From positions 124,001 to 188,000 of the forward strand of contig JAJDTL010000028.1 in NCBI GenBank assembly GCA_022827195.1: a DNA stretch of 64,000 nt. The letters are read 5' to 3'. The notes beneath the pieces are model-generated. The model searched no databases. It saw nothing but the letters and a program-made list of their open reading frames with translations, and had not been told where the DNA came from. The DNA comes from Caldilineaceae bacterium. GTDB lineage: Bacteria > Chloroflexota > Anaerolineae > Caldilineales > Caldilineaceae. This document shows, in pieces, positions 1 through 64,000 of this stretch; position 1 is the first letter of the stretch; the number at the start of each line of letters is the position of its first letter. The translations under genes and the position numbers were made by a program.

Positions 1-1
1 C

Positions 2-43
2 GTCGAGGCGGCAGAGAGTCTGGGCGTTACGGGCATCGCCTGA
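2..43 (+). CDS. C-terminal end of a gene entering from the left edge (partial)
   Basis: Frame 2 reads VEAAESLGVTGIA and then TGA at 41-43. The composition is like a normal protein C-terminus and it is co-directional with the isomerase gene that begins 111 bp later. Only 13 residues are visible, so no function can be assigned. Confidence 0.35.
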   Translation, partial: VEAAESLGVTGIA

Positions 44-154
44 GACTGTCCCGACCCCTGTTTCCGCTCTGAACCGCCGGCCGTAGAGCGCCTTGCCCGT
101 CGCCGACCCGGCCCAATTCGTCGGTACACCCCGCAAACCAACCGGAGAACGCCC

Positions 155-1018
155 ATGTCACGGATCTCTACATCATCCTGGAGTTTGCACAGGACGCTCG
201 GTTCCCCACCGCTCTTCGGGCCCGGCCAGCCTTTCCCAGACAGTACTGCAGGAGAGGGTGTCGTCGCCCTGCTCGAACTGCCTGCCGCTCTTGCCCAGGC
301 AGGAATCGGCACTTTGGAGATCGTACATTTTCACTTTCCGACGGTGGACACGCCATACCTTGACGAGCTGAAGAGCGCAATTGGGCAGGCGGACATCGAG
401 CTGTTCAGCGTCCTAATCGACGCCGGCGACGTGACTGATCCCGACGACGCGACGCGGGCCGGCGAGATGGCCTGGATCCGTTCCTGGCTGGATGTGGCCG
501 CCCGGCTGGGGGCGACGCACGCGCGCGTGGTGGCAGGCTGCCGGCCCGTTGAACCGACGCGCTCACCGAACGGCGGCTCTCTGCTCGATCATCCGGTCAT
601 CAGACGCAGTGCGCAGAGCCTACGTGAACTGGCCGATTACGGAGCCTCGATCGGTGTGCAGGTGATTACGGAGAACTTTCGCGAGACGACCAGTCGGGCC
701 GACCAGGTGATGGCAATCCTGGAGCTATGCGAAGGGCGTGTCGGCCTATGCGCCGATTTTGGCAATTACAGCGGCTCGGACCGATACGACGAGCTGGCCG
801 CGCTCTTTCCCAGGGCCGATTCGGCGCATGTGAAGGCGCTCTACGACGGTGGCGGCAACCCGGATGAGGGGGAGTTCCGCCACTCGCTGGGGATGTTGGC
901 ACAGGCGGGGTTCGACGGGCCGATGTCGCTCATCTTCGACACGGCGCTGCACGGAAACAGCAGCGAGTGGGACAATCTGGCGAAGATGAAAGAGGTGGCG
1001 GCGCCGTTCTGCGCCTGA
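155..1018 (+). CDS. Sugar phosphate isomerase/epimerase (xylose-isomerase-like TIM barrel)
   Basis: 287-residue cytosolic protein of the AP-endonuclease-2/xylose-isomerase-like TIM-barrel superfamily, whose members isomerise or epimerise sugars and related keto compounds with a divalent metal. The usual acidic/His ligand strands are visible: TENFRE (Glu), LCADFGNY (Asp) and SAHVKA (His). The last strand reads LIFDT, so the canonical final Glu appears to be Asp. The start has a GGAG Shine-Dalgarno 8 nt upstream. It begins with MSRISTSSWSLH, a typical family start. The substrate cannot be told from sequence; the sugar-catabolic genes elsewhere in the window make a carbohydrate role plausible. 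A hairpin at 1150-1179 follows. Confidence 0.82.
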   Translation: MSRISTSSWSLHRTLGSPPLFGPGQPFPDSTAGEGVVALLELPAALAQAGIGTLEIVHFHFPTVDTPYLDELKSAIGQADIELFSVLIDAGDVTDPDDATRAGEMAWIRSWLDVAARLGATHARVVAGCRPVEPTRSPNGGSLLDHPVIRRSAQSLRELADYGASIGVQVITENFRETTSRADQVMAILELCEGRVGLCADFGNYSGSDRYDELAALFPRADSAHVKALYDGGGNPDEGEFRHSLGMLAQAGFDGPMSLIFDTALHGNSSEWDNLAKMKEVAAPFCA

Positions 1019-1149
1019 CGAGGGCGCCATGCGCGGCAGGCGCGACTCCGGTGCTCTGTTGCGGGCGGACGGTGTCCCGTCGGCTGCAGGCGGCTGCAGC
1101 GAGCGTCCCTTTCGAGGCTGCCTGCCGGGAAACGAAAACGGGGAATGCA

Positions 1150-1179
1150 AAACAGTCCATCGATCAGGATGGACTGTTT
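1150..1179. terminator. Bidirectional hairpin between convergent genes
   Basis: A perfect 11-bp stem (1150-1160 with 1169-1179, arm AAACAGTCCAT) and an 8-nt loop. A and T runs flank it, so it can end transcription from either side. It lies between the TIM-barrel gene (ends 1018) and the convergent OsmC gene (ends 1223). Confidence 0.65.
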
Positions 1180-1222
1180 CTATTCCGGTCGGTTGTGCTG
1201 CTAAAATGGTTGACGCGCCCTG

Positions 1223-1645
1223 TCAACCGACCAGGGCGGCGTCGAGTACGATCTCGTCGACGGCGGCGAGCGCCTTCGAGACAGGGCAGCCGTCCTTGGC
1301 CTGGGCGGCGTAGTCGGCGAACTTGTCGGCCGAGAGGCCGGGAACTTCCGCTCTGCAGGTCAACTCGATTTTGCTGATTGCCGGTCCGTCGGTCAGGTGG
1401 ACGGCGGCGGTCGTGGTGACGCTGGTGGGTGTGAAGCCGTCGCCGCTCATCAGGGCGGAGATGAACATCGAATAGCAGCCGGCGTGGGCGGCGCCGATGA
1501 GCTCTTCCGGGTTGGTGCCGTCGCCGGACTCGAAACGGGACGCGAAGCTGAAGGGCCCTTCGTAGAGGCCGCTGCCCAGTTTCATGGTGCCGGAGCCTTC
1601 GTTGAGCGTGCCATTCCAGGTAGCGGAGGCGTTACGCACTGTCAT
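1223..1645 (-). CDS. OsmC-family peroxiredoxin
   Basis: 140-residue OsmC/Ohr-family protein that reduces organic hydroperoxides in the cytosol using two cysteines. Both are present: Cys57 in AAHAGCYSM and Cys120 in DGCPVSKAL. The N-terminal MTVRNASATWNG and the length match the OsmC subgroup rather than Ohr. The start is supported by a strong AGGAGGA Shine-Dalgarno. It is divergently transcribed from the GalU-like gene, and a candidate promoter lies at 1707-1734. It is probably expressed alone and ends at the 1150-1179 hairpin. Confidence 0.9.
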   Translation of the reverse strand: MTVRNASATWNGTLNEGSGTMKLGSGLYEGPFSFASRFESGDGTNPEELIGAAHAGCYSMFISALMSGDGFTPTSVTTTAAVHLTDGPAISKIELTCRAEVPGLSADKFADYAAQAKDGCPVSKALAAVDEIVLDAALVG

Positions 1646-1706
1646 GGAGATTCCTCCTGAATGTGAACCGGTGGAAGTTTTTTGAGATTGGCGGACTTCG
1701 GCCAGA

Positions 1707-1734
1707 ATTTTAGCATAGTCTCCTAGTCAGACAA
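1707..1734 (-). promoter_or_regulatory. Candidate promoter of the OsmC gene
   Basis: Minus-strand -35 TTGTCT (1734-1729) and -10 TAAAAT (1712-1707) with a 16-bp spacer, about 60 nt before the OsmC start. A short palindrome TGCGGA-AA-TCCGCA at 1741-1754 sits just upstream, in the shared divergent region. Confidence 0.4.
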
Positions 1735-1790
1735 AGTTTCTGCGGAAATCCGCATCAACTTCGCGGCACTTCCGAGCCGGAGAATGAGAG

Positions 1791-2711
1791 ATGGAAGTCA
1801 CCAAAGCAGTCATCACCGCGGCCAGGCGCACGCAGCGAAATCTGCCGCTGCAGATGATCATCGACCGGGACGGCGTCGAAAAGTCGGTGCTGCGCATCCT
1901 TGTTGAGGAGGCGATCGACGCCGGCGTGGACGAGATCTGCGTCATCGTACACCCCGGGGATGAGACCGCCTACACCGCCGCAGTCGGTGAGCATGCTGGG
2001 CGCCTCCAGTTCGTGCAACAGGCTGAGCAGCTCGGCTACGCGCATGCGGTTTTGTGCGCGCGCAGTTTTGTCGGCAGCGAACCGTTCCTGCACCTGGTGG
2101 GGGACCACCTTTTTGTTCGGCCGAGCGGCGGGCGATGCACAGCGGACGTGGTCGAGGTTGCTCGTGCGCACGCGTGCTCCGTTTCCGCAGTGCAGGCGAC
2201 GCGCGAGACCCTACTGCCATATTTTGGCGCGGTAGGCGGGCACCGTCTGGCCGGCCAGACCGGCCTATACCAGGTCGAGACGGTGATCGAGAAGCCCACG
2301 CCCACCGAGGCGGAGCAACGGCTGGTGGCTTCCGGGCTGCGAGCCGGTCACTATCTCTGCTTTTTCGGCATCCACGTGCTCACTGCGAAGGTCATGGGGA
2401 TACTGGACGAGCTGCTGTCGCCTTCTCGTTCCGGTCCGAGCGCGGCCGCGACGCAGGATGGGACAGGAACGGTCGTCAAGCCGGAACCGGGACTATCGCT
2501 CTCTGCTGCGTTGCATATTCTCGCCCAACGTGAGCAGTTCCTGGCGGTTGAGCAGGAGGGCATGCGCCTTGATATCGGCGTCAAGTACGGTCTGCTCACC
2601 GCCCAAATTGCGCTGGCTTTGAACGGGCGGGACCGGGACGAGATGTTGACCCGGCTGCTGGACCTGCTGATGACCCGTTCGATGCAGGATGGAGAAAGTT
2701 TCCAGTTTTGA
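1791..2711 (+). CDS. GalU-like nucleotidyltransferase with degenerate active-site loop
   Basis: 306 residues that align with UTP-glucose-1-phosphate uridylyltransferases: KAVIT at residues 5-9, [16 protein letters not shown] (GalU usually has a close match), [10 protein letters not shown] and [12 protein letters not shown]. However, the signature nucleotide-binding loop, normally G-x-G-T-R, reads AARRTQR at residues 10-16, and the downstream P-K-E-M segment with its conserved Lys is replaced by IIDRDG. The fold is therefore recognisable but catalysis is doubtful. The next gene, 83 bp downstream on the same strand, encodes a kinase-pyrophosphorylase fusion. This protein may be a regulatory or structural partner of that enzyme (inference), or an enzyme with altered chemistry. 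Confidence 0.72.
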
Positions 2712-2794
2712 GTTTTTCATTTTCAGTTCGTCGTTTTGGGCTTTTGGCGGACTCGAATTCGGACGAAATCGGTAATTGGCAGATTTGAGACAAG

Positions 2795-5700
2795 ATGAGC
2801 ACGCTGGCAGGCATTATCACGGCAACTGACCAGGATAAGCGCAACCGCTCTCTTGAAGGGTTTGCCCGTTCGGCGTCGACTGAGGCGCTCTTACATGAGT
2901 GCGAGGCGTTGGACCGTCTGCGGCGGGAGAATGACAACCTGTATGAACGGGTGCGGGCGCTCTTATTTCTGCACGCCATCCATAGATTTCACCTCCCCGA
3001 CAAGCCCGGTTACGCCGCCCGCGGCATGATTCCCTTCGATGGCTACGAGGACCTGCTCAACCGCCGGTTTGAGGAGGCGATTGGGAGTTTCCTCAAGCTC
3101 CAGTCCCAGGCGGGCCCCAGCCAGGCCCTTTCGAGCGCGCTGGCTGCGGCGTACCGCCAGCTTGGCTTTCAGACACTGGCCGACCAGGTGAGGCGCAGCG
3201 TGCGTTCGCTGGCGGGCAATCAGTGGATGTTCCGTGTCGGCCATCCGAGCGACCATCCACTGCGTGTCGTCACGGGGTTGCGCCGTTCTCACAACAACGG
3301 TCTCTTCCCACTCTTGCGCGAAGCGACGCCCGTGCGGATGGACCTTACGCACAGCGGTTGGAGCGACATCTTCTTTCTGGGCATGGACTATCCCGAATGC
3401 GCCCGCGTGCTGAACGTCTCGATCGACCTGGGCGTGCACGGCATGGAGCAGGCCGAGGGCAGCGGGCCGCGGCCGCCTGTGGAGGGCTTCTTTCGGGTCA
3501 TCGACCGGCCCGTATTGCGCTTGGTCAGCGTCGATCTGGAGGCGAGCGCGGAGATCAGCAGTTTCGCCGAACTCTTCGACTTTGCCCGCGACCATCTCGG
3601 CCTGCTGAAGGCGGCCCTGATCGCAGCCGGAATCGTGCCGCCCGGCATGGAGGGCGCGTATCAGCCGCTCGCTGATCTGCTGGCCCAGATGGTCGGCAAC
3701 GGGCACGGCATCGAGCTTGTGAGCAAGGTGAACGGGATCCCGAAGGGGTCGAGGTTGGCGGTCTCCACCAGCCTGCTGGCTTGTCTCATAACGGTCTGTA
3801 TGCGGGCCACGGGCCAGGTGCGGTCGCTCACGGGTGGCCTCAGCGAAGAGGAGCGCCGGCTGGTGGCGGCGCGGGCGATCCTGGGGGAGTGGCTGGGCGG
3901 TTCAGGCGGCGGCTGGCAGGACTCAGGCGGCATCTGGCCGGGCGTAAAGCTGATCCGGGGGGAGTTGAGCGAGGAGGGGGACCCTGAGTTCGGCATCAGC
4001 AGAGGCAGACTTCTGCCCAGCCATCATCTTTTGGATCGCGACGAGGTCAGCGAAGAGACGCGGCAGGCGCTGCAGGCCAGTCTTGTGCTGGTGCACGGCG
4101 GCATGGCCCAGGACGTGGGGCCGATACTTGAGATGGTGACCGAAAAGTATCTGCTGCGCTCGGAAAGGGAGTGGGCAGGGCGCCGGCAGGCCGTCGGTAC
4201 GCTGGACGAGATACTGTCGCTGTTGAAGGCGGGGGACGTGGAAGCGATCGGCGCGGCGACGGAGCGCAACTTCAACGGACCGATTCAGACGATAATCCCC
4301 TGGGCCGGCAACCTTTACACCGACAGGCTGATCGAGCAGACGCGCGCGGCTTTCGGCGCAAACTTCTGGGGCTTCTGGATGTTGGGCGGGATGTCGGGCG
4401 GCGGCATGGGGTTCATCTTTGATCCTCGGCACAAGGCCGCCGGCATGGCCCGGCTGCACGAGATTATGCGCGACACAAAGAAGCGCATGGAGCGGGCGGT
4501 CCCGTTTGCCATGGGGCCGGTCGTGTATGACTTTGCGATCAACGAGCGTGGAACCTGGGCCGAACTGCAGGGCGAAGACAAGGCCCTGATGCCACCGGAC
4601 TACTACCGGTTGACGGTGCCGGATGTATTGCGGAGGGACCGGAGACAGCTATCCGCCGGTCAGCGCGCGGAACTTGACGCTTTCAGCGCGGACAGCCGCA
4701 CCGACCCGGCCCTGGTCGACGTCCTTCCCGCTCTCCTCCAACGCATGTTGCCGCAGAAGCAGGAGACGGGCGCGGACGGGGCTTCGCTGGCCGCGCTGCT
4801 GGAGGAAAATGCGTTTGACCGCAAGCAGCACGAGCAGATCCGCACCGACTTGCGCGGCGGGCGCATCGGCCTCGCCCTGAACCGGCTGCCGACGCGCACA
4901 CTGATCGAAGATGTCGACGCGTCAGAGATAGCCGGCGCCGGCACAGAATTGCCGGAGGGCATGCGCGCGGTGGGCGCGGCTGCACTCAGGGACGGGGAGG
5001 TCGCGGTCGTTACGCTGGCCGGAGGCGCGGGCAGCCGATGGAGCCAGGGGGCGGGCGTGGTCAAGGCGCTGAACCCGTTCGTGCGGTTGTCGGGACGTCA
5101 CCGCAGCTTCATTGAGATCCACATATCCAAGAGCAGACGCAGCAGCCGGCTCTGCGGCACGCCTGTGCCCCAGGTCTTCACGACCAGCTTCCTTACGCAC
5201 GGCGCAATCGCCGACGCGCTGGACGAGGCCGACCACTATGGCTATGCAGGGCCGCTCCGGCTTTCGCCGGGCCGCAGCATCGGTCTGCGCTTGGTGCCGA
5301 TGATGCGGGACCTGCGGTTCGCATGGGAGGAAACGTCCCGCCAGATCCTTGACGTGCAGGCACAGAAGGTGCAGGAGAGCCTGCACGGCGCGCTGATCGA
5401 ATGGGCGCGCGCCAGTGGCGAGGGCAGCGACTACGTGGACAACGTGCCCGCCCAATGTATACACCCGGTGGGCCACTGGTACGAGTTGCCGAACCTGCTG
5501 CGAAACGGCGTGCTGCGTCAGTTGTTGGAGGAGCGTCCCCAACTACAGTATCTGATGATGCACAACATCGACACAGTGGGCGCCGACGTCGACCCGGCGC
5601 TGCTGGGGCTGCACATCAACGGGCAAAGGACGATGACGGCGGAGGTGATCAGCCGGCAGCTGGAGGACCGCGGGGGCGGCCTGGCGCGCGTCAACGGCAG

Positions 5701-6127
5701 GCTGCGTCTGATAGAGGGGCTGGCCCTGCCGCGTGAGGAGATCGAGTTCCGGCTGACCTTTTACAACGCCAACACATTCTGGGTTACAATCGACCGCCTG
5801 CTGGCCGTGCTGGGGCTGGACCGCGCCTCGCTCGAAGACGAAGACGAGGTGGCTGAAGCGCTACGGCGCATGGCGGCCCGCATGCCCACCTACGTCACGC
5901 TGAAGGATGTGAAGAAGCGCTGGGGACGGGGCCAGGAGGACATTTTCCCTGTATGCCAGTTCGAAAAGTTGTGGGGAGATATGACAGCGTTGCCGGAGAT
6001 GGATTGCGGTTACGTGGTGGTGCCGCGGCGGCGCGGCCAGCAGCTCAAGGAAGTGGCCCAGCTCGACGGCTGGCTGCGGGACGGATCGGCGGACTTTGTG
6101 GAAGGGCTATGCGATTGGGCGGAATGA
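2795..6127 (+). CDS. GHMP (fucokinase-like) kinase fused to UDPGP-family sugar-1-P nucleotidyltransferase
   Basis: 1110 residues. Residues 1 to about 130 are helical and unrecognised. Residues about 170-600 resemble GHMP sugar kinases of the fucokinase type: DLTHSGWSD (183-191), a phosphate loop PKGSRLAVSTS (316-326), GGGWQDSGG (from 371, with the probable catalytic Asp376) and GGMSGGGMGF (531-540). Residues about 735-1080 resemble eukaryote-type UDP-sugar pyrophosphorylases: LAGGAGSR (741-748), Lys757, HNIDTVGAD with Asp926 as probable metal ligand, and a late YNANTFW. Such an enzyme would phosphorylate a free sugar and then make the nucleotide-sugar, a salvage route. The kinase loop is unusual: the family has GSGLGTSS-like glycines, two of which are Arg320 and Ala322 here. 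The substrate is unknown; fucose, arabinose or uronic acids are possible. Confidence 0.75.
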   Translation: MSTLAGIITATDQDKRNRSLEGFARSASTEALLHECEALDRLRRENDNLYERVRALLFLHAIHRFHLPDKPGYAARGMIPFDGYEDLLNRRFEEAIGSFLKLQSQAGPSQALSSALAAAYRQLGFQTLADQVRRSVRSLAGNQWMFRVGHPSDHPLRVVTGLRRSHNNGLFPLLREATPVRMDLTHSGWSDIFFLGMDYPECARVLNVSIDLGVHGMEQAEGSGPRPPVEGFFRVIDRPVLRLVSVDLEASAEISSFAELFDFARDHLGLLKAALIAAGIVPPGMEGAYQPLADLLAQMVGNGHGIELVSKVNGIPKGSRLAVSTSLLACLITVCMRATGQVRSLTGGLSEEERRLVAARAILGEWLGGSGGGWQDSGGIWPGVKLIRGELSEEGDPEFGISRGRLLPSHHLLDRDEVSEETRQALQASLVLVHGGMAQDVGPILEMVTEKYLLRSEREWAGRRQAVGTLDEILSLLKAGDVEAIGAATERNFNGPIQTIIPWAGNLYTDRLIEQTRAAFGANFWGFWMLGGMSGGGMGFIFDPRHKAAGMARLHEIMRDTKKRMERAVPFAMGPVVYDFAINERGTWAELQGEDKALMPPDYYRLTVPDVLRRDRRQLSAGQRAELDAFSADSRTDPALVDVLPALLQRMLPQKQETGADGASLAALLEENAFDRKQHEQIRTDLRGGRIGLALNRLPTRTLIEDVDASEIAGAGTELPEGMRAVGAAALRDGEVAVVTLAGGAGSRWSQGAGVVKALNPFVRLSGRHRSFIEIHISKSRRSSRLCGTPVPQVFTTSFLTHGAIADALDEADHYGYAGPLRLSPGRSIGLRLVPMMRDLRFAWEETSRQILDVQAQKVQESLHGALIEWARASGEGSDYVDNVPAQCIHPVGHWYELPNLLRNGVLRQLLEERPQLQYLMMHNIDTVGADVDPALLGLHINGQRTMTAEVISRQLEDRGGGLARVNGRLRLIEGLALPREEIEFRLTFYNANTFWVTIDRLLAVLGLDRASLEDEDEVAEALRRMAARMPTYVTLKDVKKRWGRGQEDIFPVCQFEKLWGDMTALPEMDCGYVVVPRRRGQQLKEVAQLDGWLRDGSADFVEGLCDWAE

Positions 6128-6142
6128 ACGGAGCAGTATGCC

Positions 6143-7174
6143 TCAGGCCAGGACCGGATTGGGCGCTTCGGGCAGATGCTGGTAGCTGGGGTCCTCTTTC
6201 TGCTTTTCGAGGATGGCGATGATCTCCTTCCATGAGGCCGCGAGGCCGACGGGGCTCGGCGGCAGATCGGCCTTGATCGCCTTGTGCAGCCTGCCCAATT
6301 TGTAACAGGGCACCGCCGCGTACATGTGATGCTCGATGTGGAAATTCATGTGCCAGTAGAGGAAGCGCACAAACGGGTTCAGGATTATGGTACGCGTGCA
6401 GAGGCGGTAGTCGGGGATGTTATCCATCAGGCCGACGTGCTGCGTGTTGTTGCAGAGGAAGAGCAGCCAGCCGCCATAGAAGGGCGCGAGCGTAACCAGG
6501 ACCGGCAACAGCCACAGGTCTAACGCCAGCAGGTAACTGAGCGCCAGCGAGACGACGGTCAGAAGGAGATGGCCGGCGAGGAGGATGCGCGCCCAATTGA
6601 ACAGACGGCTGCGCCTTTCCTCCGCGTCCGGCGGGAAAAGCATGTTCTCCCACTCGCCTTCCAGCTGCCCAAACGAGAGCCGAACCACCCCTTTGACGCG
6701 CTGGAAGAGCCCCCACGGGTTGACGACAGCGGCCTTCAGAAAACTGTTCAACGTGATTTCGACCGGCAGCACGACTTCGAGGTCATCCGGAGGATGGAGC
6801 GTGTATTTGTGATGTTCCTGATGGCTTGTCCAGAAATGGACATGGTTGTACCACCCCAAGAAACTGAAGACCCGCAGAAAGAACTCGTTGAGGAATTTGG
6901 AGCGGAAGACCGAACGGTGACACAGCTCATGGAAGCCGTTCAGCAGAAAGGCATAGAATGTGCCGTGGAGGAAGAGGACAGGGACCAGCGCCCACCAGAG
7001 TTCCGCCCGGACTGCAAACCAGGCCGCCGCGCCGGTCAACGCCAGCAGACCGAGGTGGCCCAGCGTCTGTGCCAGGCCGAGCAGATCGCTGCGTTGATTC
7101 AGTTCGGCCAGGGTCGTGCGATCGATCGGCGATCTGTACCAGTTGATCTTTGATTGCACCGGTCCGTATGTCAT
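6143..7174 (-). CDS. Membrane fatty acid desaturase
   Basis: 343-residue integral membrane di-iron desaturase that introduces double bonds into acyl chains. All three histidine boxes are present: HELCH (82-86), HQEHH (118-122) and HIEHH (279-283), interspersed with hydrophobic segments at about 32-52, 61-79 and 180-220. The start at 7174 is chosen over the longer frame because AAAGGAGGG lies 6 nt upstream and because a good promoter at 7260-7288 would put the longer N-terminus upstream of transcription. It converges with the kinase fusion, with only 15 bp between the stops. Regiospecificity cannot be read from sequence. Confidence 0.88.
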   Translation of the reverse strand: MTYGPVQSKINWYRSPIDRTTLAELNQRSDLLGLAQTLGHLGLLALTGAAAWFAVRAELWWALVPVLFLHGTFYAFLLNGFHELCHRSVFRSKFLNEFFLRVFSFLGWYNHVHFWTSHQEHHKYTLHPPDDLEVVLPVEITLNSFLKAAVVNPWGLFQRVKGVVRLSFGQLEGEWENMLFPPDAEERRSRLFNWARILLAGHLLLTVVSLALSYLLALDLWLLPVLVTLAPFYGGWLLFLCNNTQHVGLMDNIPDYRLCTRTIILNPFVRFLYWHMNFHIEHHMYAAVPCYKLGRLHKAIKADLPPSPVGLAASWKEIIAILEKQKEDPSYQHLPEAPNPVLA

Positions 7175-7259
7175 GGCCGACCCTCCTTTCGATGACGCGC
7201 ATTGGGCACTGGCGGCTGCCTGGGGCGGCGGCCTTTTGGCGGCAACTTGAAGTGGAGGA

Positions 7260-7288
7260 ATTGTAACGGATCTCGCAGCGGCGGACAA
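7260..7288 (-). promoter_or_regulatory. Promoter of the desaturase gene
   Basis: Minus-strand -35 TTGTCC (7288-7283), 17-bp spacer, -10 TACAAT (7265-7260). The expected start of transcription is near 7253, giving a leader of about 80 nt. Confidence 0.55.
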
Positions 7289-7333
7289 CTGAAAGGCGCG
7301 GGCGCCTTCAGAAAATGGGAAGGACGCGCCCGA

Positions 7334-7378
7334 AAAAATCATGTGCGGATGCGGCATTCCGCGAAATGCCGCATCCGC
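7334..7378 (-). terminator. Rho-independent terminator of clpB
   Basis: A perfect 14-bp stem (7345-7358 with 7365-7378), 6-nt loop, followed on the minus strand by a run of six T (7339-7334). It starts 15 nt after the clpB stop codon. Confidence 0.8.
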
Positions 7379-7392
7379 TCACAAACAGTGTC

Positions 7393-10014
7393 CTAACCGC
7401 CGGCCTCCACGGCGGAGTCAAGCTCGGTCGCGGCGGCTACGGCGAAGGCGATCTCGCCGCCATGTACGTCGGCGACGATATGGTCGCCGCCATTCACCCT
7501 CCCGTCCAGGATCTCCAGCGCCAGCGGGTCGGCCACCAGGTGTTGGATCGCCCGTTTCAGCGGACGGGCGCCGTAGGCCGGGTCGTAGCCACCCTCGACG
7601 ACCAGCGCCTTGGCACTGCCGGTCAGATCGAGCGTGATCTCGCGCTCGGCGAGCAGCGCGCGCAGCCGGTCCAGCTGGATGTCTGCAATCCCCTGCAGAT
7701 GCTCGGGAGCGAGGCTGTGGAAGATCACGATATCGTCGACGCGGTTGAGAAACTCCGGGCGAAACTGCTGGCGCATGGCCGCCAGCACGCGGCGTTCGAC
7801 CTCTTCATCCAGCCCGGCGACATCGAGGATGTACTGGCTGCCGATGTTGCTGGTCATGATGATTACGGTGTTGCGAAAGTCGACTGTGCGGCCCTGCCCA
7901 TCGGTGAGGCGACCGTCGTCGAGCGCTTGCAGGAGGACGTTGAAGACCTCGACGTGGGCCTTCTCGATTTCGTCGAAGAGGACGACGGAGTAGGGGCGCC
8001 GGCGCACGGCCTCGGTCAGCTGTCCGCCCTCGTCATAGCCGACGTAGCCGGGCGGCGCGCCGAGCAGCCGGGCAACGGTATGGCGCTCCTGATACTCGCT
8101 CATATCGATGCGAACGAGGTTGTGTTCGTCGTCGAAGAGATATTCAGCCAGCGCCCGCGCCAGTTCGGTCTTGCCGACACCGGTGGGGCCGAGAAAGATA
8201 AAGCTGCCGATCGGGCGGTTCGGGTCTTGCAGGCCGGCGCGGCTGCGGCGAATCGCGGCCGCGACCGCAGCGACAGCCTTTTCCTGGCCGATGACGCGGC
8301 GGTGCAGCTCCTCGTCCATACGCACGAGCCGCTCGCGCTCGCCTTCCATCAGTTTATTCACGGGGATCCCTGTCCACTCACTGACGACGGTTGCTATCTC
8401 ATCGTCGTCGACCTCTTCCTTGAGGAGTGCGCCGTTGGCCTGTAGGGAGGCAACCCCTTCAGCAGCTGCGGCCATCCGTTGTTGCAGTTCGTTCATGCGC
8501 CCGTAGCGCAGCTCGGCGGCGCGCTGGAGATCGTAATCGCGCTCGGCCTTCTCGATTTCGGTGCGAAGCTGCTCGCTCTCCTCCTTCAACGTACGCAGCG
8601 CCTGAATCGCAGAACGCTCCGCCTGCCAGCGGATAGAGAGCTCGGCGCTGGACTCGCGCAGGTCGGCCAGTTCCTTTTCGAGCCCGTCCAGCCGCTGTTT
8701 GCTGGCGTCGTCCGACTCTTTGCGCAGGGCCTCGCGCTCGATTTCCAACTGCATCACGTGACGTTCCAGTTCATCCAGGGCTTTCGGCTTGGAATCGATC
8801 TGCATGCGCAGACGGCTGGCGGCCTCATCGACCAGGTCGATCGCCTTGTCCGGCAATTGGCGGTCGCTGATATAACGGTGGCTCAGCCTGGCGGCGGCGA
8901 TGACGGCGGCGTCGGTCACGCGCACACCGTGGTGGACCTCGTAGCGCTCCTTCAGGCCGCGCAGGATTGACACTGTATCTTCGACGGAAGGCTCACCAAC
9001 GAAGACCGGCTGAAAGCGCCGTTCCAGGGCCGCGTCCTTTTCGATGTGCTTGCGGTACTCATCGAGCGTGGTTGCGCCAATGGCGTGAAGCTCGCCGCGC
9101 GCCAGCATCGGCTTTAGCATATTGGAGGCGTCCATCGAACCTTCGGCCGCGCCCGCACCGACCAGCGTGTGCATCTCGTCGATGAAGAGCAGGATCTTGC
9201 CTTCGGCGCTCTCTATCTCGCTCAAAACCGCTTTGAGCCGCTCCTCGAATTCTCCGCGATACTTGGCCCCGGCCACCAGCGCGCCCAGGTCGAGCGCGAC
9301 CAATTGCTTGTTCTTCAAGGTGGTGGGCACGTCGCCGTTGACGATGCGCTGCGCCAGCCCCTCTGCAATGGCGGTTTTGCCAACGCCGGGCTCGCCGATC
9401 AGCACCGGGTTGTTCTTGGTACGGCGGCTGAGAATCTGCACGACGCGGCGGATCTCCTGATCGCGCCCGATTATCGGGTCGAGGTTGCCTTTGACCGCCT
9501 CAGCGGTAAGGTCGCGACCGTATTTTACAAGGGCTTCGTACTGGGCTTCGGGCGTCTGGTTGGTCACACGCTGGCTGCCGCGCACCTGGGCCAGTCCCTG
9601 CATGATGCCGTTGTAGTCGATGCCGTGACGTTCGAGCAGCTGGCGGATGTTGCCGTTTCGGGCCGACGCCATCGCCATCAGCAGGTGCTCGGTCGAAGTG
9701 TACTCGTCCTTCATGTTGGCGGCGATGGTCTCGGCCTCTGCCAGGAGCTGGGCCAGCTCGCGGCCGATGCGAAGCTCCGCGGCGCTGCCGCTGACGCGGG
9801 ACTTTGCGGCCAGCAGTTTTTCGACGCCGGCGGCCAGACCGGCGCCGTCCGCTCCCATACGATCGATAACCGCCGGTACTACGCCTCCCTGCTGGCAAAG
9901 CAGCGTCAGGAGAAGATGCTCGGGGTCGACACTAGCGTGCCTGTATTCCTGGGCCTCACTCTGGGCCTCGATGATTGCGTCTCTTGCCTTCTCGGTCAGA
10001 CGGTCTAATCTCAT
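7393..10014 (-). CDS. clpB: ATP-dependent disaggregase ClpB
   Basis: 873-residue Hsp100 disaggregase that, with DnaK, extracts and refolds aggregated proteins. It has an N-terminal Clp_N double repeat (about 1-145), a first AAA+ domain with Walker A GEPGVGKT at 207-214, a coiled-coil middle domain (about 410-525), and a second AAA+ domain with GPTGVGKT near 606 and the ClpB C-terminal domain. The length is normal for the family. The start at 10014 ([10 protein letters not shown]) is the conserved one and has an AAGGGG Shine-Dalgarno. The leader at 10051-10093 can form two mutually exclusive hairpins. No CIRCE or HAIR operator was seen upstream. Confidence 0.97.
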
Positions 10015-10050
10015 TGAATTCCCCTTTTTTGGTCCAACTCGATAACGCGT

Positions 10051-10093
10051 GCTGCGTTGAGGACGCAGCCGGGCCCTGCCGGAACGGGCTGCG
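10051..10093 (-). promoter_or_regulatory. Alternative hairpins in the clpB leader
   Basis: The segment at 10063-10070 can pair with 10051-10057 (7-bp stem, 5-nt loop) or with 10087-10093 (7-bp stem CGCAGCC/GGCTGCG, 16-nt loop). Both cannot form together. They lie 37-80 nt before the clpB start. The pairing is visible in the sequence; a regulatory role is inference. Confidence 0.3.
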
Positions 10094-10243
10094 CCGCATC
10101 TGTCTGATTCCAATATAGATGACGCGTATCAAATGAGCGTTTGCGGAGTGTAAGAGAATGATAAGAGGGCTGGCAGGGCCGCTGTCTGCCTCGGGGAAGA
10201 CGAAGTGGGCGCGCGGTGAACGGTCAGCGCCACTAACTGGCCG

Positions 10244-12493
10244 TCAAACGGGGAAGACTGAACGTGTCTGATGAGGAGTGCGCTGCGACGCGGGCGGCGG
10301 GGTGTTGTTATTCATCTGTTGGTAGGACAGCAGGCCGAGCAGCGCGCCACTCAGGAAAAAGAGGAGGGCCCCCATGACCAGCACGAAGAAGAGTGGACGG
10401 CTGGCGCGTAGCAGCAGCCGGCGCCACAAGAGGGGGACAAGCGACAGGGCAACCAGCAGTCCGCCAACCAGAACACCTGCGGGCAGCCGTGGAACCGGGT
10501 TGAGCCAGGGTGAGCGGCTGCTCTCCTGCGCTGCATCCGGCGACGGGACCGGCACAGTCACTTCTGCCAGCAGATCGTCCAGACCCCTGCGCCGCACATA
10601 GACCGACACGCGCCAATCGCCGCCACGATTGAGAAAGGCGCCTTCGGCGGCGAATGCGTCGTCGCCCAGGCCGGCCAGATCGAGGCGAGCCTGCCCCATT
10701 TGCCCCGACTCGTGATCGAAGGAGAGACGCACCAGCTGCACCTCTCCTACCTCAGAAGCGCCCGGGCGCGAGAGGTGTACCCAGTAGCGATTGTGGCCGA
10801 CCCGGTTTGGCGTTACCTGCAGATGGATTGCCAGGTCGCCTTCATAGGTTATCTCGTTGAAGGGCAGAGGTGACTCAACCTGCATCGCCGACGCGGACGC
10901 ATTGGGCGGCGGCGTCTGCACCAGCACTGAGATCGACCCGAGCAGCGCGGCCACCATGCCGGCCTCCACGATGACTCGGAACATAAATGGGCGTAGCCGC
11001 CGAGTTTGCGCAACGGTCTCGGCCGCCTTTCGGACGGCACGATTGTTAAAGAAAGCCAGCGCCATGATGGGGGCTATGATCGCCACTTTGGTGAGGAGGA
11101 CTCTCCCGTAGGTTGTTTCGAATAGACTGCTGAATGCCGGCAGCTGCACGAAACCGCTGAACAGGCCTGTCAAAACCAGTGCAAAGACAGCGACCTGCGC
11201 GCTGAGCGAGAATCGTTGCAGGAGAAGGACAAGCCTGTCCTGTTCAGGGACCGTTTCCATCCGCCGCAGACGCAGCAGAAACAGGGCAAGGAAGAGCAAG
11301 CCGCCGGCCCAGACCGACGCGGCGATGAGATGGATATAGTCGGCGGCAACGGCCCAACCGCTGCCGCGCGCGGCTGCCGCGTGGCTGCTGGCGGAGAATG
11401 TCAGGAGTGCGGCCGCGGCAAGTAGCGAAGCCCAGATACGACGCAGGAAAGGTTGATGGCGAGTCGTCTTGCCTCTGAATTGAAATTCTGACCAGCCACT
11501 GGCCGCTATCGGCAGTGCAATGACAAATGGCAAGACGCTGAGGTCGTAATAGAACATGCCGGCCAGGCCGAGCCCGCAAAGCATCAGATAGAGACTGATG
11601 GCAAGCGCTCCGAAACGAAACTGCGAGCGGGTGAAAGGGGTAGAGCGAATGAGAATGCCGGCATAGCCTCCGCGGTAGAGTAAGGGGCCGACTCCAGCCA
11701 GCAGAGCTTGACGCGCCATCAGAAGCTTGCCCGGACGCGTGGTAAACAGGAGGTTGGGAAGCTCTTCGATCGCAGCAATACGGAAGGCCTGGAAAAGGAA
11801 CAGTAGCCAGCCAAAAATAATCAGGCCGAAGAGGCCCGTCATGGCCGTTGCGGTGAGCAGCCTGTCTACCAAGGGTTCGTGGTCGGCGGCGGCCGGGGCG
11901 TGTTGCGGGAGGAGCCAGCGCAAGGAGAGCGATCCGACGAGCAGGACGGCGCCAAGGAGGGAGAGCCAACGGAGGAGGGCGTCGCCGGGCGGCGGCAGCC
12001 TGTTCGGGTTGTCTCCGGAAATAACCGCTGCGTTGCCGCTGGGGCGCGAGCCATCCGCGTTCAGTACAGTGAGGGGAAACGATCCAACCCATTCGTGCCC
12101 GTCGACGCTGGAAAGCGTCTGCCAGACGACCGTGTAGATGCCCGGCCCGAGCTTCTCCAGCGGCAGGGTCAGATGGGTAGGGTCGACGGGGTCGATGAGC
12201 GCGTCGACGGTCGGCACCTCGGTCCCGTCGGTGCGCAGGATGCGGGCGCCGGTGAAGGCCTTCTCGAGCGGTTCACTGAACCAGAACTCGATGGCCGAGG
12301 GCGGATGCATGAGTTCCGCGTTCGGCTGCGGTTCGGCGCGTAACAGCAGTGCGTGGGCTTCAGCGGCGCGCGGCGCCAGGAGCGTAGTGGACAGCAGCGC
12401 CAGTAGCCACACAAGTTGTAGACCCGCCGGTCTCACGCGCCGAAAAGCCGCCCAGATCAACCTGGTCGCGCCGGCCCACCGAGCAATCAGCAT
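10244..12493 (-). CDS. CopC-CopD fusion, copper resistance/import membrane protein
   Basis: 749 residues. A signal peptide ends near residue 46 (AEA), leaving His47 as the new N-terminus, as in CopC proteins that bind Cu(II) through the N-terminal amine. The CopC beta-sandwich (about 47-145) also has the matching DGHEW (Asp131, His133). A CopD-like membrane domain with about eight helices follows (about 165-510), then a periplasmic beta domain (about 550-690) and a last helix near the C-terminus. The layout resembles YcnJ-type proteins thought to deliver copper across the membrane. It is the third gene of a minus-strand operon, 7 bp after the anchored CopC protein. Confidence 0.88.
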   Translation of the reverse strand: MLIARWAGATRLIWAAFRRVRPAGLQLVWLLALLSTTLLAPRAAEAHALLLRAEPQPNAELMHPPSAIEFWFSEPLEKAFTGARILRTDGTEVPTVDALIDPVDPTHLTLPLEKLGPGIYTVVWQTLSSVDGHEWVGSFPLTVLNADGSRPSGNAAVISGDNPNRLPPPGDALLRWLSLLGAVLLVGSLSLRWLLPQHAPAAADHEPLVDRLLTATAMTGLFGLIIFGWLLFLFQAFRIAAIEELPNLLFTTRPGKLLMARQALLAGVGPLLYRGGYAGILIRSTPFTRSQFRFGALAISLYLMLCGLGLAGMFYYDLSVLPFVIALPIAASGWSEFQFRGKTTRHQPFLRRIWASLLAAAALLTFSASSHAAAARGSGWAVAADYIHLIAASVWAGGLLFLALFLLRLRRMETVPEQDRLVLLLQRFSLSAQVAVFALVLTGLFSGFVQLPAFSSLFETTYGRVLLTKVAIIAPIMALAFFNNRAVRKAAETVAQTRRLRPFMFRVIVEAGMVAALLGSISVLVQTPPPNASASAMQVESPLPFNEITYEGDLAIHLQVTPNRVGHNRYWVHLSRPGASEVGEVQLVRLSFDHESGQMGQARLDLAGLGDDAFAAEGAFLNRGGDWRVSVYVRRRGLDDLLAEVTVPVPSPDAAQESSRSPWLNPVPRLPAGVLVGGLLVALSLVPLLWRRLLLRASRPLFFVLVMGALLFFLSGALLGLLSYQQMNNNTPPPASQRTPHQTRSVFPV

Positions 12494-12500
12494 CGTTCGG

Positions 12501-13160
12501 CTAGTTCTTTTTGCCGCGTCCCCGCCTCAATATGAGGGAGCCGAGAAGCAGGAGAACCGGAAAGGAACTGCCCATGCAGGGCAGAACCGGACCGGGAGAC
12601 GCCTGCTCGGAAGGCGGTTCGCCTGCCGCGGATGACGCGCCTTCGGCGGTGGGTGTGGCTTCCTGCCCGGTCCCTTCCGGCTTTGAAGTGGTCGTGGCCT
12701 CCGGCGCGGGCTCGTCCGGCTGTACGGTGGCTGTCGGCGCGGGCTGGTCGGTCTCTGCCGTTGGACTGCCGGCGCGCAGCGTAAAGCTGAATTCGCCGTC
12801 GGCCTCGTCGCCGTCATCGGCGGAAAGTGTGCGCCAGCGTACTGTGTAGTCGCCGTCAGAGAGGTCCGCTTGCAGCGAGACGGTCATCAGCTTGCGGTCG
12901 TCATCGTCGATGGCTGAATCGTCGAGATCGACCCTGACCTCGCCTGGGCCGTACACTTCCAGGCTGTTGCTGCCTTCCCGACGAAAAAGCTCCTGGGTGA
13001 AGCGCACCTGCACCTGCTGCGGAACCTGGGAAACGGTCTCGCCGGCAGCCGGCACCGAGCTCTCGTAGCCGGCGTGGGCCGACAGCCTGGTGGCAAGTGG
13101 AAACTGCATTGCGACCAGTAGCGTCAGCAGCCATAGGAGTTTGGGGACAGAACGGAGCAT
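12501..13160 (-). CDS. Membrane-anchored CopC-domain protein
   Basis: 219 residues. A signal peptide ends after LSA and leaves His-Ala-Gly as mature N-terminus, typical of CopC. The CopC domain spans about 29-125. A Pro/Thr/Glu-rich linker (about 126-190) leads to a C-terminal hydrophobic segment and RRGRGKKN, so the protein is anchored in the membrane by its C-terminus. The second copper His of CopC (usually DGH) is replaced: the loop reads ADDGDEADG. The start at 13160 is preferred because GAGGG lies 8 nt upstream; a GTG at 13169 and an ATG at 13166 are in frame but too close to it. It probably works with the downstream CopC-CopD protein. Confidence 0.82.
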   Translation of the reverse strand: MLRSVPKLLWLLTLLVAMQFPLATRLSAHAGYESSVPAAGETVSQVPQQVQVRFTQELFRREGSNSLEVYGPGEVRVDLDDSAIDDDDRKLMTVSLQADLSDGDYTVRWRTLSADDGDEADGEFSFTLRAGSPTAETDQPAPTATVQPDEPAPEATTTSKPEGTGQEATPTAEGASSAAGEPPSEQASPGPVLPCMGSSFPVLLLLGSLILRRGRGKKN

Positions 13161-13184
13161 AGGCATCACCCTCGCGTGCTAATC

Positions 13185-13952
13185 TCAGTGGCTGTGACCA
13201 TGGCCGTCGTCGTCATCGTCATCGTCGTCGCTGTCATCGTCGTCGTCATGGCCGTGGGTATCCTGGTCGTCTTCGCTGTCGTCGTCGCTGTCGTGGCCAT
13301 GGTCGTGGCCGTGGTCATCCGAATCGCCGTCGCTGACGCTCTCGGTTTCTCCGTCCTGCTCTTGCTCTGCCTGTTCCGCCTCCTTCTCCGGAATCATCAA
13401 CTTGTCGAACCATGCGAAGACGCTGCGGGAAAAGTGATGCTGTTCATCATGCGCCGCCTCGGCGAGCGGCAGGGCGCTTTCCAGATCATTGTCGGCCAGG
13501 GCTTCCGCCAGCTGGGCGAGCGTTTCGACAAGCGCGGTTGCCTCCTCGGCCAGCTCCTCGGGCCAGTCAACCGCCGAAAGCAGAGGCACCAGGCGCTTGA
13601 TAGGCCCGGCGTCGCCCGGCATGATGCCCTCGCCGTCGTGCAGCTGGTCATACAGGGCGTGAATGTCGATCTGGTCCATCAGGTAGACGGCTGCAATCGC
13701 GTCAAAGACAGGATATGCCAGCTTCTGGGCCGCCAACTCGTCATGGTTGGCTTCCAGTTCCATGACCCTCGCCTCAAGCGCGGCGAGCCGTTCGGTCAGC
13801 GATTCGAGGCTGGGCGCCTCTACCTCCTGACTCGCGGTGTCGTCTTCGCTGGCGAAGGAGGCGGTCAGGCCGGCATCGATTATGTACAAGAAGCAAGCGA
13901 TCGCGGCAATCAGAATGGTGGCGATGAGGCGGCCGGAAAGTGGCAGACGCAT
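13185..13952 (-). CDS. Secreted coiled-coil protein with His/Asp-rich metal-binding tail
   Basis: 255 residues. An N-terminal hydrophobic segment (about 10-33, signal or anchor) is followed by a predicted coiled coil (about 45-70), a helical region with the His cluster HDEQHHF, an acidic linker and a C-terminal tail of about 51 residues with 9 His and 25 Asp in HGH/DDD-type repeats. Such tails bind Zn, Ni or Cu. No named family was recognised. The start at 13952 has AAGGAG 8 nt upstream. It is the first gene of the operon with the two CopC proteins, so copper (or general metal) buffering outside the membrane is the likely role. The repeat tract at 13195-13310 is low complexity and prone to length variation. 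Confidence 0.75.
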   Translation of the reverse strand: MRLPLSGRLIATILIAAIACFLYIIDAGLTASFASEDDTASQEVEAPSLESLTERLAALEARVMELEANHDELAAQKLAYPVFDAIAAVYLMDQIDIHALYDQLHDGEGIMPGDAGPIKRLVPLLSAVDWPEELAEEATALVETLAQLAEALADNDLESALPLAEAAHDEQHHFSRSVFAWFDKLMIPEKEAEQAEQEQDGETESVSDGDSDDHGHDHGHDSDDDSEDDQDTHGHDDDDDSDDDDDDDDGHGHSH

Positions 13953-14075
13953 TGATGACTCCTTGTCGCAGAACTGAACAGGCAGACTGGATCCTGCCGT
14001 TGCATTGGCGGCAGCCTGGAAAACAGGCGGGAGCGAACTATCTGCCGCAGGCGCGCAGGAATCCGGTCTTCCAAG

Positions 14076-14102
14076 TATATCAGATGGTAATCCGCTGATA
14101 TA
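14076..14102. promoter_or_regulatory. Inverted repeat, candidate operator of the copper-type operon
   Basis: Perfect 8-bp arms TATATCAG (14076-14083) and CTGATATA (14095-14102) separated by 11 bp. The left arm overlaps a minus-strand TATACT (14079-14074) that could be the -10 of the operon starting at 13952. A repressor site is plausible but unproven. Confidence 0.4.
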
Positions 14103-14208
14103 GCGCGTTCTATTGTGGGGCAGAAGGCTGCCGGTAGGTTGCGCGGAACAGGGGAAAAAAAGAGGCAACATCACGGCTCATTCATCGCGACGTCGCCTCC
14201 CCAAATTG

Positions 14209-14285
<77 letters not shown>

Positions 14286-14382
14286 ACACGGGCCTGAGTA
14301 TACCATGCGGCGAAGCGCATGCAAAATCGGACTGCCTGGCTCAGATGCAGGCGCCGGCGCGGCGTGCACGGCCGCGTGAAGG

Positions 14383-15396
14383 TCAGACCCCGAGGCAGGA
14401 GCCGACGAAGTCGGACACGCCATTAAGAAACGCGGCCGCGGTCATCCGCTTCTTGCCGGCCGGCTGCACCTCATGCAGCGCCAGCAGTCCTTCGCCGGTC
14501 CCCACCGCGACCTGCCCATCGACTTCGACGACATGGCCGGGCTCGGTCTTTCCCGCTATGACGCCGCTCTGCCACAGCTTGAAGTTCTGCCCCATCCAGC
14601 CGGTGTAGGCGGCCGGCCAGGGGACATAGGCGCGGACCATACGCTCGATGCGGGCGGCCGGCAGGGTCCAGTCGATCAGCCCGTCCTGCTTCTTCACCAG
14701 GCGGCAGACGGACGGTTCGCCGGTCAACTCGGACTGGGCAACTGGCGCAATATCGCCGGCCAGCCAGCGGGGAATCGTCTCAGTCAAGAGATCTGCGCCG
14801 CGAGCCGCCAGCCGCTGGCTGAGTGCGTCAGCCGTGTCGCTCGCTCGAATCGGAAGCCGCGCCTGGGCGAGGACCGGCCCGGTATCCATTCCTTCGTCCA
14901 TCAGCATAATCGTCACGCCGGTCCGGTTCAGGCCGTCGAGCAGGGCCGCGGTGATGGGCGATGCGCCCCTGTAGGCGGGCAGCAGGCTGGCATGCACATT
15001 CAGGCAACCGAATGTCGGGAGCTCCAGCAGCTGCGGCGGCAAGATCTGTCCGTAAGCGGCCACGACGATCAGGTCCGGCGCTAACATGCGAAGGCATTCC
15101 AGCATGTCCGTTTGCCCCCCGTCCTCCTGCTGCTTCCTGTGCCGCAGCCTCTCCGGCTGCATCACCGGCAGGCGCCGCTCCAGCGCGAAGGACTTGACCG
15201 GCCCGGCGATAAGCTTCTTTCCGCGCCCGGCCCGGCGGTCAGGTTGGGTGACAACGCCCACGACCTGCCAGCCCCCTGAAGGAGGCGCAGCGTGCAGGGC
15301 CTCCAGGGAGGGCAGCGCGAAATCGGGCGTGCCCATAAAGAGGATGCGGATCGCGGTTCGGGTTCCCGTGTGAGACGTTGTTGACAGATTGGACAT
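14383..15396 (-). CDS. fmt: Methionyl-tRNA formyltransferase
   Basis: 337 residues. It formylates initiator Met-tRNA with 10-formyl-tetrahydrofolate. Seen in the sequence: an early RILFMGTPDFALPSLEAL, the catalytic Asn-His segment NVHASLLPAYRGASPI with the later Asp in MDEGMDTGP, and a C-terminal OB-like tRNA-binding domain. The start at 15396 is chosen over the in-frame ATG at 15405 because a TATAAT box ends 7 nt before 15396; the upstream ATG overlaps that box. The mRNA would then begin at or next to the start codon, so translation is probably leaderless. No Shine-Dalgarno is present. Confidence 0.93.
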   Translation of the reverse strand: MSNLSTTSHTGTRTAIRILFMGTPDFALPSLEALHAAPPSGGWQVVGVVTQPDRRAGRGKKLIAGPVKSFALERRLPVMQPERLRHRKQQEDGGQTDMLECLRMLAPDLIVVAAYGQILPPQLLELPTFGCLNVHASLLPAYRGASPITAALLDGLNRTGVTIMLMDEGMDTGPVLAQARLPIRASDTADALSQRLAARGADLLTETIPRWLAGDIAPVAQSELTGEPSVCRLVKKQDGLIDWTLPAARIERMVRAYVPWPAAYTGWMGQNFKLWQSGVIAGKTEPGHVVEVDGQVAVGTGEGLLALHEVQPAGKKRMTAAAFLNGVSDFVGSCLGV

Positions 15397-15403
15397 GGCC
15401 GCC

Positions 15404-15412
15404 ATTATAGCA
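15404..15412 (-). promoter_or_regulatory. Extended -10 promoter of fmt (probably leaderless)
   Basis: Minus strand reads TGCTATAAT, a perfect -10 with the TGn extension, ending 7 nt before the ATG at 15396. No good -35 was found at the expected distance. Confidence 0.6.
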
Positions 15413-15570
15413 CATACGGTCCGGCCTCTCTGAAACTTTCGGCGGGACCATGCGTAAAGTGATCAGAGTTGCATTCAGACGCCTCCCCCGGTGTCCAGGT
15501 GCTTCGAGAGCGGTAGCAGGTCCAGGGCGATAGTCCTCGACACAGGGAAGCGGCCGACGGGAGAAAAGTA

Positions 15571-16224
15571 GTGGAACACAGAAAAGACGAGCAGCGGTTC
15601 GAAGAAGGTTCTCCTCAGATGGTGCCGGGTGAAGCCGAGATGGGTGAGATAGAGGCAGCCGGCGCAGGGGAAGAGGGCGAGGGCATTGAGGGAGCCGAGC
15701 AGATTCCTTCGGAAGAGAAGGAAGACAGCGTGGAAGCGGAGCCGACGCCTGCCGAACAGTTCGCCGACTCGGCACGCGCACAGGCTGGCGCTGCAGCTGG
15801 CGCCTTGCGCCGCGGCGAGTTCATGCACGACTCGGCCGTCGACCCGACGGCCGACCACGATGACAGGCTGATCGCCTTGCTCTGCTATGTCACGCAGGTG
15901 CTTATCCCGCTCGTTATGCCGGTGATCGTGCTGCTGAGCGCCAGCAGCAAGAAGCGCCCGTTTCAGCGCTTTCACGCAGTTCAGAGCCTGGCGCTCTCGC
16001 TGACCTTCATCCTGTTCGGGCTGCTCATGGGCATCGGCTCGACGATAATGGCACTCGTGCCGGTCATTGGCTGGCTGGTCGTGAGTGTCGTGTTCTGTCT
16101 GAGCCCGCTGCTGGCGTTGATGGGCTTCCTGGCCCTGGCCTACTACGGTTACCAGGCCTACCAGGGCAAGCGGTTCGCCATCCCCGGCCTGACGAGCTTC
16201 CTGCAGGACCAGAACTGGATCTAA
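15571..16224 (+). CDS. DUF4870/Tic20-like membrane protein
   Basis: 217 residues starting with GTG, with GGGAG upstream. Residues 1-85 are a Glu/Ala-rich, probably disordered cytosolic segment. Residues about 90-205 hold three or four hydrophobic helices with the family-like order RLIALLCYVTQ, KKRPFQRFHAVQSLAL and AYYGYQAYQGKRFAIPG. That pattern matches DUF4870/Tic20-like small membrane proteins of unknown function. It is followed by a strong hairpin at 16279-16316, so it is probably a single-gene unit. Confidence 0.78.
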   Translation: MEHRKDEQRFEEGSPQMVPGEAEMGEIEAAGAGEEGEGIEGAEQIPSEEKEDSVEAEPTPAEQFADSARAQAGAAAGALRRGEFMHDSAVDPTADHDDRLIALLCYVTQVLIPLVMPVIVLLSASSKKRPFQRFHAVQSLALSLTFILFGLLMGIGSTIMALVPVIGWLVVSVVFCLSPLLALMGFLALAYYGYQAYQGKRFAIPGLTSFLQDQNWI

Positions 16225-16278
16225 CCCAGGCGCGGGCAGAGGGAGGCGATTCCCCCTTCTCAACGCACCTTTCAAACC

Positions 16279-16316
16279 AAGAGACCGGGCAGGCAAAGGC
16301 GCCTGCCCGGTCTCTT
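16279..16316 (+). terminator. Strong hairpin downstream of the DUF4870-like gene
   Basis: A perfect 16-bp stem (16279-16294 with 16301-16316) and a 6-nt loop, 55 nt after the stop. No T-run follows, so it may act with Rho or as a transcript-stabilising end. Confidence 0.6.
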
Positions 16317-16369
16317 GCGCGTATCGGGTCAAGAAATCAGGTAGGCGTCGGCTGAATGTCAGCGTCTTG

Positions 16370-16399
16370 TTGGGTAATGGACTTTACATCACATATACT
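16370..16399 (+). promoter_or_regulatory. Candidate promoter of the nfeD-SPFH operon
   Basis: -35 TTGGGT (16370-16375), 18-bp spacer, -10 TATACT (16394-16399), about 120 nt before the NfeD start. It fits the gap between the 16279-16316 hairpin and the operon. Confidence 0.4.
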
Positions 16400-16520
16400 G
16401 GGGGGGAAGAGAAGATAGGATTGTACGCGGGGCAGCTCAGCTGCCTGGATCTGGTGTGTGGAACAATCCTTGCCGGGGCATTGATGGGATCTCGTTCTTC
16501 CCGGTGGATCGGAGGGAACC

Positions 16521-17027
16521 GTGTTGGATCAGAACATCCATGAGTTGTTGCGTTGGGCCTGGATTGTCGTGGCTGTGTTCTTCTTCCTGACCGAGATATT
16601 CACGGCGGGGATCGTGCTCATGTGTTTCGGCGTGGGTGCGCTCGGCGCGGCATTGGCGGCCTTTCTGGGCGCGGGCCTGGCATTGCAGATCGTGGTCTTT
16701 ATCATCGTTTCGGCGATTGCCGTTCTGCTGTCACGGCCCTTTGCGGCCCGGATCTCGCGGCCGGGCGTGCAACAGATCGCCGGCGACCGTGTGATCGGCA
16801 AGTGGGCTATCGTCCTGCAGACGGTGGACCCGCTGACAAACACGGGCATGGTGCGCGTGGAGAGCGAGAGGTGGCGCGCCGAATCGATGGAAGGCGAGCA
16901 GCTCGAGGCAGGCGAGGTTGTAGAGGTTGTGGGCGTAGACGGGGTCCGCCTGCTGGTGCGGGCGAAGAGGGACGCGGCCCACACAGAAAGCCAGGAGTCG
17001 GACCAGCAGAACGATTCCACCGCTTAA
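16521..17027 (+). CDS. NfeD-family membrane protein
   Basis: 168 residues starting with GTG behind GGAGG. Three hydrophobic helices occupy about 10-80. They are followed by a small OB-fold domain (about 85-150) with the typical IAGDRVIGKWAIVLQ and RVESERWRAES segments. This short NfeD type lacks the ClpP-like protease domain. NfeD proteins are regularly encoded next to an SPFH/stomatin partner, as here (next gene 15 bp downstream), and are thought to assist membrane microdomain function. Confidence 0.87.
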   Translation: MLDQNIHELLRWAWIVVAVFFFLTEIFTAGIVLMCFGVGALGAALAAFLGAGLALQIVVFIIVSAIAVLLSRPFAARISRPGVQQIAGDRVIGKWAIVLQTVDPLTNTGMVRVESERWRAESMEGEQLEAGEVVEVVGVDGVRLLVRAKRDAAHTESQESDQQNDSTA

Positions 17028-17042
17028 CAAAGGAGAAAAGAG

Positions 17043-17957
<915 letters not shown>

Positions 17958-18043
17958 CGGTAGGCAACGGCCAGATTCAAGAAGCCAGGCGTCGAGGTCG
18001 GCGGTCGGTAGAGCTCAGCTCACTGACCACCGGCCGCCTTCGT

Positions 18044-20878
18044 TTACGCCTGCCCCACGCGCATGACCTCGAAGATGCGGCGCTGGGTTGCCTGCGCGGT
18101 GGCGGCGACGATGACGAGCACCATGACGGCGATGAAAATGATGGTAAGTTGGGTGATCTCGCCTTCCGCGATCACCGGCAGCATGGGCGGCAGTATCGCC
18201 TTTGAGTCGGCCGCGCTGCGGAAGAATGGCGTGAACAGGACTGATACCCAGACACCTATTACGGTGCCGGCCACGGTGCCGTAGATCACGAGTACTGCGT
18301 ACTCAACGGCAAGTTGAATGATCAGCTGTCGCCGGAGCGCGCCGATCGCCCGCAGTACGCCAAACTGGTAGAAGCGCTCGCGCAGCGACGCGTAACTGTG
18401 CACAAGGAAGGCCAGCACAGCCATCAGCGCCGCGGCCAAAAAGCCAACCGTCAACGCGCCGAAGACTCCGACCCGCTCCAGGCGCGCTTTTTCCATCTTT
18501 AGCGTACCGACTACGTCGTGCCAGCGGACCGTCTCGATCCCGCCGATGCGCAGGTTGCGGCGCAGCTCCTCGCCGCGGCTGTTGTTCGGCGCCCGCAGCC
18601 ACACTTCATAGGCGTAGATGGCGCCGCCGATGAGGTGCAGGTAATCCAGATTAGCGATGAGGACGATCTCATCCTGCTCAACGGTGGGAAAGTAGTCGTA
18701 GACGCCGCCGATGTAGAAGTCGGTGCGCATCGTCAGCCCGGGCTCCAGAATCACCCAGACATCGAGGCGGTCGCCGATGCGCAGCAGCTGTTTCTGCAGG
18801 AAGTCACGCGGGACCAGCACTGCTTCGGGCGCAGCCGCCAGCCGGTTCATCAGCCCGCCGAGCGAGTCATCGGCGAAATCGGGTCGGAACCAGGAGACGG
18901 ACGCGAATTCGGCGCGGTCGACGCCCATGATCCGCTTCCCCTGGCGGCGGGTGGAGGAGGTAAGGCCTTCGAAGCGGGCGCCGTAACTGCCCACGCGAAT
19001 CGCGCGCTGCGCGTCAAACTTTTGGGCAAACCAGGAGAGCTCTGGCGTCCAGCCTCCGCCGCTCTCACCCTCGGTGAGCGGCTGAAAGCGGAAGTCGCCG
19101 CCGGCCTGGTACTTGATGCGGTCGACCAGCCATTCATCGACGCTGGCCGCCAGTGAGTGCGTGTAGATGCCCAGACCCAGGCAAATGATCACAAGCAGCA
19201 GCGGGTTCAGATAACTGTGCCCTTGTCTCCCAAGCTGGCGCAGGGCCAGATGAAAGACGGTGCCCGGCAACAGGCTGGCCAGCTTGTCGAGCAGGTTCAT
19301 CAGCGGCGCGAAGAAACGCATGACCAGCAGCGACGCGGTCAGGATGACCAGCGCAGGTGCCAGGACCAGCAAAGGGTCGCTGTAGAGTTCGGATGCGTTC
19401 TCCTGCGCCAGCAGTGCGAATGCCTCCTGTTGCCCCAGCTGCTGGTAGGCGTAGACGGTCGGCACGACCAGCAGGAAGTCGAGATAGGCGCGCCGCCAGA
19501 ATGGGCCTCTGTCCGGGCGGGCATAAGCCGTCTCGTATTCGACGATGCTGGCGCGTGCCGCTACGATGGCTGGGAACAGGCGGGCGATGAACGCCAGCAC
19601 CAGCGCTGCCGCGATCAGCCAGACATCCACGCCCTGCAGGGAGACCGGCAGCGGATCGCGCACGATGAAATCGAGAAAGCTGTCGGTGTAGCCCATGCCG
19701 CGCGCGATCAGCATACCGGCGCCCATTCCCAGCGGTACGCCCAACAGAAAGAGCAGCCACTCCTCCACCAGCACGAGCCAGAGAACGCGCACTGTCCCTG
19801 CGCCGCGACTAACCAGCACCGAAGTCTCGCGCTGCTGCGAGCGGGCGATAATGCCGGAGATCAGCACGAGAAAATAGAGCAGAAAGCCAATTGCCGGCAC
19901 GTTCATGCTCAGGAGAAGCACGGTAAGTGTTGTCTGACGCTGCACGAAGTCCTTGAGCGGGTCCAGCGGGGAAACATCGAGGTTGGCGCCCGGCAGATAC
20001 TTGTCGATAATCGACATGCCCTTTTCAAAGCCGCGCGCGTAGGCGGCCGCATAGGCCGGATTGAGCGTGTTGTCGTCGAGCGAGATGCGCCAACTGGCAA
20101 AGCGGGAAGAGCCCGCCACCATCGGCTGCACCCATTGCAGGTAGTCGGCCCGCCGCACCAACAGCGCCTCTTTCATGGCGATGTCGGGCGGGCGGAACCA
20201 GAAGGTGTCATCCGGTTCGCGCGCGCGCCACAACCCTACGATCTCCAGCTCGATTCCTTCCAGTGCGGCGGTCGGCGCGACCCGGAATTTCTCGCCGGGC
20301 AGGACGCCCATTTCGGCGGCCAGGTTGTCGTGCATCAAGACGGGTAGCGTTCCCGTCGATGGGTCGGAGCCGGCCGGGTCCTGCCAGACCGCGCCGGAGG
20401 TGAACTCCAGCTCGGGCGCGACATCGGCCACATAGACCAGGTCGACCTGCGTGAGAAAGCTACTGCTGCCGCTGTAGCGCTGGTCGCCCTCCGGCGCCAG
20501 CAGCATCATGCTGCCGCTCTCCAGCTGCACGCCGACTTCGTCGATAGGCAGACCGATCTCGCTGGAAAGCGTCGCGGCTACGCTGCGGCCGGCCCGCTCG
20601 GCTGCGGGCAGGTCCATCGGCTTGCGCGATGAGGGGAAAAAGTAGACACGCGTCGAGAACGGGGGGCGCCCGGTGCGCGTGCTCAGTGCGTCCAGCTCCT
20701 CCTGGAGGATGACGCGGTCGACCGCCTGCGCGAAGAAGCCGGCGCTGCTCAGCAGACCGACGGTGAGGACGATCTGGAACAGCGCCAGCAGGGTCAGCCC
20801 CGGGTTGCCGGCGAGGCGTCTATAGGTAAGGAAGGTCAACCCGCCGATCAGGCGGGGCACCGCGAAAAGTGTACCCAT
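18044..20878 (-). CDS. Large FtsX/MacB-type ABC permease
   Basis: 944-residue membrane protein with two FtsX-like permease units. A helix at about 25-50 is followed by a large extracytoplasmic domain (about 60-300), helices at about 315-420, a second extracytoplasmic domain (about 560-760) and three closing helices in which LRAIGALRRQLI is typical of FtsX/LolC/MacB permeases. These act with a MacB-type ATPase in lipoprotein or peptide export or in signalling. No such ATPase gene is next to it. No Shine-Dalgarno precedes the ATG at 20878, so the exact start is uncertain. Confidence 0.85.
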   Translation of the reverse strand: MGTLFAVPRLIGGLTFLTYRRLAGNPGLTLLALFQIVLTVGLLSSAGFFAQAVDRVILQEELDALSTRTGRPPFSTRVYFFPSSRKPMDLPAAERAGRSVAATLSSEIGLPIDEVGVQLESGSMMLLAPEGDQRYSGSSSFLTQVDLVYVADVAPELEFTSGAVWQDPAGSDPSTGTLPVLMHDNLAAEMGVLPGEKFRVAPTAALEGIELEIVGLWRAREPDDTFWFRPPDIAMKEALLVRRADYLQWVQPMVAGSSRFASWRISLDDNTLNPAYAAAYARGFEKGMSIIDKYLPGANLDVSPLDPLKDFVQRQTTLTVLLLSMNVPAIGFLLYFLVLISGIIARSQQRETSVLVSRGAGTVRVLWLVLVEEWLLFLLGVPLGMGAGMLIARGMGYTDSFLDFIVRDPLPVSLQGVDVWLIAAALVLAFIARLFPAIVAARASIVEYETAYARPDRGPFWRRAYLDFLLVVPTVYAYQQLGQQEAFALLAQENASELYSDPLLVLAPALVILTASLLVMRFFAPLMNLLDKLASLLPGTVFHLALRQLGRQGHSYLNPLLLVIICLGLGIYTHSLAASVDEWLVDRIKYQAGGDFRFQPLTEGESGGGWTPELSWFAQKFDAQRAIRVGSYGARFEGLTSSTRRQGKRIMGVDRAEFASVSWFRPDFADDSLGGLMNRLAAAPEAVLVPRDFLQKQLLRIGDRLDVWVILEPGLTMRTDFYIGGVYDYFPTVEQDEIVLIANLDYLHLIGGAIYAYEVWLRAPNNSRGEELRRNLRIGGIETVRWHDVVGTLKMEKARLERVGVFGALTVGFLAAALMAVLAFLVHSYASLRERFYQFGVLRAIGALRRQLIIQLAVEYAVLVIYGTVAGTVIGVWVSVLFTPFFRSAADSKAILPPMLPVIAEGEITQLTIIFIAVMVLVIVAATAQATQRRIFEVMRVGQA

Positions 20879-20943
20879 GTCAACTTTTCGCTGTCAGTCT
20901 GCAGACCTCGGGCAACTGCCGCTTGCAATCGATGTCGCCCAAA

Positions 20944-22347
20944 CTAAACGGTCTCAACCGAGGATTTGACCGGCTCGGACAGCATCTCCTGTCCCGGGCT
21001 CCACATGAACTGCTCGTTGATCTTTTCGTTGCCATCCATCTCCATCAGCTCTTCAAACACGGCGAGCGCCTGGTTGTAGGAATGCGTCTGCTCGCATTCG
21101 AGCGCATCGAGGAAAAGGAGTGAGCGGTCGCCGGTGTGGAAGGCGAGTAGCTCTCTCTCCATTTCCAGGACTTCGGGCAGTATCTGTGTGTACAGGATCT
21201 TTTCCGGCAGCGGATCGACTCTGATCGGCTGGATGCCGCTCTTGTTGACGATGGCCGGCACTTCGACCACCACATTGTCCGGCACGCCGGCCAGCGCGCC
21301 GTAGTTGGGCACGTTCACCTGGTACTGGCCCTCATTGTCGTTCACCAGACCGTCGATAATCGGCACCTGCTGCTCTCTGGTCTTTTCCGAGCCGAACGCT
21401 TCGATCAGGCTGGATGAAGGATTGCTGGTCAGCTCCGCCATCTCCGCCAGCCGCTTCTCCAGATTGTCGACAAAGAAGGGCCGCGCGAGGTGTGTATCCG
21501 GGCCGCCCCAGGGCTGCGGGAACCACCACATCTTGGTGTCGATGTCGGTATGGTACCACCATCCCCCGCGCCGCGGCGTGTCACCGACCGGCATCAGCCC
21601 GTACATGCGGTACATGTGGATCGTGCCGCGGCTCATCTGAATGTCGTGCGTCCGCTCAGCCACGTGGTTCTGCCAGTAGCTTTCACCCTCCTCGGCAATC
21701 CACTGCTCCAGCATGGGGTAGGCGTCTTCACCCTTGTAATAGAAGTGGGTCAGCCAGATGTTGTGATTGAGGCCGGGCGCCTGCCAGGTAATGTCGGAAA
21801 AGTCGGTAAGGCCCATCGTCCGCGCGATCTCATAGACGCCGTAGTGTCCGTGACAGAGGCCGCAGACCTTGATGCCGGACTCGCGGGTCATCAGCGTACA
21901 ACCCTGGTATACCGGATTGCCCGACTGGATCAGCCAGGCATCGGGGCAGATCTCCTCCATGTCGCCGGTGACGCCGAGCATCAGGTCGAGATTTACGAAG
22001 TTGGTCTGCCGCATGCGGCCGCCGTGATAGTAGCCGTGCTTTGCCATCAGTTCGCGACTGTCCCGCTGCTTCTGATGACTGCTGCCGGAGGCGGTGTTGA
22101 TGACAAAATCGGCGTCCTGCAAAGCTGTCTGCCGGTCGGTCGTGCTCTCGAAGCGCAGGTCCGCGCCCAGCTCGTTGGCGTAGCGGGCGCCGAGTCTGTG
22201 AATCACGTCCAGCCGGTCGGCGTCGATATCCATGAAGCTGATGAGGCTGCCGTTGAGCGACTCGGTGAGGCAGATGTCCTTGACAAGCCCGAGCGAGAAC
22301 TGGGCGCTGCCGGCGCCGATGACGGTCAGTTTGATTGGGGTGGACAT
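20944..22347 (-). CDS. Family 4 glycoside hydrolase (alpha-glucosidase/galactosidase type)
   Basis: 467-residue NAD- and metal-dependent glycosidase of family GH4. It carries the Rossmann start KLTVIGAGSAQFSLGLV (from residue 6), SGNPVYQGC, and the metal-binding Cys165-His166 in LCHGHYG and His195 in GLNHNIW. GH4 enzymes cleave alpha- or beta-glycosides through oxidation at C3 and act in the cytosol on imported sugars. The start has AAGGAG 6 nt upstream. A phytanoyl-CoA-type dioxygenase gene lies upstream, 70 bp away, on the same strand. The anomeric and sugar specificity is undetermined; uronidase or galactosidase activity is possible. Confidence 0.88.
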   Translation of the reverse strand: MSTPIKLTVIGAGSAQFSLGLVKDICLTESLNGSLISFMDIDADRLDVIHRLGARYANELGADLRFESTTDRQTALQDADFVINTASGSSHQKQRDSRELMAKHGYYHGGRMRQTNFVNLDLMLGVTGDMEEICPDAWLIQSGNPVYQGCTLMTRESGIKVCGLCHGHYGVYEIARTMGLTDFSDITWQAPGLNHNIWLTHFYYKGEDAYPMLEQWIAEEGESYWQNHVAERTHDIQMSRGTIHMYRMYGLMPVGDTPRRGGWWYHTDIDTKMWWFPQPWGGPDTHLARPFFVDNLEKRLAEMAELTSNPSSSLIEAFGSEKTREQQVPIIDGLVNDNEGQYQVNVPNYGALAGVPDNVVVEVPAIVNKSGIQPIRVDPLPEKILYTQILPEVLEMERELLAFHTGDRSLLFLDALECEQTHSYNQALAVFEELMEMDGNEKINEQFMWSPGQEMLSEPVKSSVETV

Positions 22348-22417
22348 AGAGACTCCTTGTCAATTGCGAATTGTGTTTACGTGTTGCGTTATGGATCCCG
22401 TCGCAAGGCGCGGTGGT

Positions 22418-23251
22418 TCAGAGCTTCTTCGCCGCCGCGATCTCGGCGTGCTCCGGCAGGTAGGGCACGTCCTTACGGTCCCAGGAGGCGCGGCCTTCGA
22501 CGGCGTGAATGCCCATTAGCTGGCGGCGGTGCGGCGTATCGGCCCAGTCGACGATGTGCTGTGGCGGAGGGGTGCTGCCCCACTTCTTGACCCAGAAGGG
22601 CATGTAACCGTAGATGAGAATGCGACGGTCGCGCGGGCTGGTGTTGGCCAGGGTCGAATGCCAGCAGAGAACATTCCAGATGATGGCTGAACCGGCCTTG
22701 CCGACGATCTTTTGCAGGCCTGGCGTCTGCTCCAACGTTTCGCCGACGTACTCTGTCCGGGACGGGTTTGCGTCCCGCTTGTGGCTGCCGGGGACGAGAC
22801 TGAAGCAGCCCATATCGGGCGTCTGAACATCGAGGAAATAGAAGACCTTCGCCTTGAGCATGAATTGCGAATGCCGCCAGGCCGGCCGGTCGCGATGCCA
22901 GCCGGTATGAGCACTTGTTCCGGCGTGATGGCAGTGGGCGACCATCTCCATCGTCTGTACGTCCGGCCCGACAATTCCTTTTAAGATTGGCAGCACGAGC
23001 GGGTTCTCGGCGATATCCAGGAAAAACGTGTCGTATTGATGGATGTCGCCCATGGTGTGCGCGTTCGGACCGTTGCCGTATCCACCCTTGAATGTGCCGT
23101 TGCGAATCGACTCGGCCCACGCCGGCTCGGTCTGACGTTGAATGGCCTCGAAGGCAGACCGCACGCGGTCCAAACCGAACGGATAGAGCGCGTTTTCGAT
23201 GGTCAGATAGCCATGTTCGTCGATCTGTTCCCGCAGTTCTGGTGTGAGCAC
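22418..23251 (-). CDS. Phytanoyl-CoA dioxygenase family protein
   Basis: 277-residue Fe(II)/2-oxoglutarate oxygenase of the PhyH family. The iron triad is visible: His119 and Asp121 in GWHRDRP and His198 in LCWHSTLAN, with Arg209/210 for 2-oxoglutarate. It also has the family segment GCFSLVPGSHKR. The start is a GTG with a purine-rich GGAAG about 10 nt upstream. Members hydroxylate diverse small molecules; this sequence does not reveal the substrate. The position beside a GH4 enzyme suggests a sugar or secondary-metabolite derivative. Confidence 0.88.
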   Translation of the reverse strand: MLTPELREQIDEHGYLTIENALYPFGLDRVRSAFEAIQRQTEPAWAESIRNGTFKGGYGNGPNAHTMGDIHQYDTFFLDIAENPLVLPILKGIVGPDVQTMEMVAHCHHAGTSAHTGWHRDRPAWRHSQFMLKAKVFYFLDVQTPDMGCFSLVPGSHKRDANPSRTEYVGETLEQTPGLQKIVGKAGSAIIWNVLCWHSTLANTSPRDRRILIYGYMPFWVKKWGSTPPPQHIVDWADTPHRRQLMGIHAVEGRASWDRKDVPYLPEHAEIAAAKKL

Positions 23252-23363
23252 TTGTGCTTTCTTCCAACTGTGGTGGGAGGTCTCGGCAAGACCAGAGGCC
23301 CGGCGGGATGCCTTAAACCGCTGCGGTTGGCAGGCGCAGGCCTCGGGCGAAGGGTCGTTCCGG

Positions 23364-24614
23364 TCAGACAGTTCTCAAGTAGTCACGCATCAGCAGGGCC
23401 GCGGTTGCGCCCTCACCGGCGGCCGAAGCGACCTGTTTCGTGCTTTCGGCGCGCGCGTCTCCGGCGGCGAAGAGGCCGGGGACACTCGACTCCAGTGCGG
23501 CCGGATCCCGGTCTACAAAGAGGGGTGGGCGCTCGTCAGATTCGTGGGTAAGGGTATGCCCGGTTTCGATGAAGCCCCACCTGTTAAGGCGCACGCCGCT
23601 TCCCTTCAGGAATCCCGTATTTGGCTGGAGACCAATAAAGACGAAAGCGCCATCGACAGACATGTGCGATTCTGCCTCGGACCGGTTATTCCATAGCCGC
23701 AGCCCATTCAGCTGCGCCCTGGCCCCGAGAAACTCCTGCACCTCCGTGTTCCATTTCACCTTGATCTGCTCATTGGTCAGAACCGACTCCTGGACGACCT
23801 GGCTGGCGGTCAGCTCGGGGCCGCGTACCAGGATGGTTACCCTTTCGGCGAATTTCGTCAGCAGCAGACTTTCTTCCGCCGCGCTGTTGCCGCCGCCAAT
23901 CACGGCCACTTCTTTGTCTCTGTAAAAGGGGCCGTCGCAGGTAGCACAGAAGTGGACGCCGGCGCCCAGATAGTCGTTTTCGCCGGGCACATTCAGGCGG
24001 CGGTAGCGGCTGCCTGTGGCGATCAGGACAGCCTGGGCACTGTACTCATCGCCGACGACGGTTTCGACGCGGTGATAGTTGTCCTGGCTATGAATTGCGG
24101 CGACATCCTGGGCTTGCAGCAGTTCAACGCCAAACCGTTCGGCCTGGGCCCGCAGCCTCTGAGCAAAGTCAAAGCCATCGACACCGTCGGGAAAACCGGG
24201 CAGATTGTCCAGCTTTTCGGTGGTCGCGGCCTGACCGCCAAAGGCGGCGCGCTCGATGATAAGGATGTCGACGCCTTCGCGGGCCAGGTACAGCGCCGCG
24301 GTGAGGCCGGCAGGTCCGCCACCGACAACGATCACCGGGTAATGTTGGCGGCTGGCTGTCGTTTTCAGACCCAGTTTTGCTGCCAGCTCGGCGTTGCTCG
24401 GCTCTACCAATTGGGAGCCGTCCGCGAAGACAATGGTGGGTATGATCCGTTTGCCGTCGTTCAGCTCGAGGACGCGGCGCTCGGCCTCTGCGTCCTCTTC
24501 GATATTCACCCAGGCATATGGAATCTGGTGTTCGCCGAGAAACTGTTTGCTGCGGCGGCAGTCCGGGCACCAAAAGGCGCCGTAGACGACGATGTCGGTC
24601 GATGGATCTGGCAT
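23364..24614 (-). CDS. Glutaredoxin-thioredoxin reductase fusion
   Basis: 416 residues. Residues 1-80 form a glutaredoxin-like domain with the redox motif Trp-Cys16-Pro-Asp-Cys19. Residues 90-416 form a thioredoxin-reductase domain with FAD motif VVGGGPAGLTAALY (from 96), redox pair Cys223-Ala-Thr-Cys226, NADPH motif IGGGNSAAEE and a late GLFAAGDARAES FAD motif. The fusion would pass electrons from NADPH to its own glutaredoxin domain or to a partner. The start at 24614 has GGAAGG about 6 nt upstream; an in-frame ATG at 24635 is a second option. The gene belongs to the minus-strand series starting at 25693. Confidence 0.88.
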   Translation of the reverse strand: MPDPSTDIVVYGAFWCPDCRRSKQFLGEHQIPYAWVNIEEDAEAERRVLELNDGKRIIPTIVFADGSQLVEPSNAELAAKLGLKTTASRQHYPVIVVGGGPAGLTAALYLAREGVDILIIERAAFGGQAATTEKLDNLPGFPDGVDGFDFAQRLRAQAERFGVELLQAQDVAAIHSQDNYHRVETVVGDEYSAQAVLIATGSRYRRLNVPGENDYLGAGVHFCATCDGPFYRDKEVAVIGGGNSAAEESLLLTKFAERVTILVRGPELTASQVVQESVLTNEQIKVKWNTEVQEFLGARAQLNGLRLWNNRSEAESHMSVDGAFVFIGLQPNTGFLKGSGVRLNRWGFIETGHTLTHESDERPPLFVDRDPAALESSVPGLFAAGDARAESTKQVASAAGEGATAALLMRDYLRTV

Positions 24615-24772
24615 GGAATTCCTTCCAGCCGGCATCTGCCGGTCCTCTTTGTTAACTGCGAGCCGGTTCGTGCATTTGTGCCGCTGCCGGCCGGGGCAAG
24701 CGAGCTCGCGGAAGCGGAAGTTACTGTTCGCACTGCAACTGTCCGCATTGTAGCAGCCCGCCCGCGCAGAGG

Positions 24773-25693
24773 TCAATCAAAGAGGAGTTCGGCGATTGCG
24801 ATGCCGCATTCACCGGCGACTGAATAGAGCAGATAGATGCGACCGTCCTCTTCGTAAATGGCCGGATCGCGCAGCTGACGCACCGGTTCGTGGACCGCCC
24901 CACGCCGCGAAGCCTCAAGGGGCAGCCTGGCGCCTTCGTAATCCGTCTCAGGACCCACAATTGAGAACGGCGCGGACGCTTTCCACGCCATCCAATCGAG
25001 GCGGAGATCAATCGTCGCGCAGAGGATATGCTCAGGGCAATCCCCGGCGCGCGTGTAGAAAACATATAGAATGTCGTCGCGCACGAGGAGCGCCGTATGC
25101 CGCTGGCTGCCGTCAAGGAGGGCCGGCCCAGTCTCGAAGCCGGTTAGCCCGTCGCGGCTGCGAAGGAGGATGCCGGGCATGCTCAGCGCGTAAGCCCAGC
25201 CTTCGCCCGTATTCGGATAGCGAAAAACGCGAAAGTAGCTGGGGCCGAGGATTTCGTCGCCGGAGCTGAAGGTAAGGCCGTCCTGGGAGCAGGCGAGGAA
25301 AGTGCGCTGCCCTTCCAGAAAGGGAAACTTCCGTTTGAGTGGATCGCTGTCCATCTCTTCAGGACGCACTTTCGGACCGTGATAGTACATCAGGATGCGT
25401 CGGTTCACTGCATCAAGATGGAGGTCGGGGCTGGCGATGTGGTGGTAGCAGGGCGTCTGTTCCAGCCGGAGCGTGCCAGGCGGGTGGACGGTCCAGGGCC
25501 CCGCCAGCGCGTCGGCATAAGCGAGGCGGATGAATTCGCCCTGGTGATGCGCAAAATAGAGATAGTACCGACCCAGGGGATCCGGCAACCAGTCCGGCAC
25601 GCGCAGCAGCGAGGGCCCGTTGATGTTTGCGCCGATCGATTCGTGCAGCGCGGGTGTGATGATGGGGTTGACAGGAAAACGAACTGCTCGCAT
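24773..25693 (-). CDS. GH43-like five-bladed beta-propeller protein
   Basis: 306 residues resembling glycosidases of the GH43/GH32/GH130 propeller group: an early PVNPIITPAL, NGPSLLRVPDWL, RYYLYFAHHQG and repeated blade motifs such as ASPDLHLD, and RQLRDPAIYEEDGRIYLLYSV near the C-terminus. There is no signal peptide, so it acts in the cytosol on short glycans if it is an enzyme. The catalytic Asp/Glu trio could not be assigned with certainty. The next minus-strand gene downstream is the thioredoxin reductase fusion, about 160 bp away. Confidence 0.65.
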   Translation of the reverse strand: MRAVRFPVNPIITPALHESIGANINGPSLLRVPDWLPDPLGRYYLYFAHHQGEFIRLAYADALAGPWTVHPPGTLRLEQTPCYHHIASPDLHLDAVNRRILMYYHGPKVRPEEMDSDPLKRKFPFLEGQRTFLACSQDGLTFSSGDEILGPSYFRVFRYPNTGEGWAYALSMPGILLRSRDGLTGFETGPALLDGSQRHTALLVRDDILYVFYTRAGDCPEHILCATIDLRLDWMAWKASAPFSIVGPETDYEGARLPLEASRRGAVHEPVRQLRDPAIYEEDGRIYLLYSVAGECGIAIAELLFD

Positions 25694-25733
25694 CGCTCAA
25701 CCGAAAAGATAGCTCAGGAAGCGAGGGTCATTT

Positions 25734-27668
25734 CTAAGGCACATGGGTTTGGAGGATTCCTCTCTTAAAACTATAGGGTCCTGTTTGCGCCTGTTCAGCG
25801 AACTGGTCATCATGCGCGATTGGCACGCGGCGACTGGTGTCGAGCCTGTACATGCCGGTCAGCAATTGGTAATCGCCATCCGGGATGTCGGCCGGAATCG
25901 ACATCAGATAGTAGTTCAGTATTATGTCGCCTTCCCGCCACTGCGACGGCACGTGTCCGAGACCGTCAGCTTGGGCGATTTTTTCCCCGCTTCCGTCAAT
26001 CAGATGGTTGAAGACTTTCAGTTGATCGGACAGGTCGGCGGGCTTCTGATGGATCCGCCAACAGTTTGTGACGATAACGTCTCCGTTGTCAATGCGTTGC
26101 AGATGGACGCCCGCGAGCGTCACTTGCCCGTCGAAAGCCAAGCCTGTCATAGGCGTTTTCCGACATTCATCGAGCGCATCTTCGTAGTCCGCCTGGTATA
26201 GCAACAAGACTCTTCTGTCGCCTCCGATTGAAATCTGCCGGGCCAGCCGGCCCGCGACTCTCGATACGATTTCCTGGATGATTGGGCTGTCTTCAGGTCC
26301 GAAAACCAGAACTGTGGGTCGCCGGCGAACCGCAATTGACTCCGATTCGCGCGAGAGGGACTCACGTACATGATATTGATCGCGCAACGTATAGCGCACC
26401 ACCGGCAAAAAGCGATGGGCAAGGTTGACCAGATACACGTCACCGGTCTCCTGAATGGAATGTACTGCCTCGACAATCTCATGGGCCCGGCCCACCGTCA
26501 TTCCTTCGTCGTTCCTTGTGATACGAAGCGACTGAACGCGATCCGAGATCCGGAGTGAGGCAAGGACGAACAACCAGAGGGCGATAACTGCCCAGCATGC
26601 GGTCACCGCCAACCCGCCGCGAGCGGAAACACGGCCGGCCAGACTGGCTATGTCGCGGAGCAGCATCCCGACTGTTATGAAAAATGCCGGCCATATCGTC
26701 AGTAGGTAGTAGATGTACAACTGGCCTCCTGGACGAAACATGAATACAAGCGGCGCCGAAACCGAAGCTATGCCGATCACCATGTAATTCCAGGTGCGGT
26801 CATCCAGGTGGGGCCGGCTCATCAAAAAGGTGAACATGTAGATTCCAGGCGCTATCGTCAAGACTCGCAGGAAACCGGTTGAGAAAAAACCTGAATCCGC
26901 GCCTCCCACAACGAGCTCTTGCATCAGTCTCCAGGAGCTCAGATCAAAGCGGTTGGTTGACAGGACAGCAGGCAATCTATTCCAACTGTCTCCGGTGTCG
27001 CTGAGAATAATTGGAGCGAAAGTTGCCAGAAAGAGCAGGCAGCCGACAGAGAGTTTGCCTATATTGTTACGGCTGATCCCGGTAATAAGCGCGATGGCCA
27101 AAGCGGGAAAGAGCGCCGCAGCGGAAAGTGGACTTGGATCGCGATTGCCCATGTCAGCATGCCGGCAACACCCCACCAAGGGCGCCGACCCTTTTGAAAC
27201 TGGAACAGACAGAAAAGTGTCGCAACTGTGAATGCTGACAGGACATTCTGGGCCCAGATCTTGCGCGAAAAGTTAACAGCCCACGGATTCATGGCGTAGA
27301 GAGGTCGCGATGACCGCAGGGCCCAGGCCAAACCAGCGTCGCGCCAAGACAGAGCACCCACCCACCGCCAATGTGTTGAGAAGAGCGATGAAACCCGTTA
27401 CCCAGAGAGGGCTTGAGCTGAATAGCAACGGAATCGTCAACAGATAGGGAAAGGCCGCCGAATTCACAATTCCGACGGAGGAGGGAAGACCTCTTGTCGT
27501 AAATGGGTCCTTCTCCAAAATGTCCGCCGCCAATTCGAGGGCGCGGGCTTCGTCGAAATTGAAGGCGGCAAGCTCGAGGCGGGCAAAGCGCATATAGCCC
27601 GCCAGCGCCATTAGGAGTGTAGCCAGGACAAAATCGACTGACAAGAAGGAGCTAAGTCTCTGAGCCAT
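25734..27668 (-). pseudogene. GT-C membrane glycosyltransferase with two frameshifts
   Basis: Three pieces together make one polytopic glycosyltransferase (ArnT/PMT-like). Piece one (27668 to about 27310) has the N-terminal helix, FNFDEARALELA with the probable catalytic acidic pair, and RRWFGLGPAV. Piece two (about 27310 to 27145) is in another frame and reads YAMNPWAVNFSRKIWAQN. Piece three returns to the first frame, with further membrane helices and a long soluble C-terminal domain (from about 26150). The two shifts are opposite in sign and about 165 bp apart. Either the gene is decayed, or an assembly contains two single-base errors. The C-terminal part seems well preserved. Confidence 0.72.
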
Positions 27669-27812
27669 GGACTACTGTCTGTTGGGCAAGCGTGAGAGCG
27701 GCGAAGGATCGGCCGTTTTGGCAGGGCTGCACCCTTCGCCATAGCGAAACGCGGCAGGACGCGCTCTCTTAAGCTATTGCCAGAGGGTTGGCAGTACTAC
27801 GTTCGCGTCCGC

Positions 27813-30074
27813 TCAGTTTGCGCCGGGATAAGGATATTCATACCAGTCGAGGAGGCCGACCGGCGCGGCCGCGCCGGCATAGAGGATTAGGGATGTGTAT
27901 TTGTCAGCGAAGATACGGCCGCCCCCGACCCCGTCAATGACCGCGCCCGACGGGTCGGCGAATTTGGGGCCGCCTTGCTTGCCTTCAAGGTTGGCCATCA
28001 GCGCCGCGAAAGTATTGGTTGCCACGCGCAGATAGCGCTCGTCGCCGCTGATTCGCCAGGCGTAGGTCAGCGCCTCTAGGACATGGGGCGTCGGCGCGGT
28101 AGTCTGCAGCGAGGGCAACTCCTTGTAGTAAAAGACGCCGTCAGGCCCGAGGCAGTGCTCGATCAGGTCGTCCATCACCGCCACAATCAGCCTTTTGACG
28201 CGCTCGTCATCGTCGATCAGCAGGTAGCGGGCAAAGGAGTTGACGGTGAGAGAGATCATGAAGGGCACGCGCGGCATCGTGTGGCTGGTATAGGGCGCAA
28301 GCAGCGCGCCGAACTGGTCGTGCCAGTCCAGAAACATCTCCACGAGCCGCTGGGCTTCGTTTCGCCAGCGCTGGTCGCCCGTCCCCAGCCACAGCCCGAC
28401 ATAGGCGCGAATCGCCCATCCTCCCTCGCGCACAGTCGCCTCACCCGGCTGGCTCATGGACGGCAACGCCATGTGACGCAGGATGTTTTCGCCGACTGAA
28501 ACCGCAACGTCCAGGCTCTCGCGGCGGCCGGTGAGAAAATAGTAGTCCAGGAAGCCTTCGGTCCACTCATGGGAAGGTGTGCATCTGCCCGTGGCGTGAT
28601 AACGCGTATGGATGCGCAGCCCGCCGTCGATCAACGGGTCCGGGTGGTGGTGGCAGAAGTCCACGTCGAGCCAGTGACGGGCGGAGACGAGCGCCGAATC
28701 GAGCGCGCGGCGCTGGCCACTGAGCGCATAGTAGAGCATGCAGGCGTGCGGGCGGTCATACTCATTGTTGACCCACACGTTCTCGCCACCGCCCCGGCCC
28801 TGATTGGTATAGCCGGAATCGGGCGCGTCGCCGAAGTGCATCATGCCCAGCGCTTTGGGGCGTCCGTCATGGAGCCTGTTCAGGTCGGTGAACAGGCGCC
28901 GAGGCAGCCCTTTGGGGAAGAAGGTCTCAACCCAAGGATTGTTGTCGCGGTACCATTCGACCGCAAGCGACGGCCGGTCGGGCAGTTGGAACTGCAGGCT
29001 GCGCTGGCTCAGCTCGTCCAAGGATGTCTGTGGCCCGTGGAAATGGAGCTGTATGCGGTGCGTCTTCGCCATTCCCTGGAGGACCGGCGCCGGCGGCTCT
29101 CCTGCAGGATACAGCAAGCAGGCGATGCCCTCGCTGTGGCCGTACAACCCCTTGGGAAAGTTTTGATGGGCCTGGTGGATGGAGAGACAAAGGCCTCCCT
29201 GCGCGTCGCGCCAGTCACACCAGAAATCGCCATAGTAGGAGTCGATGAAATGCTCGTTCGACTGATAGAGCATCGTTTCCGTGTCCAGCGTCAGCGAGAC
29301 TTCGCTGTCGCTCTCCTCAATCGCGGTTCGATACCATCCTTCCCCCAGGGCAAGCTGCGGGTTGGCTGCTCCATTTCGAGCAGGGGAGAAATCCAGTCGC
29401 AGGCCCTGCATGGACACCTGTTCAAGGTCGAGCGTGTGCAGAAACTGGTGCTCGACTTCTATATATGCTTTGCCGGCATACGCGGTAATGCGGCCACGAA
29501 GACCCAGAAACTGGCTGCCATCCGCTTTCAGGTGCCGCCCGCGCACCAATATGACTGCGCGCAGCGGTCCCGCCTCTTCTATCTCCAGCTCGACCGCGCT
29601 GCGACTGCTGTCGGCCGCGCCGGCGTCGGTCTCCATGCGAAAGCCGGCGAAGGGCGCCGGCCACGTCTGAACGCCTTCGAGGACGACATCCTGCACCGGC
29701 AGGAATCCGGCGCGCGGCACGCGAAAACGCAATGGTCCGGTGTCGACGACTAGACCGTCCTCCTGTTCCGAAATTCGCACTGCCTTTGCCGGCTGCGGCG
29801 AGGACGCGCTTTCAGTCCCGGACGCGATGCGGAAGCTGATCGTCTTGGCCAGATTGCCCGGCAGGTCAGGCTGAAAGTGGACCATCATCCACTTGACGCT
29901 GCCGTCGGCCCAACGCGCCAGGACGCGTCTCTGGGAGGGCAGGGGCCCGCCGGCATCCTCGATGACGAACCGTTCGGCGTCCTGCAGTTTGCCCTCGCTG
30001 AAGGGGATGCTGACGGAGACCGGTTCGGCGAGGCGGTCGTACTGGGACAGCTTCTCGAAATGGAGGGTGCTCAC
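27813..30074 (-). CDS. Exo-rhamnogalacturonan-lyase-like (PcRGLX/YetA-type) protein
   Basis: 753 residues. The N-terminus (EPVSVSIPFSEGKLQDAERF, then RRVLARWADGSVKWMMVHF) has the pattern of the RIFT-barrel N-terminal domain of PcRGLX/YetA-like proteins. A beta-rich middle (about 100-370) precedes an alpha/alpha-toroid part with NNEYDRPHACMLYYAL and HEWTEGFLDYYFLTGR. Relatives degrade rhamnogalacturonan-type acidic glycans. No signal peptide is visible. The start is the GTG at 30074, because AAGGAG lies about 9 nt upstream. Activity is inferred from fold similarity only; catalytic residues were not assigned. Confidence 0.65.
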   Translation of the reverse strand: MSTLHFEKLSQYDRLAEPVSVSIPFSEGKLQDAERFVIEDAGGPLPSQRRVLARWADGSVKWMMVHFQPDLPGNLAKTISFRIASGTESASSPQPAKAVRISEQEDGLVVDTGPLRFRVPRAGFLPVQDVVLEGVQTWPAPFAGFRMETDAGAADSSRSAVELEIEEAGPLRAVILVRGRHLKADGSQFLGLRGRITAYAGKAYIEVEHQFLHTLDLEQVSMQGLRLDFSPARNGAANPQLALGEGWYRTAIEESDSEVSLTLDTETMLYQSNEHFIDSYYGDFWCDWRDAQGGLCLSIHQAHQNFPKGLYGHSEGIACLLYPAGEPPAPVLQGMAKTHRIQLHFHGPQTSLDELSQRSLQFQLPDRPSLAVEWYRDNNPWVETFFPKGLPRRLFTDLNRLHDGRPKALGMMHFGDAPDSGYTNQGRGGGENVWVNNEYDRPHACMLYYALSGQRRALDSALVSARHWLDVDFCHHHPDPLIDGGLRIHTRYHATGRCTPSHEWTEGFLDYYFLTGRRESLDVAVSVGENILRHMALPSMSQPGEATVREGGWAIRAYVGLWLGTGDQRWRNEAQRLVEMFLDWHDQFGALLAPYTSHTMPRVPFMISLTVNSFARYLLIDDDERVKRLIVAVMDDLIEHCLGPDGVFYYKELPSLQTTAPTPHVLEALTYAWRISGDERYLRVATNTFAALMANLEGKQGGPKFADPSGAVIDGVGGGRIFADKYTSLILYAGAAAPVGLLDWYEYPYPGAN

Positions 30075-30373
30075 GTTGTCTATTCTCCTTGGCTTCGCTT
30101 GGCAAACGGGATTCAACGCCGGTGGCAACGGCGATACCAAAAAATCCTACCAGTAGAGCAAACGCATGGCAAAGATGAGCGCGGTCTGCCAGGGAGCACT
30201 CTGTTGGGAACGGCCACAGCGCGCATGATAGAATGAGCCCGCCGGAAGTTGCAGGCCGCCCGGACCAGACTTTCCTCTGCTAGAGCAAAGCACACGAAAA
30301 CGTCCCCTAAACTTGGAAAAGATCGCCTCCGCGGGCGCCTTCTGCCCATACTCTTCCCTCCGGAGAACAGCAG

Positions 30374-31741
30374 ATGCCACCGAACATTCTCTTCCTGATG
30401 AGCGACGAACATCGCGCCGACATCACCGGCTACGAAGGTGATCCGGTCGTACGCACGCCAACCCTCGACCGCCTGACGCAGAGCGGTGTTGTCTTCCGCA
30501 ACGCGTATACGCCCTCGCCGATCTGCATACCGGGCAGACAGGCAATGATGTCGGGCCAGCTCCCGCGCACGTGCGGATGCGAACTGTTCGCCCATGATCT
30601 GCCGTCCGGCCACATGACCTTTTCCCGCCGCCTCAGCCAGTTCGCCTACCACACCGTCGCGGCCGGAAAACTGCATCACACAGGGCCGGACCAGATGCAG
30701 GGCTGGAGCCAGCGCATCGGCTCGGCGATGCAGGTCTCCCCCCACTTCATTGCCGGCAGGGACGAAGACGCCTTCGCCCGCTACACGAAAGATCCGCTCT
30801 CTGTGAAGTGGAGCGATACGAAAGAGGTGCTGCGGGCGGGTGTCGGCCACTCGCCTCACATTGTCCAGGACGAATATGCCTTCAAAGGCGCGCTCGACTT
30901 CATACAGCAATACTTTACCGACCCGTACTACGACCGGCAGCAGCCGGAGCGGCCGTTGTTGCTCAAGGTGAGCCTAAACCAGCCCCACTATCCATACTTC
31001 ACCGACGAAGGGAAGTTCACCTACTATTTGAACAGGGTCGAGCCCTTCCTCGACGAGCCTGTCTTCGACCATCCCTTCCTGGGCCAGCGGCAGGTACGGC
31101 CTGGGGTCGATGCCTCGCCGCGCGAGCTGAGCCGGGCGGTGGCAGGATACTACGGCATGATCGAGACGATTGACGGGATGTACGGTGCGCTGCTGGACGC
31201 GTTGAAGCACGTCGGCCAGAATCTTGACGATTGGATCATTGTCTACACCAGCGACCACGGCGAAATGTTGGGCGAGCACGGTATCTGGGAAAAGCAGAAG
31301 TTCTTCGAAGCCAGCGCCCGCGTGCCCCTGATCATTCGCTGGCCCAATGGATTCGCCGGCGGCAGGGCCGTCGAGGAAAACGTAAATCTCTGCGACCTGT
31401 TCGCAACCCTTTGCGAACTCTGCGACATATCCACGCCGCAGGGCTTGGACAGTCGCAGCCTCGCACACCTCCTCCGCGGCGATGGAGCGGCCTGGAACAA
31501 CGAAAGCATCAGCCAGTTTGGCGCGCGCAACCTCATGATTAAATGGGATGCGCTAAAATACCAGTACTACGGTGAAGATATGCCGGAGGTGCTCTTCGAT
31601 CTGGAACGCGAGCCGTCAGAGCGGGAGAACCTGATCGACGACCCCCGCTATGCAGCCGTCCTGCAAGAGTTCCGCCAGCGCCGGTTCGAACTGGGCTTCG
31701 GGCCCGGCGCGCAGGACGAATACGTGAATGCGGGCTACTGA
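30374..31741 (+). CDS. Type I sulfatase
   Basis: 455-residue sulfatase of the alkaline-phosphatase superfamily. The formylglycine motif Cys51-Ile-Pro-Gly-Arg55 is present and is followed by QAMMSG. Metal-binding residues are visible early (MSDEHR) and late (SDHGEMLGEHG). It hydrolyses a sulfate ester; choline-sulfatase- or glycan-sulfatase-like. There is no signal peptide, so it is probably cytosolic. The Cys must be converted to formylglycine by a maturase not seen in this window. GGAG precedes the start. It is divergent from the lyase-like gene, with 299 bp between them. Confidence 0.9.
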   Translation: MPPNILFLMSDEHRADITGYEGDPVVRTPTLDRLTQSGVVFRNAYTPSPICIPGRQAMMSGQLPRTCGCELFAHDLPSGHMTFSRRLSQFAYHTVAAGKLHHTGPDQMQGWSQRIGSAMQVSPHFIAGRDEDAFARYTKDPLSVKWSDTKEVLRAGVGHSPHIVQDEYAFKGALDFIQQYFTDPYYDRQQPERPLLLKVSLNQPHYPYFTDEGKFTYYLNRVEPFLDEPVFDHPFLGQRQVRPGVDASPRELSRAVAGYYGMIETIDGMYGALLDALKHVGQNLDDWIIVYTSDHGEMLGEHGIWEKQKFFEASARVPLIIRWPNGFAGGRAVEENVNLCDLFATLCELCDISTPQGLDSRSLAHLLRGDGAAWNNESISQFGARNLMIKWDALKYQYYGEDMPEVLFDLEREPSERENLIDDPRYAAVLQEFRQRRFELGFGPGAQDEYVNAGY

Positions 31742-31769
31742 AAAGTGCTGGCTGTTGGGAGGATATCGA

Positions 31770-32528
31770 ATGCTGAATCGAAGGACCCAAGACGAGTACA
31801 TCCTCGAAACACCGACATCGGAAGACGAACGGTTCACAGAAAGCGATCCGTGGCGCGTCTTCCGCATCATGGGCGAGTTCGTCGAAGGCTTTGACACGCT
31901 GGCAGGACTCGGAACGGCAATCTCGATCTTCGGCTCGGCGCGCACGCAGCCCGAAGACCCCAACTACAGGGCTGCCGTCGAAACAGCGCGCCTTCTGGCT
32001 GAATCCGGCCTTACCGTGATCACCGGCGGCGGTCCGGGCATCATGGAGGCGGGAAACCGCGGCGCCCAGCCGGCCGAAGGCACATCGGTCGGCCTCGGCA
32101 TCGAGCTCCCGTTCGAGCAGGGGCTGAATGAATTCATCGACGTCGGCATCGAGTTTCGCTACTTCTTCGTGCGCAAGTTGAACTTCGTCAAGTACTCGCA
32201 GGGCTTCGTCATCTTCCCCGGCGGCTTCGGCACGCTGGACGAACTGTTCGAAGCCTTGACCCTTATCCAGACCGGCAAGATCCGGCGCTTCCCTGTCGTC
32301 CTGTACAACAGCGTCTACTGGGGCGGTTTGTTGGCGTGGCTGCAAGACTCGATGCTGGCGGCTGGCAACATCTCCGCGCCCGACATCGACCTGATGCGGC
32401 TGGCCGATTCGCCGCAGGAGGTCCATGATCTGGTATGGCAAGGGTTGTCGGAGCAGGCCAGCTGGTGTGAAAAGTCCGCAGCAGCAGCACGCGCGAAGAC
32501 GCGGCAGGTGCTAGAGGCAAAAAGATAA
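31770..32528 (+). CDS. LOG-family (lysine decarboxylase-like) Rossmann protein
   Basis: 252 residues with the TIGR00730/LOG fold: SIFGSARTQPEDPNY, VITGGGPGIMEAGNRGA and the signature PGGFGTLDELFEALT. Characterised LOG proteins release the base from nucleoside 5'-monophosphates, as in cytokinin activation. The start at 31770 has GGGAGGA about 6 nt upstream, while the longer frame from 31728 overlaps the sulfatase end and has no such site. It is 28 bp after the sulfatase, so it is probably co-transcribed, though a functional link is not evident. Confidence 0.87.
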   Translation: MLNRRTQDEYILETPTSEDERFTESDPWRVFRIMGEFVEGFDTLAGLGTAISIFGSARTQPEDPNYRAAVETARLLAESGLTVITGGGPGIMEAGNRGAQPAEGTSVGLGIELPFEQGLNEFIDVGIEFRYFFVRKLNFVKYSQGFVIFPGGFGTLDELFEALTLIQTGKIRRFPVVLYNSVYWGGLLAWLQDSMLAAGNISAPDIDLMRLADSPQEVHDLVWQGLSEQASWCEKSAAAARAKTRQVLEAKR

Positions 32529-32689
32529 TCGACCCGTACGGGAAGGCCTTGGTTCCTACCCACCCTTGCGTCTATCCGCGGCCCCCCGGCTCTCCGTCCG
32601 TACCCATCATCTCTGGCCAGAAGCAGGCCAACCCGCTCCAAAACCGCTTCCATCGTAGCTGCGGGTAGCGAAGCGATCAATGAAGCGCT

Positions 32690-32956
32690 TCACGCTCGCC
32701 AGTCCACGCTTTTGAGCTGATCGGCAAGAATATCTCCTGTCGCCTCTAACCCTAAAGGGATGGGGACTTCTAACAGATATCCCCTCGCTCGGGTTGCTAT
32801 CGGACTGAGAATAGCCAGGCGTGTTTTCACGTTATAGGCTCGGGGCGACAGTACGACTGCGGGACGTCGTCCGGTCTGTTCATGCCCCGTCTGCGGACTG
32901 AAATCAACCCATTCCACATTGCCGCGGTCGGGAAAGTATGCGGATCCCGTTACCAC
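32690..32956 (-). pseudogene. MazF/PemK-type toxin, truncated by an in-frame TGA
   Basis: 88 residues of a MazF-type endoribonuclease: VEWVDFSPQTGHEQTGRRPAVVLSP, then NVKTRLAILSPIA and DQLKSVDWRA. In intact homologues the last motif is followed by Arg and a final helix. Here the codon after WRA is TGA, and the same frame continues with SASLIASLPAATMEAVLER down to about 32620, which looks exactly like that missing helix. A single CGA to TGA change explains it. The truncated protein lacks the C-terminal helix and may be inactive. Its start overlaps the antitoxin gene by 7 bp. Confidence 0.75.
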
Positions 32957-33201
32957 TCTTCACCGCCCACCGCCGGGCCGGTATCCGCTTCCGCGTGCAA
33001 ATTCTCCTCAGTCACTTGGGCCAGGAGATCGTCCAGGGTCAGCCGTGAACGCGGAGAGGGAACTACGACCGGCTCCATATTTCGCAGGGACAATCGGACC
33101 GGGGAACCGGATTCCAGCCCAATCTGAGACGCCAGCGCCCGGGGAATCCGCACGGCCAAGCTGTTTCCCCACTTCTGTACACGAGTTTCCACGGTTCTCA
33201 T
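32950..33201 (-). CDS. MazE/AbrB-type antitoxin
   Basis: 83 residues. The N-terminal swapped-hairpin DNA-binding domain reads RVQKWGNSLAVRIPRALASQIGL, typical of MazE. The C-terminal part is acidic (LLAQVTEENLHAEADTG) and would bind and neutralise the toxin. The start at 33201 matches homologues; GGAG lies very close upstream. It overlaps the toxin gene by 7 bp, the usual coupled order. A candidate promoter with repeated CTTGCA boxes lies at 33223-33250. Confidence 0.85.
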   Translation of the reverse strand: MRTVETRVQKWGNSLAVRIPRALASQIGLESGSPVRLSLRNMEPVVVPSPRSRLTLDDLLAQVTEENLHAEADTGPAVGGEEW

Positions 33202-33222
33202 TCTCCACTGTTTCAGAGCCAG

Positions 33223-33250
33223 AACATAGGCTATACTTGCAGTCTTGCAA
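33223..33250 (-). promoter_or_regulatory. Candidate mazEF promoter with repeated TTGCA boxes
   Basis: Minus-strand -35 TTGCAA (33250-33245), 16-bp spacer, -10 TATGTT (33228-33223), about 20 nt before the antitoxin start. CTTGCA occurs twice (33236-33241, 33244-33249) and TGCAAAT occurs at 33247 and 33263; these could be antitoxin-binding sites for autoregulation. Confidence 0.35.
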
Positions 33251-33267
33251 ATACGATAAATGTGCAA

Positions 33268-34358
33268 ATCGCAACAGAAACCACCAAATCACGCTGCCCG
33301 CCGACCTCTCCCACCTCGACAGCGCCGGGACAGGCTTTGTGCCCGCCCACTTGCACCCGTGCCGACCTTCGCCCAACCGTTTTCCTTCGCGCTCCTGCGT
33401 TGACCACTTCCTACGTGGACGCCCGCCCACCCGGCGCCGCGCCAACAGGCACGCGTGCGGGCCCTCGCTGCAGCCTTCCCGCCAAAGGGTGGCTCGACAA
33501 GATAGCCATATGAATGGAAAATGCCAGTTTCCCGAAAATCCGAGCAAGAGACCTTCGACCAGGGTAGCCTGTAGGTGACTCCTATTAGCAGCACAGACAA
33601 CGAAAAACTGAGAACATGAAACTTGAAAGTGAAGGCTTCCCCGATTTTAGTGCCTCCCGGCATAAGCGCCAGAGATGTGCTATATTGCGACTATGAGCTT
33701 GAACACAAAGTCTGCCCGAATCCAGAATCCGGTGAATCCCTGGCGACCGTCGATCCCCGCGCCGCGGACGCCCCGCCCCGTCGCCCACCGCACAGATCGC
33801 GCCCTGTACGCAAAAGCGCCCGATGGTCCCCAATTTTCACCCTTTTTGGCGACATTTGTCGACAATACAGCGACAAAAGTCGCCAAAAGTCGCCCAGCGT
33901 CGTTATCCTCTTTGTCCTTTCACATAAAATCGCCAATACATCCTGTCACGACAAACAGATTTTTTCGCCTCAGATCAGGGACTTATGACGACATTGGACG
34001 ACATGCGATACCCTTTCGATACTCTTTCGATGAACCCTGTGCCCTTCCTCGGCCACCTACTGTCGGCGCAGCCGCAAGCGGCGCGCGACTGCCTTGCTTC
34101 CTCACGCGCGGCCCATTCTCCGTTCCTCGATCGGGGGAGATGCAATCCTTTTGGGGAGAATTGCCAGTGCGGGCGCACCGATGGCGGCTCAACATGCGAC
34201 GGTAGGGCCACTGTGAACCCGGCTCGTCCCAATCTGTAAGGAACGTGGTGACAGTGCAAGGAAGGGCTCCGATCTGCCATCTGCCTCCAACGCAAGACGA
34301 CCGAAACTGACCGCAGGCAATCGATGAACACTTACAGCTTACGGACCTCGAATTTAAC
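33268..34358. other. 1.1-kb stretch with no convincing gene
   Basis: Frames here are low-quality (Arg/Pro/Cys-rich, no recognisable motif). The composition is patchy, with AT-richer parts at 33580-33700 and 33830-33990. The only clear structure is the inverted repeat at 33844-33888. The region separates the toxin-antitoxin pair from the catabolic gene series and may be decayed mobile or regulatory DNA. Confidence 0.6.
33844..33888. repeat. 18-bp inverted repeat with 9-bp spacer
   Basis: Arms 33844-33861 and 33871-33888 are complementary with one mismatch (core TTTTGGCGAC/GTCGCCAAAA). The motif GTCGCC recurs directly after the right arm (33889-33894). It could fold as a long hairpin or be a protein-binding site. 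Its function is unknown. Confidence 0.6.
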
Positions 34359-35306
34359 ATGAATTCCGACTTCGTGAACGCGCTCTCGGCGGACGACCTG
34401 CCCGCTTTGAAGAGCGCTCCCAAAGTCGACCTGCACTGCCACGCCTTCTTCAGCACGTGCCTCCGGAACCTGGAGAAGCGCGTTGGTCGTACGCTGGAGC
34501 CTCCTCCTGCCAAAATGGATGGGCTGGGCGGAATGCACGTCTACGCCACAGATGTCCTGGATCCCCATCTGCGCGACCGCGAGACCATCGAGTTTGTGGT
34601 GGAGTCCGCTCTCAGCGACGCGATCGAAGACGGAGTCGTCGTCCTGGAGATGAGCTTTGACATTCGCCGCGCGGCCTACTATGCGGACGGCCTGGCCGGT
34701 GTTCGCAGGCATGTCGAGGCATTGCGTGCGCGCTACCGGCCGCAGATCGACCTGCGCCCCGAACTGGGTATCCCCCGTCAGATCGCGGCCTGCCCTGAGC
34801 TCATGTCGCTGGCGAGCCAGGCGCTGGAGATGGGCTTGTTCACGTCGATCGATCTGTACGATCATCAGCATGCGTGTGCGCCCGAGGCGGTCGAGACTCT
34901 CTACGCCAAGGCCGGCGCCGCTGGGATGAAGTTGAAGGCGCACGTGGGCGAATTCGGCGGCGCGGCCGAGATTCGCCGGACCGTCGAGCTGCTGGAACTG
35001 GATGAAGTGCAGCACGGCATCGCCGCGTGCGAGTCGGTCGAGGTCATGCGCTGGCTGGCCGCCAATCGGATCCGGCTGAACGTGTGCCCCACGAGCAATG
35101 TCATGCTGGATGCCGTATCCCATTTGGCGGCTCATCCGGTCCGACTTCTGTATGACAATGGCATTCCGGTTACGATCAACACCGACGATCCGATGATATT
35201 CGACCAGAGCGTTTCTAACGAGTACCGCAATCTCTATCGGGCCGGCGTCTTCAGTGCGGCGGAGCTGGACGGGATTCGCCGCGCGTCGCTCGCGCCGGTT
35301 GCTTGA
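34359..35306 (+). CDS. Adenosine deaminase-like amidohydrolase
   Basis: 315-residue metal-dependent deaminase of the adenosine/adenine deaminase family. The zinc and catalytic residues are in place: His26 and His28 in KVDLHCH, His195 and Glu198 in AHVGEF, His219 in VQHGI, and Asp276-Asp277 in NTDDP, with the family segment NVCPTSNVML. It converts an aminopurine or related compound to the keto form plus ammonia in the cytosol. The natural substrate is uncertain, since the N-terminal substrate loop differs from classical Add. It opens a run of eight plus-strand genes reaching 43566. Confidence 0.87.
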   Translation: MNSDFVNALSADDLPALKSAPKVDLHCHAFFSTCLRNLEKRVGRTLEPPPAKMDGLGGMHVYATDVLDPHLRDRETIEFVVESALSDAIEDGVVVLEMSFDIRRAAYYADGLAGVRRHVEALRARYRPQIDLRPELGIPRQIAACPELMSLASQALEMGLFTSIDLYDHQHACAPEAVETLYAKAGAAGMKLKAHVGEFGGAAEIRRTVELLELDEVQHGIAACESVEVMRWLAANRIRLNVCPTSNVMLDAVSHLAAHPVRLLYDNGIPVTINTDDPMIFDQSVSNEYRNLYRAGVFSAAELDGIRRASLAPVA

Positions 35307-35423
35307 TTCACGGTTCTGCCAGAAGAGCCGCACACGCATGAATCGCTGTCTCACCCGAATTGTGATAGGCTAGCGCGCGGGAAGGGATTCGAGTCGCAGG
35401 CAAACGCACCAGGAGAAACGGCC

Positions 35424-35747
35424 ATGTACGTCATCATCGCCCCTATCAAAATCAAGGAAGAGTTCAAAGAACGGTTCATTGAAGAGATGTTGCTGGACGC
35501 CAAGGGTTCGATGAAGAGTGAGCCCGGGTGTCTACGGTTTGATGTGATCCAGGATGGCGACGACCCCAACAAGATCTGGCTCTACGAGGTCTATGTGGAC
35601 GAGGCCGCGTTCCAGGCGCACTTGGAGACGCCCCACTTCATCCGGTGGCGGGACGCTGTCGAGGATTGGGTTGCCGAGAAGCCAGAAGAGGGCCGGGCCA
35701 TAGGCGCTTCCATCATCTGGCCGCCTCGCGAAGACTGGGGGAAGTAA
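35424..35747 (+). CDS. Antibiotic biosynthesis monooxygenase (ABM/YgiN-like)
   Basis: 107-residue single-domain ABM protein (dimeric ferredoxin-like fold) with YVIIAPIKIKEEFKERFIEE, EPGCLRFDV and WLYEVYVDEAAFQAHLETPHF. Relatives are quinol monooxygenases, or monooxygenases that act without cofactors. GGAG precedes the ATG. It lies between the deaminase and the first gamma-glutamyltransferase. The function is not further specified. Confidence 0.85.
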   Translation: MYVIIAPIKIKEEFKERFIEEMLLDAKGSMKSEPGCLRFDVIQDGDDPNKIWLYEVYVDEAAFQAHLETPHFIRWRDAVEDWVAEKPEEGRAIGASIIWPPREDWGK

Positions 35748-35803
35748 CGCCAAGCAAGCCCCACATTGGGAAGTTCATCCGCTTGCGAATGGGAAACAAG
35801 ACC

Positions 35804-37540
35804 ATGACATTTACAACACGACCTGTATTCATGGGTCGCTTCGGCGTCGTAACGGCAGGCCACTATCTTGCGTCCGCGGCGGGCATGCGCATGTTCGAGA
35901 AAGGCGGCAATGCAATCGATGCCGGTGTCGCCGCCGGGATCGCGGTCAACTTGCTCGAGCCGCAATCGAACGGCATCGGCGGCGAAGTGCCGGTCCTGAT
36001 CTATTGTGCGCGGCAGAAGCGGGTCTACGCCATAAACGGGCAGGGTTACGCGCCCAGAGCCGCAACCATCGACTGGTTCAAGGCACAACGGATCGACATC
36101 ATCCCTGGCGATGGCTTTCTGCCGGCGACCGTGCCGGGTGCCTTTAGCGCGTGGACAAACGCGTTGCAGCAATTTGGGCGCCTGCGGCTGAAAGACGTGC
36201 TTGAGCCGACGATAGAGATGGCCGAGGAAGGGTTCCCCGTTTATCCAGGGTTGCGTCGTTCGCTCGCCGGGCTGAAGGAAAAGTTCGAGAACGAATGGCC
36301 AAGTTCGGCGCGCATCTACTTTCCGCACGGTCGCGTGCCGGAAGTGGGTGAGTTCCTGGTCAACAAGGACTGGGCTGAGACTTTCAAGACGACGGTCGAC
36401 GCGGAAATCCGCAGCAGCCACCTCGGTCGCGAGGCAGCGATCGCCGCGGCCCGCGATGTTTTCTACAAAGGCCCTATTGCCGAAAAGATTGTCGCCTTCC
36501 AGCGCAATACCAAGGTGCGCGACGCCAGCGGAATGGAGAACGCCGGCCTGCTAACGGAAGCCGACTTCCATGATTACGTTACAAGAGTCGAAGCGCCGGT
36601 CACTTTGAACTACCGCGGCTACGACGTGCACAAGTGCAATACCTGGTGCCAAGGTCCTGTTTTTCTGCAGCAGCTGGCGCTGCTTGAAGGCTATGATCTT
36701 GCCTCGCTGGGGAACAATTCGGCCGATTTTATCCACACGGTGGTCGAAGCGTCGAAGCTGGCCTTCGCCGACCGCGAACAGTACTACGGTGACCCGGAGT
36801 TCGTCGATGTGCCGCTCGGCCGCCTGCTCTCCAAGGAGTATGCAGCCAAGCGGCGCGCGCTTATCGACCAAAGGAGCGCGTCGCTCGAATTGCGCCCAGG
36901 TGACGCGCCTGCCAGGACCCTGAAACATGAGGAAGGCGATTCACACGTTTACACCGGCGATACGACGCACGTCGATGCCATCGATCGCGAAGGCAATATG
37001 ATGGCGGCTACACCGAGCGGCGGCTGGATACCATCGTCGCCGGTCGTCGAAGGGCTGGGGTTCCCGTTAGGGACGCGCGGGCAGATGTTCTATCTGGATT
37101 CGGATCACGCCAACGCGCTCGCCCCGCGCAAACGGCCGCGCACCACCCTGACCCCCTCACTGGCCACGAAGGACGGCGAGCCTTTCATGGCCTTCGGAAC
37201 GCCTGGCGGCGACAGCCAGGACCAATGGACGCTGCAGTTCTTCCTCAACGTGGTTGACTTCGGCATGAACTTGCAGGAGGCGATCGATGCGCCCACCTTC
37301 CACACCAACCATTTCCCCAACTCCTTCTACCCGCATAACGCCAAGCCGGGAAGCCTCACGCTTGAGGCGCGCATCCCCGATGCTGTACAGAGCGACCTAG
37401 CCGCGCGCGGGCACAAGGTTACGTTGGGCGGGGAATGGAGCAACGGGAAGGTGCTTGCGATCACCTTCGATCCGAAGAGCGGTCTCATTTCAGCCGGGGC
37501 GTCGCCACGCGGGCAGATCGCGTACGCGATGGGGCGCTAG
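35804..37540 (+). CDS. Gamma-glutamyltransferase family protein (first of tandem pair)
   Basis: 578-residue Ntn-hydrolase of the gamma-glutamyltransferase family. The large-subunit part has GNAIDAGVAAGIAVNLLEPQSNGIGGE. The autoprocessing site is the Thr in GDTTHVDAIDREGNMMAATPS; cleavage before that Thr produces the small subunit with the nucleophile. The C-terminal part has FMAFGTPGGDSQDQWTLQF. The start at 35804 is preferred (GGGA about 9 nt upstream), but the ATG at 35789 is possible. No signal peptide is evident, so it is probably cytosolic. It may hydrolyse gamma-glutamyl compounds or act as a glutathione or cephalosporin-type acylase. Confidence 0.9.
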   Translation: MTFTTRPVFMGRFGVVTAGHYLASAAGMRMFEKGGNAIDAGVAAGIAVNLLEPQSNGIGGEVPVLIYCARQKRVYAINGQGYAPRAATIDWFKAQRIDIIPGDGFLPATVPGAFSAWTNALQQFGRLRLKDVLEPTIEMAEEGFPVYPGLRRSLAGLKEKFENEWPSSARIYFPHGRVPEVGEFLVNKDWAETFKTTVDAEIRSSHLGREAAIAAARDVFYKGPIAEKIVAFQRNTKVRDASGMENAGLLTEADFHDYVTRVEAPVTLNYRGYDVHKCNTWCQGPVFLQQLALLEGYDLASLGNNSADFIHTVVEASKLAFADREQYYGDPEFVDVPLGRLLSKEYAAKRRALIDQRSASLELRPGDAPARTLKHEEGDSHVYTGDTTHVDAIDREGNMMAATPSGGWIPSSPVVEGLGFPLGTRGQMFYLDSDHANALAPRKRPRTTLTPSLATKDGEPFMAFGTPGGDSQDQWTLQFFLNVVDFGMNLQEAIDAPTFHTNHFPNSFYPHNAKPGSLTLEARIPDAVQSDLAARGHKVTLGGEWSNGKVLAITFDPKSGLISAGASPRGQIAYAMGR

Positions 37541-37608
37541 CCGGGAGCGGCCAGCAAGCTGGTACGGGGGTCACCGGCCAGTGCAATTCAGACAACTGGA
37601 GGTGCAGA

Positions 37609-39246
37609 ATGCAGTCGCCTCACGGCGTGACGGCTGAAGCATATCGCCCGTCTGTGATGGGAAGGAACGGCATGGTTGCTTCAGGCCATGCGCTCGCCTC
37701 GCAGGCGGGAATCCAGACGATCATGGCTGGCGGCAACGCGGTCGACGCGGCAATCGCCACCGCGGCCGCGCTGGGCGCGGTCGAGCCGGCCGGCTCCGGG
37801 GTCGGCGGGGATGGCTATATCCTCATCTATTGGGCGGAAACCGGACAGATTTCTGCCGTGAACGCGACCGGCCCCGCTCCGGGGGCGGCCACCCGCGAAC
37901 GTTATCTGGACGACGGCGGAATCCCGATGAAGGGAATTCGTTCTGTTTCGGTGCCCGGCCTGGTCGACGGGTGGCTGCTGGCGCATGAGCGCTACGGCGC
38001 GCTTCCGCTTGACGAAGTGTTCGGGCCCGCAATCGCGCTCTGCGAAGACGGCTTCCCGGTCGGCCATCTGCTGGCTGAGCAACTGCGAGCGGAACACGGT
38101 AGCTTTGCCGCCGACCCGCTCACGCGCGCTGTCTTTACCAAGAACGGTGAGCCGATTCAGGCGGGCGCGCTGCTCAGGAATCGCAATCTCGGCGCGACGC
38201 TGCGCCAGATCGCGCGCGATGGACGCGAGACATTCTATGAAGGTGAGATTGCCCGCGCTATCGCAGAGTTCAGCTGCGACCGCGACGGTCTTCTCACGCG
38301 GGAAGACCTCGCCGGCTTCCACGCCCATTGGGCGGAGCCGATTCACGTCAACTATCGCGGCTACGAGGTCTACGAGATGCCGCCCAATTCGAGCGGCCAC
38401 ATCCTGTTGCAGGAGTTGAACATCGTCGAGCTTTTCGACCTGCAGAGTTTGGGCTGCAACAGCGCCGAAAGCATCCATCTGATGGTAGAGGCCAAGAAAC
38501 TCGCCTTCGCTGACCGAGAGAGCTATATGGCCGACCCGGAATGGATCGACATTCCCTTGGAAGGAATGCTCTCCAAGTCTTATGCCGCGGAGCAGGCCGA
38601 ACGAATTGACCCCTGCCACGCGGCGTTCGACGTTGCGGCCGGCGGACCGGAAGCGCATGAAGACACGACCTGTTTCTGTACCGCGGACCGGGCGGGCAAT
38701 CTGGTCTGCATCCTGCAAAGCATCCAGTCCGGATTCGGCTCAAACCTGATTGCCGGCGACACCGGCATCCTGCTAAACAACCGAATGACCTATTGGCATC
38801 TTGAAGAGGGGCACCCCAACTGCCTGATGCCGGGAAAACGGGTGCGCCACACGATGAATCCTGTCATCGTCACCAAAGAAGGCAGGCCGCTGCTGACCTG
38901 CGGGACACCGGGCGCGGACACACAGGTCCAGACCAATCTCCAGCTTTTGACAAACATGCTCGATTTCGGCATGACGCCGCAGGAGGCCGTAGCCGCGCCG
39001 CGCTGGCGCAGCCTGCAGAACCCGTTGGAGTCGACCATCCCTCACGTCTGCTCCAACAACCTTCAGCTGGAAGACCGCTTCCCTGTCGCAGTGCGGGAGG
39101 GCCTGGAGCAGAGAGGGCACGAACTTGAGATGGTAGGCGACTGGGGCGGCCCGGGCAGCTCGCAGGCGATCATGGTGCATCCCGAGTCCGGCGCGCTGAT
39201 TGGCGGCTCGGACCCGCGCCGCGAAGGGTACGCCGTCGGCTTTTGA
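37609..39246 (+). CDS. Gamma-glutamyltransferase family protein (second of tandem pair)
   Basis: 545 residues with the same architecture as the preceding gene but clearly diverged: GNAVDAAIATAAALGAVEPAGSGVGGDGY near the N-terminus, the probable nucleophile Thr in EDTTCFCTADRAGNL, and LLTCGTPGADTQVQTNLQ. The start at 37609 has GGAGGTG 6 nt upstream; the longer frame overlaps the previous gene. The divergence suggests an old duplication with different substrates. It is 68 bp after the first copy, so both are probably on one transcript. Confidence 0.9.
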   Translation: MQSPHGVTAEAYRPSVMGRNGMVASGHALASQAGIQTIMAGGNAVDAAIATAAALGAVEPAGSGVGGDGYILIYWAETGQISAVNATGPAPGAATRERYLDDGGIPMKGIRSVSVPGLVDGWLLAHERYGALPLDEVFGPAIALCEDGFPVGHLLAEQLRAEHGSFAADPLTRAVFTKNGEPIQAGALLRNRNLGATLRQIARDGRETFYEGEIARAIAEFSCDRDGLLTREDLAGFHAHWAEPIHVNYRGYEVYEMPPNSSGHILLQELNIVELFDLQSLGCNSAESIHLMVEAKKLAFADRESYMADPEWIDIPLEGMLSKSYAAEQAERIDPCHAAFDVAAGGPEAHEDTTCFCTADRAGNLVCILQSIQSGFGSNLIAGDTGILLNNRMTYWHLEEGHPNCLMPGKRVRHTMNPVIVTKEGRPLLTCGTPGADTQVQTNLQLLTNMLDFGMTPQEAVAAPRWRSLQNPLESTIPHVCSNNLQLEDRFPVAVREGLEQRGHELEMVGDWGGPGSSQAIMVHPESGALIGGSDPRREGYAVGF

Positions 39247-39327
39247 GTTATGCAATGTGCGTTACACAATCGTGGCTCCGATTGACTTTCCCGCAGGGCC
39301 GGCAAAGACCATTCAGACGAATCCGGA

Positions 39328-40731
39328 ATGATGGGCATGACTGCACCGAACATTCTTTTCCTGATGACCGACCAGATGCAGGGCCGGGTGCTGGAGCCGG
39401 ACAACCCGTGCCAGACTCCCAACCTGGACCGGCTGGCGGCCAGGGGCGTACGCTTCCGCCGTGCTTACACGCCCAACGCGGTCTGCTCGCCGGCGCGCGC
39501 CAGCCTGATGACCGGGCTGCTGCCGCACAATCACGGCGTCCTCTTCGTAGAGCATACGGTCGACGACGACCAGGCCGCGTTGCGCTTGCAACATCCACAC
39601 TGGGCGCAGCGGCTTACAAAGGCCGGCTACACGACGGGCTACTTCGGCAAGTGGCATGTAGAGCGTTCCAACCAGCTCGACCGCTTCGGCTGGCAGCGGC
39701 AGGACGCGCTCACCGGGCAGACCGACTGGAATGCGGCCAACTTTTCACTGGAGCGTTTTCTCGAAAGCCCGCCCGGTTACGAGCCGAACCGTTTCTACGG
39801 CGTCTGTGATCTGCCGGCCTCCCAGCGCGGCATGGGCAAAAAGACCGACGCCGCGCTCACCTTTCTGGACGCCGCGTTTACAGAGAGCGCGCCCTGGTGC
39901 TGCTTCGTCAGCTTCACCGAACCGCACGATCCCTTCTTCTGCCATGAGGAAGCGTTCACTCAGTACGACGTCGAAGCGATCCCTCTTCCTCCGAACCTCA
40001 ACAACGACCTGGGCGGCCAGCCGAACCTGTACAAGAGATGTGCTCAGGTCTGGAGCGACTGGACGGAGCGGGAGCATCGCGAGGCGGCGGCCTGCTACTA
40101 CGCATCGATCAGTGAGATCGACCAGCAGTTCGGGCGCTTGCTAGAGCGGGTGGACGGTGCGGGCCAGCTGGAAAACACAATCGTCGTACTGACATCGGAC
40201 CATGGGGACTTTCTCGGCGCGCACGGTCTCTACTGCAAAAATATCGGTGCGTTCGAAGAGGCCTACAATATCCCGCTGGTGGTGGCAGGGCCCGGTGTGG
40301 CGTCTTCGGCCGTCAGCGATGCCCGCGTCGGCCTGCAGGACGTGGGTCAGACGCTGCTGGAGCTGGCCGGCGGGCAGCCGCTGGAAGACATCGACGGGCG
40401 TTCGTTCGCCCCCGTGCTAGCCGACCCGCATGACACCTCTGACTACCAGATTGGTTTTGCCGAATACTTTGGCGGACGCTATATTATCAGCCAGCGGCTG
40501 CTGTGGGACGGAGACTGGAAGCTCGTCCACAACGGCTTCGATTACGACGAGCTTTACAACCTGGCCGCCGATCCCTACGAGACGAACAACCTGGCGCAGG
40601 ATCCGGTCCATGCCGAACAGTTGCAGGCGATGACCCGCCAGATGTGGCAGATCGTGGTTGATTCGGGCGATCACAGCCTCTACAACACACACTATCCTTC
40701 AATGCGCATCGCAGCTGCCGGGCCGGGATAG
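39328..40731 (+). CDS. Type I sulfatase (second)
   Basis: 467 residues with a canonical sulfatase signature Cys53-Ser-Pro-Ala-Arg and then ASLMTG, an early metal site (MTDQMQGR) and a later SDHGDFLGAHGLY. It belongs to the arylsulfatase/choline-sulfatase group and differs from the sulfatase at 30374 in its motif variant and C-terminal part. No signal peptide is visible. In-frame ATGs at 39328 and 39337 are both possible starts. It sits 81 bp after the second gamma-glutamyltransferase, in the same co-directional series. Confidence 0.9.
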   Translation: MMGMTAPNILFLMTDQMQGRVLEPDNPCQTPNLDRLAARGVRFRRAYTPNAVCSPARASLMTGLLPHNHGVLFVEHTVDDDQAALRLQHPHWAQRLTKAGYTTGYFGKWHVERSNQLDRFGWQRQDALTGQTDWNAANFSLERFLESPPGYEPNRFYGVCDLPASQRGMGKKTDAALTFLDAAFTESAPWCCFVSFTEPHDPFFCHEEAFTQYDVEAIPLPPNLNNDLGGQPNLYKRCAQVWSDWTEREHREAAACYYASISEIDQQFGRLLERVDGAGQLENTIVVLTSDHGDFLGAHGLYCKNIGAFEEAYNIPLVVAGPGVASSAVSDARVGLQDVGQTLLELAGGQPLEDIDGRSFAPVLADPHDTSDYQIGFAEYFGGRYIISQRLLWDGDWKLVHNGFDYDELYNLAADPYETNNLAQDPVHAEQLQAMTRQMWQIVVDSGDHSLYNTHYPSMRIAAAGPG

Positions 40732-40844
40732 TTCTCAATTCTTCGTTTTCATATTCTTGTTACCCATAAGGTCCCTTTTGGCGAGGGCAAACTGGATAAC
40801 GGGACCTCCCGTTCGAGGAAGAAGGAGAGGAAGCAAGGGAAACC

Positions 40845-41609
40845 ATGAGTCAAGCACTGTCTGTCGAGCAGGTGGAGTTCTTTCGAGATAACGGCTACCT
40901 GGTCTTGCGCGATGTGTTGGAGCCGGCGCTGATGGAGCAGACCAGGGATGCCTGGTGGGATGCGGCACCACCCGAGTTGAGGCGCGACGATCCTGAGAGC
41001 TGGGTGGGCGCGTTTCCGGACTCGCGTTTCACCTGGAAATATCGCGACCGCAGTCGCGAACCTTGGATGGTCGAGCTGCTATACGGCAACCCGAAGCTCC
41101 AGGCCGTGGCAAAGCAGCTGCTGGGCCCCGACCTGGAGACGCCGGAGCGGATCCGCGGCATCTACTGCGTCTTCCCCGATACGGAGAGCGCGCCCAAGCC
41201 GGCCCGCTTCCACGTAGACGCGCACGCCTTCCACCTGGGCGTCGTCGGCTATGTCGACGACGTCCCGCCGGACGGCGGCGGCTTCACGGTCTGGCCCGGC
41301 AGCCATAAGCAGTTCTACCACGCCTTCAAGACCGCTTACACCTTCAATCCGCTCGAAGAGGAGAGGGAGTTCTCGGACACCGATACCTACCGGAACGTGT
41401 TGCAGATCGACCCCGTGCACACATACGGCACTGCCGGCGACGTTGTGCTCTGGCACCACCGCATGGGCCACGGCGCCGGGCACAACCGCTCGCGCCAGGT
41501 GCGCCAGGCCGTTCTGTACGACTTCTGCCGTGCCGATCTCGACGAAATACAGGACGAGCCGCCGCCGGCAGATATGTGGCGGCACTGGCCCGGAATCAGC
41601 GGAGAGTAA
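40845..41609 (+). CDS. Phytanoyl-CoA dioxygenase family protein (second)
   Basis: 254-residue Fe(II)/2-oxoglutarate oxygenase. Iron ligands: His123 and Asp125 in RFHVDAH, and probably His209 in RMGHGAGHN, with an Arg in RQVRQAV for 2-oxoglutarate. It also has FTVWPGSHK. It is only distantly similar to the PhyH protein at 22418. AAGGAGAGGAAG upstream provides a strong Shine-Dalgarno. The next gene, an enolase-superfamily enzyme, begins 12 bp after its stop, suggesting a joint pathway, for example hydroxylation followed by dehydration of an acidic compound. Confidence 0.88.
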   Translation: MSQALSVEQVEFFRDNGYLVLRDVLEPALMEQTRDAWWDAAPPELRRDDPESWVGAFPDSRFTWKYRDRSREPWMVELLYGNPKLQAVAKQLLGPDLETPERIRGIYCVFPDTESAPKPARFHVDAHAFHLGVVGYVDDVPPDGGGFTVWPGSHKQFYHAFKTAYTFNPLEEEREFSDTDTYRNVLQIDPVHTYGTAGDVVLWHHRMGHGAGHNRSRQVRQAVLYDFCRADLDEIQDEPPPADMWRHWPGISGE

Positions 41610-41621
41610 GGCAGTCTTTCG

Positions 41622-42758
41622 ATGAAGATTACCGACATCAAGACATACCTGATGCATGCCGGCGTGGCCGGCGGCGGCTGGACAAAGCGCAACTGGCTCT
41701 TCGTCAAGGTCTTCACCGATGAGGGGATTTACGGCGTCGGAGAGGCGTCGGGCTGGCCGCGCGTGGTGGAGACTGCGATCCGCGATTTGCGCGATGTCGT
41801 GATTGGCGAAGACCCGTTTCAGATTGAGCGGATCTGGCAGAAGATCTACCTGGCGATGATGGGTCACGGCATGACCGGGATCGTGGGCGGGGGCGCCCTG
41901 ACCGGCATCGAGATGGCGCTGTGGGACATCAAGGGCAAGGCGCTGGGCGTGCCGGTCTGGAACCTGCTGGGGGGCAAAATTCGTGACCGTATCCGGCTGT
42001 ACGCGCACGCGGGCACAGCGGACCGCGCGCAGGAGCTGGTGGCGCGTGGCTATAGCGGCCTCAAGACAGGCGGGGTGGACAATCCGATTGCGAAGATACG
42101 GGAGCTGCGCGAAGCGGTCGGCCCGCAGATCGATCTGATGGCCGACGTCCACGGGCCGCCCTGGTTAAGCGTGCGCGACGCGATTCGGGTCGGCCAGGCG
42201 CTGGAGGAGTTCGACCTGCTCTTTTACGAGGACCCTGTGCCGCCCGAGCACGTGGAGAACCTGGCCAAAGTCGCCCGCCACGTCAATCTGCCAATCGCTG
42301 CGGGTGAGCGCCATACGCAGATCTACGGTGTGCGCGAGCTGATTGAACGGGAGATCGTGGATGTCATCCAACCGGACACTGGTAGGGCCGGCGGCCTGAT
42401 GCAGATGAAAAAGATGGCAGCGATGGCCGAAGCGCACGGGATCGGCTTTGCGCCCCATGACGGCTCGTTGGGGCCGGTCGCGGAGATGGCGGCAGTGCAC
42501 CTGCTGGCGACGCTGCCCAACTTTCTGATCCTGGAGCACCTGGAGGACGACGCGCCCCAGCGGTACGAGGTAATGCAGCCGCAACCCGAGATTGTGGAAG
42601 GCGCGATCGTGGTGCCGGATGCGCCGGGCCTGGGGGTCGATATCGTCGAAGAAGCGATCGTCCGTTACCCTTCCACAGGCAATGTCTCGGTACCACTGCA
42701 AGAAGACTACGTCTACTTCCAGGCCAAGTATGGCCGGGCCAAGTGGCTGGAGCAGTAG
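41622..42758 (+). CDS. Mandelate racemase/galactonate dehydratase-type enolase-superfamily enzyme
   Basis: 378 residues. The N-terminal capping domain is followed by a barrel with metal ligands Asp175 (MADVHG), Glu203 (YEDPV) and Glu229 (AAGERH). His279 in APHDGS and Asp252 form the likely His-Asp base pair, and Lys148 in GLKTGG is present. The pattern is that of acid-sugar dehydratases such as galactonate dehydratase, which remove water from aldonic acids. The exact sugar acid is unknown. It is cytosolic and tightly coupled to the preceding dioxygenase gene. Confidence 0.88.
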   Translation: MKITDIKTYLMHAGVAGGGWTKRNWLFVKVFTDEGIYGVGEASGWPRVVETAIRDLRDVVIGEDPFQIERIWQKIYLAMMGHGMTGIVGGGALTGIEMALWDIKGKALGVPVWNLLGGKIRDRIRLYAHAGTADRAQELVARGYSGLKTGGVDNPIAKIRELREAVGPQIDLMADVHGPPWLSVRDAIRVGQALEEFDLLFYEDPVPPEHVENLAKVARHVNLPIAAGERHTQIYGVRELIEREIVDVIQPDTGRAGGLMQMKKMAAMAEAHGIGFAPHDGSLGPVAEMAAVHLLATLPNFLILEHLEDDAPQRYEVMQPQPEIVEGAIVVPDAPGLGVDIVEEAIVRYPSTGNVSVPLQEDYVYFQAKYGRAKWLEQ

Positions 42759-42834
42759 GATCGTCCGTCAGGGAATTCGCCGGGCACAGGGGCGTACCGC
42801 CTGAACAACCAGGCGGCGGAAAGAGAGGGTCAGG

Positions 42835-43566
42835 ATGACAGCGAAATCAGTCCGCGTCCACGAAATATCGGCCGCCGCCAAGGAGAAGCTGCGCTCGATT
42901 TCGACGGCGACGCTCACCAGCCAGCTGCTGGATCGGGGACTGCGCAACACCTTTCTGGCCGGGCTATATCCGCTGCGGCCGGACCTGCGCATGGTGGGCT
43001 ATGCCTTCACCCTGCGCTACATTCCGGCGCGAGAAGACCTGGCGGACGAGGTCTACGACAATTCCAGGAACGTGCAGCGGCTGGCGGTGGAGGCCGTAGG
43101 GCCGGAAGATGTGCTCGTCATTGATGCGCGCGGCGATGTCGGCGCGGCCTCTTTCGGCCATATCCTGGGTACGCGAATCCTGCAGCGCGGCGCGGCCGGT
43201 CTTGTAACCGACGGCGCGCTGCGGGACACGCCCGGTTTCCGCCGTCTCGACCTGCCGACCTACATCCGGGCGGCCCACGCCACGACCTCATTTGTGGCCC
43301 ATCATCCGGTCGACATGCAGGTCCCGATCGGTTGCGGGGGTGCTGCCGTAACGCCGGGGGATGTCGTTGTGGGCGACGGAGAGGGCGTGGTCGTGATCCC
43401 GGCCAAAATGGCGGAGGAGATAGCCCACAGCGCCCACGAGCAGGAGATCAGGGAGCAATATTTCCAGGAGAGGGTGGCGGGCGGCGCCAGCATTGTCGGT
43501 GTCTACCCGCCCAACGACGAGACTCTGGCCGGGTTTGAACGCTGGCGCCAAGAGCGCGGCGATTAG
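42835..43566 (+). CDS. RraA-like / HMG aldolase family protein
   Basis: 243 residues of the RraA/4-hydroxy-4-methyl-2-oxoglutarate aldolase fold. It has the family catalytic pair Arg130-Asp131 in DGALRD, with IDARGDVGAASFGHILG and GGAAVTPGDVVVGDGEGVVVIP. Family members cleave or decarboxylate 2-keto acids with a divalent metal, or are RNase E inhibitors. Placed right after an acid-sugar dehydratase-type gene, an aldolase acting on the resulting keto acid is the better reading (inference). GAGAGGGTCAGG precedes the ATG. Confidence 0.85.
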   Translation: MTAKSVRVHEISAAAKEKLRSISTATLTSQLLDRGLRNTFLAGLYPLRPDLRMVGYAFTLRYIPAREDLADEVYDNSRNVQRLAVEAVGPEDVLVIDARGDVGAASFGHILGTRILQRGAAGLVTDGALRDTPGFRRLDLPTYIRAAHATTSFVAHHPVDMQVPIGCGGAAVTPGDVVVGDGEGVVVIPAKMAEEIAHSAHEQEIREQYFQERVAGGASIVGVYPPNDETLAGFERWRQERGD

Positions 43567-43575
43567 ACAACCGCA

Positions 43576-43602
43576 GGCTCAGACGGCTCTTGGCCGTGAG
43601 CC
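43576..43602 (+). terminator. Hairpin after the catabolic gene series
   Basis: Stem GGCTCA/TGAGCC plus CGGC/GCCG with a 2-nt bulge and a 5-nt loop, 10 nt after the RraA-like stop, followed by TTTGCGTTT. It is a modest terminator candidate. Confidence 0.4.
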
Positions 43603-43752
43603 TTTGCGTTTCCTGCACAGCTCGTCTGTGGCCACCAATCTAGCGGCCGGCTGACTGATCCGCTTTCGCCGACTTCGATCTTGATTCCGGTTTGGGGAGT
43701 ACAAAACGGGGCGAGCACCAATTGGCAGGGACTTTCAAACGGGTCCGGAGCC

Positions 43753-44109
43753 CTAATGCCCTCGCAGCCCGCTCAATTCTGCTTCCAGCTCTCGAATCCT
43801 GGCAATGTTCGTGGTTTGCCTTCCTCTGCCAAGATGATTGGCGATAACATTGGCCACGATCGCGATTACCATCGTTGCGATCAAATAGTTGGCTAGCCGG
43901 CTGCGCATGTCCCGGTCGGCCGCGAGGCCAGAAATCAGTGACTCGTCCACCTCGACGCCCTCGTCTGCGAGTGTCTCGAGAAACTGGACGGCCTCCGCGC
44001 TACTGGTCGAGTCTCCTGAATCCCCTGCAACCACCTGAAAGAGTGAAAACAGCATCGCAACAATCGTAATGAGATTGAATACCACGGGCAAACGTACAAT
44101 GTTTGTCAC
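43753..44109 (-). CDS. Small two-helix membrane protein of unknown function
   Basis: 118 residues starting with GTG at 44109; AAGGAGG and a run of A lie 8 nt upstream, a much better site than for the longer frame from 44142. Hydrophobic helices lie at about 7-29 and 76-98, with an acidic loop between them (DSTSSAEAVQFLETLADEGVE) and a short coiled coil at the C-terminus. No family was recognised. AT-rich DNA with the palindrome CACACAA-TC-TTGTGTG (44186-44201) lies upstream. Confidence 0.65.
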   Translation of the reverse strand: MTNIVRLPVVFNLITIVAMLFSLFQVVAGDSGDSTSSAEAVQFLETLADEGVEVDESLISGLAADRDMRSRLANYLIATMVIAIVANVIANHLGRGRQTTNIARIRELEAELSGLRGH

Positions 44110-44185
44110 TTTTTTTTCCTCCTTGAACAGCAAATAGCCCACCCAAATTCATTGCTACGGCAGAATCAATATATTGATAATATAA

Positions 44186-44201
44186 CACACAATCTTGTGT
44201 G
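44186..44201. promoter_or_regulatory. Palindrome upstream of the small membrane protein
   Basis: Perfect 7-bp arms CACACAA and TTGTGTG with a TC spacer, inside AT-rich DNA containing ATATTGATAATAT at 44171-44183. It is about 80 bp before the gene start and is a typical size for a dimeric repressor site. Confidence 0.35.
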
Positions 44202-44344
44202 AGTACCTTGTGCCGAAACTGTCCCCTTCGGCTCAGAGCTTCTCTCGAACACTCTCCAAACGCTTCAAGCGTGATCGCTTCTTCGACTCCTAAATCGGTC
44301 AATGAGGAGGACAACTGGAGCGTTAATCTTTTTCGAGCGGCAGA

Positions 44345-44956
44345 CTAGGGGCGCTCCAGGCCTTTCAGCATCTTCGTCAGGACTTCCTTCACCCTCGTGG
44401 ATGCCCGCCCTCGATGGCTGATACTGTTCTTCAGAGCGGGCTCCACCTCAGCCAGCGTCCGCCCCAGTTCCGGCACAAAGAAGACCGGATCGTAGCCAAA
44501 GCCATATGCGCCTCTAGGCACCTCTGTGATCAACCCTTCCAGCGAGCCCGCGCAGGTTTCGGCGTCGGCGTCCGGCCGCGCGATCGCAACAACACACTGG
44601 AAGCGAGCCGTCCATGGGCGGGGATATGATTGCAGCTCCTTCAGCAGCATCTCATATCTGTCTCGGTCGGTAGCTCCGGGGCCGGCGTAGCGGGCGGAAT
44701 GCACGCCCGGCGCACCTTGCAACGCATCCACCTCGAGTCCGCTGTCATCGGCCCACGTCCACAGGCCGGTGAGGGTGGCGTAATGTTGCGCCTTCTCTAC
44801 CGCGTTGGCGGTAAAGGTGTCTCCGGTCTCAGCGGCCTCCTCAACGATGCCGACTTCGTCCAGGCAGGTGAGCGTCAAAGGCAGATCTTGCAGGAGCTCG
44901 CGATATTCGAGCAGTTTGCCCTGATTGTGAGTGGCGACCAACAGCCTTCGTTTCAT
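44345..44956 (-). CDS. rdgB: RdgB/HAM1-family non-canonical purine NTP pyrophosphatase
   Basis: 203 residues. It hydrolyses ITP, dITP and XTP to monophosphates and keeps deaminated purines out of nucleic acids. Family segments: [18 protein letters not shown] at the start, [46 protein letters not shown] and ISHRGRAS. The start at 44956 has AAGGAG 7 nt upstream. It is divergent from prs, and the two genes share a nucleotide-metabolism theme. Confidence 0.94.
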
Positions 44957-44978
44957 ACTTGTACTCCTTGGGGCCACA

Positions 44979-45002
44979 GAGGGCCGGCGAACGCCGGCCC
45001 TC
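44979..45002. promoter_or_regulatory. 24-bp near-perfect palindrome between rdgB and prs
   Basis: 11-bp perfect arms (44979-44989 with 44992-45002, arm GAGGGCCGGCG) around AA, 22 bp before the rdgB start. It may be an operator or a hairpin in the rdgB leader. Confidence 0.4.
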
Positions 45003-45048
45003 AAAGGAATCGGAGCCGGTCATGTGCGAATTGCGTTGGGTCCTTCTC

Positions 45049-45077
45049 TTGCCAATTAATTCGCATGAAGCTATCAT
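45049..45077 (+). promoter_or_regulatory. Promoter of prs
   Basis: -35 TTGCCA (45049-45054), 17-bp spacer, -10 TATCAT (45072-45077); both hexamers match consensus at five of six positions. The expected transcription start near 45084 lies after the ATGs at 44959 and 45022, which supports the GTG at 45142 as the true start of prs. Confidence 0.65.
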
Positions 45078-45141
45078 AGACGCGGCAAACAAACAGACCA
45101 ACAGTCTACTGGCCTTCATCACATTACGGCAGAGAGCGGTT

Positions 45142-46092
45142 GTGTCATTTCATCCATTACGCATTTTCAGTGGTTCTGCGCACAAGGAGTTGGCCCTGGA
45201 GATCGCCGAGACACTCGGCGTTGAGCTCGGTCAGTCCTCCACTCGCCGTCTGCCAGACAGCGAGATACACGTGATGATCGATGAGGTGGTGCGGGACCAG
45301 GACATTTTTCTGGTCCAGCCGTGTTGCCCGCCGGTGAACGATCATGTAATGGAGTTGCTCCTGTACCTGGATGCGTTCAGGCGCGCCAGTGCGCACAGCG
45401 TCAGCGTCGTATTGCCCTATTTTCCCTATGCGCGCCAGGACCGCATGGCGCACGGGCGCGAGGCGGTCAGCGCCCGCGTGATCGCCAATATGCTGGAGAT
45501 GATGGGGGCGGATCGCGTCATCTTCGTAGACATACATGCCAGAGCGATTCAGGGCTTCTTCAATATCCCAGTCGATCCGCTTTCTGCGCTGCCGATTCTG
45601 GCCGACTATTTTCGGCAAGAGGAGTGGGAGAACGCGGCGATTGTCAGCCCGGATGTCGGCCGTGCCAGTATGGCGGGCCGTTATGCGCAGCTGTTGAATC
45701 TGCCGCTGGTGGTGATGCACAAGCGGCGCACGAGTGTCAGCGTCACCGAGACGACGCACGTTGTCGGAGAAATTGCCGGCAGCCGCCCGATCATCATCGA
45801 TGACATTATGGCCGGGGGCAGCGTTCTCAAACAGATTGACGCCCTGTACGATGCCGGTGCAGAGGGGACGGCCGCGTTTGCCGTTACGCATCCCGTGTTG
45901 CTGCCCTCGGCGCTGGAGCATCTCGAGGTGGATGAGCGAATTGCAAAGCTGGTCGTCTCCAACACGCTTCCCGTGCCCGAGGAGAAGCGCTCTCAAAAGA
46001 TCGAAGTGTTGTCGATCGCGCCGATGCTGGCCGACATAATCAATCGCATCCATCAGGGGCGAAGTATTTCAAAGAAGCTCATTTTGATGTAG
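45142..46092 (+). CDS. prs: Ribose-phosphate pyrophosphokinase (PRPP synthetase)
   Basis: 316 residues. It makes PRPP from ribose-5-phosphate and ATP for nucleotide, His and Trp synthesis. Family segments: [20 protein letters not shown] at the N-terminus, [32 protein letters not shown], the divalent-metal region [13 protein letters not shown] and the PRPP loop [11 protein letters not shown]. The start is the GTG at 45142: it gives the usual length and lies downstream of the promoter at 45049-45077, while the ATGs at 44959 and 45022 would add a non-conserved extension. The PRPP loop reads DDIMAGGS where most members have DDxxDTGGT. Confidence 0.9.
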
Positions 46093-46146
46093 GAAGATGC
46101 GGCCGGAATCGCCAACCGGCTTTCAAGAACAAAACGGACGTTGATA

Positions 46147-47229
46147 ATGACATTATCATCCTCGCAAGTTGACAGTTTGTCGGAAACCGATGCGTCGGCG
46201 GACTCCCGGGACATGCTCCTGGATGTCCGTGGGTTGAAGACGCATTTTTTCCTGGCCCAGGGTATTGTGCGGGCTCTGGAAGGCGTAGACTTCACGGTAC
46301 AGCGCGGTCAGACCGTAGGTCTGGTCGGAGAGAGCGGTTGCGGCAAGTCGATCACGGCGCGTTCGATCATGGCGATTGTGCCATCGCCCGGGCGGGTGGT
46401 GGAGGGTGAAGTCCTGTTTCACCTGCAGAGGCAGGAGAACGGCAGTTTCACCGAGCAGGTCGTTGACATGACCAAGATCGACGCCATGGGTACGCAGGCG
46501 CGCGCGATTCGCGGCGGCGAGATCTCGATGGTCTTTCAGGAACCGATGACGTCGCTCAGCCCCGTCCATACGATTGGCAATCAGATCATTGAAGCGATTT
46601 TGCTGCACCAGGATGTCAACAAGGAGGAGGCGCGGGCGCAGGCGATCGACGTGCTGAACAAGGTCGGCATGCCCCAGCCTGAACGAACGATCGACCGCTA
46701 TCCGCATCAGCTGAGCGGCGGCATGCGCCAGCGCGCGATGATCGCCATGGCGCTGTCCTGCCGCCCGAGCCTGCTGATCGCCGACGAGCCGACGACCGCC
46801 CTGGACGTAACGACGCAGGCCCAGATTCTGACGCTCATGCGCGAGTTGCAGGATGAATTGGGAATGGCCATCATTTTCATCACGCACGACCTCGGCGTCA
46901 TCGCGCAGATGGTGGACTACGTCGTGGTCATGTATCTGGGTGAAGTGGTGGAGATGGCCGATGTCGATACGATCTTCTACGACCCCAAGCACCCCTACAC
47001 GCAGGCGCTGCTGCGCTCGATTCCCCTTTTGGGGCGCAAGTCGGCGCAGGGCATAACCAGCCAGCTGACCGCGATTCGCGGTTCGGTACCGGACCCGTAC
47101 TCGATTCCTGAGGGCTGCCCCTTCCACCCGCGTTGCCGCAATGCGATTGCCGGTGTTTGCGACACGCGCAACCCACCTCTGCTGGAGCTGGAGGACGGCC
47201 ACAAGGTACGCTGTGTGCTGTACGAGTAG
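46147..47229 (+). CDS. Dpp/Opp-type ABC transporter ATPase (DppD-like), alone
   Basis: 360-residue ATPase of peptide/nickel-type importers. Walker A GESGCGKS (61-68), the signature LSGGMRQR, Walker [14 protein letters not shown] and the C-terminal oligopeptide-type motif [10 protein letters not shown] are all present. In these systems a DppD works with a DppF and two permeases. None of those is adjacent on this strand; the nearest permease pair without its own ATPases is at 52017-54288 on the other strand. The start at 46147 has only a weak ribosome-binding site. Confidence 0.92.
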
Positions 47230-47337
47230 AGGGCGGACTGCTGCTGGGTTGAACTCTTCATGCGGGTCGATAGGCACGGCCGGATTGAAGGACGCCTCGA
47301 CCTCCCCAAACCACATTCCAAACGGAGTTGTCATTCG

Positions 47338-49995
47338 ATGAGCACTGAGGTTGGCGCTCAGCCCTCCGGGCAACCGGGCAATCGAGGGGCTGAGGACCAG
47401 AAAGTTACCGCGCCTGTCTGGCTGGAGTACGGCCTGAGGGACGGCTTTATCGACAACTGGCTGGTCGCAGGGCCGGTGGCAACGCCTGTCGCCGATGCCG
47501 ACGGCAGCGCGGGGCCGGATTTCAAACAGCAGATAGTGGACGGTTTCAAGGAGGGGGCGTACGGACTGCCCGCGCCAACGGAGATCTTCGCCAGCGCGCT
47601 GGAACGTCACAAATTCGTCTCCGACCGCGACGAGACCATGTGGCGTGTTGTGCGTTGCCTCGATGACCATTTCGTCGACCTGTCGACCTTTCACCATACG
47701 CCCCACTTTCTGCAGGCCTGGGCCTACTGCGTGCTGGAGAGCCCCGGGGCGATCGAGGTGAACATTGCCCTCACGACCAACGGCCCTGCAGAGGTCTGGC
47801 TCAATCGGGAACAGCACCGGCGGGTGGAGCATTTCCATCATCAGCTGCCTCATACGGTTTCATTTCCAGTACAACTGAAGCAGGGGCGAAACGAGATCGG
47901 TGTCTGCTTTGAGGCCGTCGCGCTGCGGGAATGCCCCTATGTGATGGCGCTGCAGCTGGTGGATGAGGAGGCCGCGGGCAACTTCAGTGTATTTCTGCCC
48001 ACGTCAATGCGACCCGAGGAGCGGCGGCAGAAGCTGGAGTCGGTATTTGAGAGGGCCTACCTGGACCGGGACCTGTTCAGCCGTCACGCGAAGGTTGTCG
48101 TCCGCTGGCCCGAGGGCGAACCTGCGGAGGACGACTTTGCCCTGCGCCTCGTGCGCAAGGGCGGACGCATCTATAGCGAACACCACACCAAGGGTGAAAC
48201 ACGGGACGAGGTGATGCTGGGCAGTGCCTTCCAGTTCCCACAGGACGATTACGAGGTGATGCTCTTTCCCAACCCGGAGCATTACTACGTCCAAGGAATG
48301 CGCGTCGAACGTCGTCTGGACGTTCATATCGTTGGCAATAGTGAGTATGCGACCGAGCGGTACGGCACCTACCAGGGCCGCCGGCGGGAGGCGTTGCTCC
48401 ATGCGGCCCGTCTTGGGACTGACGGAGGCGTGTTCGCCGAAATCGCGGCGATGGAACTGGGAATGTGGGACCAGCTCAACGAGCAGGTGTTCCTCGACTG
48501 TGTTGCGTCGATAAACCGGCGGGCGGATTGCAGCGACTTCGATCTGGTTGGACTTCTGGGCATGGCGGGACGCTATATCGATGAGGAGGGGTTTCCGCAA
48601 TCGCTGGTCGACCCGCTGCAGAGCTGCTTCCTCAACTTCCGCTACTGGATGGACGAACCGGGTGCGGATGCCATGTGCTTCTGGTCAGAGAATCACCAGA
48701 TACTGTTTCATACCTGCGAAATCCTGGCAGGACAACTGCTGCCGGACGAGCATTTCCCCAACGCCGGGCTAACCGGCAACGAGCACCGCGCCAGGGGAGA
48801 GGAGCGGGCGCTGTCGTGGCTGCGCAAGCGGGCAGCGGGCGGCTTCCGCGAGTGGGATTCCAATACCTACTTCGAAGAGGACGTGCTGGCCCTCTCGCAC
48901 CTGGTCGACCTGGCCGAGGACGACAACGTGCGGGAACTGGCCGCGGTTGTGCTGGACAAGATGTTCTTCGGGATGGCCGTCAACTCGTTCAAGGGGGTCT
49001 TTGGTTCCAGCCACGGGCGGACCTATTCTCGATTCATCAAGAGTGGTTTTCGGGAGCCGACTTCCGGCATCTCCCGTCTGCTGTGGGGCAAGGGCATCTT
49101 CAATCGGAGCATTCGCGGCATTGTCAGCCTGGCGTGCGCGACCAACTATCAGTTGCCGCCGGTTATTGAGGCGATCGCGATTGACCCGGCGGATGAGATT
49201 TGGAGCCGGGAACGGCACGCAGGCCAGCTGGAAGAATGGTGCGACCGGGAAGAGGGCAGTTGGGAGGTGAACAAGGTCACCTACAAGACGCCGGACTACA
49301 TGCTGTGTTCGGCGCAGGACTTCCGGCCCGGCGAGCCTGGCTATCAGCAACACATTTGGCAGGCGACCCTTTCGCCGGAGGCTGTCGTCTTCGTTTCTCA
49401 CCCACCCTGTGTCAGCGAGGACGGCTCTCACCGCCCCAACTTCTGGCACGGCAATGTTGTGCTGCCGCGGGTGGCGCAATGGAAGGACGTGCTAACGGCG
49501 ATCCACCGTCTGCCGGCAGATGACTGGCTGGGCTTCACCCACGCCTACTTCCCGACCTACGCATTCGACGAATACGAAATACGGAACGGCTGGGCCTGTG
49601 CCCGCGTGGGGGAAGGATATCTGGCAATTACGGCTTCGGCGGGACTGACGCTCAATGAAGAAGGGAGAAGCGCGTACCGGGAGTTTCGCTCATATGGACA
49701 GAACAATGTCTGGGTCGTGCAGATGGGGCGGGAGGATATAGATGGAAGTTTTGCCGACTTCGTGGAAAAGGTAGCGGGCCTGGACATTACTTACGGCGCG
49801 GACAGCGTGCATATGACCAGCCTGCGGGGCGAGAGCATCGACTTTGGCTGGGAGGGGCCTCTGCTGGTCAACGAGAAGGAGGAACCGACCAGCGGGTTCC
49901 TGCACTTTGACAATCCTTACTCCAGCACTGAACTGGGCTCGGAAAAGATGAGCATTCAGTTCATGGACCTGCTGATTCAGCTCGATTTTTCTTAG
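47338..49995 (+). CDS. Large protein of unknown function, possible lyase-like toroid
   Basis: 885 residues, no signal peptide. The N-terminal part (about 30-230) looks beta-rich (IDNWLVAGPVATPV, AEVWLNREQHRR), like galactose-binding or sugar-binding modules. Residues about 400-700 are helical with conserved-looking ENHQILFHTCEILAGQLLPD, REWDSNTYFEEDVLAL and VFGSSHGRTYSRF, which recall alpha/alpha-toroid polysaccharide lyases. The C-terminal 200 residues are again beta-rich. No named family was recognised, so the lyase link is only a suggestion. It follows the lone DppD-type gene by about 108 bp. Confidence 0.7.
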   Translation: MSTEVGAQPSGQPGNRGAEDQKVTAPVWLEYGLRDGFIDNWLVAGPVATPVADADGSAGPDFKQQIVDGFKEGAYGLPAPTEIFASALERHKFVSDRDETMWRVVRCLDDHFVDLSTFHHTPHFLQAWAYCVLESPGAIEVNIALTTNGPAEVWLNREQHRRVEHFHHQLPHTVSFPVQLKQGRNEIGVCFEAVALRECPYVMALQLVDEEAAGNFSVFLPTSMRPEERRQKLESVFERAYLDRDLFSRHAKVVVRWPEGEPAEDDFALRLVRKGGRIYSEHHTKGETRDEVMLGSAFQFPQDDYEVMLFPNPEHYYVQGMRVERRLDVHIVGNSEYATERYGTYQGRRREALLHAARLGTDGGVFAEIAAMELGMWDQLNEQVFLDCVASINRRADCSDFDLVGLLGMAGRYIDEEGFPQSLVDPLQSCFLNFRYWMDEPGADAMCFWSENHQILFHTCEILAGQLLPDEHFPNAGLTGNEHRARGEERALSWLRKRAAGGFREWDSNTYFEEDVLALSHLVDLAEDDNVRELAAVVLDKMFFGMAVNSFKGVFGSSHGRTYSRFIKSGFREPTSGISRLLWGKGIFNRSIRGIVSLACATNYQLPPVIEAIAIDPADEIWSRERHAGQLEEWCDREEGSWEVNKVTYKTPDYMLCSAQDFRPGEPGYQQHIWQATLSPEAVVFVSHPPCVSEDGSHRPNFWHGNVVLPRVAQWKDVLTAIHRLPADDWLGFTHAYFPTYAFDEYEIRNGWACARVGEGYLAITASAGLTLNEEGRSAYREFRSYGQNNVWVVQMGREDIDGSFADFVEKVAGLDITYGADSVHMTSLRGESIDFGWEGPLLVNEKEEPTSGFLHFDNPYSSTELGSEKMSIQFMDLLIQLDFS

Positions 49996-49998
49996 TTT

Positions 49999-50316
49999 CT
50001 ACGCCCCATTCTCCTCAGGGCGGATGATGACCATGTAGCGCATGGGCGCCTGGCTGGTGTTGACCAGTCCGTGCAGTTTGTGCGGGTCGAATACGACCGC
50101 CTCATTGGCGCGCAGCGGATGGCTTTCGCCGTCTATTTCCAGCGTGCCTTCCCCTTCAATCATATAGAAAGCTTCGAAGCCCCCGTGCTTGTGAGGTGGG
50201 TGGGAGCGCTGGCCGGCGTCGACCTCCGAAATGTGGACGCGCAGGGGCTCGCCCTCGACGTCGGCGTCGAGGAGATAGCGGGAGATTCCCTTCTTCTCTA
50301 CGTTTAAGAACTCCAC
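49999..50316 (-). CDS. Cupin-domain protein
   Basis: 105-residue single cupin. Metal-site motifs: HPPHKHGGFEAFY followed by GEGTLEIDGE, then FDPHKLHGLVN with the last His. The start is the GTG at 50316, with AAAGGA about 9 nt upstream. It is the last gene of the minus-strand series with the oxidoreductase and a second cupin. Such stand-alone cupins often are sugar isomerases or dioxygenases; the activity here is unknown. It ends 3 bp from the convergent 885-residue gene. Confidence 0.85.
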   Translation of the reverse strand: MEFLNVEKKGISRYLLDADVEGEPLRVHISEVDAGQRSHPPHKHGGFEAFYMIEGEGTLEIDGESHPLRANEAVVFDPHKLHGLVNTSQAPMRYMVIIRPEENGA

Positions 50317-50376
50317 TGTACAGGTCCTTTCCGTTCTGCGCGGGTTGGCAGCAGTCGGCTGCTCTCCATGCAATGC

Positions 50377-51588
50377 TTACCGGCGGGGATAGAAGACGTC
50401 GAGCAACGGCTCGGTTTCGGTGTAGTCGTAGCCGTAGGTCTCCTTGAAATTGGACAGGATAAGCTGTTCGGCTTCGGAGGGCGAACGCAGGGGGAAGGCG
50501 AGCGGCTGCATGTTCATGAGCGCCGATTCGGAGGCGGCCAGGGACATCTCCTGGTCGAGCCGGGCTTCCTGCACGCCGTAGGTCGGTTCGATGTCGTGAA
50601 GCACTGCGTTTGCGATGCTCATGAACTGGTCGGCCATGTCGACGCCACGGCCGTTGTTTTCGCCGATGCCGAGGTGGGCGTAGGGGTTCTGCCAGACGAT
50701 CTCCTGATCGGGCAGCTCAAGGCTGATCCTTTCAAGGACGTTGCGGCCATCGACGTCGATGAATGAGCGCTGCGGCTCGTAGGCGGCGGCGATGGCACCG
50801 TCCTGGTAGGTTGCGGGATCGGTGAAGTAGACGGTGTCTCCGACGATGGCGCCGCGCGTGCCGTCAATCTGCGAGATGCCGGTAGTTTTGCGACCCAGAG
50901 AGCGGGCGTGGATCACGTTGGAGTAGATCATTGTCGCCGCGGCGCCGTTCTCGAACTCGAGAAAGCTGGTGGTGCAGTTTTCGCGGGAGTGATGGCGCTT
51001 CATGCGGTCGATGATGGGCACGACGTCGGTCACGTGGGTGATACCGAGGATCGACTTGGGCGGGCTGCCGGCGAGAAGGCGCAGCATGCTCATGCCATGA
51101 TAGCCGCCTTCGTAAAAGATGCGGTAGATTCGTCCCACTTCGCCGATGATGCCGGAATCGATCACCTTTGCCTGGAAGCGGGCCATGGGCACGCGGTGGT
51201 AGTTTTCCGCCACCTCCAGTTTGACGTTGTTGCGCTCGGCGGCCTCGGTCATCATGTCCGTCATGGGTCGGGTGACAGAGACGGGCGTTTCGACGATGAT
51301 ATTGATGCCGTTTTCGGCCAGGTAGCAGCAGATGGGGTGGTGAGCGTCGCCTGGCACGACGACGTCGACGATGTCCAACTCCTCGCTGTCCACCAGGTCA
51401 CGCACGCTGGTGTAGGCGTTGACGCCATACTCAGAAGCGACTTCGCGCAGGACCTCTTCTTCCTTATCGCAGACAGCGACGAAGTCGAACACTTCGTTCA
51501 TTCTTGGATAGATTGGCAGGTGAGAACTGCGGCCGCGGCGGCCCAGACCGATCAGGGCCAACTTCAATTTGCGTGGCATCGATTGCAT
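50377..51588 (-). CDS. Gfo/Idh/MocA-family oxidoreductase
   Basis: 403 residues. N-terminal NAD(P)-binding Rossmann fold with LALIGLGRRGRSSHLPIY, then the family segments VVVPGDAHHPIC and IIVETPVSV (usually EKP; here ETP). The C-terminal alpha/beta dehydrogenase domain includes YEGGYHGMSMLRLL. It oxidises or reduces a sugar or inositol-like substrate in the cytosol. The Lys of the EKP motif, a catalytic residue in many members, is Thr here, so the chemistry may differ. It lies in the operon between two cupin genes. Confidence 0.88.
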   Translation of the reverse strand: MQSMPRKLKLALIGLGRRGRSSHLPIYPRMNEVFDFVAVCDKEEEVLREVASEYGVNAYTSVRDLVDSEELDIVDVVVPGDAHHPICCYLAENGINIIVETPVSVTRPMTDMMTEAAERNNVKLEVAENYHRVPMARFQAKVIDSGIIGEVGRIYRIFYEGGYHGMSMLRLLAGSPPKSILGITHVTDVVPIIDRMKRHHSRENCTTSFLEFENGAAATMIYSNVIHARSLGRKTTGISQIDGTRGAIVGDTVYFTDPATYQDGAIAAAYEPQRSFIDVDGRNVLERISLELPDQEIVWQNPYAHLGIGENNGRGVDMADQFMSIANAVLHDIEPTYGVQEARLDQEMSLAASESALMNMQPLAFPLRSPSEAEQLILSNFKETYGYDYTETEPLLDVFYPRR

Positions 51589-51631
51589 TTCCTTTGTCGC
51601 TGTGGGGATTGTGTGTTCCGGGTTGGCGAGG

Positions 51632-51925
51632 TTATCCGAAGCAGATCCAGCGCACCCAATTGTCGGCGCGCAGGCTGTGGTCGGTCCACGGCGCGATCAG
51701 GATCAGGTCGGACGGGCCGACGGCCGTGCACTCGCCGTCGATGGTGACGGTGGCTTCGCCCTCTAGGATGTACCAAAAGCGCTGTTCGCCGTGCATTTCC
51801 GGTTCGAAGGGGTTGACCGGGGTGGTGATGCGCATGGCGAAGTGGTCGATCTGTTCCTGCGCATCACCGATCTCGTAGCCTTTGCGGAAGTTGACTTCGG
51901 GGATTGCGCTGCCTTTGATGATCAT
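51632..51925 (-). CDS. Small cupin-domain protein
   Basis: 97 residues forming a single cupin barrel: FEPEMHGEQRFWYILEGEATVTIDGE and APWTDHSLRADN. It retains a His-rich metal-site pattern, but some ligands are not obvious. It is downstream of the ABC permeases and upstream of the oxidoreductase on the minus strand. Purines (AAAAGCTACAGG) precede the start. A role in sensing or isomerising the imported compound is possible. Confidence 0.8.
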   Translation of the reverse strand: MIIKGSAIPEVNFRKGYEIGDAQEQIDHFAMRITTPVNPFEPEMHGEQRFWYILEGEATVTIDGECTAVGPSDLILIAPWTDHSLRADNWVRWICFG

Positions 51926-52016
51926 AGGTGTGAAACCTGTAGCTTTTAGTAGGCAGTTTTTAGTTCTTAGTCACTGCCGCTGGCGCCCGCTCAATTCGAA
52001 GAGCTCACTATGTCAG

Positions 52017-53198
52017 TTATAGGCTGGCGTAGGGGTCGGCGGCGTCGCGCATGCCATCGCCCATAAAGTTGAACGCTGTCACCGCGATCACCACCATAAG
52101 GGTCGGCGCCACCACCGTCCAGGGGGCGATGCCGACCGCGCTGATGTTCCGCGCTTCCTGCAGCAGCACGCCCCAGCTGATGGCGGGCTGGCGCAGGCCC
52201 AGGCCGAGAAAGCTGAGTGCGGTCTCGGCGAGAATCATCGACGGGATCGCCAGCGTCATGGAGGCGATGATGTGGCTGAGGAAGGAGGGAAGCATATGGC
52301 GCAGGATGATGCGCAGTTCGTTGCTGCCGGAAAACCGGGCCGCCATGACGAACTCTTCCTCGCGCAGCTGTAGGAACTTGCCGCGCACGACGCGGGCCAT
52401 GCCGGTCCAGCCAATAAAGGAGATAATGACGGTAATGCTGAAGTAGACATAGATTATCGGCCACCCGGGCGGTAGGGCCGCGCTCAGGCCCATCCACAGT
52501 GGGATTGACGGGATGGAGCGCAGGAACTCGATGATGCGCTGGATGATATTGTCGACGGTGCCGCCGTAGTAGCCTGACAGGCCGCCCAACAGAATGCCGA
52601 GGACAAGACTGATGGCAACGCCGATGAGGCCGATGGAGAGGGAGAGGCGCGCGCCGTAGGCGACGCGGGAGAACATATCGCGTCCCAGGCGGTCGGTGCC
52701 CAAGAGGAAGAAGCCCTGCTCTTCGTGGGGAACGTCGAGGCCGAACAGTTTGGTTGTAACGGTGAATTCGCCCCACATTTCATACTCTTCGCCCTTGGGG
52801 AAGATGCGAATGGGATGGCGAATGCTCGTGTCCGGGTGGTAGGTGTTACGGAACGTCTCGGGATCCCGTTCGCGCACTGTCTGGTAGATGAAGGGCATAT
52901 GCCAGTCGCCTTCTTCATCGATGAAGTGGATCGGCGTCGGCGGGTGCAGCTTGTATTTTACGAACTTGGCTTCCGGGTCGTAAGGCGCGACGAACTCGCT
53001 GAAGGCCGCGATCAGATAAAAGATCAGTACGACAAAGGTGCTGAAGACAGCCACGCGGTGACGGCGGTAACGCCACCAGATCAACTGCCAGAATGAGGCA
53101 ACGGCGACCTGGGTCTCTTCCTCCCCAATATCCAGATAGCGGTCATCCTCTTCCGGTTCGTCTACAGAGGCGGCCAGTCTCTGTTTTTCAATCGTCAT
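52017..53198 (-). CDS. Dpp/Opp-type ABC permease (DppC-like), cluster 2
   Basis: 393-residue inner-membrane permease with a Pro/Glu-rich cytosolic N-terminus, one helix near 50-70 and five later helices. The conserved cytosolic EAA-type loop includes FLGLGLRQPAISWGVLL. It is about 90 residues longer than typical DppC because of an extracytoplasmic insert after the first helix (roughly residues 80-170), also seen in the cluster-1 permease. The start at 53198 has GGAG upstream. Partner: the DppB gene 94 bp upstream. Confidence 0.9.
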   Translation of the reverse strand: MTIEKQRLAASVDEPEEDDRYLDIGEEETQVAVASFWQLIWWRYRRHRVAVFSTFVVLIFYLIAAFSEFVAPYDPEAKFVKYKLHPPTPIHFIDEEGDWHMPFIYQTVRERDPETFRNTYHPDTSIRHPIRIFPKGEEYEMWGEFTVTTKLFGLDVPHEEQGFFLLGTDRLGRDMFSRVAYGARLSLSIGLIGVAISLVLGILLGGLSGYYGGTVDNIIQRIIEFLRSIPSIPLWMGLSAALPPGWPIIYVYFSITVIISFIGWTGMARVVRGKFLQLREEEFVMAARFSGSNELRIILRHMLPSFLSHIIASMTLAIPSMILAETALSFLGLGLRQPAISWGVLLQEARNISAVGIAPWTVVAPTLMVVIAVTAFNFMGDGMRDAADPYASL

Positions 53199-53292
53199 CG
53201 TCTCTCCGGTCCCTTCCACTACGTTTACCTTTTGCGAAACTGCATTCTACAGTCGCGCGCTAGTAGCGATGCGACAGCGCATGCCAAAACAA

Positions 53293-54288
53293 CTATCCCG
53301 TCTCTTCCAGGCGGATGCGTGGATCAACCCATGCCAGCAACAGGTCGGACAGCAATGTGCCGATCACCGTCAGCACGCTGAGCATCATGATGAAACTGCC
53401 GGCCAGAAACATATCCTGGTTGATCAGCGCGGTGACGAGCATGGGGCCGGTTGTCTGCAAACTGAGAACGATGGCCACGATGGTCGTGCCCGAAATCAGG
53501 TCCGCAAGCGACCAACCCACGGTGCTGAAGAAGGGGTTGAGGGCGACGCGCGTCGGGTATTTCCAGATCAGCTTTGTCTCCTTGACACCCTTGGCGCGTG
53601 CTGTCTCTACATAGGGCTTGTTGAGCTCGTCGAGCAGATTGGCGCGGGTGATGCGGATGCCGTTGGCGGTACTGCCCACTGCCAGGACTACGATCGGGAT
53701 CCAGAAATGGGCGAGCATATCGAGTACGCGGTCGATGGTCCAGGGCGCGTCCATATATTCGGGGCTGAAAAGGCCGCCGACGCTCATATCAGTATAGATG
53801 GTCACCAGCCACATGAGGACGAGGGCGAGCATGAACTCGGGGAACCCTTTGCCGATAAAGTTGAGTGCGGTGACAACATAGTCGGTCACCGAGTACTGGT
53901 GGGTCGCTGAATAGACCCCAAGCGGGATCGATACCAGCCAGCTAAACATCAGGGTCGTAAATGAAAGGATAAACGTGAGGCCGAGCCGTTCCCAGATCAG
54001 ACTCGCCACGGGTTTCTGGTACAACATCGAGTCGCCCCAGTCGCCGCGCAGGAGGATACCCGAAATCCACTTGAGGTACTGGATATGCTGAGGCTGGCCC
54101 AAGCCGTAACGCCTCTCCAACCTGGCCATGAGCACTTCGTCGACCTCGTCCCCTTGTTCGCGAAGCTGCGCGGCGTAGGTTGTCAGGTAATCGCCCGGCG
54201 GAAGCTGGATGAGAATAAAGGTGACGACCGAGATGACGAAGAGCGTCGGTATCATCACCGCAAAGCGGCCCAAGATGTATGAGAACAT
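53293..54288 (-). CDS. Dpp/Opp-type ABC permease (DppB-like), cluster 2
   Basis: 331-residue permease with six helices, the N-terminal RFAVMIPTLFVISVVTFILIQLPPGD and the loop KETKLIWKYPTRVALNPFFS typical of DppB. It pairs with the DppC gene downstream. The stem-loop at 54314-54351 separates it from the upstream binding protein, a common way to give less permease than binding protein. Confidence 0.92.
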   Translation of the reverse strand: MFSYILGRFAVMIPTLFVISVVTFILIQLPPGDYLTTYAAQLREQGDEVDEVLMARLERRYGLGQPQHIQYLKWISGILLRGDWGDSMLYQKPVASLIWERLGLTFILSFTTLMFSWLVSIPLGVYSATHQYSVTDYVVTALNFIGKGFPEFMLALVLMWLVTIYTDMSVGGLFSPEYMDAPWTIDRVLDMLAHFWIPIVVLAVGSTANGIRITRANLLDELNKPYVETARAKGVKETKLIWKYPTRVALNPFFSTVGWSLADLISGTTIVAIVLSLQTTGPMLVTALINQDMFLAGSFIMMLSVLTVIGTLLSDLLLAWVDPRIRLEETG

Positions 54289-54313
54289 GACGAACCTTGA
54301 GGAGAGAGTTAAG

Positions 54314-54351
54314 AGGAGTGAGGAGAGAGTTTAGCGTCTCTCCTCACTCCT
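54314..54351 (-). terminator. Stem-loop between binding protein 1 and dppB
   Basis: A perfect 15-bp stem (54314-54328 with 54337-54351) and an 8-nt loop, beginning 15 nt after the binding-protein stop. The arm starts AGGAGTGAGGAGA on the minus strand. Only a weak T-run follows on that strand, so partial termination or transcript stabilisation is likely. Confidence 0.65.
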
Positions 54352-54366
54352 TTTTACAGTCTTGCC

Positions 54367-56394
54367 TTACATATGCATTGATGGATCATCCCAATACCAG
54401 GTGGCATTGTCGATGATGTGCTCATAGACGCCGCGGCAGCAGTCCCACGGATTGCCGGCATGGATGCCTTTGAATCCGTTCTTGACCATGACCAGGCGGG
54501 GCAGCTCGCCGAAGAAGCCGACGGAAGGTAGCTCTTCCGACCAGATCTCCAGAATCTGCTTGAAGAGATCGGCCTGAGCTTGCTCGCCGGGGGTGGCGCG
54601 GATCTGATCCCATAGGTCCCAGATCGTCCAGATCCAGTGGCCGGCGGGAGGCTCCTGGGCGATGGGATTGGAGGGGTCGAGCTTCCAGGCGGTCCAGGCG
54701 TTGCACCAGGGGCGGTCGTTGATGTTGCGGTGCTTGACCCAGACTTGAGGATCAGCCAGAGGCACAAGGTTACGGTCCATGAACGAAGTAGTACATTCGA
54801 CGTCGTTAGACTGGTGGAGCTCGATGCTAAGCGAGCGGTCGACACCGCGATAGTTGACCTCGAAACCGAGGTCGGCGAGGTAGTCGATAAAGGTCTGGCT
54901 GAGGTCGGAGATCTCGGCGCCGCCGAGCATGGTCCAGCTGATGCGCTCGCCGCTGCCATCTTTCCAGAGGCGGTAGCCGTCGCCGTCCTTGTCAGTGTAG
55001 CCAAGGCCGTCGAGCAGGGCATTGGCCTGGTCGGGGTCGTAGTCGAGGTAGGCGTTACTGAGCTTTGCGTGGTGCACGGGAGACTCGACGGGGGGGCCGT
55101 ACTGCATATTGGTTCCGAACCCATCGTAGATCAGTTCCCTGACTTCGTCGCGGTTGAAGCCCAGAGAGACGGCGATGCGGAAGTCTCGTTCCTGGAAGAG
55201 TTCGCGGCGGCGGTCGTCGTTGGTGGTCATGTTGAAATGGACACCGTAGACGGCGGTCCAGCGCCAGAACTGGATCTTGTAGTCGCCACTTTCCTCGTTC
55301 TCTTTGAGTATAGTGAGGTCGGTGTTGCGGATATGGCGGGACTGGCAGTCGATCTCACCATTCACGAGCCGCAGTGCATGCACGTCAGAGTCCTGGAAGA
55401 GACGGAAGGAGAGGTCGTCAATGTAGGGAAGCTGATTGCCGGCGGTGTCGACTGCCCAGAAGTAGGGGTTGCGCGTGCAGTTGACGATCTCTTCGGTGTA
55501 GTCACTCTGCAGAATCCACGGATAGAGCATGGGGCTCTCGGGGTTTTCGTGGCGTCCGCTGCGCATGTCGGTGTATAGTTCGGTCCAGTTGTCGAGGCCG
55601 GCGTCGGCGATTTTCTGGTCGAGTGCGGCCTGATCGTCGGTATGGTCTGGGTGGAACTGACTCATGTAGGCGGCAGAGCGCACCGGGCAGCTAAGGACAA
55701 CACCGCCTTCGAGGTGGAAGAGGGCGTTGGGCCCGGCGAACTTGAAGATGACGGTCGTGTCGTCGGGAGCCGTCATCTCGACGGGAACATTCTCGCCTCC
55801 GACCGGGCTGGTGAGCCAGCCGGGGAAGACCGGTGTCAGCGTCTCGTTCTTCATCTCTTCCTCAAACCAGAAGACGAAATCGGCGCTGGTGAAGGGTTCG
55901 CCGCTGGACCACTTCATGCCTTCACGCAAGTTGAAGACGTATTCGGTGGCATCGTCGTTAACCGACCAGGACGCGGCAATCATCGGGTTGATGGTGAGTT
56001 CCTGGTTAATTGACAGGATGCCGCGGATGATTACCTGGTTGAGGGCGAAGTGGTCGGCCTGGCCGCGGAAGCCGGCGCGCCAGAGGCCGCCGTAGTTGCC
56101 GATGCCATCCAGCCCCTCCAGCACGAGCGGGTTGACGGGCACGCGCTCATCGACGGGCGGCAGCTCGCCGTTGGCGACCATTTCGGCCAGTCGCGGCGCT
56201 TCGTTGTACATGGACCCTGAATCGGGCGCTGCTTCGGCAGCAGATTCGGCCGGCGCCTCTTCCATGGGCTCCTCGGCTGCGGGTTCTCCACCTGCGCCGC
56301 AGGCCACGAGGACGGTGCCTGCCGTTGCCATCGCTGAGACGCGCATAAAGTCGCGTCGCGACACATCGGTCTTTGGAATCTTAAGACTCCTCAT
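54367..56394 (-). CDS. Peptide/oligosaccharide-binding lipoprotein (SBP 1), cluster 2
   Basis: 675-residue family-5 extracellular solute-binding protein. A Tat signal with SRRDFM and the lipobox VLVAC at about residue 32 shows export in folded form and lipid anchoring. A Glu/Ala/Pro linker follows. The large SBP_bac_5 domain carries LPYIDDLSFRLF and, near the end, WDCCRGVYEHIIDNATWYW. The start at 56394 has AAGGAG 8 nt upstream. Close paralogue of the neighbouring SBP 2; both end in a near-identical C-terminus. Confidence 0.93.
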   Translation of the reverse strand: MRSLKIPKTDVSRRDFMRVSAMATAGTVLVACGAGGEPAAEEPMEEAPAESAAEAAPDSGSMYNEAPRLAEMVANGELPPVDERVPVNPLVLEGLDGIGNYGGLWRAGFRGQADHFALNQVIIRGILSINQELTINPMIAASWSVNDDATEYVFNLREGMKWSSGEPFTSADFVFWFEEEMKNETLTPVFPGWLTSPVGGENVPVEMTAPDDTTVIFKFAGPNALFHLEGGVVLSCPVRSAAYMSQFHPDHTDDQAALDQKIADAGLDNWTELYTDMRSGRHENPESPMLYPWILQSDYTEEIVNCTRNPYFWAVDTAGNQLPYIDDLSFRLFQDSDVHALRLVNGEIDCQSRHIRNTDLTILKENEESGDYKIQFWRWTAVYGVHFNMTTNDDRRRELFQERDFRIAVSLGFNRDEVRELIYDGFGTNMQYGPPVESPVHHAKLSNAYLDYDPDQANALLDGLGYTDKDGDGYRLWKDGSGERISWTMLGGAEISDLSQTFIDYLADLGFEVNYRGVDRSLSIELHQSNDVECTTSFMDRNLVPLADPQVWVKHRNINDRPWCNAWTAWKLDPSNPIAQEPPAGHWIWTIWDLWDQIRATPGEQAQADLFKQILEIWSEELPSVGFFGELPRLVMVKNGFKGIHAGNPWDCCRGVYEHIIDNATWYWDDPSMHM

Positions 56395-56431
56395 ACGGTT
56401 GTCTCCTTGTCTGTAGAAGAAGGCTAAAGTG

Positions 56432-56462
56432 AGGAGCGGGAAAAGAGATTCTTCCCACTCCT
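56432..56462 (-). terminator. Stem-loop between SBP 2 and SBP 1
   Basis: An 11-bp stem with one mismatch (56432-56442 with 56452-56462) and a 9-nt loop, beginning 15 nt after the SBP 2 stop. The 5' arm AGGAGTGGGAA resembles the arms after SBP 1 and SBP 3. Confidence 0.5.
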
Positions 56463-56477
56463 TTTGCACTGTGTGGC

Positions 56478-58502
56478 TTACATATGGTTTTCCGGGTCTT
56501 CCCAGTACCAGGTGGCGTTGTCGATGATGTGCTCGTAGACGCCGCGGCAGCAGTCCCAGGGGTAGCCGGCGTGGATGCCCTTGAAGCCGTTGCGGACGAC
56601 GACCGGTCGGGGCAGTTCACCGAAGTAGCCGACGGTTGGCAGTTCTCTGCCCCAGATGCGGAGGATCTCTTTGAACAGCTCGTTCTGCTTATCGCCGTCA
56701 GCAGTGACGCGGATCTCGTCCCAGATGCGCCAGAGGTCCCACTGCCAGTGGCCGTCGGGGGGCGGCTCGCCGATGGGGTTGTCGGGGTTGACGGACCACA
56801 TCTGCCAGGCGTTGCCCCAAGGGCGCTCGGTGTTGGCGCGGTTGATCCAGATGACCGGGTCGGCGAGGGGGATGAGGTTGCGGTCCATGAAGGTGGTCCT
56901 GGCCTCGATGTCGTTGTTACGGTCGAGCTCCTGGGCCAAGGCACGTTCGGCGCCGCGGTAGTTGATCTCGAAGCCCATGTCGGTGAGGAAATCTATGAGC
57001 AATTGATCGTTGTCGGTAACTGTGGGACCGCCCAGCATGGTCCAGCGGATGCGTTCTCCGCTGCCGTCTTTCCAGAGGCGGTATCCTTCGTCATCTCTCT
57101 CGGTATAGCCGAGGCCGTCGATGAGGGCGTTGGCCTGGTCGGGGTCATATTCGAGATAAGCGTTGTTCAGCTCTTCGACGTAGAGGGGTGATTCGACGGG
57201 CGGGCCGTACTGCATGTTGGTTGCGGTACCGTCGAAGACGAGCTCGTTGATGGCATCGCGGTCGACGCCGATGGAGCAGGCAATACGGAAATCCCGCGCC
57301 TGGAAAAGCTCGCGCAAGCGAGGTTCCTTGGCGGTCATGTTCAGGTGGAGGCCGTAGACGGCGGTGCGGCGCCAGATCTGGAGCTTGTAGTCGCCGGCCT
57401 CTTCGTTCTCTTTGAGGACGGTTATGTCGGTGTTGCGCACGTGGCGTGACTGGCAATCGATCTCACCGTTGATGCACCAGAGCGCGTAGACGTCCGGGTC
57501 GGTGAACTGGCGGAAGGAGAGATCGTCGATATATGGAAGCTGGTTGCCTTCGACGTCCACGGCCCAGAAGTAGGGATTGCGTACGGCTGTAACAAGCGGC
57601 TCGGTGAAGTCGGTCTCGACAGTCCAGGGCCACAGCATTGGTGACTCGGGATTCTCGTGGCGGCCGCTGCGTTTGTCGTTGTAGAGATCGGTCCAGAGCT
57701 CCAGGTCGGCGTCGGCGATCATCTGGTTCAAAGCGTCGATGTCGTCGGTGTGGTCGGGGTGGAACTGCTTCATGTATTCGGCGGAGCGGACGGGGAATGA
57801 GAGGAGGATGCCGGCGCTGTAGTGGAAGAGCGCGTTGGGGCTGGCGAACTTGAAGATGACGGTGGTGTCATCGGGCGTATTGACTTCGGCGGGCACGTTT
57901 TCGCCGTCGACAACACTGGTGAGCCAGGCCGGGAAGACGGGTGTGAGTTCCTCGTTGTGTACCTCTTCGTCGTACCAGAACCTGATGTCGGCGGAGGTGA
58001 AGGGCGCGCCGTCGGACCATTTCATGCCCTCGCGCAGATTGAAGGTGAACTCGGTGGCGTCGTCGCTGACGGACCAGGACTCGGCGACCATGGGATTGAT
58101 GGTCAGCTCCTGGTTGATCGACAAGGCACCGCGAATGATGACCTGGTTAATGGCGAAGTGGTCGGCCTGGCCGCGGCGGCCGGCGCGCCAGAGTCCGCCA
58201 TAGTTGCCGACACCGTCGAGGCCTTCGAGGACGAGCGGGGTGGCGGGCAGGCGTTCGTCAACTGGGGGCAGTTCGCCGTTGGCGACCATCTCGGCGAGTC
58301 GCGGGGCCTCGTTGTACATGGACCCTGAATCGGGGGCGGCTTCGGCAGCGGATTCGGCCGGGGCCTCTTCCATGGGCGCCTCGGCAGCGGGGGCTCCGCT
58401 TGCACCGCAGGCGACGAGTACCGTGCCAGCGCCAGCCATGGCTGACAGGCGCACGAAGTCACGTCGCGTAACGTCAGTCCTGATTGACTTCAGACTTTTC
58501 AT
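56478..58502 (-). CDS. Peptide/oligosaccharide-binding lipoprotein (SBP 2), cluster 2
   Basis: 674-residue family-5 solute-binding protein with a Tat lipoprotein signal (TRRDFVR and lipobox VLVAC). It shares the linker, most of the binding domain and the C-terminus with SBP 1, so the pair arose by tandem duplication. Differences cluster in the middle of the binding domain, suggesting different ligands. It is the first gene of cluster 2, with a good promoter at 58637-58665 and AAGGAG 8 nt before the start. Confidence 0.93.
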   Translation of the reverse strand: MKSLKSIRTDVTRRDFVRLSAMAGAGTVLVACGASGAPAAEAPMEEAPAESAAEAAPDSGSMYNEAPRLAEMVANGELPPVDERLPATPLVLEGLDGVGNYGGLWRAGRRGQADHFAINQVIIRGALSINQELTINPMVAESWSVSDDATEFTFNLREGMKWSDGAPFTSADIRFWYDEEVHNEELTPVFPAWLTSVVDGENVPAEVNTPDDTTVIFKFASPNALFHYSAGILLSFPVRSAEYMKQFHPDHTDDIDALNQMIADADLELWTDLYNDKRSGRHENPESPMLWPWTVETDFTEPLVTAVRNPYFWAVDVEGNQLPYIDDLSFRQFTDPDVYALWCINGEIDCQSRHVRNTDITVLKENEEAGDYKLQIWRRTAVYGLHLNMTAKEPRLRELFQARDFRIACSIGVDRDAINELVFDGTATNMQYGPPVESPLYVEELNNAYLEYDPDQANALIDGLGYTERDDEGYRLWKDGSGERIRWTMLGGPTVTDNDQLLIDFLTDMGFEINYRGAERALAQELDRNNDIEARTTFMDRNLIPLADPVIWINRANTERPWGNAWQMWSVNPDNPIGEPPPDGHWQWDLWRIWDEIRVTADGDKQNELFKEILRIWGRELPTVGYFGELPRPVVVRNGFKGIHAGYPWDCCRGVYEHIIDNATWYWEDPENHM

Positions 58503-58636
58503 GGGATCTTCTCCTTGAATTGGTACGGCTAAAGAAGGTGCTGCGTCTTTGCCTGAATTGGTAGATTTGTGTCAACGGTTGAGACCTGCCTCTACGCGGA
58601 CCACTAGCAGAGGAGGAGATGTTGCAGCGTGGCAAA

Positions 58637-58665
58637 AGTATACTTGCTGGCAGTACAAAAGCCAA
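58637..58665 (-). promoter_or_regulatory. Promoter of the cluster-2 transporter operon
   Basis: Minus-strand -35 TTGGCT (58665-58660), 17-bp spacer, -10 TATACT (58642-58637), about 135 nt before the SBP 2 start. Confidence 0.55.
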
Positions 58666-58741
58666 ACGCACATTCCGGCTTCGCGGGGGCGGAGTATTCT
58701 GGAGTCGTGCCGGCAGATTCACAAGACTGGACGCAGATTGT

Positions 58742-59119
58742 TTACGTCAATATGAGATACAGCAAGAACCTGTGAAGGGCTAACGATGCCACGAGGAGAA
58801 TGAGTACGGAGCCGACGGCGATAGCGACGCGCCGTGCCAGGAGGCTCTTGGGTATGGCGGTGCGAAGATAGTTTTCGACGATGATAACCATGCTCAGACC
58901 GACAAGGCCCAGGATGACAAAGCTGAAGTTGTGTACCGCCGACCTGGCCCAGCGATTTACATCAAGAACATCTATGAGAAGAAGAAGGTTAAGCCGCAGT
59001 CTCGTCAGCAGGTAGAAGGTCAGGACTACAAATGCGACCCAGCTGACGAAGTAGGCTACATATTTTCCCCTGATGAGCCAGGAGGACTGGACATCGAACT
59101 CTTCGTGCACCGATCTCAT
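58742..59119 (-). CDS. Small three-helix membrane protein coupled to DppF
   Basis: 125 residues. The start ATG overlaps the DppF stop (ATGA, 59119-59116), so translation is coupled. Hydrophobic helices lie at about 14-45, 60-78 and 90-120. No family was recognised. As the last gene of cluster 1 it may be an accessory subunit of the transporter. The longer in-frame ORF reaching 59230 is Arg-rich and antisense-like, hence not chosen. Confidence 0.65.
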
Positions 59120-60207
59120 CCCAGTTCTCCGCTGGCGGTGACGCCGACGAGGGTCAGTTCTTCGGCGAAGTGGCAGGCGGCGAAGTGGCCGGGTGCGATT
59201 TCGCGCAGTTCCGGCGTTTCCTGGCTGCACTGTTCCTGGACATACCGGCAGCGGGGATGGAAGTAGCAGCCGCTGGGTGGGTTGGCGGGGTCGGCGACAT
59301 CACCTTCGAGCACGATGCGGGCTTTCTGCTGCCGCATACGGGGATCGGGGTTGGGGACTGCAGAGAGGAGGGCCTCGGTATAGGGGTGGAAGGGCTGGTC
59401 GAAGAGCTCCTCGGTTTCGGCGACCTCGACGATTTTGCCGACGTACATGACGACGACGCGGTCGCAGATGTACTCGATGACGCTGAGGTCGTGGGAGACG
59501 AAGATGTAGGTCAGGTTGAACTCTTCCTGGAGATCCTTGATCAGATTGAGGATCTGGGCGCGAACAGAGACGTCGAGGGCGGAGACGGCTTCGTCGGCGA
59601 CGACGAGGCGGGGGTCGAGGGCGAGGGCGCGGGCGATGCCGATGCGCTGTCTTTCGCCGCCGCTGAAGGCGTGGGGGTAGCGGCGCATGTATTCGGGGCG
59701 CAGGCCGACACGGGCGAGGAGGGAGGCGACGCGGTCTTCCAACTCCTTGCCGGCGGCGACATTGTTGATTTTGAGGGGGTCGCCGACGATATCGATGACG
59801 GGCATGCGGGGGTTGAGGGAGTTGAAAGGGTCCTGGAAGATCATGCGTACCTGCTGGCGGTACGGCTTCATTTCATTGTTGGTGAGGGGCCCGAGGTCGA
59901 CCATTTTGCCGTCATGGTCCTGGAAGAGGACCTGGCCGCCGGTGAGGTCATAGGCGCGCAGGATGCAGCGGCCGGCGGTGGTTTTGCCGCAGCCGCTCTC
60001 GCCGACCAGGCCCACGGTCTCGCCTTGGAGGACCTGGAAGGAGATATCATCGACAGCCTTGACGTGACCGATTGTGCGGCGGAAGAAGCCGGCTGTGATC
60101 GGAAACCATTTCTGCAGGTTTTTGACATCCAGGAGGATGTTGCCGGCGGCTGGGCTGCCGTTTTGTGATGTGGAGATTTGCTGGCCGTTGGTGGATTGTT
60201 CGCTCAT
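59116..60207 (-). CDS. Dpp/Opp-type ABC ATPase (DppF-like), cluster 1
   Basis: 363-residue ATPase. Walker A GESGCGKT at 69-76, the signature FSGGERQR, Walker [15 protein letters not shown] and the C-terminal oligopeptide motif [14 protein letters not shown] are present. It partners with the DppD-like gene upstream (83-bp gap). DppF proteins of this type power peptide-type import. The start lacks a good Shine-Dalgarno. Confidence 0.94.
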
Positions 60208-60290
60208 TGGTTTGTGTGAAATATCTTCAGGCTCACTGTTGGGAGCGGCGTATTCAAATGGGTGTCAGGTGTTAAATTTGCACTACCCGC

Positions 60291-61361
60291 TTATTCGTCT
60301 TCGTACAAGAGACAGTGGACCTCCCGGCCCGGTCCCAGTGGAATGGCGGGCGGGCTTATGGCGTCGCAGCGGCCGGGCATGAAGTGATCGCAGCGGGGCC
60401 CGAACATGCAGCCGGTAGGCCGGTTGTAGGGATCGGGGACCATTCCCCGAATCGAATCGAGCCGCTGCCGGTTTCGACTCACGCCGAGGCGCGGGATGGA
60501 CTTAAGGAGCGACTGCGTGTAGGGGTGCTTGGGATCGTGGAAGATGGAGTCCACGTCGCCGCGTTCGGCAACCTGGCCCAGATACATAACGACGACGTCA
60601 TCGGCCATTTCGGCGACGACGCCGAGGTCGTGGGTGATGAGCATGATGGCCATGCCGAACTCATCCTGCAGTTCCTCAAGGAGCTCGAGAATCTGGGCCT
60701 GGGTGGTGACGTCGACGGCTGTGGTGGGCTCGTCGGCGATGAGGAGGGCGGGGTTGCAGGAGAGGGCCATAGCGATCATGACGCGCTGACGCATGCCGCC
60801 GCTGAGCTCGAAGGGATAGGTTCCGAGGCGTTCTGCGGGGCGCGGGATGCCGACGCGGCGCAGCAGTTCGATGGCGTGCTCGTCGGCTTCGTCATCGAGC
60901 ATATCGGTATGCAGCTTGATCGCTTCGGTGATCTGGTTGCCGACGGTATGGATGGGGCTGAGCGAGGTCATCGGCTCCTGGAAGATCATCGAGATATCCT
61001 GGCCGCGGATAGCCCGGATCTCCCTGCCGCGGGGATCGAGCGCGGCCAGGTCGATTATTTCTGTGGTTGAGTTCCCATTGGCGTTATTGGCACCGGACGT
61101 CCACTCGCCGTTGCCGGCGACCGACAGGCGATCGGGGCGATGGTAGAGGATTTCTCCTTCGACGATGCGGCCCGGCTGGTCGACGATCTGGAGGATAGAG
61201 CGGGCGGTGACACTTTTGCCGCAGCCGCTCTCGCCGACGACGCAGAGGGTCTTGTGCTGGTGGATAGTGAAGTCGACCCCGTTGACGGCCTGGACGGTGC
61301 CTTCGTCAAGGAAGAAGTGGGTTTTCAGTTTTTTGATTTCGATGAGAACTGGCGTTTCCAT
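60291..61361 (-). CDS. Dpp/Opp-type ABC ATPase (DppD-like), cluster 1
   Basis: 356 residues with Walker A GESGCGKS (43-50), the signature LSGGMRQR, Walker [15 protein letters not shown] and a C-terminal [15 protein letters not shown]. It closely resembles the lone DppD-like protein at 46147, suggesting duplication. It is in the complete cluster with DppB, DppC and DppF. Confidence 0.94.
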
Positions 61362-61402
61362 GGAACTGCGTCAGTCAGTAGTCAGTGGTCGGTGGATGGT
61401 TG

Positions 61403-62566
61403 TTAGCGATTGTAAGGGTCGGCGGCGTCGCGGAGGCCGTCGCCGAGGAAGTTGAGTGCCAGGACGGCTACGAGTACGGCGAGTCCTGGGATCAGGAGCC
61501 AGGGTGCGGTGGCGACTGAGCGGATGTTCTGGGCCTCCTGCAGGAGTACGCCCCAACTGACTACCGGGCGACGCAGACCGAGGCCGAGGAAGCTGAGGGA
61601 GGTTTCGGCCAGGATCATGCCCGGGATGGAAAGTGTGAGCGAGGCGATGATGTGGCTAAAGAAGGAGGGGACCATGTGGCGCCAGATGGTCGTGAGTTCG
61701 CTGGCGCCGTCGAGGCGGGCAGCCATGACAAAGTCCTCGGTGCGGAGCGAGAGGAAGCGGCCGCGCACGACGCGGGCCAGGCCGGTCCAGCCGATGAAGG
61801 AAAGGATGATGGTGATGCCGAAGTAGATGCGCAAGGGCGGCCAGTCGGTGGGCAGCGCTGCGGCGAGCCCCATCCAGAGCGGGATGGTGGGGATGGAGCG
61901 GATGAATTCGATGACGCGCTGGATGAGATTGTCGGTTGTGCCTCCGTAGAAGCCGGAGATGCCGCCGAGGAGGATGCCGAGGAAGAAGCTGAGGAAGACG
62001 CCGAGAAGGCCGATCGACATAGAGACGCGCGTGCCGTAGATCATGCTGCTCAGGAGGTCGCGCCCCATGCGGTCGGCGCCGAGGAAGTAGACGGGCACCT
62101 CGGCATCGGTCGAGCCGACCAGGTGGAGGTCGGATTCCCACAGGCCCCACATTTTGTATGGTTCACCGCGAACAAAAAAGCCGATGTCGACGATCTGCTC
62201 TTCGTCGATCACGAAAGTCCGCTTGAGGGCTTCGGGATCGATTTCGACTTTATAGCCGTTGACATAGGGATCCCAACGCAGCCCCTGCTCGGTTTGGCGG
62301 AGAAAGTGCAGGCGCTGGGGAGGCGCCCAAGTGTAGTCGGCGCGGATTACGCCAGGGCTGGAGGGCGAGAGAAACTCAACGAAGATGGCGATGGCGTAGA
62401 TGATCAGCGTAACGACTCCGCCCACCATTGCCATGCGATGTTTGCGGAACTTCCACCACATCAACTGCCATTGGGATGCGACGGAGACGCTGCTCTCTAC
62501 TTCAACCTGCGCTGCTCCCGGGGAGACGGTTTCCGGGGGCAACGTTTTGGCATCAGTTACGGCCAT
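61403..62566 (-). CDS. Dpp/Opp-type ABC permease (DppC-like), cluster 1
   Basis: 387-residue permease with the same layout as the cluster-2 DppC: a cytosolic N-terminus, a helix near 45-63, an insert of about 90 residues outside the membrane (about 70-160) and five further helices with FLGLGLRRPVVSWGVLLQ. AAGGA precedes the start. It is 44 bp after DppB. Confidence 0.92.
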   Translation of the reverse strand: MAVTDAKTLPPETVSPGAAQVEVESSVSVASQWQLMWWKFRKHRMAMVGGVVTLIIYAIAIFVEFLSPSSPGVIRADYTWAPPQRLHFLRQTEQGLRWDPYVNGYKVEIDPEALKRTFVIDEEQIVDIGFFVRGEPYKMWGLWESDLHLVGSTDAEVPVYFLGADRMGRDLLSSMIYGTRVSMSIGLLGVFLSFFLGILLGGISGFYGGTTDNLIQRVIEFIRSIPTIPLWMGLAAALPTDWPPLRIYFGITIILSFIGWTGLARVVRGRFLSLRTEDFVMAARLDGASELTTIWRHMVPSFFSHIIASLTLSIPGMILAETSLSFLGLGLRRPVVSWGVLLQEAQNIRSVATAPWLLIPGLAVLVAVLALNFLGDGLRDAADPYNR

Positions 62567-62610
62567 AGATAGTTCCTTCTTCCCTCACTCTACGCGAAAG
62601 CTCCGCGTCG

Positions 62611-63597
62611 CTACTCCATGCGGATGCGGGGGTCCAGCCAGGCAAGCAGGAGATCGGACACGAGGGTGCCGATGACGGTGAGAATGCTCAGAAGCATGAT
62701 AAAGCTGGCCGCCAGGTACATGTCCTGCTGCAGGAGTGCGCGGATTAAGAGCGGGCCTGTAGTAGGCAGGCTCAACACGATGGAGACGATGGCAGCGCCG
62801 GAGACAAGGGTGGGCAGCACCCAGCCGACGGTACTTACAAAAGGATTGAGGGCGATGCGCACGGGATATTTGAAGAGGAGTCTCCATTCGGGGAGGCCCT
62901 TAGCGCGGGCGGTCACGACATAGGGTTTGCGGAGCTCGTCGAGCAGGTTGGCACGCATGATGCGAATGAGGCTGGCGGTGCCGGCAGTACCGATAATCAC
63001 GACCGGTACCCACAGGTGGGCGAAGAGGTCTGCCACCCTTCCCCAAGTCCAAGGCGCTTCCTGATATTCAGGTGAAAAGAGGCCGCCCACGCTCTGATTG
63101 AAGAATTTGAAGGCGATGTACATCAATATCAGAGCCAAGAGAAAATTGGGCGTGGCGAGGCCAAGAAAGCCGATAAAGGTGGCGAAATAGTCGCCGATCG
63201 AATACTGTTTGACGGCAGAATAGATACCAATAGGGAATGCCACGACCCAGACGAACAGGAGGCTGGCGAGGGAGAGGACGAAGGTCAAAGCCAGGCGCCC
63301 CCATACCAGTTCGGAGACCGGTTTGTTCCAGCCGAAGGAGTCGCCAAAATCGCCTCTGAATATGATCCCCTGCATCCATTTCAGGTACTGAACGTGAACG
63401 GGCTGACCGAGCCCGTATTGCTCTTCGAGGGCGGCCATAGCCGCCTGATCCATGTCTTCATCCTGCGCAGCCATGGCTGCCACCATGGTTGTGAGAAAGT
63501 CGCCGGGAGGCAACTGAATGATGACGAAAGCGACGATTGAAATTGCGAGCAAGGTGGGGACCATGTAGAGCAATCGGCGCAGAAGGAATTGAAGCAT
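62611..63597 (-). CDS. Dpp/Opp-type ABC permease (DppB-like), cluster 1
   Basis: 328-residue permease with the usual N-terminus (RLLYMVPTLLAISIVAFVII) and six helices, and the loop LPEWRLLFKYPVRIALNPFVS. The stem-loop at 63631-63664 separates it from the binding-protein gene upstream. AAGG precedes the start. Confidence 0.92.
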   Translation of the reverse strand: MLQFLLRRLLYMVPTLLAISIVAFVIIQLPPGDFLTTMVAAMAAQDEDMDQAAMAALEEQYGLGQPVHVQYLKWMQGIIFRGDFGDSFGWNKPVSELVWGRLALTFVLSLASLLFVWVVAFPIGIYSAVKQYSIGDYFATFIGFLGLATPNFLLALILMYIAFKFFNQSVGGLFSPEYQEAPWTWGRVADLFAHLWVPVVIIGTAGTASLIRIMRANLLDELRKPYVVTARAKGLPEWRLLFKYPVRIALNPFVSTVGWVLPTLVSGAAIVSIVLSLPTTGPLLIRALLQQDMYLAASFIMLLSILTVIGTLVSDLLLAWLDPRIRME

Positions 63598-63630
63598 GGA
63601 AAGACCTTATCGATAGTGGTACGTCAGAAG

Positions 63631-63664
63631 AGGGGTGGGGAGCATTCACTCGCTCCCCACTCCT
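63631..63664 (-). terminator. Stem-loop between SBP 3 and dppB, cluster 1
   Basis: A 13-bp stem including one G-U pair (63631-63643 with 63652-63664) and an 8-nt loop, beginning 16 nt after the SBP 3 stop. Its 5' arm begins AGGAGTGGGGAG on the minus strand, like those after SBP 1 and SBP 2. Confidence 0.6.
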
Positions 63665-63680
63665 GACTGCTTACTATTCG

Positions 63681-63998
63681 CTACTCACCACTGATCCAAT
63701 ACTGCTCAGGCTGCGTCGGGGCCGGAGTCGGATACTGCCATGAACCCGGCATAGAGGTCGGCACGTTGTGGAAGTTGTTCTTGACGATGCCGTAACCCGG
63801 AGGGCTGGAAGAGGTGCCGATCACGTAGAACTGGTCCTTCGCAATCGCCAGGATTTCCTTCATCAGCTCGATCTGCTTAGCCTGATCTCCAGAGGAAAGA
63901 ATCTGAGCATACAGATCCATCTGGTGCTTGACGATGTCCGGCGGTTCTTCCGGCTGCGTCATGGCGCCAGCGCCACTGGGATTGGTGCGCCAAGTCAC
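63681..63998 (-). CDS. C-terminal part of a peptide-binding protein (SBP 3), running off the right edge
   Basis: 105 residues visible, the end of a family-5 solute-binding protein: QIELMKEILAIAKDQFYVIG and NNFHNVPTSMPGSW are typical C-terminal segments. The reading frame is open to the right edge, so the true start is outside the window; the GTG at 63998 is only the first in-frame start codon in the window. It would be the binding protein of cluster 1. Confidence 0.85.
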   Translation of the reverse strand: MTWRTNPSGAGAMTQPEEPPDIVKHQMDLYAQILSSGDQAKQIELMKEILAIAKDQFYVIGTSSSPPGYGIVKNNFHNVPTSMPGSWQYPTPAPTQPEQYWISGE

Positions 63999-64000
63999 CC

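Follow-up and report, generated by a model that had tools for sequence, protein, structure and literature searches.

A GalU-like protein of 306 residues, encoded at positions 1791 to 2711 of the forward strand in the 64,000-nucleotide stretch of Caldilineaceae DNA analyzed here (the window), lacks the lysine-bearing segment of its nucleotide loop and lies directly upstream of a gene fusing a GHMP kinase to a UDPGP-type pyrophosphorylase. Our favored reading, held with moderate confidence, is that it is a dedicated pseudo-nucleotidyltransferase subunit that holds a UDP-sugar and stabilizes or feedback-controls the fusion, in the manner of GMPPA and GMPPB. The sequence-only reading of this DNA had described a GalU-like protein with an intact frame, a loop reading AARRTQR, and a lost lysine region. 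That description was borne out, with the refinement that the loop appears to have been remodeled.

A shortened nucleotide loop in a GalU fold

The open reading frame starts with ATG and has no internal stops. Its product scores above the cutoff of PF00483 (NTP_transferase; 33.6 bits against 21.2, 3.9e-8) and far under the curated cutoff of TIGR01099 (GalU, UTP-glucose-1-phosphate uridylyltransferase; 82.6 bits against 326.8). With a 25-row profile, the nearest solved structure is Bacillus subtilis YngB (7o2n; 3.1e-40). An AlphaFold model made from 25 relatives has a mean pLDDT of 89.2 and a pTM of 0.86; its best PDB match, among UDP-glucose pyrophosphorylases, is 9yfi (Z = 31.4, rmsd 2.1 Å, 238 residues), and it matches YngB with a Z of 28.4. 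On this model, the GalU fold is predicted to be retained intact.

What differs is the loop. The A-G-x-G-T-R of GalU is represented by AARRTQR at residues 10 to 16 (1818 to 1838). In the profile alignment to YngB, an eight-residue gap follows directly on R-x-L-P, at the junction of Pro19 and Leu20 (1845 to 1850), so that the stretch with the loop lysine is gone and the protein lacks a GXG(T/S)R loop with its downstream lysine. The loop lysine is generally regarded as catalytic in the nucleotidyltransferase superfamily. Of 60 sampled family members from several phyla, counted after near-copies had been removed, 48 carry the deletion and 12 keep the loop; Singulisphaera acidiphila has a homologue of the loop-kept kind. 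The lysine column is deleted in all 48 members of the loop-deleted clade, while the loop-kept branch has lysine there in 10 of 12, and G-x-G-x-R with its arginine in 8 of 12 (the arginine is lost in 4). Ordinary GalU controls carried the strict pattern GxG[TS]R..P.{6}K in 30/30 loci read. The question of whether orthologues share the altered loop, raised by the sequence-only reading, is thus answered in the affirmative.

We call the loop remodeled rather than merely destroyed because the arginine of GTR is retained in the window protein and in 36 of the 48 loop-deleted members (12 have lost it) and because two glutamines are nearly fixed, Gln15 at the threonine position in 46/48 and Gln21, just past the deletion (1851 to 1853), in 48/48. 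The shortened loop follows the pattern A-x-x-x-Q-R-x-L-P-L-Q. With conserved residues of its own, it may serve a new chemistry, which had been proposed as an alternative to a regulatory role.

By these comparisons, the deletion is an old, fixed change. Sequencing error and recent decay are ruled out by the loops common to relatives, together with the purifying selection described below: a Caldilineaceae MAG relative (L031) that is 93% identical to the window protein has the same loop type, as do the remaining Caldilineaceae relatives. The aligned near-copies that are family members repeat the loop types of the members counted. Orthologues with a restored G-x-G-T-R loop, which were to have spoken for an error or recent decay, do exist, but they form the separate loop-kept branch and neither explanation is indicated.

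A tree of the GalU-like proteins was built without the loop columns, by a quick search with SH-aLRT support only. It unites the 48 loop-deleted members (SH-aLRT 99), with the loop-kept members outside them and loop-bearing sister families and GalU further out; on this tree, the deletion would have occurred once. The fusion tree, from an equally quick search and as rooted, does not place the loop-deleted members in one clade, and the single-deletion reading is therefore drawn from the GalU-like tree. Long branches in the trees are L101, L119, and L121. Left out of the tree and of the 60-member counts were 21 near-copies (L014, L016, L028, L033, L035 to L039, L042, L044 to L046, L055, L061, L068, L071, L074, L076, L078, and L124), the repeats L001, L098, L103, and L115, and the fragments L018 and L081, the latter with an N terminus that runs off its contig. 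Two open frames, L019 40-2079 (680 residues) and L022 85-2079 (665 residues), contain a sister-family GalU-like domain with an intact loop.

Linkage to a kinase-pyrophosphorylase fusion

The partner, at 2795 to 6127 on the same strand, has 1,110 residues and is assigned by profiles, alignments, and a model to an N-terminal helical region, a fucokinase-like GHMP kinase (about residues 175 to 590; 3317 to 4564), and a UDPGP-type pyrophosphorylase (about residues 730 to 1110; 4982 to 6127) with GSRW and VVK motifs. It scores 51.2 bits with UDPGP profile PF01704, above the cutoff of 22, and 62.4 bits (1.7e-17) with the FKP profile NF009948, over the kinase part only and under the 721-bit cutoff. 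The kinase part matches the structures of FKP (9iip, TMt 0.76) and the heptokinase WcbL (4usk, TMt 0.80). The model of the whole fusion (mean pLDDT 73.6, with low confidence at active-site loops) was used for domain assignment only.

By alignment, the fusion retains its pyrophosphorylase motifs and most of its kinase motifs. The catalytic residues reported for FKP, Glu751, Gln761, and Asp762 (PMC11982464), align with Glu365, Gln375, and Asp376, which are invariant in 26/26 sequences, as are Arg748, Lys757, His894, and Asp926 of the UDPGP part. The exception is the Gly-rich loop of the kinase (3737 to 3769), which reads IPKGSRLAVST in place of the FKP sequence IPAGSGLGTSS. The GHMP signature PxGSGLGTSS is replaced by PKGSRLAVST in the sampled fusions, with the metal-site serine kept; all of them have the full motif, departing from it by no more than a Lys-to-Arg or a Leu-to-Phe substitution (in L119 it lies outside the second piece of the split gene), and Arg320, Ala322, and Val323 are present in 26/26. 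Phosphate-donor binding by the kinase may differ as a result of this altered loop. In L119 itself (2155-6843, planctomycete G600), the fusion gene has a diverged linker and is interrupted by a stop codon close to a stretch of N, either an assembly error or a real split.

The two genes of the window are separated by 83 bases (2712 to 2794), where many relatives overlap instead. Across 81 family loci, the fusion lies directly downstream on the same strand in every case (at most 77 places, since four loci are second copies). Spacing, with starts estimated from the HMM, varies between an overlap of 10 bases and a gap of 416, and many pairs overlap or nearly touch. An 82nd match, L013, also exceeds the score limit but belongs to a sister family and has no fusion beside it. 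Genome contigs contributed 52 loci with a family member, all 52 with the fusion adjoining, from Caldilineaceae, Anaerolineae, Planctomycetota, Acidobacteria, Armatimonadetes, Chthonomonadaceae, Bacteroidota, Ignavibacteriae, Chitinivibrionales, and Hydrogenedentota.

Co-occurrence gives the same picture. Among 400 Chloroflexota genomes, which hold ten more orthologues (E up to 3.6e-76), the full fusion is found in 11 and a family member in the same 11; in a twelfth genome, G301, there is a fragment covering 100 residues of the fusion. Both the co-occurrence and the linkage elsewhere on which the sequence-only reading had staked its pairing of the two genes thus hold. The fusion is also present in 19/392 genomes of Planctomycetota (the phylum of Singulisphaera) and in 4/297 from the phylum of an Acidobacteriales MAG. 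In these two sets, the search for the GalU-like protein was confined to the fusion-bearing genomes; 13 of the 19 and all 4 have it. Of the six planctomycete genomes without it, five have visible flanks from which it is absent, and in the sixth, G697, the locus is truncated by the end of its contig. Because the fusion persists in such genomes, the partner is dispensable and not obligatory for it.

Protein distances of the two genes are correlated across 27 loci (r = 0.90), a value reached in 0/2,000 Mantel permutations. In the loop-deleted clade, the mean distance is 0.451 for the GalU-like protein versus 0.368 for the fusion, and in the loop-kept clade 0.387 versus 0.405. Since the older loop-kept branch is also linked to the fusion, the linkage predates the deletion.

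We considered a larger conserved operon, but no third gene recurs broadly across phyla; two flank clusters (F1 and F2) are, judged by position, open reading frames at the GalU-like gene's own place, in its own or an overlapping frame. Upstream of the pair in the window are open reading frames at 155 to 1018 and 1223 to 1645; a xylose-isomerase-like TIM-barrel protein (PF01261) is found there, and the upstream frame on the opposite strand is presumably OsmC-like. Elsewhere, an NDP-sugar epimerase lies downstream of the pair in L062 (6246-7253), and L059 and L063 have downstream genes that cluster with this epimerase gene; a glycosyltransferase and Wzy_C lie near the pair in L054 (3978-6778), and a glycosyltransferase is found in L080 (12116-13474); the remaining loci have unrelated flanks. 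The neighbors in these few clades hint, but no more than that, at a use of the product in surface glycans.

The linker between the kinase and UDPGP parts was examined as a candidate docking site for the partner and rejected. It is short or diverged in the partner-less L117, L118, L119, and L121, yet full in the partner-less L120, and it is also short in L122 and L099, where the partner is present. A short linker therefore occurs both with and without the partner, and a docking site is not indicated.

The window's genome has a separate UDPGP-family pyrophosphorylase (G000:C51:27704-28921, E = 2.6e-124) and five other NTP_transferase matches, and a search at E up to 1e-50 found no GalU in it. 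With the former present and GalU not found, UDP-glucose supply probably rests on a eukaryote-type enzyme.

The retained pocket and the proposed role of the partner

For YngB, the proposed uridine contacts are Ala13, Gly14, Lys28, Glu29, Gln105, and Gly110, with Asp133 assigned to Mg, Asp134, Gly172, Glu191, and Val204 to glucose, and Lys192 to the diphosphate, in the account given in PMC7961091. The equivalents of Gln105, Gly110, Asp133, Gly172, Glu191, and Lys192 are unchanged in 48/48 loop-deleted and 12/12 loop-kept members, and invariant in 62/62 alignment rows. In the window protein, they include Asp105 at the Mg site (YngB Asp133), followed by His106 where GalU has Asp (2103 to 2108), and the invariant sugar-phosphate site Glu167-Lys168-Pro169 (2289 to 2297), which contains the counterparts of Glu191 and Lys192. 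Lys28 and Glu29 have been deleted, every family member has His at the Asp134 position, and the Val204 position varies. Ligand binding is for this reason less sure than the six kept residues would suggest.

The GalU-like protein is under purifying selection. NG86 estimates of dN/dS are 0.032 to 0.245 in eight loop-deleted pairs and 0.025 to 0.034 in two loop-kept pairs, with the L041-L043 pair left out of the counts and dS above 1 to be read as near saturation, and a 21-row alignment has 34 invariant columns.

A non-catalytic sensing or stabilizing subunit fits this combination, because the nucleotide-sugar pocket is kept and the loop is not. We imagine that the GHMP kinase part of the fusion phosphorylates a sugar at C1 and that the UDPGP part couples the sugar-1-phosphate to an NTP, probably UTP. 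The GalU-like protein, with its uracil, metal, and sugar-phosphate pocket but without the lysine-bearing segment, would bind a nucleotide sugar without making it and, through contact with the fusion, would stabilize it or exert feedback control. From this point of view, the GalU-like protein would have been paired with the fusion while its loop was still intact; one branch would then have lost the lysine segment, settled on a short loop of its own, and remained under constraint beside the same partner, and some planctomycete lineages would have come to carry the fusion alone. The pair did not begin with a dead partner, since the older members keep the arginine and the lysine. We infer both the inactivity of the GalU-like protein and its regulatory role toward the fusion from this pattern.

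The main rival is that the protein is still an enzyme. The A-x-x-x-Q-R-x-L-P-L-Q loop would then carry out nucleotidyl transfer or another nucleotide-sugar reaction, following the fusion's own step in a pathway of two proteins, and the near-fixation of Gln15 and Gln21, the arginine kept in 36/48, the invariant metal Asp and sugar-phosphate Glu-Lys, and the strong purifying selection are what one would expect of it. However, the loop lysine that all 30 GalU controls keep is gone from all 48 loop-deleted members, the arginine is missing in 12/48 of these and in 4/12 of the loop-kept branch, the partner already carries a conserved pyrophosphorylase, and some genomes drop the GalU-like protein altogether. 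We regard a remodeled enzyme as unlikely, roughly one chance among several. Slightly less probable still is a plain structural or folding partner that stabilizes the large fusion without binding a ligand or regulating it. The strict adjacency and co-inheritance would suit such a role, as would the fact that the fusion manages without the protein in some lineages; the ligand-pocket residues invariant in 62/62 rows would be needless for a pure scaffold. That the gene is decaying and kept by chance of linkage, as its loop loss, its larger mean distance compared with the fusion among loop-deleted members (0.451 versus 0.368), indicating more rapid change,, and its loss in some planctomycetes might suggest, is highly improbable given the dN/dS of the eight loop-deleted pairs, the open frames in distant phyla, and the 34 invariant columns.

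Known pairs and implications

The closest parallel to a pseudo-nucleotidyltransferase subunit is GMPPA, which is reported to bind GDP-mannose and inhibit GMPPB (PMC11228364). In both cases a nucleotidyltransferase-fold protein is tied to one pyrophosphorylase, here by gene adjacency in 81/81 loci and with the non-catalytic role being a prediction, and the fold matches of our model include a chain of the GMPPA/GMPPB structure 7d72 (Z = 23.3, rmsd 4.5, 246 aligned). The family may be of the GMPPA type, in which catalytic loop residues are lost and the product pocket is kept: the lysine is deleted in 48/48 and the six pocket residues are kept in 60/60, yet two uridine contacts are deleted and one Asp has become His. 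Unlike GMPPB, the partner here is not a close paralogue; it joins a UDPGP-type domain to a GHMP kinase.

GalF is a second GalU-like protein that has lost residues of GXG(T/S)R, namely the Thr and Arg, and the matching GalU double mutant is described as having a Vmax three orders lower (PMC4643126). GalF, however, differs by substitutions, where our protein has an eight-residue deletion, and it closely resembles GalU. We know of no link between GalF and a kinase-pyrophosphorylase fusion.

Two fusions can also be compared. FKP, the Bacteroides L-fucokinase/GDP-fucose pyrophosphorylase, matches the kinase part, with catalytic Asp and Glu aligned and kept. Its pyrophosphorylase is N terminal and its kinase C terminal, according to PMC11982464, whereas here the kinase comes first, the pyrophosphorylase is of the UDPGP type, the Gly-rich loop of the kinase has a changed sequence, and a GalU-like partner accompanies the fusion. 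The zebrafish glucuronokinase DrGKUP, like our pair, combines a GHMP sugar kinase with a nucleotidyltransferase domain that is short and of bacterial type; its pyrophosphorylase activity is reported to be low, and near-inactivity of its putative pyrophosphorylase domain is discussed, in PMC3938481. Unlike our pair, it is one polypeptide, in animals, and the UDPGP domain is absent.

No paper on the GalU-like/fusion pair was found among those listed from the PMC open-licence full text, the scope of our search, and PMC12732313 gave no passage mentioning planctomycetes, Chloroflexi, or GHMP. Pseudo-pyrophosphorylase partners are already known, but the papers listed describe none that is GalU-like and linked in several phyla to a GHMP-kinase/UDPGP fusion. 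More speculatively, the pair could be an undescribed bacterial two-protein nucleotide-sugar synthase. A single ancient deletion of eight residues would have turned an active pyrophosphorylase into a product sensor with the GalU fold, which would gate the GHMP-kinase/UDPGP fusion; the fusion, whose phosphate-binding loop is unusual, would make an activated sugar, living branches preserving the steps from intact to loop-deleted to lost partner. We offer this tentatively.

If the regulatory reading is right, the pair would be a bacterial counterpart of GMPPA/GMPPB, set between two distant branches of the pyrophosphorylase fold. The coexistence of intact, deleted, and missing partner states would make the change from enzyme to regulator directly testable. 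It would also point to a new route of sugar activation common to Chloroflexota, Planctomycetota, Acidobacteriota, and others.
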